Shown in pieces: positions 1 to 36,367 of a stretch of DNA of 36,367 nucleotides; the stretch's first letter is position 1, and every line of letters begins with the position of its first letter. This stretch comes from a virus. The notes under the pieces were generated by a model. That model searched no databases, was not told where the DNA came from, and worked only from the letters and a program-made list of their open reading frames with translations. The translations under genes were made by a program, and so were the position numbers. The DNA lies in IMG/VR virus record IMGVR_UViG_3300017917_003808, positions 1 to 36,367 of that record. One strand, given 5' to 3'.

Positions 1-3000
1 AGACTGCAATTGTAAGAGCAAAGGTCTACTGCATAACCAAAATTAGAAAACTCTGCTATTTGACTTTGTGTAATTGTTTCGACAAGAGAGAACTGATTTG
101 TTTCAATTTCAACAATGTCACCAATTTGAAGATCTGTGTTCAGCGTTACAGTGTTTGCACCATTCCATACAAAACTGTTAGGAGCATTGATGACCGAATT
201 GCTTTGGTCAATCAAGAATGTTCCGTTTACTAACACACTTACCGGTGCGGTAACAGTTCCTAATACAGTAAATGATACAGAGCTAGAATCTTCACCGTAG
301 TTGAATCGTTGTACATTACGATCAAACACATAAACAGTTCCAGCTTCGACTTTGCCGCTGACTGTTTGATTTGGAGCTCCTACAAGAAGCTGTCGACCGT
401 CGGTGCTGCAACTTATGCTGTGTCCAAATCTCGCTCCTGCGTCGAGACCAGCTGCTGTGACAGTATCGACAAATCTAAAATAACTTTTGGCGTTTACAAT
501 TATAACAGTGCCTGATGCCGGACTATTAACAAATGTTATGTCCTTGGTAACAGTATTAAATGTATAGTCAATGTACGGACGTTGCAATACGCTGTCAACT
601 TCTACAGAGAACGAATAAATGTTTGTAGCATTGAACAATGTTTCGTTCAACGAGAACGTATTGACCAAAGCAGGCGGAGTATATGCAATAGTAAATGTAC
701 TCAATGCCCCTCCAGCGCCAACAGTGGCCACGGTCAATACAATATTGTTTGTGCCACCAAATTTGCTACCTGCAATAGTGATGGTGTCACCAATAGAATA
801 TCCTGATCCAGTGGTTGTTACTCCAACGCCACCTCTAGTAGATCCTGGTTGACCTACTTCTCCTCTTACTCTAGAAATTGTAAATTTTGCACCAACGCCC
901 GAGCCAGAAGTACTGCTTTGGGTCACTTCGTAGTAGGTTCCGGCATCGAGTTGAGTTAGGTTAATGCGTTGAATGTCGATTAGTTTGTCAAAGGCCGGTG
1001 CGGTTGTAAACTCAACATAATCATAGATTCCGCCTTGTTGATGAACGGTATAATCAGTGTTTAATGTCAACACTAGGCCATCGACTGTGACTTTGAGTTG
1101 GGTAGGTAAGTCGATCTGTATATTGTTAGAAATATAATAACGTTTTGTTACAGCGTCACCGCGAGCACGCACAAATTGATCTTGCCAATCTACACGACCA
1201 TAGGCATAAACTTTATTGACACCGGGTGCGCCAATATACATCCAACGTTCGTCAAGGCTTACTGCTACGCTATAACCAAATTCTCCAGGCAATGTGCGAT
1301 CAGCAGTTACGTCGGGAGTCAGTAATTGCCACTGAGCGTAAGGAATAGCGCCGGGCTGTCCCAGTGCTGGATCTCGGTAGATCACCGAAGCATATCCTAC
1401 ATTGGTTTCTCCGCCTGGGCCCAAACTGCCAGGGGCGCCGGCTGCTGCCCAATCAGTGTTTCCAAAATCAATACTAGATCCGTAGGCTCGAGTTCCTGTT
1501 GATTTTAGTGTAAGGATAGCATCCTGGTCGGCACCCAACGGGCTAACTGGTCGATAGTCGCTGGTGTTTGTTTTTACATATAGATAGACTGCTCCAGATT
1601 GTGTTCCAGTGTTGAATCCGTAGCGCGGACTTCCAACCAAAGTTACCAAACGGTTTTTAGATTGTGCTACACTGCTACCGTACTGTTCAGTTGCATCAAG
1701 AGACAATGGAGCGATGCGAGTATTTCCTGTGAATACTTGCTGCTTTTCTAAGACTTCCCATCGTCCGTTGCCATCGTCGTCTACCCAAACTTTTGCACCG
1801 GGTGCAATATCATCGCTGTAAGGCAAATTAATTACATCGCTGGCTTGAGCTACACGCATGGTTTGCAAAGTAAATCCTAGGCCAGCTCCATCAGCCACAG
1901 TGCGATCACCTGCAAATTGGAAGGCAATATTAACTGTGTTTAGATCAGGCACACTGAGTACTTCGTAAACGCCGTTGACTTCAATATCAAACAATTTAAT
2001 AATTAGTTTGTCACTGGCTACAAGACCATGTTGTTGACTAAAAATAACACGGCTGGTACCATTTAAGTTGTCACATACGTGTTGAATTATGCCAGGCACT
2101 GAATTTGCACGATAGATGTTCCAATCGTGATTGTTAATCTTGGCTACCCAGATACTTGTTCCAGATTCAATAGCATCTAAATTCTCGTTAAGGCTAGCAG
2201 TATCATTGATATCAAACACAGTCAAATCTGCGTCGTTGATATTGACATAGCCAGCACTAGGCAATGCAGTATCCGTTGGCAGTTCAGTTGTAGTTGGTAA
2301 AAAGTCAACGCTGGATAATTTGTAACTTTGTTTCCAAATGTCTGAGAACAATATGGTTTGATCTGCGGTACTTTCTTGAGTTGGCTGGATAACCTGTACA
2401 ATACTTGGATTTGCACTCAGCAACGAACGATTAAGTCTTAGCTCAACATAACTTCGATTTGCATTTGCCCCGTATACTGCACGTTGGACTGCCCAGTTTT
2501 CGTAGATATCATAATCAGCAGCTTCTTTGCCAAGGTTTGCACCTTTGAACAATTCAGCAGCAAGCACAGTTCCTTTGGTATCTAGGAATTGTCGGTAAAT
2601 GTTTAACTGGCTGACATCGTCGAGGTTTAATGCAGCCATGTATTGACGAGGCCTGAAACCAATTAAACCATAACTCAACAAATCGTTGTCACTTTCAATG
2701 TTTGCAACATTGATATTGTAACTGTTGGCCAATTGATCTGCTTTGTTGGCAATGTTCGGCAGCAAGCCAAGTTCTATTTGTGTATAGTCGCTTTGTACCC
2801 AGTCGTTGAAATTGAAAGTTGCGCTGGGCTGGACAATAGTCAATGCACTCCAATATACATTTTTATACTTGACTATTTCTCCCTTGCTGTAGGTTCTTAA
2901 TCCTGTCCACTCTTCGACATTGTCTTGATTTAGAATAAATCCAGGTGCGTCAACACTGCCATTCCATCCGTTGCTGGTCACGGCCTTGATGTTTAAACGA

Positions 3001-6000
3001 CTTTGTCTAGCACCAGTTGTTGGATCGTATATTAAATCTCCAAATACGCTTTGATTGTTCAACACAATCATGTGTTCGTAGTTGGTAAAATTTATGTCAA
3101 CAAAACTGACACTTTGTGTAGTCAGTGGTTCCAATTTAAACAAATTGTTTAAACGAACAATGTTTAGATTACGTGTCGGATATTTTTGACCGTTTTCAGT
3201 CAACACTGAGTTTTCTGCAGTCTGTGTACGCAAAGTATCAACCACAGCCTGTGTACGTTCGATAGTCAGTCCTGCTGCCAATGGATTGAGGTTAATAATT
3301 GCATCAGTGCTCCAACCTTGTTGGGTCCAATACATAAACTCTTGCACCATGCGTGACCAATCAAGAATATATCCGTTGCTGATATTTGTAAATTCAAATC
3401 CTTGACGTTCTAAGAATTTTCCATAGCTCAACAAGAAATCTGCAACACTGGTAATATTGTCAAATACAAATCCATACGGTACTTGAACCACTGTGTCACT
3501 GTAAGACGTAGGAACGCGAATTGTAATACCAGCAACACTGTATGTTTGCAATTTTCCAACGGCTTTGCTCTGCAATATATTGAAGAACGGCTGTTGATTG
3601 CTGTAACCAAAAACTGCGTATCCTCCGTTGTCGGTCTTTTGAATTGCTACGCTTGAGTATATTGAACGATCAAATGGTTGATTCTTGTACAATAAAATAT
3701 CATAGCTTTCGTCAGGAATCAACAAAGCAGTGTTTGTACTGTTTGGACTTGATTTTTCTGTATAAATTTCAATGTACTTTTTGTCGCTGAAGCTGGCCAT
3801 TCGGTAGCACAAACGAACATCAAGATTCTTGAGGTTGTCAGATAAAGTGGTTGTAGAGTTAACTCCCGACACTCGATTGTAGTCAACAATCCAGTTAATG
3901 TAGCTGGCTTTGCTAGTTCCGTTGCCGTACACCTCAACACCATTGGCATCAAGTCGATAACGATTGTTGTATAGATACTGATTGTAATCAGTGTTATACC
4001 TGTACAGGTCTCGGTCAGCAAACAATGCAAAAAACTTTGCAGGACGGGTAACAGCCAATAGATGCATTACTGCAAATGGATATCCAGAGCTGTTCCACCA
4101 CGATGCTTCTACAGGGCCGCCGTCACCCAGCGACCACGACTTTTGGAACTGTCCTGCATTGTAATCACCAGTTACAGACTGTAAAGGAGACAGCAATTCA
4201 CCTTCGGTTCCAGTAGGTATAACTTTTGTTAATCCTGGGCGGGCGAACTCTGGCAAGTAGTAAGGTGCAATTGGATCTCTAACATATCCTAATTCAAGAT
4301 CGTCCCACAATACCAAGTTATCTTGTGTGTATGGTGCTGGACCGTAGACATCTTCCCACCAGTCTGGTTCAATGCTGAACCCTAGCATTTCCCAAGGAGT
4401 CAAACTTGGCTGCTCAGTGTCGTAGAAGTATCGATAAATTCCGCGCCAAGCACCAAGAAGATTTTGGTTTGTTAGTTTATCTTTGGCATTGCTGTAGTTG
4501 TAAGTGAATTCGTTGTTTACAAAATATTGTTGCGCTTTGTAGTCAAGCTTGTTCCAACCGCAATAGCTCAAGAAATCAGTTGACAAAATATTGTTAACTT
4601 CGCTGAACGAAAATCCAGTGTCTCGGAATTGACCCGGCAGTACATCATATACACTCAATGGAACTGGGTTGCCATCAACTTTGATGTTGTTGTAAATTCG
4701 AGTTTCAAACTCCAATAACACATCGTCGCGGATATCACCAAACAACGGAGTAAAGCTGCCGTCATGTCCACGAACTCCTTGCAGTGTTCCTGTACTGGTT
4801 ACATTTTCAACAATTTCAGGGCGCCATGCTGGATACAAACCCATTTTAGATGGAGTATTTGGAACAAAACTACCATAGGTGGCGTTGTATTCTTTGATTG
4901 TGACTTTGTCTCCTGTGGACAACGGTACAGTAATCGTGATTCGTGGTCCATCGGTAGCAACAACATACTCCTTACCTCTTGTAAGAATTACATCATTGAG
5001 ATATACGTTCATGCCAAGATAGTTTGCCGATGTGTAGTTGTAAACTTGCAAGGTATCAAACGTTGCAGTGGTAACAAACGATATGGTATATGTGTTGTCG
5101 GCCACTGTGATTCCTGAAGGAATCATGTCACTCCAGTAGAATGGTTGGCTTTCAACTCTTCCTAGGGTTACATCTTGGATTGCTGTGTCAAGAATTTCAG
5201 CAGTGGTTTGAAATTGAATGTTTTGTTGAATCACTGCATCCATTAGTTGCGCTTTGTACTTGATATATTCTCTACTGTTGTATACCAAGGATTCAAATAC
5301 ATTGTAATCTTTGCTGCGCATGAAATAGCCGGACAATGTCAACGGCGCACTTTGTTGCAAAATAATTAAACCATAGGGAATAATGTTGCCAAGGTCTCTA
5401 GTGTTGTTTGCACCACTGATAGGTCCCGACAATGTGGTCAAGTTTTCGCAAATGCTTTGATAATGTGTACGAATTGTACCCAATGTAAAACTTGGGCTGT
5501 TGGCGTTCAGCGGATTGCTTTGTAAGTTATTAGGAACTTGATAAAAAGCAACTTGACTGGTCTGATCGCTCAGAGCCAATACTTCAATGATATCGCCTTC
5601 TACAAATGTTTTGTTAAGACTAATTATAGTACCAGTGCTGTCTGTGGTATAAGTGTAGGTATTTGGTTCTTGGAACTGAGAGCCCACATATACTTTGATT
5701 ACTGGTACTGCAATTGTGTTTTGAGGCAGTACAACAATGTCCAATTTTAGAGGACTATTTAGAACATAGCTAAACTTAAATTGTTGATATATCTGGCTTT
5801 CAACTGCTGCTGTTTGCCATCCCAATTGTTTTTGGTATGTTGTTCGGTCTAGGTATTCTCGAACAGAACCTGAACTAATGTCTGAAGTCACTGACACGTT
5901 GTCAACTACGTAAACAAATGTATCATTGTAAAGATTGTTTTCAAATACAATGTCACCAACGTTGTTGATGTTTAGATACTGCAACGGAAATTGCAGTATT

Positions 6001-8756
6001 GGATCTAGGATATTTGTGTCTCCAACTGCGTAACTAAAAAGTTTGCTACCAACAAAAGTTGTAGACTGGTATTTGTTACCGTCGCCAAAGCTTACGCCTT
6101 CGGGGTCGTAGATATTAAACAACGGAGCTTGTTGTACTCCGGTTTTTTGTTGAGCCAGCAACCACTCAGTACCGGTATACCAATAAGTCTTTCCGCCGCT
6201 GGTATTTCCGTAGATCACGGCTGTGTTTTCTTCAGGCAAAACTTCGCCATCAGTGGCCAATGTCAAATTAATGATAGGTTGAGCAATCAACGGTGGCACA
6301 GTGTCTGGCACAATAAAACTCACAGTGTAGATCTTGTTTCTAACATCTACATCTGTATCATTGGCAAAAATAACACGGGTGCCTTCGACAAATGTATAGC
6401 CGTCAACTGTGTAACCAGTTGAACCCTGAACGTTGGAAAAAGCATCAGATTCTGAAAAGTCGATGATATCAACCGCTGCTTTTCCTTGTGTGCCCATGTT
6501 CCACAGTCGAATGCCTGGACGGAACTGAATGATTGGACGCTTTGCTCGATAGTTGTTATCTAGTACCACAGAGCTGTTATTGTATTGTGCTGTGGCATTG
6601 ATAACATCGATGTGGAACCAACGATTACTGCGTGTCCACGGGTTCAGATCTAAACTAGCTCGACTGATTGTTATATAATCAACATCTTGACTGTATTTTT
6701 CTGCCACATAAAAGTTTTCAACTGGCAATAGTTCAATTGCTGTGCCCACGCCAGCAACATAATATTGTCGGTCCGCTATTGCGTTGGCAGTACTACCCGA
6801 GGTGGTACCGCTTTGAAGATTAAAAATAGGGCCGCCGCGAGTTTCGCTGATTGCAAATTTAAGTCCGTTGGCAGTGAGTAATCTTACGTAATAAGATTTA
6901 CCTGATTCGATGCCACCAATGGTAGGTGAATCAAAAATAATTTCTTGCCCAATGTAAAGATCGGCCAAGCTTGCAAGCGTAATATAATTTGTTGTTTGCT
7001 CTGTTTCAACATAGGTAATTTGTGTAATACCAGACTTATAGGTTGCTGGCTCAACATTGCCAGTGAATTTTACTTTTAAACCATTGGTAAACTTTACCCC
7101 GTTGAGAGAAGTATAGTTTGGTTTTCCTATAATTTCGTCAACGTTGATGATGTCAGAAGTGGCCTGATCCAGTAGCTTGATTTTTCCAAAAATCTCTGGG
7201 TCTGTTCCGTCTTGGTAATACAAGGTATCCTGTGCTGCTGTCAACAAAGGAATTCTGTTCCATAATCCAGCTTGGTCTTTGTACCACTGAGTACTGCTGT
7301 AAGTTTGTCCATAATTGATGGTAAACTTTTCAAGAGGATTAACTTGTGTTACGAGACCAAGGTTGATGTATTGTACATTGTTGTAAGTTACGTAACTGAT
7401 CTGCCAAATTTGATTTCTATCCTCCAGCGGAATTTCTTCCTCAATGCTGTATGGTAGAGAATCAAAGCTACCTGCTAGTCCATTGTTGCTGGGATTTTGT
7501 GTCAACGGATCAAAGAAGGAAGTTCTTGTCCATCCTTCTTCGACATTGTTAAACATAATAGTGCGGCCATTTAAATTTCTAGTGCCATCAATACCATTGT
7601 ACTTTAACAAAAATTCTTCAACAGAGACATTGTTGATCTGGTCAAATTGCATATTTGTAACCAAATCAACTGTGCCAATGCTTGTTAAGTTATAGTAGAA
7701 ACTTTGCGCAGATTTCTGTGGTACATAAAATGTTACTGTACCAAGATCCTCGCCGTTGTTGGTTACACCCAATACATCTCGACTGCTGATGTTAGGAGTA
7801 GCAGGCATTTTGCCTGAAATTCCAGGTGCTGCTTGTATCCAAAAACCTGGTCCTGTGCCCGGTTGGCCATCAACTATGTTCAGCACACCTTGCATGGTGC
7901 TGTAATTTTCTGCAATGTAATACAGGGTGTCAGGTGCGTCCTGTGGTACAGTAAACGTTACCAGGCCTGTGCTTGCACCATTGCGACTTACTCCGGAATC
8001 GTAACTGTTTGCAGTACCAGTGTCGGGCTGTGTTTTGATCCAGAACGGGAATATACCGTTGGTATTTAAATTGAATACGTAGGTATTTCCTCGTGACAGA
8101 GTCAGCGTAGGATTAGTGACTCCGTCTAATAGGAACGCAGTGGTGCCTTGGTTTCGTACTCTGTAGTTTACAGTTTCTTTTTGGTTTTGAGCTACTTGGA
8201 ATGTGTAGCTGCCGCCGCGCACCAATTCAATTACAGGATTGGTTCCATTGAGGCTAGAGAATGTGTAAGATCCATTTTCTCTGGTCACAACAAAATTAGC
8301 AGTGTCTGGCACAGATTGTGATTGTACAGCGACCACGTCTGGGCCGTTGGGCAGCCAGAAGTACTGGCTGAAGTTTACAAAACTATCAAAATCAACAAAC
8401 GGATCCCAGGTATAATATTCGCTGGAATACAAACGGTCAGGACGTGTGGCATTGCCTCCTTGGTATGCAACTGCATCGTTCATACCAGGGTAGGTAATAA
8501 CATCCTGAATTTTGGTAGTGTCTGGTTTGAGACTTACAACGCCGGGCTCAAGCTGATAGTTAGCGCGAGTCTGTGTTGGTTCAATAACATACTTGTCATT
8601 GGGGTTGACGCCCGGTCCAACTGTACGGCCGATAAACCCTTGTGTTGTTTTGAATCGCGGTTCTTGTATCAGCTGGTCCAGAGTAGCTGCAAGGAACTGC
8701 TTGTTTGCATCAGTTTGAAAAATCTCTGGAAGAAAGTCTACGCTTCTAACGGCCAT
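1..8756 (-). CDS. Giant baseplate/tail structural protein (partial, C-terminus beyond window)
   Basis: The minus-strand frame opens at an ATG sharing one base with the gp6 stop (TAATG). I read it codon by codon over positions 1-1740 and in blocks elsewhere and found no stop, so at least 2918 codons are present. Residues about 105-140 carry an aromatic motif (YYTWDPFVDFDSFVNF, then WLPNGPD) that I recall from large structural proteins of aquatic T4-like phages. Residues about 210-295 look like a cupredoxin-type beta sandwich. Residues about 2360 to the edge hold FG-GAP-like repeats (EFGYSVAVSLDERWMYIGAP, ARFGHSISCSTDGRQLLVGAP). No membrane segment was noticed. Its place directly after gp6 is where T4 has gp7, so a wedge or peripheral baseplate/adhesion role is inferred, but T4 gp7 is only about 1030 aa and I see no decisive gp7 signature. 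Translation is probably coupled to gp6. Confidence 0.85.
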   Translation of the reverse strand, partial: MAVRSVDFLPEIFQTDANKQFLAATLDQLIQEPRFKTTQGFIGRTVGPGVNPNDKYVIEPTQTRANYQLEPGVVSLKPDTTKIQDVITYPGMNDAVAYQGGNATRPDRLYSSEYYTWDPFVDFDSFVNFSQYFWLPNGPDVVAVQSQSVPDTANFVVTRENGSYTFSSLNGTNPVIELVRGGSYTFQVAQNQKETVNYRVRNQGTTAFLLDGVTNPTLTLSRGNTYVFNLNTNGIFPFWIKTQPDTGTANSYDSGVSRNGASTGLVTFTVPQDAPDTLYYIAENYSTMQGVLNIVDGQPGTGPGFWIQAAPGISGKMPATPNISSRDVLGVTNNGEDLGTVTFYVPQKSAQSFYYNLTSIGTVDLVTNMQFDQINNVSVEEFLLKYNGIDGTRNLNGRTIMFNNVEEGWTRTSFFDPLTQNPSNNGLAGSFDSLPYSIEEEIPLEDRNQIWQISYVTYNNVQYINLGLVTQVNPLEKFTINYGQTYSSTQWYKDQAGLWNRIPLLTAAQDTLYYQDGTDPEIFGKIKLLDQATSDIINVDEIIGKPNYTSLNGVKFTNGLKVKFTGNVEPATYKSGITQITYVETEQTTNYITLASLADLYIGQEIIFDSPTIGGIESGKSYYVRLLTANGLKFAISETRGGPIFNLQSGTTSGSTANAIADRQYYVAGVGTAIELLPVENFYVAEKYSQDVDYITISRASLDLNPWTRSNRWFHIDVINATAQYNNSSVVLDNNYRAKRPIIQFRPGIRLWNMGTQGKAAVDIIDFSESDAFSNVQGSTGYTVDGYTFVEGTRVIFANDTDVDVRNKIYTVSFIVPDTVPPLIAQPIINLTLATDGEVLPEENTAVIYGNTSGGKTYWYTGTEWLLAQQKTGVQQAPLFNIYDPEGVSFGDGNKYQSTTFVGSKLFSYAVGDTNILDPILQFPLQYLNINNVGDIVFENNLYNDTFVYVVDNVSVTSDISSGSVREYLDRTTYQKQLGWQTAAVESQIYQQFKFSYVLNSPLKLDIVVLPQNTIAVPVIKVYVGSQFQEPNTYTYTTDSTGTIISLNKTFVEGDIIEVLALSDQTSQVAFYQVPNNLQSNPLNANSPSFTLGTIRTHYQSICENLTTLSGPISGANNTRDLGNIIPYGLIILQQSAPLTLSGYFMRSKDYNVFESLVYNSREYIKYKAQLMDAVIQQNIQFQTTAEILDTAIQDVTLGRVESQPFYWSDMIPSGITVADNTYTISFVTTATFDTLQVYNYTSANYLGMNVYLNDVILTRGKEYVVATDGPRITITVPLSTGDKVTIKEYNATYGSFVPNTPSKMGLYPAWRPEIVENVTSTGTLQGVRGHDGSFTPLFGDIRDDVLLEFETRIYNNIKVDGNPVPLSVYDVLPGQFRDTGFSFSEVNNILSTDFLSYCGWNKLDYKAQQYFVNNEFTYNYSNAKDKLTNQNLLGAWRGIYRYFYDTEQPSLTPWEMLGFSIEPDWWEDVYGPAPYTQDNLVLWDDLELGYVRDPIAPYYLPEFARPGLTKVIPTGTEGELLSPLQSVTGDYNAGQFQKSWSLGDGGPVEASWWNSSGYPFAVMHLLAVTRPAKFFALFADRDLYRYNTDYNQYLYNNRYRLDANGVEVYGNGTSKASYINWIVDYNRVSGVNSTTTLSDNLKNLDVRLCYRMASFSDKKYIEIYTEKSSPNSTNTALLIPDESYDILLYKNQPFDRSIYSSVAIQKTDNGGYAVFGYSNQQPFFNILQSKAVGKLQTYSVAGITIRVPTSYSDTVVQVPYGFVFDNITSVADFLLSYGKFLERQGFEFTNISNGYILDWSRMVQEFMYWTQQGWSTDAIINLNPLAAGLTIERTQAVVDTLRTQTAENSVLTENGQKYPTRNLNIVRLNNLFKLEPLTTQSVSFVDINFTNYEHMIVLNNQSVFGDLIYDPTTGARQSRLNIKAVTSNGWNGSVDAPGFILNQDNVEEWTGLRTYSKGEIVKYKNVYWSALTIVQPSATFNFNDWVQSDYTQIELGLLPNIANKADQLANSYNINVANIESDNDLLSYGLIGFRPRQYMAALNLDDVSQLNIYRQFLDTKGTVLAAELFKGANLGKEAADYDIYENWAVQRAVYGANANRSYVELRLNRSLLSANPSIVQVIQPTQESTADQTILFSDIWKQSYKLSSVDFLPTTTELPTDTALPSAGYVNINDADLTVFDINDTASLNENLDAIESGTSIWVAKINNHDWNIYRANSVPGIIQHVCDNLNGTSRVIFSQQHGLVASDKLIIKLFDIEVNGVYEVLSVPDLNTVNIAFQFAGDRTVADGAGLGFTLQTMRVAQASDVINLPYSDDIAPGAKVWVDDDGNGRWEVLEKQQVFTGNTRIAPLSLDATEQYGSSVAQSKNRLVTLVGSPRYGFNTGTQSGAVYLYVKTNTSDYRPVSPLGADQDAILTLKSTGTRAYGSSIDFGNTDWAAAGAPGSLGPGGETNVGYASVIYRDPALGQPGAIPYAQWQLLTPDVTADRTLPGEFGYSVAVSLDERWMYIGAPGVNKVYAYGRVDWQDQFVRARGDAVTKRYYISNNIQIDLPTQLKVTVDGLVLTLNTDYTVHQQGGIYDYVEFTTAPAFDKLIDIQRINLTQLDAGTYYEVTQSSTSGSGVGAKFTISRVRGEVGQPGSTRGGVGVTTTGSGYSIGDTITIAGSKFGGTNNIVLTVATVGAGGALSTFTIAYTPPALVNTFSLNETLFNATNIYSFSVEVDSVLQRPYIDYTFNTVTKDITFVNSPASGTVIIVNAKSYFRFVDTVTAAGLDAGARFGHSISCSTDGRQLLVGAPNQTVSGKVEAGTVYVFDRNVQRFNYGEDSSSVSFTVLGTVTAPVSVLVNGTFLIDQSNSVINAPNSFVWNGANTVTLNTDLQIGDIVEIETNQFSLVETITQSQIAEFSNFGYAVDLCSYNCS

Positions 8757-11700
8757 TAAATTACTCCACTACCTGGGGCAGTACGCAAATTGGTACTGGT
8801 CAATGCTTCAATTACTTCAATATTATTGATAGTAGCACCATTAACAAAAATTTCATTGGGTGCTGAACGAATTTCGTACAAGTCACCAAAATACTTCTGT
8901 GTGTCGAGAGGAACCAACACTACACTACTAATTATCGTTCCTAATTCTCGGTGTAGATAAGCTGCTAGTTCTGAGAAATAGAATGTATCACCAAAGTTCC
9001 ATTTGTCAATTGAGAAATAGTCATTCATTGCAGCAACCACAGATGATTTAATTTCACTGGTGCTGGCTGTTGAATTGCTGGCGCGAATTACTTTGATAGT
9101 CGCTTGTAAATTGCTTGCAGCTTTTTCACCAAACAATGGTTTGAAAGTCACACTGTTGAGAATAATGTTGTCGCTCAACATTTTGTAATCTTGCAGACCC
9201 TGGTATGCAGTTGACAATTCGTCAATGGTTGGCATAGATGGTTCAGGCACTGTGCCAGTGGTATCTCTAATCCAGTTTTGATATGCAGTATAGTAAGCCA
9301 GTGTTACTACATACAAGTCGATGATGTTGGTTGTGCCCGGATCAATTCGATTGGTCAACGGGCTATTGTGTCTGTATTGATAATACAGACTTTGTCTGCC
9401 TGTACGAGCAATCCATTCACTGCTGACATCAATCAATGTGCGAATTCCAGTTGTGCCGATGCTGAGTTCATAAAACTTTTCGTCGCTGTAAGCATAAAAC
9501 ACTTGTCCGGGACTCCATTCGCTTTTTACTAATTCAATTTCATCATAGGTTGCATAATCGCTGGTAACACGACCTGCGTCAACCAATAGATATCTCTGTA
9601 GGTTATCAAAGTCAACTGTCTTTTCCAAGTAGATGTATTTCTGACTTGGATCAACGTTTGGAGCAACAATTTCGTTAAAAAAGTCTGGGTTGTCGGGTAC
9701 GCCATCGTTGTCGCTATCCCGGTACCCTACTAAAACTTGGAAGTCATCAACATAACCATCGCTTTCTACTGGCTGTCCAGTAATTGTCATGAAGATGTCT
9801 CCGTTGAGAGGATCGCTGGAATCAGGTTTGGTGTTGACTGCAAGACAATTAATAAAGTCTTTGATCACAGTGCCTGTGCGACTATCATACACTTGTTGTC
9901 CGTCGTAGTAGAAGAAACGTGTTTGCAACACTGAACCAAAGTAATATGCAAGCCCACGGAAAGTTATTGTATAGTTTTGATTTTGTACTACAAATTGTAC
10001 CAACCAACTGGCATCTAATTCGCCTGGGGTCGATGTGCCTGCGTTGGCCAAACTAAATGGTGCATCAACATCAAGGTTGGTGCTGGGGATCAGATACCAC
10101 GAATATGGAACTCCGGTAATAGTACCGTCGTTGTCGTAGCCAATACCAAAATTGCGATACAACAAAATTTGTTCTGCCATGGCTTGTTCTAAAGCCAATG
10201 GCAAGTCTGTTACAAACAGTGGGATAATTGTATCAACAATAGCACCAGTTGGCACAAAGTTGTTGATAGTTATCGGACCCGAGCCCGAACTTAGATTACC
10301 AGTTCCGCCATTGTATCCGTCACCAACAATTTCTTGAGGGCTTGCCCAGATTTCAGTTTTTTCTTCTGCGCGAGTAGGAACACCTGGTTGCAGTTTATTG
10401 TTTTTGTCAAAGTAATAACCAGTAGGCGAAATAAATTTAATTAGACTTCCTACAGCAACATACTTGAATACTGTGCTGGTTGTAAATCCTACTGGAATAG
10501 GTGTGCCAGTAGCATTGACAAAGTAACCAGTGGTTTCGTTGGCCAGCGTTGTTGACTGATGCCATGTACTTCCTAATGTTGCACCAGTATTGACACTTTG
10601 TCTAGGATAGTTTCTGTAATAGAACTGTTTGACAGTGCTGTCAACAAGAGCAGGTTGTACTTGATTTGTAACTACGTCAGCAATTTCATTGCGCGAAAGC
10701 CACGAAAACAAAATTGTAGGTAAAATATTTTGTTCCCATAGAGCACCGTCGCTGCCAAATGTATTGGTTGAGCTGTACTTGCCTGTGTTGTCAACTAGAT
10801 CAAGATATCGACTGGTACCAATGGAGCTACGATTTAGTGCTTTGCTCTTGATAATTGAGTTATATTGAGTATACGGAAAAAGGTTATAGTCTTCGCCGTT
10901 GACCATGCGGTTTTGTGTGTAGTAGCGAGCAGGAGCACGTTGCTTGATAGCATCAATGGTTTCACGAGCCTGGCTGTTTGAAACTGGTTGAGTAATACCG
11001 CAGGTGAATGTCAGTGTTTCAAGGTTGCCGTTGCGACTGATGTAGCTAATGGGAATCGACACGGCTTGCATTTCTTCAGGATTGATAATGTATTGCAATC
11101 CGTTTGAGGCTCGCACATAAGCACGGAATGTGCCTACTGGAATTTCTGAAAACACACCGTCGCCAAAAATCATAGTAATTTGGTCATTGGTGCGGCTTGA
11201 TACACTGTAAATTGGTCGTAGACTTGTGCCTATTTGTTCTCCGCTGGCAGCGTAGATGTTTTCAGTGTATTCCCATTCACGACTTACGTTTCCAACATTG
11301 TCCAGTTGAAACAACCAACGATCTTCGTTGTTGATACCTTCGATGTTGATATTAACTGTGCGGTTGGTAATGCGTTCTGCCAAGTTAAAGTCTTGGTTTT
11401 GCAACACACCTTGTTTGAACATAAAGAAGTAACCAGTGTTGGCAGAACTGAATCCAAGTTGATCGTTGCGAAATAAAATATTAAATGGTTGATTAGGACG
11501 AGGACTTGGCTCATACACATAGTCCCGACCAACACTGGTTGCACTAATTGCTTCAAAGGGCATGGAAATCCCGTCCACGGTGGCAGTGTAAGGAATCACT
11601 GGCAAGTAACCAGGAACCATGTTAATGGCATATTCGTCGGTTCGAACACCCAAGATAGTTTGTCGATTACCTGGTCGGCCTACTTTTTGTGTATTGACCA

Positions 11701-12190
11701 ACGATGCGTTAATGATAGTGGTAAATTGTTCTTGCCAATCTGGATTGGTTTGATCTGCCCAGTCCACAGTGACATTACTCAAGTTAACGCCTTGATAGTC
11801 GTAGACATTTTCAGTGGTGCTGACACTGAATACCTTTAACATGCCCTGGGCAGCAGTGTTTCTCTTTGGTGTGTAACTGACAAGATTGGCAAGCTTTACA
11901 ACTGAGTCTCGACGTTCAGCAGTGTCAAGATAATTCTCTCGAGTGTTTAAATCTGTACGGAAGGCCAGGGCCTGTCCCATAAATGCAATAACATCCAACA
12001 AAGCAATAAATTCTGAACTTTCAATATAGTCATTGAATGTTTCAGGATAATACAAACGGAGATAATCAATGAAACTCTTGCGTAGAGTTTCAAAATCGTA
12101 GCTTTGAAAGTCAGCTTCGCGGTAGGTCTGGTATATTTGTTTCCAGTCTTCTACGCCAAATATAGCTGTTTGTCTAGTAGTCTTTGCCAT
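8756..12190 (-). CDS. 6: Baseplate wedge protein gp6-like (baseplate J family)
   Basis: This 1144-aa protein matches T4 gp6, which forms the inner ring of the baseplate wedge. The N-terminus (about residues 20-110) has the typical block FIDYLRLYYPETFNDYIESS, then FIALLDVIAFMGQALAFRTD and NYLDTAERRDSVVKLANL. The C-terminal 150 residues (SVTFKPLFGEKAASNLQATI, then YFSELAAYLHRELGTIISSV) look like the end of gp6/J-type proteins. It is much longer than T4 gp6 (about 660 aa); the extra length lies in the middle. At about residues 820-830 that middle contains DSDNDGVPDNPD, a thrombospondin type-3-like calcium-binding motif. A GAGG ribosome site precedes the ATG, and a TAAATA-type late box lies 20 nt upstream. 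The next gene overlaps its stop codon by one base. Confidence 0.9.
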   Translation of the reverse strand: MAKTTRQTAIFGVEDWKQIYQTYREADFQSYDFETLRKSFIDYLRLYYPETFNDYIESSEFIALLDVIAFMGQALAFRTDLNTRENYLDTAERRDSVVKLANLVSYTPKRNTAAQGMLKVFSVSTTENVYDYQGVNLSNVTVDWADQTNPDWQEQFTTIINASLVNTQKVGRPGNRQTILGVRTDEYAINMVPGYLPVIPYTATVDGISMPFEAISATSVGRDYVYEPSPRPNQPFNILFRNDQLGFSSANTGYFFMFKQGVLQNQDFNLAERITNRTVNINIEGINNEDRWLFQLDNVGNVSREWEYTENIYAASGEQIGTSLRPIYSVSSRTNDQITMIFGDGVFSEIPVGTFRAYVRASNGLQYIINPEEMQAVSIPISYISRNGNLETLTFTCGITQPVSNSQARETIDAIKQRAPARYYTQNRMVNGEDYNLFPYTQYNSIIKSKALNRSSIGTSRYLDLVDNTGKYSSTNTFGSDGALWEQNILPTILFSWLSRNEIADVVTNQVQPALVDSTVKQFYYRNYPRQSVNTGATLGSTWHQSTTLANETTGYFVNATGTPIPVGFTTSTVFKYVAVGSLIKFISPTGYYFDKNNKLQPGVPTRAEEKTEIWASPQEIVGDGYNGGTGNLSSGSGPITINNFVPTGAIVDTIIPLFVTDLPLALEQAMAEQILLYRNFGIGYDNDGTITGVPYSWYLIPSTNLDVDAPFSLANAGTSTPGELDASWLVQFVVQNQNYTITFRGLAYYFGSVLQTRFFYYDGQQVYDSRTGTVIKDFINCLAVNTKPDSSDPLNGDIFMTITGQPVESDGYVDDFQVLVGYRDSDNDGVPDNPDFFNEIVAPNVDPSQKYIYLEKTVDFDNLQRYLLVDAGRVTSDYATYDEIELVKSEWSPGQVFYAYSDEKFYELSIGTTGIRTLIDVSSEWIARTGRQSLYYQYRHNSPLTNRIDPGTTNIIDLYVVTLAYYTAYQNWIRDTTGTVPEPSMPTIDELSTAYQGLQDYKMLSDNIILNSVTFKPLFGEKAASNLQATIKVIRASNSTASTSEIKSSVVAAMNDYFSIDKWNFGDTFYFSELAAYLHRELGTIISSVVLVPLDTQKYFGDLYEIRSAPNEIFVNGATINNIEVIEALTSTNLRTAPGSGVI

Positions 12191-12209
12191 TCGTGTATGC
12201 CTCGTTTTT

Positions 12210-12217
12210 TATTTATC
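12210..12217 (-). promoter_or_regulatory. T4-type late promoter box (GATAAATA) before gp6
   Basis: The minus strand reads GATAAATA, followed by an A-run, in the 46-bp gap between gp25 and gp6. It resembles the T4 late promoter TATAAATA recognised by gp55 and lies 20 nt upstream of the gp6 ATG, a normal distance for a short leader. Similar boxes precede other structural units in this window. Confidence 0.55.
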
Positions 12218-12236
12218 GAAGCTAAAAACGGCTCAG

Positions 12237-12614
12237 TTATACATAGGAGGCTCGACGTTGTAATAGATCAAAGAAAATAGACAAGCGTTCTGCATCTGTG
12301 CTGGGCACAACAACCAATTCTACTTCTAATAAAATACCGTTTACCTGAGAGTATATTTGTACATCATTGATGTAGATTCTAGGATCGCCGCCGGCTACAC
12401 GTTGCACTTCTGCTTGTATGCTTTGCTGTAGTTCTTCAACTTGATTTTCAAACAAAAAATCCCACAGTGTGGTTCCATACTCAGGACGTCCAGGTAGTTG
12501 CCCTTGACGAATATTAAAAGCATTCAGCAAATCACGCTTGATTAACGCAAAATCAGTCAGCGTAAATTTTTTGTATTGCCCTTGCGTATTGAAACCAATA
12601 AAAGTCTGTGCCAT
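12237..12614 (-). CDS. 25: Baseplate wedge protein gp25
   Basis: This 125-aa protein belongs to the GPW/gp25 family and is close to T4 gp25 in length (132 aa). gp25 joins gp6 and gp53 in the baseplate wedge core and is related to lysozyme-like sheath-initiator proteins of contractile systems. The family hallmark is visible at about residues 40-55 (GRPEYGTTLWDFLFENQVEE), and the C-terminal strand region (NGILLEVELVVVPSTDAERL) also fits. The stop lies just before the gp6 late box. Only 8 bp separate its start from the 525-aa gene upstream, so the two are probably cotranscribed. Confidence 0.92.
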   Translation of the reverse strand: MAQTFIGFNTQGQYKKFTLTDFALIKRDLLNAFNIRQGQLPGRPEYGTTLWDFLFENQVEELQQSIQAEVQRVAGGDPRIYINDVQIYSQVNGILLEVELVVVPSTDAERLSIFFDLLQRRASYV

Positions 12615-12622
12615 ATGTTTAC

Positions 12623-14200
12623 TTATGCGTTTTCAACTGCTGAAATTTTGCTCTTTAATAAGTTAATACGCTCCAACAATGCGCTACCTATGTCAACCGC
12701 TGCTTTGAATACGCCTTGTTCGATTGCCTTATATTCAGCTGTTCCGACTCTTCTTTCTGTCGCAGGCAAACGATTGATCAGTGTAACTACTTCATCTCGT
12801 ATAGGATCTGTAATTGCTCGACTTCTCAAGCCAATTTCTCTAAATTCCTGTCGCACAGTGCTCCACTGTTCTTGAGTAATGCTTTGTTGATTTTCTAATG
12901 CAGTTACTTTTCCAGTTAAACCATTGATCTCTGACACATATTCGGGCACAGATTGTTTAAATTTATTCAACAATTGAGTCACGGCATCAATGGTTGCAGT
13001 TGGTGGCGGACCGTAATCCAAGCTAGGAACTTTATCGTTGCCAACAATGCGTGTGGCAGCAGCATCCACTGTGTCTCTGTTGGTTACATTTTCTGCTGCT
13101 TTTGGGACCACTTCCGACTTTAGTCCAAGCGGAAGTTTGTTTTCTACAAGATTGGTAGCAAATGCTGCATCTCGCATGATATTGTCAATGCCGCTTTTTA
13201 TTGCACCAGTGGCATCACCGGGAATAGGAAGATTTTTAAGATACGCTGCTGCATTTGTAACGCTTTTGGCTGCAACTGTTGCCAAGCCAGCCAATGCTTG
13301 TGGACTTAAATCTTTTATGGGCACACCCAAACTGTTAAGGTCTTTGAGTCCGGTTGCCATCAATGCTTGTTGCACAGTGGATTGTATCTGCGGATTCTTT
13401 GTCAAGTCACCTAGATTATTGATACCAAGCTTGCCAGTAAAAGATGCTGGGCTCTTAAGAACATCTGACAGAGTACTAGCAGTGGATTTGGCCAATTCAG
13501 CAATGCCTGGTTTGACTATGCCTGCTTTTTCAAGCTGAGAAACGTCAAGACCAAATTGACCTACGCCACCTGAGTTAGTAATTGTTTCGACTCTCTGTCC
13601 TATTAAATTTTTTGCCGATGCCATGCTTGCAGTCACAGTGTTTAGACCCATGTTGCCAATACTGCCCAATGCAGGCAAAGTTTTTACAAAATCTGCTGCA
13701 TTGATTGGAGCAGTGACAGGTAAATTTGTAATGGTTTTGTTGATAGTCTGAACTGTGGATGTTACCAGATTGGTGGCCTGATTCACTCCCGCTGCAAGGA
13801 TTCCTGTGGCCGGGCCAGCGGCACCATTGATGCCCGGTATGTTACTCAATGAACCGTTTAGTGCGCCGCCTGCTTGTGCAAATGCAGAGCTTACTTGTCC
13901 AATTGCGCCTGCTGCGGTCGCTCCCAGTGCAGCAGTGGCTTGGCCAATTGCTGCTGCACCTGCACCCAATGCGCCAGTGATGCCACTTTGTGCTTGAGTC
14001 AACGCTGCTTGTGCTGATGCAAGCCCGGCAGCCGCTTGCGTGGATGCCGACAGTACGTCTCCGGGCTTGAACCCGACCAAGGCACCTGTGCTAGCCTGCT
14101 TGTCAAAAATTGCTTTGGCTTGCTCCAGTGTTAGGCTAGGGGGACCTTTGATCTCAAACTTTTGTCCGTTTGTTGGTAATGTAAAATTAAATGATCCCAT
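12623..14200 (-). CDS. Structural protein of unknown function in the baseplate operon
   Basis: This is a 525-aa protein I cannot name. The N-terminus (SFNFTLPTNGQKFEIKGPP, then SLTLEQAKAIFDKQ) resembles short N-terminal modules seen in aquatic myovirus baseplate operons. Residues about 55-145 are very rich in Ala, Gly, Gln and Ser (for example AAIGQATAALGATAAGAIG), a low-complexity, partly hydrophobic stretch. The C-terminal third is more ordinary and helical (PPPTATIDAVTQLLNKFKQ, then a region with ALENQQSITQEQWSTVRQEF). It sits 1 bp after the gp5-like gene and 8 bp before gp25, so a virion or assembly role in the hub or wedge is inferred from context only. No catalytic motif was seen. Confidence 0.75.
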   Translation of the reverse strand: MGSFNFTLPTNGQKFEIKGPPSLTLEQAKAIFDKQASTGALVGFKPGDVLSASTQAAAGLASAQAALTQAQSGITGALGAGAAAIGQATAALGATAAGAIGQVSSAFAQAGGALNGSLSNIPGINGAAGPATGILAAGVNQATNLVTSTVQTINKTITNLPVTAPINAADFVKTLPALGSIGNMGLNTVTASMASAKNLIGQRVETITNSGGVGQFGLDVSQLEKAGIVKPGIAELAKSTASTLSDVLKSPASFTGKLGINNLGDLTKNPQIQSTVQQALMATGLKDLNSLGVPIKDLSPQALAGLATVAAKSVTNAAAYLKNLPIPGDATGAIKSGIDNIMRDAAFATNLVENKLPLGLKSEVVPKAAENVTNRDTVDAAATRIVGNDKVPSLDYGPPPTATIDAVTQLLNKFKQSVPEYVSEINGLTGKVTALENQQSITQEQWSTVRQEFREIGLRSRAITDPIRDEVVTLINRLPATERRVGTAEYKAIEQGVFKAAVDIGSALLERINLLKSKISAVENA

Positions 14201-14201
14201 G

Positions 14202-15719
14202 TTATTTCGCCTGAATTTCTACACCTGGCGGTACAGGCTCTGCACCCGGCGGTGGGCTAGGTTTGCCTTCTTCAAATGCAACTTCGACATCAACACCTTT
14301 GTTGTGATAAGGATATGGCTCATGTGTGGGTGCTCGACTAACAATACTCTCGAGCTTGCCCGGATCAACTTCCCAACCAGTGCTGGTGCTAAATTTTGTA
14401 TCGTCAAGTATTGATTTAGTGATAGGAAATGGAGCATTTACTGTGCCTGGCGCTGGACCATTTAGATCAATGGTAGAACCTTTGAATTTCATTTCACCAG
14501 AAGTTTTCCACCCGCCACTGGCACTGTTAACTGTGAGTACGCCATCAGCTAACACACCAATTGTTGCTTTGCTGAATATTGTGAGATCTGTTTGTGCAGT
14601 TATTGTAGTTTTTTTCATGCTTTCAAGATACATGTCTTCTTTGCTCTTGACGTTGAAGTTACGTCCAGCAAACATATTGATGTCTCTGTCAGCATGCAAG
14701 TTTATATCACCTTTGGTTCTTACGTTAACTGAGTTAGAACTGTAAATGTCAACTGTGCCTTCGACTCCAAGTTCAATCCAGGTTTGCCCATTGGCATGCA
14801 CAATATAGAAAAAATTACCAGAGTCACTCATTGTAATTTGATGACCTTTGGTAGTGCGCAAACGAATCAGTGAATTGTCACCTTCTAAGTCGCCATCGTC
14901 CATGACAAAACTATGGCCGCCGATACGTCCAATTACTTGAGCATCGCTGGGTTTTACTTCTCCGGCATCTAATTTTGCACGAATATCATTGGGCTTCATG
15001 CCGCCCTGGAAGATTGGTATTCCGGGTGTGCTTATACCAAACACCGCGCTGGGTGTTTCACGTTGACTAGAACTACGAATTGTACCACGTTCGAGGTCTT
15101 CTACTAGCCCTTGCTGAAATAAACTTTGGGCAACAAAACCGTGTACTGGTTTGGTAGCTTCATAAAATCGAGGATCGTTGAATACTGCTTCGTTGTTGAT
15201 GTTGATTTCAGTTACTGGCAGTCGTGTGGCATTTTTAAAGTATTCTTCTTGATTTTTATTTCCAACCAAGAAGTCACTGCTGGATGCAATTGCAGGAACC
15301 ATGCTACCAATTCCCGATTCAGGCACAGTACCAATGTAGTATCCTTGGCTGCGATCGCCGTTGGCAAATACGCACAACACAGTTACACCAATATCGGGAG
15401 GCGTAAACCACATACCATAACTGGTTGGGTTACCTGGATATGCTCCTACCTTGTCATTGATTCCAGTATTGGGATCATAAGGAGTGTTGCCATAAAAATG
15501 CGGCAAATAGTTTACCGTGGTCCATTTGCTTTCGTCCTCCATGGCGGCTTCGCCTCCATCTTGGAATGCCTCGATGTATACACGTAGTCGGCCAGAACGA
15601 GTTGGGTCAATGGTTGACATTACCACACCTGTAAAAGGACCAAACTCTGTTGGAGTACCGCCGCGATCCAGCTTGTAATTTTGCGGTCTTCCTTTACTTC
15701 TCTGTACTCTTTCTGACAT
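14202..15719 (-). CDS. 5: Baseplate hub/tail spike protein gp5-like, without lysozyme domain
   Basis: This 505-aa protein resembles gp5, the membrane-puncturing spike at the centre of the baseplate. Residues about 25-110 form a gp5/VgrG-type OB domain (FGPFTGVVMSTIDPTRSGRL, with GMWFTPPDIGVTVLCVFANG following). Residues about 320-400 are repetitive strand segments typical of the gp5 C-terminal beta-helix (VDIYSSNSVNVRTKGDINLH, INMFAGRNFNVKSKEDMYLE). T4 gp5 carries a T4-type lysozyme domain between these parts. I see none here, and the connecting region (QVIGRIGGHSFVMDDGD, then RLRTTKGHQITMSDSG) reads directly into the helix. The C-terminal tail is Pro-rich. It lies in an operon 9 bp after the 1062-aa gene and 1 bp before the 525-aa gene. 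Confidence 0.85.
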   Translation of the reverse strand: MSERVQRSKGRPQNYKLDRGGTPTEFGPFTGVVMSTIDPTRSGRLRVYIEAFQDGGEAAMEDESKWTTVNYLPHFYGNTPYDPNTGINDKVGAYPGNPTSYGMWFTPPDIGVTVLCVFANGDRSQGYYIGTVPESGIGSMVPAIASSSDFLVGNKNQEEYFKNATRLPVTEININNEAVFNDPRFYEATKPVHGFVAQSLFQQGLVEDLERGTIRSSSQRETPSAVFGISTPGIPIFQGGMKPNDIRAKLDAGEVKPSDAQVIGRIGGHSFVMDDGDLEGDNSLIRLRTTKGHQITMSDSGNFFYIVHANGQTWIELGVEGTVDIYSSNSVNVRTKGDINLHADRDINMFAGRNFNVKSKEDMYLESMKKTTITAQTDLTIFSKATIGVLADGVLTVNSASGGWKTSGEMKFKGSTIDLNGPAPGTVNAPFPITKSILDDTKFSTSTGWEVDPGKLESIVSRAPTHEPYPYHNKGVDVEVAFEEGKPSPPPGAEPVPPGVEIQAK

Positions 15720-15728
15720 GTTTTGTCC

Positions 15729-18700
15729 TTAGGGTTCTCTGCTGATTGATTGCGGAGCTGTATTAGTAGGTGTTGCTCCAGTTGCGGTTGCAACAGGTTG
15801 GCCGTTGCTGCTTACAGAACTACCACTGTTGGTGGCAAAACTATCACGTGCTGCTTGCAGTGCAGCCTGTGGTGTTAGTCCTGCTCGTCGAGCTGATATA
15901 TATGCTTGACTACTGGTCAACTGTGTTAATGTTGGATCTCCCTGCACTGGCGGCGGCTGTAAAATACTTTGAACTCCTTTTGCTGTTGCTGATGTAGGTG
16001 TCCGTCCTGTCACACTGCTGGCATTGACTTTGGCATCAATAGTGGCTGTTTTAGATGCAGCCGCAGCAGCTTGTAATCGTTTGGTTTCGGCATCGCTTTG
16101 ATCTGATCCACGCAGGAATGCAGAATTGGTTTCTTTGTCCCCGGCACTTGACGGAGTAGCTGCATTGGTGTTGGCGCCTTTCTTGGGCAACATATAAATG
16201 GATCCGTGTATGGTTTGCTCAAAGCCACCATTTTTAAAATCGCTGATTACTTTTGTAGCAATGTATACTCGACTTTGGATTGGAGTTCGAGTACTGTTTG
16301 TATTGCCGCTGTACCCTCCAGAATAAGGATCTGCGACTCCTTTGAGTAAGTCGTAGTCTTCGGGGCGTTGCCATACAACTTCAAACAATATATCTTGACT
16401 GTCAAAACTGATAGATCCGTCAGCTTCAAAACCTTTTCTCATACTGTTGGCATCCACTGTGCCTTGCGTGATTTCTTGGTACAAACTTCCTTGCTGTATC
16501 CATGCAGGATCTCCTACAATTCTCAAAGTAGTATTGGCAAGATCACCCGGAGAATATAAATTTTCTGCGGCATTGGCTGCAGGTTCAAATGTTTTTCCTT
16601 CTGCACCTTGCGAGCTTTGGTCACTGCGTGGTGCGTAGCCATACTTTACTATGTCCAACATACTGGAAGTAAATGCATCTCTTTGTTTATCAGCCAGGCT
16701 GCCCTTGGCATCGCCACTGACAGTGAGCTGATACAGGGTATTCATTGTTTCTTCGTACTTGAGAATGGCTGTGTTTTTGCCAGTGAACCAGTATGGATAG
16801 CTCTTGTGTACACCACTGAATTTGGTAGGAGGAAAATATTTACTGATCACATTTTTAGACAAGTACGGCATGACTGTGTACTTTATGTCATAGGCATAGT
16901 CATTGCGCTTGGGATCGATTCCACCTGATCTTGGTGTGGCCGACATGGTTATTGTAAACCATTGAAAGTTTTTGTCTTGAGCCACGGGATTTGGTTCAAA
17001 TGTGCCGTCTGGATTAACAATTACCAACTGCTGCTTGCTAATATACTCAGAATTTCTAATAGCCATTTCGATGGCCTGCAAAATGCTCATACCGGCAGTG
17101 ATACTGAAAGTACGATTTACCATGTCGACTTGGTTTGTTTCTGGTCGCAGATTGTTGGCATCTTGTGTAGAAGATTGCCCAGCTGGTGAATATTTTTTGT
17201 CAGTCTTGGTATTTGGTAATTGAAGTTGTGCTTCTTCAATGGCTTTGCCTTTGGCTTCTGCTCCGTCAACAAATTCAATAGAATACCTGTCAGGAATGTC
17301 ATACACACCTTGTTTGACTAGTTCGTCCTGAAAGTCATTGAGAGCCCCCATCAATCCTTGGGTAACTGTTTTCTTAGTAGGTGCAGCATTGGCTTTGGCA
17401 GGCGACACTGTTTCGTTGGCAGGTGTTTGGCCTACCAATCTAGGATCAGTGCCGGCTGCTGTTTGTCTACCACGATCGTCAGTGGTGGCAGTTGTAGCAG
17501 CGTATTGAGAATTGCCTTTTAACAATTTTCCCACAGTGCCTGCTGCCAATTGCACATCGTAAGGTATGGTGCCTCGACCAGTGTAGCCACCTTGTAATTG
17601 TCCTACTGGCACACATTCCCATTCGTATGTTGTCAGCTTGGTACCAATAGTCCAATTAATGCCTTTGATTTGAAATGGTATGAATTTTTCTATCACGGCC
17701 TGTGGGTCGCTGGTGCCAACATTAGATTCAATTCCACCCCTGAGCGGGGCCATTAGTTTGCCTTGTTCATCGTACCCATAAAAACGTATGACCATTAGAT
17801 ACGCTGCGCTGGTATAATTTACTTTGCCTGTTGAATCTTTAGGCTGCTGGTTTTCAACTGCTTTGTATAGCCTATCAAACAATGTCATCCCCATGGGCTC
17901 GCACAGTGTAAATTTCATGCTAGCTGCCATGTGGGCTGTGCCCGAGCCTTTGCCCATCATTACGTTTTCTAAACTTATGCTGTCGATATAAAAATCATTG
18001 TCAAAAAACGGACTGCGCCCTGCATCGGGGGTGGCTGCCGAAGACGGGCCCGGTGCGCCGCTGCCTGGATCTTGTGCTTTGTCGGCTGCTGAATCGGCTG
18101 CTGCATTGTTTTCTCTTATACCGCCAACATTGTTTGGAGCACCGCCAGATTGGAACAATAGTTGATATCCGTCAATTTTTCTGTTCTTACTAGTAATAAC
18201 TCTTTTATACTGAGATTCTGTCAACAAATACACAGATGCAACATAAGTGTAACTAGGATATCGATCTAGAACATTGGGTTGCGGAGTTACTTGTACTACA
18301 GAATTGCTGGCACCGTTGACCTCTGCTTGTTTTGTAGTAGTTGAGTTATTTGCAGCATCTTCATTGGTGGTTGTGCCAGCTTGTGTGGTCGGTGTTGGCT
18401 GTCCGCCAGGCTTTCCCCATATTTCCTCATTACTAAGTTTGTTTCCATTGGCATCGTAGATTCCAGGTTTAAGAATTGGCGGAGTTCCTGAATTACTAAG
18501 TGTGTTAATTGACTGCGTTTGATTGGTAGTAACAACAGGGTCATTGGTACCAGTTGTGGGCTGTGTTTCTGTGGTGGGAGCAGGTGTGGCATTGGTTGGA
18601 TTAGTAACTTCAGGGGTGGTTACTATTCTGCCTGCGGTGTTAATGTTTTGTTGTGGTGTTGCGTTTGGACCCTGTGGCGCATCGTCTTGCACAGTTTGAC

Positions 18701-18917
18701 TGGCAGTTGCAGGCGGAGTAGCTAGTGCAGTATTTTCTCGCTCAATGATTACTTGTGCTTCGGTCAGTAATGCTGCCCGGTTTTCTACAGGCATTCCGTT
18801 TTGAATTGCAAAATTAATAGCATTCTGTGGCAATTCTCCTCGACCCAGTGTTTTTCCTGTGCTGTCGTCAACTACTTTGAAAAGCCCGGTATTAGGATCT
18901 CGTAAAATAGAATACAT
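15729..18917 (-). CDS. Large structural protein upstream of gp5, candidate baseplate hub protein
   Basis: This is a 1062-aa protein lying between gp53 and gp5. The first about 55 residues form a small module (MYSILRDPNTGLFKVVDDST). About 150 residues of Pro/Thr/Asn/Gln-rich linker follow, then a folded region from about residue 215 (YTYVASVYLLTESQYKRVIT; later FFDNDFYIDSISLENVMMGK and YLMVIRFYGYDEQGKLMAPL). The phrase YEWECVPVGQ, followed by RGTIPYDVQLAAGTVGKLLK, resembles hub proteins that build a gp27-like ring. The C-terminal 150 residues return to Ala/Thr/Gln-rich sequence. T4 gp27 is about 391 aa and shares no motif I can point to, so the hub assignment rests on position next to gp5 plus overall style. 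No catalytic residues were identified. Confidence 0.7.
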   Translation of the reverse strand: MYSILRDPNTGLFKVVDDSTGKTLGRGELPQNAINFAIQNGMPVENRAALLTEAQVIIERENTALATPPATASQTVQDDAPQGPNATPQQNINTAGRIVTTPEVTNPTNATPAPTTETQPTTGTNDPVVTTNQTQSINTLSNSGTPPILKPGIYDANGNKLSNEEIWGKPGGQPTPTTQAGTTTNEDAANNSTTTKQAEVNGASNSVVQVTPQPNVLDRYPSYTYVASVYLLTESQYKRVITSKNRKIDGYQLLFQSGGAPNNVGGIRENNAAADSAADKAQDPGSGAPGPSSAATPDAGRSPFFDNDFYIDSISLENVMMGKGSGTAHMAASMKFTLCEPMGMTLFDRLYKAVENQQPKDSTGKVNYTSAAYLMVIRFYGYDEQGKLMAPLRGGIESNVGTSDPQAVIEKFIPFQIKGINWTIGTKLTTYEWECVPVGQLQGGYTGRGTIPYDVQLAAGTVGKLLKGNSQYAATTATTDDRGRQTAAGTDPRLVGQTPANETVSPAKANAAPTKKTVTQGLMGALNDFQDELVKQGVYDIPDRYSIEFVDGAEAKGKAIEEAQLQLPNTKTDKKYSPAGQSSTQDANNLRPETNQVDMVNRTFSITAGMSILQAIEMAIRNSEYISKQQLVIVNPDGTFEPNPVAQDKNFQWFTITMSATPRSGGIDPKRNDYAYDIKYTVMPYLSKNVISKYFPPTKFSGVHKSYPYWFTGKNTAILKYEETMNTLYQLTVSGDAKGSLADKQRDAFTSSMLDIVKYGYAPRSDQSSQGAEGKTFEPAANAAENLYSPGDLANTTLRIVGDPAWIQQGSLYQEITQGTVDANSMRKGFEADGSISFDSQDILFEVVWQRPEDYDLLKGVADPYSGGYSGNTNSTRTPIQSRVYIATKVISDFKNGGFEQTIHGSIYMLPKKGANTNAATPSSAGDKETNSAFLRGSDQSDAETKRLQAAAAASKTATIDAKVNASSVTGRTPTSATAKGVQSILQPPPVQGDPTLTQLTSSQAYISARRAGLTPQAALQAARDSFATNSGSSVSSNGQPVATATGATPTNTAPQSISREP

Positions 18918-18920
18918 GGA

Positions 18921-19223
18921 TTAAAATCCCAGGGTTGATTTTAGAGTTGAAATTTTTGGCAGAAATATGCTTGTTCCTACTTTGAAATCCAATGGAGGTG
19001 CTTGTAGTGTGTTGGGGTTGCGTTGATAAAACACCCACCATAGTGTGCCAGTTCCATACAAGTCGTAGGCCAGCAAATCAGGGCGGTACTGATATGTTTG
19101 ATTGATAGTAAACTGTAGGTCATCATTTTCTTTGGGTATTGGTCTGTTGACCATTACGTCTAAGAAGAACTGACTGTAACCAGTTTCAAAATAAGGACTA
19201 GTTGAAGTATATTGTGCAGACAT
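18921..19223 (-). CDS. 53: Baseplate wedge protein gp53-like
   Basis: This 100-aa protein matches the core of gp53, which clamps gp6, gp25 and gp7 in the wedge. The diagnostic block is YRPDLLAYDLYGTGTLWWVF at about residues 47-66, followed by the short strand KVGTSIFLP. T4 gp53 is 196 aa, so this is a minimal form, as is common in aquatic T4-like phages. The start codon overlaps the stop of the 551-aa gene, and the 1062-aa gene starts 3 bp after its end, so it is embedded in one operon. Confidence 0.85.
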   Translation of the reverse strand: MSAQYTSTSPYFETGYSQFFLDVMVNRPIPKENDDLQFTINQTYQYRPDLLAYDLYGTGTLWWVFYQRNPNTLQAPPLDFKVGTSIFLPKISTLKSTLGF

Positions 19224-20878
19224 TACCAGAATCCTCCCTTGAGTCCTTGACCGTTGGCAAAGTTTTTGAGACTAAACACTTTGCTGACTTGACTGCGTGT
19301 TTGTACTGGGATCAGTGTGATATCAATTTCCATTTTGGTCGGAACGTAAGTTGAATCCATGGTGTTGTTGACTGTTTGTGCTACATTTCTAGGTGCCGGG
19401 GTTTCAGGTTGAGCTCCTTTGGGCAACAATGCATTGGCTAGACGCTTGGCTGCGGATCCCAATGACACACCTCCCCAGCCAGATTCAACTGGCTGTCTGC
19501 GATTAAACAAGCTGGTGCCGTAGTTGTTTGGATTATTGGCTTTGATATAATCTACATCATTTGGTAGTGTGTATGTGAATGAACTTACTACACAAGGGTG
19601 CCCGTTGAATTGAAACTCGCCAAATCCAGACAAGTATACCAGTGGCGGTGGTGTTCCACGCTCAGGATCTTGTCCGTAGAACATTTTTGTCACGCTGCGG
19701 AAGAAGTGTATCACTGCCAACAAATAATTGGCTTCAAATGTATCTTGTGCTGTAAAAGTTCCGCGCACAGATATATCCCCTACTTTAGAATTTTTATAGT
19801 ACAATCCACGATAATTGCTGTGAATCAAGTCGTAGGCTTCGTAGTTTGCAGAATACACTGTGCTAATGGTAGGAGTATATGGAAAAATTACACCCTTGCT
19901 TTTGGCCAGTGGAGCTAGAATGCCCGGCGGACTAGCATTGTACAAATAATCGCTGCTTGGTGCTAAACTTAACCTTACACGCCAATCGTTGTTTGCAGAT
20001 GTACGGTAACGTGCGTTTAGTGTAGCTTGTTCTTGTGCTTTTTGTTTAACTGCTGCTTCTTGTCTTGCCAGGCGAGCAGTTTCAGATTCTGATTGGTTTG
20101 GTGTAGTATCTGCTGCTGCATTCTGTCTTGCTAACCTGGCAGTTTCAGCGGGAGACTCGTCTGGGTTAACTGGTTGTGGATTCGCTACAGAGTTAGGATC
20201 TACGCCACCATTAGCTGCAATTTCAGCTGCTCGCAAATTGGCCAACTGTTGTGCTTGTGTCAGCTCAGTTTCTTGCACTGCACCCGGGTTATTTCTAAGT
20301 TGCTCTTGTTTTGCATTTAACGCTGCTAATTTGTCTATTTGTGCCTGTATAGCAGGATCTGTAACTGCATTAGGATCAACACCACCATTGGCTGCAATTT
20401 CAGCTGCTCTAAGGTTGGCTAGTTGCTGATCTAAGGTAGTCTGTGCGGTTGGATCTGTGGTTCCTGAAACTGGCGTAGCCTGAGTTTGCTGCGGTGCTGT
20501 CTGAGAAGTTGGCTGTGGAACACCAGGATCAGCAACTGTGGACGCAGGTATTGGTTGAGTTTCTTGAGGTACTGGAGTTTTAGTCGCAGTTGATTCTGCC
20601 GCAGCTTTTGTTGCGTCTGCTGTTACATTGTTACTGACTTCGGCCAACGCAGTTGCTACTCTAGCCGGACCTCCTGTAAATCCGGCTGCTTGCAATTGTG
20701 CAAACAATTGTTGTATGTTTGATGTTGAATTGCCGCTTACATCTGCAGACTGCGTGGACGTAGCCACGGCACCATTGGGCGCAGTAACGGTATACGTGAT
20801 TTGATTTGTTTCAGTATTCAGGACTGCATTAACAACTATTCCTGTACTTGTGGTCTGACTGTCAGTATACTGTGGCAT
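19223..20878 (-). CDS. Baseplate/tail-tube junction protein, gp48-like candidate
   Basis: This 551-aa protein is first in the minus-strand tail operon. Residues about 1-285 are Ala/Thr/Gln/Pro-rich, repetitive and probably disordered, with two copies of QLANLRAAEIAANGGVDPN and two of ETARLARQ. The C-terminal 265 residues look folded (NDWRVRLSLAPSSDYLYNAS; FEANYLLAVIHFFRSVTKMF; FGEFQFNGHPCVVSSFTYTL). The pattern of a helix ending in FFR..KMFYG, a GxC strand and a final EIDITLIPV strand recalls the tube-like domain of T4 gp48, the cap that starts tail-tube assembly. This is resemblance of pattern, not a strong motif match. An AGGA site lies 8 nt before the ATG, with a TAAATA-type late box just upstream. 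Confidence 0.65.
   Translation of the reverse strand: MPQYTDSQTTSTGIVVNAVLNTETNQITYTVTAPNGAVATSTQSADVSGNSTSNIQQLFAQLQAAGFTGGPARVATALAEVSNNVTADATKAAAESTATKTPVPQETQPIPASTVADPGVPQPTSQTAPQQTQATPVSGTTDPTAQTTLDQQLANLRAAEIAANGGVDPNAVTDPAIQAQIDKLAALNAKQEQLRNNPGAVQETELTQAQQLANLRAAEIAANGGVDPNSVANPQPVNPDESPAETARLARQNAAADTTPNQSESETARLARQEAAVKQKAQEQATLNARYRTSANNDWRVRLSLAPSSDYLYNASPPGILAPLAKSKGVIFPYTPTISTVYSANYEAYDLIHSNYRGLYYKNSKVGDISVRGTFTAQDTFEANYLLAVIHFFRSVTKMFYGQDPERGTPPPLVYLSGFGEFQFNGHPCVVSSFTYTLPNDVDYIKANNPNNYGTSLFNRRQPVESGWGGVSLGSAAKRLANALLPKGAQPETPAPRNVAQTVNNTMDSTYVPTKMEIDITLIPVQTRSQVSKVFSLKNFANGQGLKGGFW
20194..20428. repeat. Imperfect direct repeat, two 58-nt copies inside the 551-aa gene
   Basis: Copies at 20194-20251 and 20371-20428 align without gaps and share the core CACCATTRGCTGCAATTTC. 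Both encode the same peptide (QLANLRAAEIAANGGVDPN with a few flanking differences). Most differences between copies look like third-position changes, so the peptide appears to have been kept after duplication. Confidence 0.8.
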
Positions 20879-20896
20879 TGCTATATTCCTATGCCT

Positions 20897-20904
20897 TATT
20901 TACC
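20897..20904 (-). promoter_or_regulatory. T4-type late promoter box (GGTAAATA) for the tail operon
   Basis: The minus strand reads GGTAAATAAG 18 nt upstream of the ATG of the first gene of the leftward tail operon. It matches the TAAATA core of T4 late promoters. No sigma70-like -35 element was seen upstream on this strand, consistent with gp55-dependent late transcription. Confidence 0.5.
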
Positions 20905-20934
20905 CAAAAAATTTTCGGCGTAGTTTAAGAAAGG

Positions 20935-20962
20935 TTGACAAACGTAGTAAAAATGCTACAAT
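20935..20962 (+). promoter_or_regulatory. Consensus sigma70 promoter driving gp55-gp47-gp46
   Basis: A perfect -35 hexamer TTGACA (20935-20940) is followed after 16 bp by TACAAT (20957-20962), one mismatch from the consensus -10. Transcription would start at about 20969, with an AGGAGA ribosome site at 20973-20978 and the gp55 ATG at 20990. This is the clearest host-type promoter I found and fits expression of gp55 before late genes. Confidence 0.85.
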
Positions 20963-20989
20963 AAGTATAGATAGGAGAACTGGTCAGCC

Positions 20990-21886
20990 ATGACTTTAAC
21001 CAAAACCCCAGCTCGAGTTAACTACCTCAATAACCGAGACATATTAAAAGAAATACACCTAAGCAAAAACACATATTGCTGGTACCGCGACAGGGACTTA
21101 GATCATCAATACGATATCATTTTACCTAGCGTGGAAAAAATTAATCAACGCACCATTGCCGAAGCTCGCAGAAATCGTGCAGATCGTATCAAACGCGAAA
21201 CAGGCGAAGTGTTAGACCCTACCAAAATTCCCAACACCGACATTGTTTTTAGAATCACATGTTGGGATCATATTCCCAAAGCACCCAAAAAATTAACCAA
21301 AGCTGAACAAAAAAAGCGCAAGCTGGAAGATATTTTAGATCTCGACGATGCCACAGACGACGATCCATTGGCCGATTTAATCGAAGAACCTGTGCTAGAC
21401 CTTAATCATGTTCGTCTGAACTTTCCCCCATTTGAGCACTATCGCATTGACGACAACAAGCAACCTTATATTGTTGGGCGCAGTCACTGGAAAGGCGACT
21501 TGCAAACTGGCGAATTTTGCAGAGAGCATGGACAAATGACACGCAAGCTGGCCATGATGTTTATGAAACTGTGTGAGCGTTATGCTACAAGGAGCAATTG
21601 GCGTGGGTACACCTACAACGAAGAAATGCGTGGACAAGCTCTACTACAGCTTAGTCAGATTGGTCTACAATTCGACGAAAGTAAGAGCCAGAACCCATTT
21701 GCGTATTACACTGCTGCGATCACTAACAGCTTTACGAGGATTCTTAACATAGAGAAGAAAAATCAAAACATTCGCGACGACATCTTGGAAATGAACGGAC
21801 TCAATCCTAGCTGGACTCGACAGAACTCTGGTAGCAAGAGCATGGCAGATTTGTCCGGTCCGGTTGTTTCTAGTTTGGATGAGTAA
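20990..21886 (+). CDS. 55: Late-transcription sigma factor gp55-like, with long N-terminal extension
   Basis: This 298-aa protein's C-terminal half resembles T4 gp55, the small sigma factor that directs host RNA polymerase to late promoters. Residues about 165-270 contain the sigma region-2-like block (MFMKLCERYATRSNWRGYTY, then QNPFAYYTAAITNSFTRILN and IEKKNQNIRDDILEMNG). T4 gp55 is about 185 aa. Here about 155 extra N-terminal residues precede the sigma part, including a basic/acidic stretch (PKKLTKAEQKKRKLEDIL, then DLDDATDDDPL), and I do not recognise this region. The protein ends in SSLDE. As I recall, T4 gp55 and gp33 end in a sliding-clamp-binding motif of form (S/C)LDFL(Y/F), so that motif is missing or cut short here. 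Transcribed from the sigma70 promoter upstream. Confidence 0.85.
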   Translation: MTLTKTPARVNYLNNRDILKEIHLSKNTYCWYRDRDLDHQYDIILPSVEKINQRTIAEARRNRADRIKRETGEVLDPTKIPNTDIVFRITCWDHIPKAPKKLTKAEQKKRKLEDILDLDDATDDDPLADLIEEPVLDLNHVRLNFPPFEHYRIDDNKQPYIVGRSHWKGDLQTGEFCREHGQMTRKLAMMFMKLCERYATRSNWRGYTYNEEMRGQALLQLSQIGLQFDESKSQNPFAYYTAAITNSFTRILNIEKKNQNIRDDILEMNGLNPSWTRQNSGSKSMADLSGPVVSSLDE

Positions 21887-21907
21887 TATACTAGCTGGAT
21901 GAGTAAT
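21876..21907. repeat. 12-nt direct repeat at the gp55/gp47 junction
   Basis: TGGATGAGTAAT occurs at 21876-21887 and again at 21896-21907, separated by 8 nt. The first copy holds the gp55 stop codon and an unused ATG (out of frame with gp47). The second holds the real gp47 start (ATG AGT AAT). Confidence 0.8.
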
Positions 21908-22915
21908 CTATTTCGCAAAGCAGCAATCTTTACTGACATCCACTTTGGATTAAAGTCAAACAGTGTCGTCCATAACGAAGACTGTTTGGCTTTTGTCAAA
22001 TGGGCTACTGAAAAAGCAAAGGAAGAGGGCTGCGAAACCTGCTTGTTTCTAGGCGATTGGCACAACAACCGTGCCAGCCTAAACATTGTTACACTAAACT
22101 ACAGCTTACGAGCCTTGGAGCATTTGAATGCCAATTTTGAGCGTGTGTATTTTATTCCTGGTAACCACGATCTATATTATCGCGACAAACGTGACATTCA
22201 AAGCGTGGAGTGGGCAAAGCACCTCCCTAATGTGGAAATCTGCAATGATTGGTTCAGCGACGGTAATGTCACTATTGCCCCTTGGCTATGTGGCGACGAT
22301 CATAAGAAACTGGCCAAACTAAAGGGCGACTACTTGTTTGGGCACTTTGAATTGCCCGGATACTTGATGAACGCAATGGTGGAAATGCCCGACCACGGTG
22401 AAATCAAGCGAGAAGATCTTCAAGGATTCGGACATGTGTTTACTGGACATTTCCACAAACGCCAAACTAAAAAGAATATTACCTACATCGGTAATGCGTT
22501 CCCTCACAATTATGCTGATGCTGGCGACGACGAAAGAGGTCTCACTGTATTGGAGTGGGGAAGAACGCCTGAGTTTCATGCTTGGCCTGCTCAACCGACC
22601 TACCGCGTCTACGGACTTGCAAATCTTATCGATAATGCGCCATCTCTCCTGCAGCCCAAGATGCATGTGCGTGTAAACTTAGATATTGAAATCAGCTACG
22701 AAGAAGCCAACTTCATCAAAGAGACTTTTATTAAAACATACGATCTCAGAGAGATGGCCCTGATTCCAAACAAAACTGCCGGTGTAGATGAAGACATGGC
22801 GCCAGGCGAAGTAAAATTTGAATCAGTAGATCAGATCGTAGTTGATCAACTTACTAACATTGAGTCCGAATTCTACGACAACAAACTTCTGCTAAAAATT
22901 TACCAAACTCTATGA
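21899..22915 (+). CDS. 47: Recombination endonuclease subunit gp47 (Mre11/SbcD-like)
   Basis: This 338-aa protein matches T4 gp47 (about 339 aa), the nuclease subunit that works with gp46 to resect DNA ends in recombination-dependent replication. The metallophosphoesterase motifs are in order: FTDIHFG (D13, H15), GDWHNN (52-57), PGNHD (about 87-91), GHF in the middle, and FTGHFHKRQ (about 181-189). These supply the two-metal site. No strong ribosome site precedes the ATG; translation may be helped by gp55, whose stop lies 12 nt upstream. Its end overlaps gp46 by 4 nt (ATGA). Confidence 0.95.
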   Translation: MSNLFRKAAIFTDIHFGLKSNSVVHNEDCLAFVKWATEKAKEEGCETCLFLGDWHNNRASLNIVTLNYSLRALEHLNANFERVYFIPGNHDLYYRDKRDIQSVEWAKHLPNVEICNDWFSDGNVTIAPWLCGDDHKKLAKLKGDYLFGHFELPGYLMNAMVEMPDHGEIKREDLQGFGHVFTGHFHKRQTKKNITYIGNAFPHNYADAGDDERGLTVLEWGRTPEFHAWPAQPTYRVYGLANLIDNAPSLLQPKMHVRVNLDIEISYEEANFIKETFIKTYDLREMALIPNKTAGVDEDMAPGEVKFESVDQIVVDQLTNIESEFYDNKLLLKIYQTL

Positions 22916-24675
22916 TTCAATTTAAAACCTTAACTGTTAAAAACTTTATGAGTGTAGGCAATGCCACACAAGGCATTGATTTTGATCGTCGAGACCTAAC
23001 ATTGGTACTAGGCGAGAACCTTGATTTAGGCGGCGACGGCAGTCGCAACGGTACAGGCAAAACAACAATCATCAATGCATTGAGTTATGCTTTGTATGGA
23101 CAAGCATTGAGTAACATTCGCAAAGATAACCTTGTGAACAAAACCAATTCCAAGCACATGCTTGTGAGTTTGGATTTCACTGTCAATGGCAAGGACTACA
23201 AGATTGAACGTGGACGCAAGCCCAATGTGCTGAAGTTTTACGTCAACAATGAAGAACAAACTGCCACAGACGAAGCTCAAGGTGACAGCCGAGAAACGCA
23301 AGATGCCATTGAGCGTATTCTGGGCATGAGTCACGACATGTTCAAACATATTTTGGCATTGAACACTTACACCGAACCTTTCTTGAGCCTAAAAGCCAAC
23401 GAACAGCGCACTATCATTGAGCAGTTATTGGGTATCACACAGTTAAGTGAGCGTGCCGAACGCATCAAAGAACTTAACCGTCAAACCAAAGACGCTATCA
23501 GTCAAGAAGAATTCCGTATTCGTGCTGTGCAAGAAGCCAACAAACGCATCGAAGAACAAATCGAAAGCCTGCGCAAACGTCAAACACTGTGGCTTAAAAA
23601 GCAACAGGACGATTGTGCAGCATTTGAGCAAGCCATAGCCGATCTCGAGCACATCAACATTGATCGTGAAGTGCAGGCACACAGAGACCTTGATGCTTAT
23701 CAGCGGTCAAAGAAAGAGATCGACGATTGCAATCGCAATCACAGGCTTGTGTCAGCAGAAATATCTAAACTAGAAAAAAGTCGTACCAAATTAGAACAAG
23801 AAATTGCCACATTGAACTCGCATCGTTGTCACGCATGTGGCCAAGACATACACGACAATCAGCATGAAACTATCAAAGCAGCCAAACTACAAGAGCTAGG
23901 CGAGATCAATCAATCCTGGCAAGAAAAACGCAACGAGTTAGTTGAGTATGAAAACGAGCTAGACGAGCTTGGAGAGCTAGGCACAGCACCTGTGGTGTTT
24001 TATGATAGCCTTGAACAAGCATTGAACCACAAAAACACTGTAGAGGGGTTGGCCAAAGATTTGGCCACACGCCGCAACGAAACTGATCCCTACGGAGAAC
24101 AAATTTCAGACATGCAAGGTCAAGCTCTGCAAACAGTGACTTACGATGCTCTAAACGAGCTCACCAGATTGCAGGAACACCAAGACTTCCTGTTGAAACT
24201 GTTGACTAGCAAAGACAGTTTTGTTCGCAAGAAGATTATTGATCAAAACCTAAGTTATCTGAATCAGCGACTCACACACTATTTGGATCGAATTGGCCTT
24301 CCACACACAGTTAAATTTCAAAACGATTTGACTGTGAGTATTGAAGAACTAGGTCGTGAACTAGACTTTGATAACTTGAGCCGGGGCGAGCGCACACGAC
24401 TGATTCTCTCTATGTCGTGGGCATTCCGTGATGTGTGGGAAAGCTTGTATCATCCTATTAACTTGTTGTTCATCGACGAGCTCATGGACAATGGTTTGGA
24501 CACGCAAGGTGTTGAAAACGGCTTGGGCTTGCTTAAGAAGATGAGTCGCGAACGCCACAAGAGCATTTGGTTAGTGAGTCACAAAGACGAACTGGCAGGA
24601 CGAGTAGAAAACATTCTCAAAGTTATAAAAGAAAACGGATTCACAAATTACAACACCGACGTTGATATAGCATAA
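22912..24675 (+). CDS. 46: Recombination endonuclease subunit gp46 (Rad50/SbcC-like)
   Basis: This 587-aa SMC-type ATPase is the partner of gp47. Visible features: Walker A GSRNGTGKTT at about residues 42-51; a central coiled-coil region about residues 170-460; zinc hook CHACG with C306 and C309 at its apex; ABC signature LSRGERTRL at about 489-497; Walker B LLFIDELMDNG at about 518-528; and a switch histidine in WLVSHKDEL. Length fits T4 gp46 (560 aa). It starts within the gp47 stop (ATGA), so the two subunits are translationally coupled, as expected for a complex. Confidence 0.95.
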   Translation: MIQFKTLTVKNFMSVGNATQGIDFDRRDLTLVLGENLDLGGDGSRNGTGKTTIINALSYALYGQALSNIRKDNLVNKTNSKHMLVSLDFTVNGKDYKIERGRKPNVLKFYVNNEEQTATDEAQGDSRETQDAIERILGMSHDMFKHILALNTYTEPFLSLKANEQRTIIEQLLGITQLSERAERIKELNRQTKDAISQEEFRIRAVQEANKRIEEQIESLRKRQTLWLKKQQDDCAAFEQAIADLEHINIDREVQAHRDLDAYQRSKKEIDDCNRNHRLVSAEISKLEKSRTKLEQEIATLNSHRCHACGQDIHDNQHETIKAAKLQELGEINQSWQEKRNELVEYENELDELGELGTAPVVFYDSLEQALNHKNTVEGLAKDLATRRNETDPYGEQISDMQGQALQTVTYDALNELTRLQEHQDFLLKLLTSKDSFVRKKIIDQNLSYLNQRLTHYLDRIGLPHTVKFQNDLTVSIEELGRELDFDNLSRGERTRLILSMSWAFRDVWESLYHPINLLFIDELMDNGLDTQGVENGLGLLKKMSRERHKSIWLVSHKDELAGRVENILKVIKENGFTNYNTDVDIA

Positions 24676-24711
24676 TTTTACACATAGGCAGCACCTTGAT
24701 AACTACAACGC

Positions 24712-25140
24712 ATGTCATGGACGTATCAAAATCAACCAGTAGATCGACTACCTGAAGATTGTGTGGGGTTTGTATATCTAATTACAAACACCACAAACGG
24801 CCGCATGTATATAGGCAAAAAATTAGCAAAGTTCTCAAAGACAACTCAAAAAACAGTCAAACTCAAAAACGGCAACAAAAAGAAAAAGAAAATCCGCACC
24901 AAGGTTGAAAGCGATTGGCAAGACTATTACGGTAGCAGCCCTGAGCTCTCCAAGGATGTGGAACTGATAGGCAAAGACAAATTCACCCGCGAAATCCTAT
25001 ATTATTGTAAAAGCAAAGCCGAATGCAGTTACATCGAAGCAAGAGAACAATTTTCCCGACGTGTATTAGAATCAAAAGATTACTACAACGGACACATTCA
25101 AGTACGTGTTCACGGTAGTCATATCATAGGCAAACTTTAA
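24712..25140 (+). CDS. GIY-YIG nuclease-like protein
   Basis: This 142-aa protein has a GIY-YIG type N-terminal signature: VYLI at 21-24 and MYIGK at 32-36. A lysine-rich insert follows (about 40-65, NGNKKKKKIRTK), then DWQDYYGSS at about 68-76 and SYIEAREQF at about 106-114. The Glu in that last motif is a plausible catalytic residue. Such small single-domain nucleases occur in T4-like phages, both free-standing (Seg type, mobile) and as fixed genes. It is 36 bp downstream of gp46, probably on the same transcript, and the next 370 nt are a hairpin-rich non-coding stretch. Whether it is a homing enzyme or a repair/degradation nuclease cannot be decided from the sequence. Confidence 0.75.
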   Translation: MSWTYQNQPVDRLPEDCVGFVYLITNTTNGRMYIGKKLAKFSKTTQKTVKLKNGNKKKKKIRTKVESDWQDYYGSSPELSKDVELIGKDKFTREILYYCKSKAECSYIEAREQFSRRVLESKDYYNGHIQVRVHGSHIIGKL

Positions 25141-25149
25141 GCAGTTACG

Positions 25150-25480
25150 GCTCGCACAAGCCAACATCGTGTGCCCTAGACCTGGATCTCGGATCGCAGG
25201 GACGGAAGCCTTGCCGCGCTAGCAAGCACTCAGCAACTATCCTTGACAGGACGACGATCGCAAATTGCCGCGGTTTTGCTGTTTGAACAGAATTTTAAAG
25301 GCTAAAATGACGTAGCAGCGATGCTACACTTTATACGCCCAAGCTAGCATTTGGGAGTATAAACGCCGTTGTGTATAAGAACGGGGATGGAGGTACCGGA
25401 CAACCGCCTCTGCTAAACACCCTAATGCTAGTGACTGTGCAACTCAGATGAGAACTCTTTTGCCCTGTGCGGGCAAAGTA
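25150..25480 (+). ncRNA. Candidate structured RNA (hairpin-rich gene-free region)
   Basis: No protein frame of note lies in 25141-25581. The plus strand holds consecutive hairpins: CTGGATC/GATCgCAG (25182-25199); GCcTTGC/GCAAGC (25208-25227); TTTTA/TAAAA (25293-25307); GTAGCA-GCGA-TGCTAC with a GNRA-type loop (25312-25327); TTTATAC+CCCAA paired with TTGGG+GTATAAA (25330-25363); CCGTT/AACGG (25366-25384); GAGG+CGG paired with CCG+CCTC around loop ACAA (25390-25410); TTTGCCC/GGGCAAA (25459-25477). Such density of perfect stems in a compact phage genome suggests a functional RNA or an intron-like element. I could not match it to tRNA, tmRNA or any known riboswitch. Strand and ends are uncertain; it may be read from the promoter before gp55. 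Confidence 0.5.
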
Positions 25481-25509
25481 TGACCACTTAATCTAGATGA
25501 GTATTAAAA

Positions 25510-25581
25510 TCGCTTCGCTCTTAGTACTAGACAATATGTTGTTGAGCGATAGCGAAAACAACTGATCTACGAAGTAGATCA
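25510..25581. terminator. Inverted repeats between converging genes, likely bidirectional terminator
   Basis: Two stems lie between the plus-strand unit and the leftward genes. The first pairs TCGCTTCGCTC (25510-25520) with GAGCGAtAGCGA (25544-25555), 11 bp with one bulge. The second is a perfect 8-bp hairpin TGATCTAC-GAA-GTAGATCA (25563-25581) that abuts the stop codon of the minus-strand gene. On the minus strand the second stem is followed by GTTGTTTTC, a weak T-rich tail. Position and symmetry fit transcription termination from both sides. Confidence 0.5.
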
Positions 25582-25917
25582 TTAAAACTGATCTGGCCAA
25601 TCTCTAAACAATGCGTGTTGAATGTTGCCTGATACGAATTGATTAAAGCTCTTGTGTTTGACTTCGAGTTCGCCTTCGAGTGGAGCAACACGACGGAATG
25701 CTGAATCCATTTGTCCCATGTCACGGAACTCCATGAGTATCATCCATTCAGGCATGTCAGCAATACTACGGAATCCCATTTTGCAACGAGTGATTCTGTA
25801 GTTTTCCATTTTGCCTTCAGCAATCAAATGATCAAAGAAACTCTTCATGCCATTGACCCAGTCTAGGTCTGAGATGTCGCCTTCTTTGTCTGCCCAAATT
25901 GTGTATAAGTCTGCCAT
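25582..25917 (-). CDS. Small conserved protein, DUF6614-like
   Basis: This 111-aa protein has the pattern I associate with the DUF6614 family, small proteins of aquatic bacteria with an alpha/beta fold. Matching elements are LYTIWADKEGD near the start, a helix, then MENYRITRCKMGF, MPEWMILMEFRDMGQMDSAF, HKSFNQFV and ending HALFRDWPDQF. The function of the family is not known to me. It is the last gene of the leftward gp26 unit, 3 bp after the 144-aa gene, and ends at a strong hairpin. Its presence in a structural-gene neighbourhood is odd; it may be a host-derived accessory protein. Confidence 0.8.
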   Translation of the reverse strand: MADLYTIWADKEGDISDLDWVNGMKSFFDHLIAEGKMENYRITRCKMGFRSIADMPEWMILMEFRDMGQMDSAFRRVAPLEGELEVKHKSFNQFVSGNIQHALFRDWPDQF

Positions 25918-25920
25918 AGT

Positions 25921-26355
25921 TTACTCCAGTGGTCCTAGTATTTCGAATCCGTCAATTTCGCTTTTGTACAAATGTGCCTGTTCTAGATAGAGATATTTAA
26001 ATCCACGTTGTTTGTAGATGGCGCATTCTGTTTTCATTGTTTCAATGCCCAACCTCAGTTTAGGGTTGTTGTAGTTCCATGCAAATTGATCGCACAGTGC
26101 ATTGTGTTCGTCATAGCGTTTGATCAAACTAAACGCCACTAACTTATCATTGTTGTAGTACCCGATGACATCGGTCATGGGATCAGTGTAACGACTGTCA
26201 AAAATTGGCATCACGCTGGCAAAACGTTTGTGTACACAGTAGTCTCTGTAGATTTTATTGAGTTCGGCAATGTCTGGATATACTAGGTAACTCCATTTTA
26301 CACTGGCAGTGTAATTGGTGCGACTGAGATCGATTCTAGCAAATTGGTAGCTCAT
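25921..26355 (-). CDS. Hypothetical protein, possibly GNAT-fold acyltransferase
   Basis: This is a 144-aa protein. The arrangement of a strand with DVIGYYNNDKLVAFSLIKRY, then DQFAWNYNNPKLRLGIETM, then a helix and YKQRGFKYLYLEQAHLYKSE resembles the later half of GNAT-type N-acyltransferases, especially aminoacyl-protein transferase-like ones, where a strand-helix pair forms the acyl-CoA or aminoacyl site. I do not see a clean Q/RxxGxG/A loop, so activity is unproven. Its ATG overlaps the stop of the 167-aa gene (ATGA), showing tight coupling. It could instead be a phage-specific protein with only a similar fold. Confidence 0.75.
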   Translation of the reverse strand: MSYQFARIDLSRTNYTASVKWSYLVYPDIAELNKIYRDYCVHKRFASVMPIFDSRYTDPMTDVIGYYNNDKLVAFSLIKRYDEHNALCDQFAWNYNNPKLRLGIETMKTECAIYKQRGFKYLYLEQAHLYKSEIDGFEILGPLE

Positions 26356-26855
26356 TTTCTAGGATCCTCTCTGTGCTGGAACAGTGCCTGCAGATAATCT
26401 TCAGGCCAAGTGTCGTAAAAACCTTTGCGTGCTACCAACTTTGCTTTTTCATTTAGATCTGATAAACTTTGTACCAGCGCCAATGCATACTTGCCTTGGT
26501 TCATGATAACACCGTTGACGTTTTCAATGTCTGTGGGATGATCTTCCAAGGCCAGAATATCTACATTGAGTAAAAATTCTTGGTTTGCTGAATCAATGCT
26601 GGCTGCAAACAGTTCATGCGGCCATTCTTGCGGGTCATAGACATAGATAACAACTTCTTTGTTGCCCATGCCGTATCGTGCTCGATTTTTGAGATCGTAG
26701 TAAGGATCTGTGCCTAGATACACCTCGTAGCTCTTTTTTAATCTTGCTGACCGTGCGTACGGACAAGGAGGGAATCCTCCCAGGGCAGGATGTGGAACTT
26801 CTACAAAGTTCACAATCCAGGCTTCTATATCTTGTTTGACAGTTTTGATATCCAT
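26352..26855 (-). CDS. Hypothetical protein
   Basis: This is a 167-aa protein I do not recognise. It has a conserved-looking N-terminal segment (EAWIVNFVEVPHPALGGFPP, then CPYARSARLKKSYEVYLG) with a single CPYA motif, and a middle part with alternating strands (NKEVVIYVYDPQEW, FLLNVDILALEDHP). The CPYA segment faintly recalls the CPFA motif of DUF1415 proteins, but the rest does not clearly agree. The start codon shares one base with the stop of the preceding small frame (TAATG), and its stop overlaps the next start (ATGA), so it belongs to a coupled chain from gp26. No signal peptide or membrane segment is seen. Confidence 0.75.
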   Translation of the reverse strand: MDIKTVKQDIEAWIVNFVEVPHPALGGFPPCPYARSARLKKSYEVYLGTDPYYDLKNRARYGMGNKEVVIYVYDPQEWPHELFAASIDSANQEFLLNVDILALEDHPTDIENVNGVIMNQGKYALALVQSLSDLNEKAKLVARKGFYDTWPEDYLQALFQHREDPRK

Positions 26856-27088
26856 TAGAAAAACGGCAATCTGCTTTTGTTGGTAGTTTCTAGGTTGTCT
26901 TTGATAATCTCTGCAATAGCATCGCGTTCTTGAACGCTCATTTGCATAACGTCATTGTAGCTAGCACCCCCGCGCATGTACCAGGACATTTTGAGACATT
27001 GTTTTCTAATGTCAGCAGCCTCCTGGTCCAGCTCGTTGATCAGCTTGTTGATGCCCTCAAAGTCAAGTCTCAGGAGGCGTTGCCGAAA
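26855..27088 (-). CDS. Frame-shifted C-terminal extension of gp26 (tail assembly chaperone-like, gp51 position)
   Basis: An open frame in the -1 phase relative to gp26 runs from inside the gp26 end to a TAA at 26857-26855. Its peptide looks conserved and functional: LDFEGINKLINELDQEAADI, then KQCLKMSWYMRGGASYNDVM and QERDAIAEIIKDNLETTNKS. I recall similar short peptides next to gp26 in aquatic T4-like phages. No ATG or GTG occurs before that conserved start; the first in-frame ATG (26989) would cut it in half. A -1 shift at A AAT TTT joins residue 275 of gp26 to these 77 codons, giving about 352 aa. The alternative is initiation at ATT (27010) behind AGGAGG. The gene for the 167-aa protein starts on its stop codon. 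Confidence 0.7.
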   Translation of the reverse strand, partial: FRQRLLRLDFEGINKLINELDQEAADIRKQCLKMSWYMRGGASYNDVMQMSVQERDAIAEIIKDNLETTNKSRLPFF

Positions 27089-27094
27089 AAATTT
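27018..27094 (-). promoter_or_regulatory. Programmed -1 ribosomal frameshift signal at the end of gp26
   Basis: On the minus strand the gp26 frame reads A AAT TTT (27094-27088), a canonical X XXY YYZ slippery heptamer. A 9-nt spacer follows (27087-27079), then GCCTCCTG (27078-27071), perfectly complementary to CAGGAGGC (27025-27018): an 8-bp stem with a 45-nt loop. The gp26 stop (27072-27070) sits at the stem/loop border. Heptamer, spacing and stem all fit known -1 signals, and the destination frame encodes a plausible peptide. Confidence 0.65.
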
Positions 27095-27912
27095 GACTGA
27101 TCCAATACTATAGATTGTTCGTATTCGTGACCACAGTTTTCACATTTCAATTGAATTGGTTTGAATTCGCTTTGTTCACGCAGTTCGATAATACGATTTC
27201 TGATTTCAATAAACAGTTTACGATCGCATTGTGTCAAGAATTCATAGATAAACTCAGGCTCAGTGACCAATGCCTGTGGAGTTTGAATGCTTTGAATAGA
27301 GTATTTCAACGCATCGATTGTTAGCTCAGTGATGCGAGCTAGAATCTTGTTGAGTTCTTCAATTTTCTTTTCTTCAGGCAAATCACTTTCTTGAACCACA
27401 GAAATACTTTTTTGTTGTTCAAACTGTAGTTTACCAGTTTCGGTCTGTGAATGATAGTCCATGGGACGGAAATAAATGGTAAGATCACCGTGCGTCATTG
27501 GGGTGGCAAAATCAGGAGCCTGTGTTTTATCCAAGACCTGACGCAAATCTATGGCATACTCACCTTCGGTTTTGCAGTTTGGACAAGTGCTGCTGATTTC
27601 CATGTCGTGTCCAAAACTGGCAATGCGAATAGCTACCAACACAGAGTTAAGATCAGTGGCCGGCATGCCCCATGCGTCCTTAATACTAGGCACACAACTA
27701 TGGATTACGTTTACAGTGGCCTGTCCGTTGTACAGTGCATCTGGGGTTCGGTAGTTGATGTCGTCGATGGCAGTCATTGGGTAAACTGGCAATTCTCCGT
27801 TTTTTGATTCCAGCAACGAACCCTGTGGCCAGTACTCGCCACCGCTGGGCAAACGCAAATAAATGGCGGGTTGACGGAAAAACTGCTTCAATGGATTGAC
27901 ATTTTGGGACAT
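27070..27912 (-). CDS. 26: Baseplate hub assembly protein gp26-like with zinc ribbon
   Basis: This 280-aa protein matches the gp26 family of T4-like phages, which acts in assembly of the central baseplate hub. N-terminal block FFRQPAIYLRLPSGGEYWPQ and ELPVYPMTAIDDINYRTPDA are typical. Two CxxC pairs, CPNC (C110, C113) and CENC (C257, C260), form a zinc-ribbon-like site. Its last residues overlap a -1 frame that extends the protein. It is divergent from the tape-measure-like gene across a 44-bp gap containing late-type boxes in both directions. In lambda-like phages a chaperone pair made by frameshifting lies next to the tape measure, which fits this arrangement. Confidence 0.85.
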   Translation of the reverse strand: MSQNVNPLKQFFRQPAIYLRLPSGGEYWPQGSLLESKNGELPVYPMTAIDDINYRTPDALYNGQATVNVIHSCVPSIKDAWGMPATDLNSVLVAIRIASFGHDMEISSTCPNCKTEGEYAIDLRQVLDKTQAPDFATPMTHGDLTIYFRPMDYHSQTETGKLQFEQQKSISVVQESDLPEEKKIEELNKILARITELTIDALKYSIQSIQTPQALVTEPEFIYEFLTQCDRKLFIEIRNRIIELREQSEFKPIQLKCENCGHEYEQSIVLDQSNFFGNAS

Positions 27913-27922
27913 TTTTGTTACC

Positions 27923-27930
27923 TATAAATA
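27923..27930 (+). promoter_or_regulatory. T4-type late promoter (TATAAATA) before the tape-measure-like gene
   Basis: CTATAAATA matches the T4 late consensus exactly and lies 26 nt before the ATG at 27957. It sits in the short divergent gap with gp26. Confidence 0.7.
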
Positions 27931-27935
27931 TACCA

Positions 27936-27943
27936 TACTTATA
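27936..27943 (-). promoter_or_regulatory. Possible late promoter (TATAAGTA) for gp26
   Basis: The minus strand reads TATAAGTA 23 nt upstream of the gp26 ATG, one mismatch from the T4 late consensus. It would make the 44-bp gap a divergent late promoter pair. The mismatch in the core lowers confidence. Confidence 0.35.
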
Positions 27944-27956
27944 GGTTAAAAACCCC

Positions 27957-30845
27957 ATGGCTGATTTATCTCCAGAAGATCTAAGACGGTTAGTTGAATC
28001 TCTCGACGGCTTGACCAGTGCTACTCGCGGGCTTGATGAAGATACAATCAGGCTGCGACAAGCACAGGAAAAACGTTCACGAGACATCGAAGAAGGCGCT
28101 AGAGCAGCATCAAATGCATTAGGAGCACTAGCTGGTGCTGGTATGAGCGCCGGCAAAGCCATGCTGGAAGGCCAAAAAGGTGCTGCGGCATTTAACAGCA
28201 GTTTAGATGGCATGGCCGAATCTGCCAAAATGGCAGGCATGGCCTTGGCTCTGATGATCCCCGGAGGCCCTGTACTTAAACTGTTTATTGCAGGTGTAAC
28301 CGCTGCAACAACAGCCACACTCAAATACACACAAGCGGCCAACACCATGGCCGATCAGCTGCACAAAGGCTATGTAGGACTGGCCAAATCTGGTGCAGCA
28401 GCATCTGATGGAATGTCGGGACTGTACAATGATGCTAAAAAGCTTGGCCTTAGCATGGGCGAGCTGGACAGCATGGTCAGTCTGGTTGGCGAAAATGCCA
28501 AAGAACTAGCACTGTTCACAGGATCTGTATCAGAAGGTCGCAAGAAATTTGCCGACGTTGGCGAAGCCATGGAAGGTCAACGTCGCAGCCTAATGAACCT
28601 GGGCATGACCCAACAAGATCTCAACGAAGGTACCATAGGCTACATTCGTTTGCAGACTCGCATGGGTTTTGCTCAGAATATGACCAACAAGCAGTTGGCC
28701 GACGGTGCAGCAAACTACCTCAAAGAAATGGACGGACTTGCCAAGCTCACTGGACAGAGCCGCAAGGAAATGGAGCAACAGCAAGCTCGTGCATTAGAAA
28801 ACGAACGCTTCCAAGCCAAGATTCTTGAATTACGTAACAAGGGCGAAAACAAAGCTGCTGACGCCCTGATGAAGATGAATTCAATCTACGGTGCTGCTGG
28901 TCCAGAAATGCAAGCAGCCTTCCAAGCATCTGTAACAGGTAACCTCAGCAGCGCCGATGCAGTCAAAGCTAACTTGGCCAGCAACGGAGAAATGATTCGC
29001 AGCACACAAGAAGTGCTGGCTGGTAGAATCAGCGAAACAGAAGCTGTGCAGCGCACTGGCGTAGCAATGAAGAACACTGCTGACACACTGGGTACAACAC
29101 TAGGTCAGCTGGGTGCATATAACAACGTTGCTACAAACCTAACAGAAACAGTTCGACTCGGGCAACTAACACAAGGCGATATCAACAAGAACTACGAAAA
29201 GATCAAAGCAGACCAAGAAAAGCAATTGGCTGGTGCTGACAAAATGACTCAGCAGCAAACTGATTTAGTACTTGCACAACAAAAAGCCAACCGGGCCACA
29301 GAAGATTTTGTCAAAGAAGGCATTATACCTGCACAACAAGCAATGATCAAATTGGCCAAACTCACTGAAGCAGGGGCAAAAACTCTCAATGAAGTAACTG
29401 GCAAAGACAAAGGTCAAGCCATGGGTGCCGCCAGTGGCGCTGGTGTTGGCATGGTAGCAGGAGCCTTGTTGGGTGGTGTTGTGGGATTAATAGGTGGTCC
29501 TGCAGGAGCTGCCCTGGGAGCAAAAATCGGTGCGGTTGCTGGTGCAGGCATTGGTGGCATGCTGGGTGGCATGCTGGGCGGAGAAAACAAAGGTGGTTCA
29601 GACTTTCAAACTGAAGTACCAATGGCTGCAGAAGGCGGTTTGTTGTCTGGACCAAAATCAGGCTATCTTGCAATGTTGCACGGTACTGAACTGGTTATAC
29701 CCGAAGATGCACTGCAAGGATTTGCAAAACCCGAAAGCAGCGTTACTGCAGGCGTTTCGCAACAGCAAACTCAAATGGTTGGATTTGCAAATGAGCTGCT
29801 GAAGGACACCCAAGCAATTGTCAAGCTTACTGACAGTGATTTGAATCGAACAAAAACTTTTAGTCAGACCACAGACAAATATATTCGATTAAAAACTGAT
29901 CTCATGGAAGACGAGATCAAGTTGATGGAAGAACAACAAGACATCCTCAAGGAAATTGAAGATCTTTACAAAAAAACTTTCGGCGAACAAAAAGCCAAAG
30001 AGATGACACGCACATTTAAAATGCAGCGTATGTCCAGCAGCATGGGCGGCATGGGTGGCATGGGTGCCGCTCTGGGCACACTGGGCGGTGGAAGTGGCTC
30101 TCAGATAATGACCGGTGCTGGTGTGCCTCTGATGTCAGGATCTGGCTTACCAGTGATGTCAGGCGCTGGCGGCGGCGCCCCTGCCCCTGCAACCAAAGGA
30201 GCACCTGTACCTCCCGATGTCTACGGCCAGAGCACAGATGTTGCCAAAGACTACGAAAAGTATATTCAATTTACTGCTCGCACTGGCAGCAAGGAAAACT
30301 TTGATCAAAGCGATCCTGCACTGAAAAATGCGTTTATCAAAGCTGCAGAACAATACTTTAATCTCACAGGCAAAAAAATGGTGCTCAACAGCGCCTTCCG
30401 TGATATTGAAGATCAAAAGCGCCTTTGGGAAGAAAGCGTCAAGCGCGGCACACCCGGCGTGGGACCCAGTGGAATGCCTATCGCCAATCCGGACAAAGGC
30501 AGTGCCCACAACGTTGGCAAGGCATTGGACATACAAAATTTCAACGATGCACAAGCAGTTGCAGCATTAAACCAGCAAGGACTTTACCAAAAAATCCCAA
30601 GCGATCCTGTACACTTTACCTTTGAAGAAGGTGGCATAGCTTCTGGACCAAATTCAGGTTATCCTGCAACACTACACGGCGATGAAGCAATTATACCAAT
30701 GAGAAACAACAGCGGCGACTTTATTAAGATGTTTGAAAGTATGGCAGACAGTAGTCGTCAAATGGTTGCAATCATGGATGAAATGCTGAGAGCACAGAAA
30801 ACATCCGTAGATACACAACAAAAGATGTTGCGCATGCAAAGCTGA
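27957..30845 (+). CDS. Tape-measure-like tail protein with M15 peptidase domain
   Basis: This 962-aa protein begins with a charged helical region, then hydrophobic segments at about residues 85-120 (MALALMIPGGPVLKLFIAGV) and 490-545 (glycine-rich, VGMVAGALLGGVVGLIGGPA), as in tape measure proteins that line the tail tube. The motif GG..SGP.SGY.A.LHG.E..IP occurs twice (about residues 552-580 and 890-915), a signature I know from tape measure C-termini. Between the copies, about residues 780-890, lies a VanY/peptidase M15 domain: AFRDIEDQKRLW, SAHNVGKALDI (H851, D858) and DPVHF (D883, H886) supply the zinc and catalytic residues for cutting peptidoglycan stem peptides. The gp29 role is inferred from this and from the neighbouring gp26. 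Confidence 0.75.
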   Translation: MADLSPEDLRRLVESLDGLTSATRGLDEDTIRLRQAQEKRSRDIEEGARAASNALGALAGAGMSAGKAMLEGQKGAAAFNSSLDGMAESAKMAGMALALMIPGGPVLKLFIAGVTAATTATLKYTQAANTMADQLHKGYVGLAKSGAAASDGMSGLYNDAKKLGLSMGELDSMVSLVGENAKELALFTGSVSEGRKKFADVGEAMEGQRRSLMNLGMTQQDLNEGTIGYIRLQTRMGFAQNMTNKQLADGAANYLKEMDGLAKLTGQSRKEMEQQQARALENERFQAKILELRNKGENKAADALMKMNSIYGAAGPEMQAAFQASVTGNLSSADAVKANLASNGEMIRSTQEVLAGRISETEAVQRTGVAMKNTADTLGTTLGQLGAYNNVATNLTETVRLGQLTQGDINKNYEKIKADQEKQLAGADKMTQQQTDLVLAQQKANRATEDFVKEGIIPAQQAMIKLAKLTEAGAKTLNEVTGKDKGQAMGAASGAGVGMVAGALLGGVVGLIGGPAGAALGAKIGAVAGAGIGGMLGGMLGGENKGGSDFQTEVPMAAEGGLLSGPKSGYLAMLHGTELVIPEDALQGFAKPESSVTAGVSQQQTQMVGFANELLKDTQAIVKLTDSDLNRTKTFSQTTDKYIRLKTDLMEDEIKLMEEQQDILKEIEDLYKKTFGEQKAKEMTRTFKMQRMSSSMGGMGGMGAALGTLGGGSGSQIMTGAGVPLMSGSGLPVMSGAGGGAPAPATKGAPVPPDVYGQSTDVAKDYEKYIQFTARTGSKENFDQSDPALKNAFIKAAEQYFNLTGKKMVLNSAFRDIEDQKRLWEESVKRGTPGVGPSGMPIANPDKGSAHNVGKALDIQNFNDAQAVAALNQQGLYQKIPSDPVHFTFEEGGIASGPNSGYPATLHGDEAIIPMRNNSGDFIKMFESMADSSRQMVAIMDEMLRAQKTSVDTQQKMLRMQS

Positions 30846-30849
30846 TCTC

Positions 30850-30857
30850 GGTAAATA
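30850..30857 (+). promoter_or_regulatory. Late-type box (GGTAAATA) immediately before the portal gene
   Basis: GGTAAATAACAT lies between the tape-measure stop and the portal ATG (30865). The box ends 7 nt before the ATG, so a transcript from it would have almost no leader. The same TAAATAACAT string precedes the next gene at 32667. Confidence 0.4.
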
Positions 30858-30864
30858 ACATACC

Positions 30865-32658
30865 ATGGCAGATCAAAACAAACAAGGCTGGCGCAAGTAC
30901 TTTAAAGTCGCAGATACTTCAGGAGTAATGAGTCCTATCAACGGACGCAATAGTTACGGACTTCCTGGGTATGCTAAAAATGATGGCACAGACACCGGAG
31001 TACAGGCTGACTTTGTGTTTCGTAACTATGCAAGTAGACTACCAGAAGTTTATTCTGGGCATCCAAACCGTGTTGAGAGATACAATCAATACGAAAACAT
31101 GGATACTGATTCAGAAATCAATGCCTGTTTGGATATCATTGCTGAATTTTCTACACAGGCCAACAAACAAAACGGTACACCATTTGATGTAGATTATCAC
31201 GACAAGCCCACTGATCACGAAATTGACATTATCAAAAAGCAATTGCAGCAGTGGGTAAAACTCAACAAGTTAGATCAGCGTATCTTCAAACTGTTCCGTA
31301 ATACAATCAAATACGGCGATCAAGTTTTTGTTCGTGACCCAGAAACATTTGAATTATATTGGGTTGACATGAGCAAAGTCATGCGAATTATTGTCAACGA
31401 AAGTGAAGGCAAGCGTCCCGAGCAGTATGTTATACGTGACATCAATCCTAACTTCCAAAGCATGACAGTGGCTGCAAAAACAACCACAGACTACATGACC
31501 AATCCTGTTACTGGCAGTATCAGCGGTGCTGCAAACTACACCATGCCCAACGGTGGTACCGGTGGCGGCGTAGGCAACAGCAGATTTATGACTGCCATGA
31601 ACGAAACATGTTTGGATGCCAAGCATGTTGTACATCTTTCGCTAAACGAAGGTTTGGACGTATTTTGGCCTTTTGGACGCAGTGTACTAGAAAACATTTT
31701 CAAAGTATTCAAACAAAAAGAACTTTTAGAAGATGCTATCTTGATCTATCGTGTGCAACGTGCTCCAGAACGCAGGATTTTCAAGATCGACGTTGGTAAT
31801 ATGCCCAGTCACCTTGCTATGCAGTTTGTTGAGCGCATTAAAAATGAAATGCACCAGCGACGTATTCCTACAGTAACCGGCGGTGGTCAAAACATGATGG
31901 ATGCTAGTTATAATCCACTCAGCATCAACGAAGATTATTTCTTCCCACAAACTGCTGACGGTCGAGGAAGTTCAGTTGAAACATTGCCAGGTGGTCAAAA
32001 CCTAGGTGAAATTGACGATTTAAAGTATTTCAACAACAAAATGGCACGTGGTCTGCGTGTGCCTTCGAGTTATTTGCCTACTGGCCCCGATGATTCAGAC
32101 CGTGCCATGAGCGACGGCAAAGTTGGTACAGCATTGATACAGGAATATCGTTTCAATCAATATTGTGAACGTTTGCAGGCATTGATTGCACAAAAGTTAG
32201 ACGACGAATTCAAGATGTTTTTGAAATGGCGTGGCTTTAACTTAGATTCAGGCCTGTTTACTATCAAGTTTAATCCGCCGCAGAACTTTGCAAGTTATCG
32301 CCAGAGCGAACTAGATAACACACGTATCACTGCTTTCCAGGGTCTAGAACCTTTGCCATATATGTCAAAGCGTTTCTTGCTTGAACGTTTCTTGGGACTT
32401 ACCGAAGAAGAAATCAAGAAAAACGAAGAAATGTGGCGCGAAGAACGAGATAATCCTGAGCTTGAAACCAAAGGATCTGACTTGCGCAGCGTGGGCATCA
32501 GCCCTGGCGGCCTTGAAACTGACATCTCAACTGGCGAAGAAATTGGTGCAATGGAGCCGACTGCAGGTGCCGGAACACCCGAAGTTACTCCTGGACCAGC
32601 AGGAATTCCTGCTCCTGGAGGCACAATGCCAGCTTCGGGAACACCTACTGGAGTATAA
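30865..32658 (+). CDS. 20: Portal protein gp20
   Basis: This 597-aa protein matches the T4-type portal (gp20, 524 aa in T4), the dodecameric ring at the head vertex that starts prohead assembly and passes DNA. Recognisable blocks: YENMDTDSEINACLDIIAEF (about 75-95), LFRNTIKYGDQVFVRDPETF, DVFWPFGRSVLENIFKVFKQ, IYRVQRAPERRIFKIDVGNM, and MARGLRVPSSYLPTGPDDSD. The C-terminal 70 residues are Gly/Pro/Thr-rich (GTPEVTPGPAGIPAPGGTMP), probably disordered. It is the first of the head genes, which follow T4 order. No clear ribosome site is visible before the ATG. Confidence 0.95.
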   Translation: MADQNKQGWRKYFKVADTSGVMSPINGRNSYGLPGYAKNDGTDTGVQADFVFRNYASRLPEVYSGHPNRVERYNQYENMDTDSEINACLDIIAEFSTQANKQNGTPFDVDYHDKPTDHEIDIIKKQLQQWVKLNKLDQRIFKLFRNTIKYGDQVFVRDPETFELYWVDMSKVMRIIVNESEGKRPEQYVIRDINPNFQSMTVAAKTTTDYMTNPVTGSISGAANYTMPNGGTGGGVGNSRFMTAMNETCLDAKHVVHLSLNEGLDVFWPFGRSVLENIFKVFKQKELLEDAILIYRVQRAPERRIFKIDVGNMPSHLAMQFVERIKNEMHQRRIPTVTGGGQNMMDASYNPLSINEDYFFPQTADGRGSSVETLPGGQNLGEIDDLKYFNNKMARGLRVPSSYLPTGPDDSDRAMSDGKVGTALIQEYRFNQYCERLQALIAQKLDDEFKMFLKWRGFNLDSGLFTIKFNPPQNFASYRQSELDNTRITAFQGLEPLPYMSKRFLLERFLGLTEEEIKKNEEMWREERDNPELETKGSDLRSVGISPGGLETDISTGEEIGAMEPTAGAGTPEVTPGPAGIPAPGGTMPASGTPTGV

Positions 32659-32661
32659 ATA
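32654..32661 (+). promoter_or_regulatory. Late-type box (TATAAATA) overlapping the portal stop codon
   Basis: A perfect TATAAATA overlaps the portal TAA and ends 5 nt before the ATG of the 72-aa gene. A start about 6 nt downstream would give a leaderless message. It may be chance overlap with the stop codon, or may serve the genes further downstream. Confidence 0.4.
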
Positions 32662-32666
32662 ACATT

Positions 32667-32885
32667 ATGCTACTGCGTGAATTTTGGGAAAAGTCCCCTG
32701 AAGCTTATCAAGATCTTGAACAAGATAATAGCCAACCTCAGTTGGGCGATTTGCGCAAGACCCACCTCACCCTACGCCAACTCAACAAGTTGCGCAAAAT
32801 GAATGACATACGACAAGTAGAGTACAAAGAAAAACTCAAGCTTGTTAAACAGCAATATGCTCCGCCACCGCAGCCAGTTGCCTAA
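32667..32885 (+). CDS. Small basic protein between portal and core genes
   Basis: This 72-aa protein starts MLLREFWEKSPEAYQDLEQD and ends with a basic helix (LRQLNKLRKMNDIRQVEYKE, then KLKLVKQQYAPPP). Short proteins with a similar LRKM...R..EY..KL..V..QY pattern occur after the portal gene in aquatic T4-like phages. T4 has the small core proteins gp67 and gp68 here, so a prohead core role is possible. That is inference from position. No typical ribosome site is seen; the start lies 8 nt after the portal stop, so translation may depend on the portal gene. Confidence 0.7.
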   Translation: MLLREFWEKSPEAYQDLEQDNSQPQLGDLRKTHLTLRQLNKLRKMNDIRQVEYKEKLKLVKQQYAPPPQPVA

Positions 32886-32931
32886 TTTATCGTCATTTTC
32901 CTACCTTAAACCGCTAGTTTTTTCTCAGTAT

Positions 32932-32939
32932 AGTAAATA
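32932..32939 (+). promoter_or_regulatory. Late-type box (AGTAAATA) inside a 7-bp inverted repeat
   Basis: The box lies 30 nt before the ATG of the acidic core gene and a clear AGGAG ribosome site follows at 32958. It is framed by a perfect inverted repeat, GTATAGT (32928-32934) and ACTATAC (32940-32946), with AAATA between. Confidence 0.5.
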
Positions 32940-32969
32940 ACTATACACTTTACCTATAGGAGTTTCCTT

Positions 32970-33842
32970 ATGAACAAATTTGAACAGTTGATCGAATACG
33001 TGATCAACGATGAAACAGACAAAGCTCGCGAGCTTTTCCATGAAATCGTAGTTGACAAGAGTCGTCAAATTTACGAAGACATTATGGCTGAAGAAGCCGA
33101 CGAAGATCTGGATGAAGCCAAAGACGAAGATCTGGACGAATCTGCTGATGAAGACCTAGACGAGTCTGCTGACGAAGATCTTGACGAAGGCATGGGCGGA
33201 GATGCTAGCGACGATTTAATTGATGAAATCGAAGCTGATGAGTCTCAAGACATGAGCATGGAAGGCGAAGAAGACCTCGAAGGCGGCGAAGAAGACCTCG
33301 AAGGCGGCGAAGAAGATTTTGAAGGCGGCATGGGCGGCAGCGACGAACCTGCTACCAAAGACGACATTCTCGACGTCAAAGACAAACTTGACGAACTCAT
33401 GGCCGATTTTGAAGCTCTAATGAGCGGTGAAGCTGAAGAACATGGCGACATGGGCGACGGCGATGACTTCGGTGATGAAGAAGGCGGCGATGCTATTGAA
33501 ATGGACGACACCGACGAAATGATGGAAGCTGTTACTCTCAAAGCAGCCCCAAAGCCAGTTACCAGTGAAGAAGGCAGCGTAAACAAGAAGTCTAACGTTG
33601 CTGCCAATGCTGGTGCAAAAGGCCCTATCGGTTCTACAGTTAAGCCTGTACACACCGGTGGTGAAGGTGGCGGCAAGCATGACGCTGCTGGCGCTTACAG
33701 CAATCAAACCAAAGAGCTGATTGGCAAGGTTGGTAACACCCCTGCACAAAGCACACAGAAGCCTACTCCTGCTACCAAGCCAACATTGAGCCAAGCTTCT
33801 GGCGTAAACAACAAATCTATCGTTCCTGGTAAGCACAACTAA
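32970..33842 (+). CDS. Acidic prohead core protein (gp67/gp68-like candidate)
   Basis: This is a 290-aa, very acidic protein. The first about 40 residues are an ordinary helical domain (FEQLIEYVINDETDKARELF, then HEIVVDKSRQIYEDIMAEEA). Four 8-residue repeats of DEDLDESA type follow (residues 44-75), then three copies of EEDLEGG (about 100-120), a helical segment (DILDVKDKLDELMADFEALM) and a basic-to-neutral Gly/Thr/Lys-rich tail. Position between portal and protease, and the strong acidity, fit the T4 prohead core proteins gp67/gp68, which are degraded by gp21 during maturation. The N-terminal domain suggests a specific interaction, but no motif proves identity. It has a good ribosome site and its own late-type box. 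Confidence 0.75.
   Translation: MNKFEQLIEYVINDETDKARELFHEIVVDKSRQIYEDIMAEEADEDLDEAKDEDLDESADEDLDESADEDLDEGMGGDASDDLIDEIEADESQDMSMEGEEDLEGGEEDLEGGEEDFEGGMGGSDEPATKDDILDVKDKLDELMADFEALMSGEAEEHGDMGDGDDFGDEEGGDAIEMDDTDEMMEAVTLKAAPKPVTSEEGSVNKKSNVAANAGAKGPIGSTVKPVHTGGEGGGKHDAAGAYSNQTKELIGKVGNTPAQSTQKPTPATKPTLSQASGVNNKSIVPGKHN
33099..33194. repeat. Four 24-nt tandem repeats in the acidic core gene
   Basis: Units at 33099, 33123, 33147 and 33171 each encode DEDLDE plus two variable residues. Codons differ between units (GATCTG, GACCTA, GATCTT), so the repeats are old or kept at protein level. Confidence 0.85.
33267..33329. repeat. Three 21-nt tandem repeats in the acidic core gene
   Basis: Units at 33267-33287 and 33288-33308 are identical (GAAGAAGACCTCGAAGGCGG plus C). 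The third, 33309-33329, differs at the DLE/DFE position. The identical pair suggests recent replication slippage. Confidence 0.9.
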
Positions 33843-33844
33843 TC

Positions 33845-34477
33845 ATGACATACCTAAGAGAACAACTTACCTTTAACCAAGCCAAAATTCAGGTTCTTGA
33901 AGAATCTGATGTTTCTGGCGGTAAGAACCTGTATCTCAAAGGAATCTGCATTGAAGGCGATGTGAGAAATGCTAACGAACGTGTTTATCCTGTGCGAGAA
34001 ATTGCCAAAGCAGTAAACACAATCAACAAGCAAATCAACGAAGGAAACTCCGTTCTTGGTGAAGTGGACCATCCAGATGATTTAAAAATCAATCTGGATC
34101 GGGTATGTCACAGCGTCGAAGAAATGTGGATGGACGGAAATGCAGGCTGCGGTAAGCTCAAGATTTTACCTACTCCGATGGGTAATCTGATTAAAACATT
34201 GCTGCAATCAGGTGTTAAATTAGGTGTCAGCAGCCGCGGAAGCGGTAATGTAGACGATAGAACCGGACACGTAAGTGACTTTGAAATAGTCACTATCGAT
34301 GTAGTTGCCCAACCCAGTGCGCCCAATGCGTACCCTAAAGCAATTTATGAAAGTATGATGAACATGAAATATGGTCACAGACTTCTTGAGATTGCCAAAG
34401 AAGCTGGCGAGGACAATAGAGTGCAGAGATACCTTAAGAATGAGGTTGTAAAACTCATTCGGGATCTCAAAATATAA
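33845..34477 (+). CDS. 21: Prohead core protease gp21
   Basis: This 210-aa protein matches T4 gp21 (212 aa), the serine-type protease that cleaves core and capsid proteins during head maturation. GICIEGDVRNANERVYP marks the N-terminal region. The catalytic histidine is in GEVDHPDD (H76), and the serine in GVSSRGSG (S129 or S130). DFEIVTIDVVAQPSAPNAYP follows and fits the substrate-side strand. Only 2 bp separate it from the acidic core gene and 12 bp from gp22, so core, protease and scaffold are made together. Confidence 0.95.
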   Translation: MTYLREQLTFNQAKIQVLEESDVSGGKNLYLKGICIEGDVRNANERVYPVREIAKAVNTINKQINEGNSVLGEVDHPDDLKINLDRVCHSVEEMWMDGNAGCGKLKILPTPMGNLIKTLLQSGVKLGVSSRGSGNVDDRTGHVSDFEIVTIDVVAQPSAPNAYPKAIYESMMNMKYGHRLLEIAKEAGEDNRVQRYLKNEVVKLIRDLKI

Positions 34478-34489
34478 GGAGAACCAGGC

Positions 34490-35587
34490 ATGTTAGATGC
34501 TATCAAACCATTGCTGGATAGTAACCTGATCACTGAGGAAACTCGTCAAGAGATTAACGAAGCTTGGGAAACCAAGTTAAATGAAGCTCGTGAGCAGGCT
34601 CGTGCTGAACTTCGCGAGGAGTTTGCACAACGCTATGAGCATGATAAATCTGTAATGGTTGAAGCTCTTGACAAGATGGTAACAGAAGGTCTAGCCGCAG
34701 AACTTCAAGCTGTTGCTGCTGAAAAGCAAGCTCTAGCTGAAGATCGCGTTAAATTCCAAACCAAGATGAAAGAAAGTGCCACTAAGTTTAACAGCTTCTT
34801 GGTAACCAAATTGGCTGAAGAAATTGGCGAGCTGCGCAAAGACCGCAAGATGCACAGCGAAGGAATCCAAAAGCTGGAAAACTTTGTTGTGCATGCATTG
34901 GCAAAAGAAATTCAAGAATTTGCTCAAGACAAGCGTGACGTTGTTGAAACCAAAGTACGTTTGGTTCGCGAAGCACGTAGCAAACTTGAAACTCTCAAGG
35001 CACGATTCATCAAAGAATCTAGCCAGAAGATGAGCCAAGCTGTTAGCCGTCACCTCAAGAGTGAACTCACACAACTGCAAGAAGACATCAAGATTGCTCG
35101 CGAGAACAACTTTGGTCGTCGTATCTTCGAAGCATACGCTGCTGAATTTGGTGCTACTCATCTCAATGAGAAAGCCGAAGTCAAGAAGCTATACAGTATG
35201 TTAGAGGCTAAAGATCAGCAGTTGGCTGAAGCCATTGAACTCTCAGAAAAAGCCAAAGTATTGGTTGAGAGTAAGAACCGTGAAATACGTATGATCAAGG
35301 AAAGCAACGAGCGTCAAGACTTGATGCAAGAGTTGCTGAGTCCTCTAAACAAGGAAAAAGCCGAAGTTATGCGTAATTTACTGGAAAGCGTTCAGACTAA
35401 TCGTCTAAAGAACGCATTCGAAAAGTATCTACCAGCAGTGCTGGAAGACCGTTCCGCAAAAGCCCCTAAAGTAATTGCTGAATCCGTCTCCGTTGCAACT
35501 GGGGATAAAACTGTTCCAAGCAGTAAGCAGGAAGATGGCGATGCAAAAAGCAACGTTATTGACCTCAAGCGCCTGGCAGGAATCTAA
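34490..35587 (+). CDS. 22: Prohead scaffold/core protein gp22
   Basis: This 365-aa protein is almost entirely predicted coiled coil, rich in Glu, Lys, Ala and Leu (for example EARAELREEFAQRYEHDKS type sequence near residues 35-55, and LRKDRKMHSEGIQKLENFVV). It corresponds to T4 gp22, the major internal scaffold that shapes the prohead and is destroyed by gp21. It opens with a strong ribosome site (AAGGAG) and lies between protease and capsid as in T4. The C-terminal 40 residues (ESVSVATGDKTVPSSKQEDG) look flexible, ending in a short segment (VIDLKRLAGI) that could bind the capsid shell. Confidence 0.9.
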   Translation: MLDAIKPLLDSNLITEETRQEINEAWETKLNEAREQARAELREEFAQRYEHDKSVMVEALDKMVTEGLAAELQAVAAEKQALAEDRVKFQTKMKESATKFNSFLVTKLAEEIGELRKDRKMHSEGIQKLENFVVHALAKEIQEFAQDKRDVVETKVRLVREARSKLETLKARFIKESSQKMSQAVSRHLKSELTQLQEDIKIARENNFGRRIFEAYAAEFGATHLNEKAEVKKLYSMLEAKDQQLAEAIELSEKAKVLVESKNREIRMIKESNERQDLMQELLSPLNKEKAEVMRNLLESVQTNRLKNAFEKYLPAVLEDRSAKAPKVIAESVSVATGDKTVPSSKQEDGDAKSNVIDLKRLAGI

Positions 35588-35607
35588 ATTTTTATTAGGA
35601 GACTTAA

Positions 35608-36367
35608 ATGTCACAAGAACTACTAGAAAGCCGCTGGGGCGAGACCAAAGAAGCTCTGCTTGAAGGTCTGAACGGCACCAAGCGCAACAGCATGGGTGTT
35701 ATCCTTGAAAACACTCGTAAGTACTTGAAGGAAAACGCTTCCGCAGGTTCAACCGCAGCAGGTAACATTGCTACTCTGAACCGTGTTATTCTTCCAGTTA
35801 TCCGACGTGTGATGCCAACCGTTATTGCTAACGAGTTGGTTGGCGTTCAGCCAATGACTGGCCCAGTTGGTCAGATCCACACTCTGCGTGTTCGTTACGC
35901 CAACAGCTTGACTGACAACAGTGCAGCTGGAACCAGCGTAACAGCCGGTGAAGAAGCTCTAAGCCCATTCAAGATTGCTACTGCTTACTCTGCTCAGCCA
36001 GCCGGCGTAGCAGGTGCTACAGCTACTAGCTACAACGGTGCTGCTACAGCTACCATGGAAGGCAACGGCGGTCGTCAGATCAGCGTTCAAATCCTGAAGC
36101 AAGCTGTTGAAGCCAAGACTCGTAAGTTGCAAGCTCGTTGGACATTTGAAAGTGCCCAAGATGCTCAAGCTATGCACGGTATCGACGTCGAAGCCGAAAT
36201 CATGGCCGCTCTGGCACAAGAAATCACAGCTGAAATTGACCAGGAAATCCTGTTGAGCCTCCGCTCACTGGCTGCTACTGAGTTCACATACAACCAAGCT
36301 ACCGTTTCTGGTACTGCTACATTCGTTGGTGACGAACACGCTGCTCTAGCTGTTCTGATCAACCGTG
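35608..36367 (+). CDS. 23: Major capsid protein gp23 (partial, C-terminus beyond window)
   Basis: The frame opens at ATG 35608 behind the ribosome site TTAGGAGA and stays open to the right edge, 253 codons (T4 gp23 is 521 aa). It encodes MSQELLESRWGETKEALLEG, then GNIATLNRVILPVIRRVMPT, ANELVGVQPMTGPVGQIHTL and RWTFESAQDAQAMHGIDVEA, all typical of the gp23 shell protein. T4 gp23 loses its first 65 residues to gp21 after assembly; a comparable N-terminal region (residues 1-60) is present here. The gene follows gp22 by 20 bp. Confidence 0.97.
   Translation, partial: MSQELLESRWGETKEALLEGLNGTKRNSMGVILENTRKYLKENASAGSTAAGNIATLNRVILPVIRRVMPTVIANELVGVQPMTGPVGQIHTLRVRYANSLTDNSAAGTSVTAGEEALSPFKIATAYSAQPAGVAGATATSYNGAATATMEGNGGRQISVQILKQAVEAKTRKLQARWTFESAQDAQAMHGIDVEAEIMAALAQEITAEIDQEILLSLRSLAATEFTYNQATVSGTATFVGDEHAALAVLINR

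Follow-up and report, generated by a model that had tools for sequence, protein, structure and literature searches.

A conserved -1 frameshift signal at the 3' end of gene 26 predicts short and long forms of a putative T4-type chaperone in jumbo phages and their relatives

Introduction

In the viral DNA studied here, the gene for a homologue of T4 gp26 overlaps a small open frame that continues past its stop codon, raising the question of whether the two frames give two separate proteins or a single protein made in a short and a long form. The second arrangement is that of the tail assembly chaperones G/GT of phage lambda and E/E' of phage P2, where a short form and a minor, -1 frameshifted long form are encoded beside the tape measure gene; the slippery site of P2 is T TTT TTG. 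A first-pass annotation, made from the letters of the sequence, proposed that gp26 and the small frame are such a short/long pair, produced by -1 frameshifting and with an extension related to gp51. The comparative analysis described here bears this proposal out in its essentials: considering the conserved heptamer, its spacing from a covarying stem, the coding constraint on the -1 frame and the homology of the extension to the C-terminus of T4 gp51, we put at about 90% the probability that gp26 yields a short form and a -1 frameshifted long form that together make up a T4-type tail/hub assembly chaperone pair.

Results and discussion

The gp26 gene of the window ends inside an open -1 frame

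The window, meaning the whole stretch of DNA that was analysed, is an IMG/VR virus record of 36,367 bases. Profile matches place its gp26 short form in PF12322 (E=2.6e-17) and phrog_150 (E=1.5e-19), and the gene ends with the codons AAT TTT TTC GGC AAC GCC TCC TGA (Table 1). The -1 frame of the window is already open 67 nt 5' of this stop codon and runs to the TAA at 26857-26855, leaving 76 sense codons after the predicted slip and a joined long form of 352 aa, which is the length that had been estimated before. The beginning of this frame had also been described as lacking ATG and GTG, and neither these codons nor TTG occur in the window between the slip and the ATG at 26989. When the small ORF of the window was compared with PHROG and Pfam, no match below 0.001 was obtained (a weak one to phrog_18291 stood at 0.13), and the idea that it is a member of an independent PHROG or Pfam family was rejected on that basis. 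The adjacent gene on the other side of gp26 is tape-measure-like and lies on the opposite strand, so that the divergence noted in the first-pass annotation is indeed seen; its role as a tape measure is a putative one. The C-terminus of this tape-measure-like protein carries a VanY-type peptidase domain (PF02557, E=1.5e-5; phrog_2649, endolysin).

Table 1. Coordinates of the predicted frameshift locus and of its neighbours in the window
Feature	Position	Strand	Remarks
gp26 homologue, 0-frame short form, 280 aa, C-terminus ...SNFFGNAS*	27070..27912	-	PF12322, phrog_150
Slippery heptamer T TTT TTC (gp26 codons AAT TTT TTC)	27085..27091	-	kept in relatives
Spacer GGCAAC, 6 nt, heptamer to stem	27079..27084	-	same spacing in the 61-sequence alignment A3
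Presumed stimulatory stem, 5' arm GCCTCCTG	27071..27078	-	holds most of the gp26 stop codon
Presumed stimulatory stem, 3' arm CAGGAGGC	27018..27025	-
0-frame gp26 stop TGA	27070..27072	-
-1 frame extension RQRLLRLDFEG...NKSRLPFF*, 76 codons + TAA	26855..27085	-	conserved in all loci examined, coding constraint
Predicted junction peptide of the long form, CENCGHEYEQSIVLDQSNFFR			short form: ...SNFFGNAS
Tape-measure-like gene, 962 aa	27957..30845	+	divergent from gp26; putative role, cf. annotation of its RaK2 counterpart
Next gene, 167 aa, phrog_28122	26352..26855	-	function unknown; ATG overlaps the -1 frame stop (TAATG)

A T TTT TTC heptamer is preserved at the end of gp26

We compared 117 gp26 loci, comprising the window, its IMG/VR relatives (12 and 80 loci from gp26 queries and 13 more from a query with the small frame) and 12 named jumbo phages taken from a phage collection. 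A slippery heptamer of the type X XXY YYZ was found in the zero frame at the 3' end of gp26 in 117 of 117 loci, those of the named jumbo phages included, as T TTT TTC in 113, as T TTT TTT in three (locus L011, XacN1 and RAS14) and as T TTT TTG in one (L012); since the loci are mutually related, these counts are not independent, yet the named phages include gp26 proteins with less than 30% identity to that of the window. The preservation is seen at the level of nucleotides: among the 92 unique loci, the Phe codon at the slip is TTC in 88, compared with 150 of the 690 Phe codons elsewhere in gp26, the codon 5' of the Phe pair is NNT in every case although eight amino acids (N, S, D, T, H, A, R and Y) occur at that position, and the nucleotide that follows the heptamer is G in 87.

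The slippery site initially suggested was A AAT TTT. We rejected it since relatives carry A AGT TTT, A GAT TTT, C CAT TTT and other variants at these positions but preserve T TTT TTY. Considering that the conserved T TTT TTC sits three bases downstream of that candidate, the spacer measures 6 nt and not the 9 nt first given. Frameshifting in the +1 direction was rejected as well, the +1 frame being closed within 4-73 nt of the gp26 stop.

A covarying RNA stem starts 6 nt after the heptamer

The 8-bp stem that the first-pass annotation had drawn across the gp26 stop is present exactly as drawn (Table 1). Folding of the 70 nt 3' of the heptamer gave a mean z-score against shuffles of -2.78, compared with -0.24 for control windows inside gp26, and z fell below -2 in 71% of the post-heptamer windows and in 9% of the controls. 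In alignment A3, which holds 61 relatives, exactly 6 nt separate the heptamer from an 11-bp helix in which 95.8% of the cells are paired and six base pairs change on both sides; none of 500 shuffles reached the covariation of this helix on any of five measures, and pairing dropped to 15-56% when the helix was slid to other registers. RNAalifold returned the same helix with the same spacing and some compensatory pairs in the window's own family, where the signal (14 sequences, 82% paired, with 11-15 of 500 shuffles for three measures) is weaker than in A3. The cyanophage S-PM2 has a different, long and perfect hairpin shortly 3' of its heptamer, showing that the exact structure varies between lineages.

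The alignment of gp26/next-frame junctions, which had been put forward as a check, thus recovers a conserved heptamer, a constant 6-nt spacing and a covarying stem. We presume that this stem stimulates the frameshift, its 6-nt distance from the heptamer falling within the range of about 5-9 nt expected for such structures. On comparative sequence grounds, the frameshift signal at the 3' end of gp26 is real, and from it we infer the slippage itself and its efficiency. Most ribosomes would read on to the TGA (27072) and release the 280-aa short form, and a fraction of them would slip back by one base on T TTT TTC, where both Phe tRNAs could re-pair with TTT TTT with the aid of the stem that starts 6 nt downstream. 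The slipped ribosomes would then add 76 codons, giving a protein of 352 aa whose C-terminal domain is helical, so that the short form would correspond to T4 gp26 and the long form to T4 gp51.

The -1 frame evolves as coding sequence from the slip onwards

The loci recovered with gp26 queries were not selected for carrying an extension, and all of them have a -1 frame that is open across the gp26 stop (in L064 it is cut by the contig end); across relatives, it continues for about 60-80 codons after the slip. When codon differences were scored between similar pairs in the region from the gp26 stop to extension codon 30, which lies upstream of an internal Met, synonymous ones made up 35% in the -1 frame, as against 19% and 7% in the remaining frames, and changes in the -1 frame clustered at third positions. 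In nearly all jumbo-type sequences the extension opens with FFR..LL at the slip, a conservation consistent with a frame that is translated from the slip onwards rather than from a start further 3'.

One could nevertheless propose that two separate proteins are made, with no frameshift involved and the small ORF translated by re-initiation or through an internal start codon (ATG 26989 or ATT 27010, for instance, in the window). An ATG overlaps the gp26 stop in Atu_ph07, Phosso, 121Q and ValKK3, as ATGA or TAATG, and in some others, so that re-initiation could also yield a free small protein in these phages; moreover, a Met codon is conserved about 95 nt past the gp26 stop in many loci and some annotators start the small gene 3' of the slip. 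If separate proteins were the rule, however, one would not expect that the -1 frame through codon 20 holds no ATG, GTG or TTG in 55 of 92 loci (ATG being found in 23 and only GTG or TTG in 14), that conservation begins at the slip and coding selection acts upstream of the conserved Met, that T TTT TTC is preserved as nucleotides, or that T4 gp51 looks like a fused protein (see below). We consider the production of two separate proteins without frameshifting unlikely.

Less likely still is transcriptional slippage on the T run, which would give mixed mRNAs and a long form without ribosomal slippage: a run of six Ts is indeed present in all loci, but it is closed by a C in 88 of 92 instead of growing, and a covarying stem at a fixed 6-nt spacing fits ribosomal frameshifting. 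Finally, one might see the T run and the overlap as by-products of the Phe-Phe pair at the end of gp26, which is itself conserved, and regard the small frame as a product of decay or of chance. This view is already contradicted on comparative grounds and deserves hardly any weight, given that the codon before the Phe pair always ends with T, that TTC is rare elsewhere, that loci retrieved with gp26 alone conserve the -1 ORF and that the stem covaries.

T4 appears to encode with two genes what its relatives obtain by frameshifting

Beyond jumbo phages, we examined the junctions of two cyanophages and of one or a few phages per other T4-like lineage. In the cyanophages S-PM2 and P-SSM2, T TTT TTC stands at the end of gp26, and the small protein annotated as gp51 is what the -1 frame encodes. 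The same heptamer is found in ValKK3 (KVP40 type), avDM12 and Astolliot, phiN3 has T TTT TTT, and RHph_N34 shows the P2-type T TTT TTG that we also saw in L012; in KVP40-type and cyanophage loci, the extension is annotated as gp51 or as a hypothetical ORF. The canonical heptamer was absent from the gp26 junctions of Vibrio K475, Cygsa01, BX-1 and phiMAM1. In the first three of these, the small frame starts at an ATG that overlaps the gp26 stop (TAATG), and this group of four may rely on another mechanism, having switched to translational coupling or to another type of slip (NTT TTY).

The first-pass annotation had put the small frame at the position of gp51, 3' of gp26. This holds for cyanophages, where the small ORF directly follows gp26, but not for T4, where genes 26 and 51 adjoin on opposite strands and gene 51 is divergent. 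Both T4 gp26 and T4 gp51 match PF12322, and the alignment to phrog_150 extends to position 280 of 282 for T4 gp51 but only to 235 for T4 gp26, reaching 281 on an S-PM2 protein fused in silico; for the fused form of the window, phrog_150 coverage ends at 263 instead of 232 and the score rises by about 2 bits, a weak gain if the window is taken alone. An HMM built from seven -1 extensions, with no T4 sequence and no jumbo phages among them, ranked RB43 gp51 (1.9e-7) and T4 gp51 (3.1e-6) first among 1,098 ORF segments, and a profile of 17 diverse extensions that included jumbo phages and the window gave 0.0016 and 0.0028 for the same two proteins. Both extension profiles thus support the presence of the gp51 C-terminal domain in the long form.

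Judging from these phrog_150 spans and profile matches, T4 gp51 looks like a fused long form and T4 gp26 like a short form, and T4 would then seem to use two genes where its relatives frameshift. The T4 pair belongs to the same family as the window protein (PF12322, phrog_150), with short and long forms in T4 and, as predicted, in the window, the C-terminal domain of the long form being a homologue of the -1 extensions, and differs from the window and its relatives in having two separate genes instead of one gene with a -1 frameshift signal, which suggests that the two arrangements are alternative ways to the same protein pair. Cyanophage gp51 was described as having about 20% of the length of T4 gp51 and as similar to its C-terminal region (Sullivan et al. 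2010, PMC3037559), and a frameshift extension would account for this short size compared with T4 gp51. We would give even odds to a broader scenario, in which a frameshifted single gene is ancestral to the T4-like supergroup (jumbo phages, cyanophages and KVP40-type phages), with the covarying stem as its stimulator in the jumbo lineage; the divergent genes 26 and 51 of T4 would have arisen when a duplication fixed the two forms as separate genes, and Ackermannviridae-type relatives would have lost the canonical heptamer. If true, this scenario would also explain the length of cyanophage gp51.

Structural comparisons and the putative chaperone role

The AF2 model of the window gp26 has a pLDDT of 90 and that of the -1 extension, which is helical, a pLDDT of 87. 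Neither model has a clear match among the solved structures of the PDB, a sequence search of the PDB with gp26 and the extension returned no meaningful match, and the VIA-align rows mostly cover a helical stretch (about 147-229) and stay within the background expected for helices. A lambda-type TAC fold could thus not be confirmed by structure comparison, and we found no link in sequence or solved structure between gp26 and lambda G/GT or P2 E/E'. What gp26 would share with these chaperones is the predicted short/long scheme and the proximity of a putative tape measure gene; unlike them, its family has CxxC motifs and its gene is divergent from the tape-measure-like gene.

In BFVD, the gp26 fold matched baseplate hub proteins of the T4 type as well as many giant-phage proteins that are uncharacterised and may be unrecognised relatives; these come from Ralstonia RSL1, RSF1 and RP12, Erwinia Special G, PaBG and Motura. 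Since T4 gp26 and gp51 are listed among the hub assembly chaperones (PMC3004832) and since a tape-measure-like gene is the neighbour of gp26 here, both forms of gp26 would probably act as chaperones together with the tape measure or the hub.

Relation to reported T4-like chaperones and to current gene models

The tail assembly chaperones of T4-like phages were identified by Vladimirov, Gautam and Davidson (2022, Virology 566:9-15), according to two papers that cite this work (PMC10885494, PMC12846349). As cited there, some T4-like phages do not frameshift but carry two genes, a short one and a long, fused one (PMC10885494), and poly-T slippery sites occur in T4-like short-form chaperone genes (PMC12846349). 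These citing papers indicate that both the frameshift and the two-gene solutions were already reported, T4 gp26/gp51 presumably being the pair identified by Vladimirov et al. (2022), and the novelty that had been assumed for gp26 falls away to that extent. A literature search of open papers found no description of the frameshift in the gp26 of jumbo phages. Phages of the Vandenendeviridae/Andersonviridae such as Adele (PMC12846349) offer a close parallel: their short chaperone gene has a T-rich slippery site for a -1 frameshift at its 3' end, and the downstream frame is routinely misannotated, as here; the invariant motif of Adele-type chaperones is GTTTTT, compared with T TTT TTY and a stem 6 nt downstream in the present loci.

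In most jumbo-phage records examined, the extension is unannotated or truncated. No annotation covers it in MIJ3 and RaK2, and it appears as a separate hypothetical gene started 3' of the slip in Munch, CBB, GAP32 and Atu_ph07. Reading the locus as one gene with a frameshift corrects many jumbo-phage and cyanophage gene models that leave the extension unannotated, truncate it or call it an independent gp51, and it gives gp26 and gp51, the hub-assembly proteins of T4, a place within a testable short/long chaperone scheme.

Two further genes of the window deserve mention. A member of DUF6614 (PF20319, E=1.1e-20; family of unknown function) lies 3' of gp26 on the same strand (25582-25917, -). On the plus strand at 24712-25140, directly after genes that resemble the T4 gp46/gp47 recombination pair, a gene encodes a 142-aa protein that looks by eye like a GIY-YIG endonuclease.
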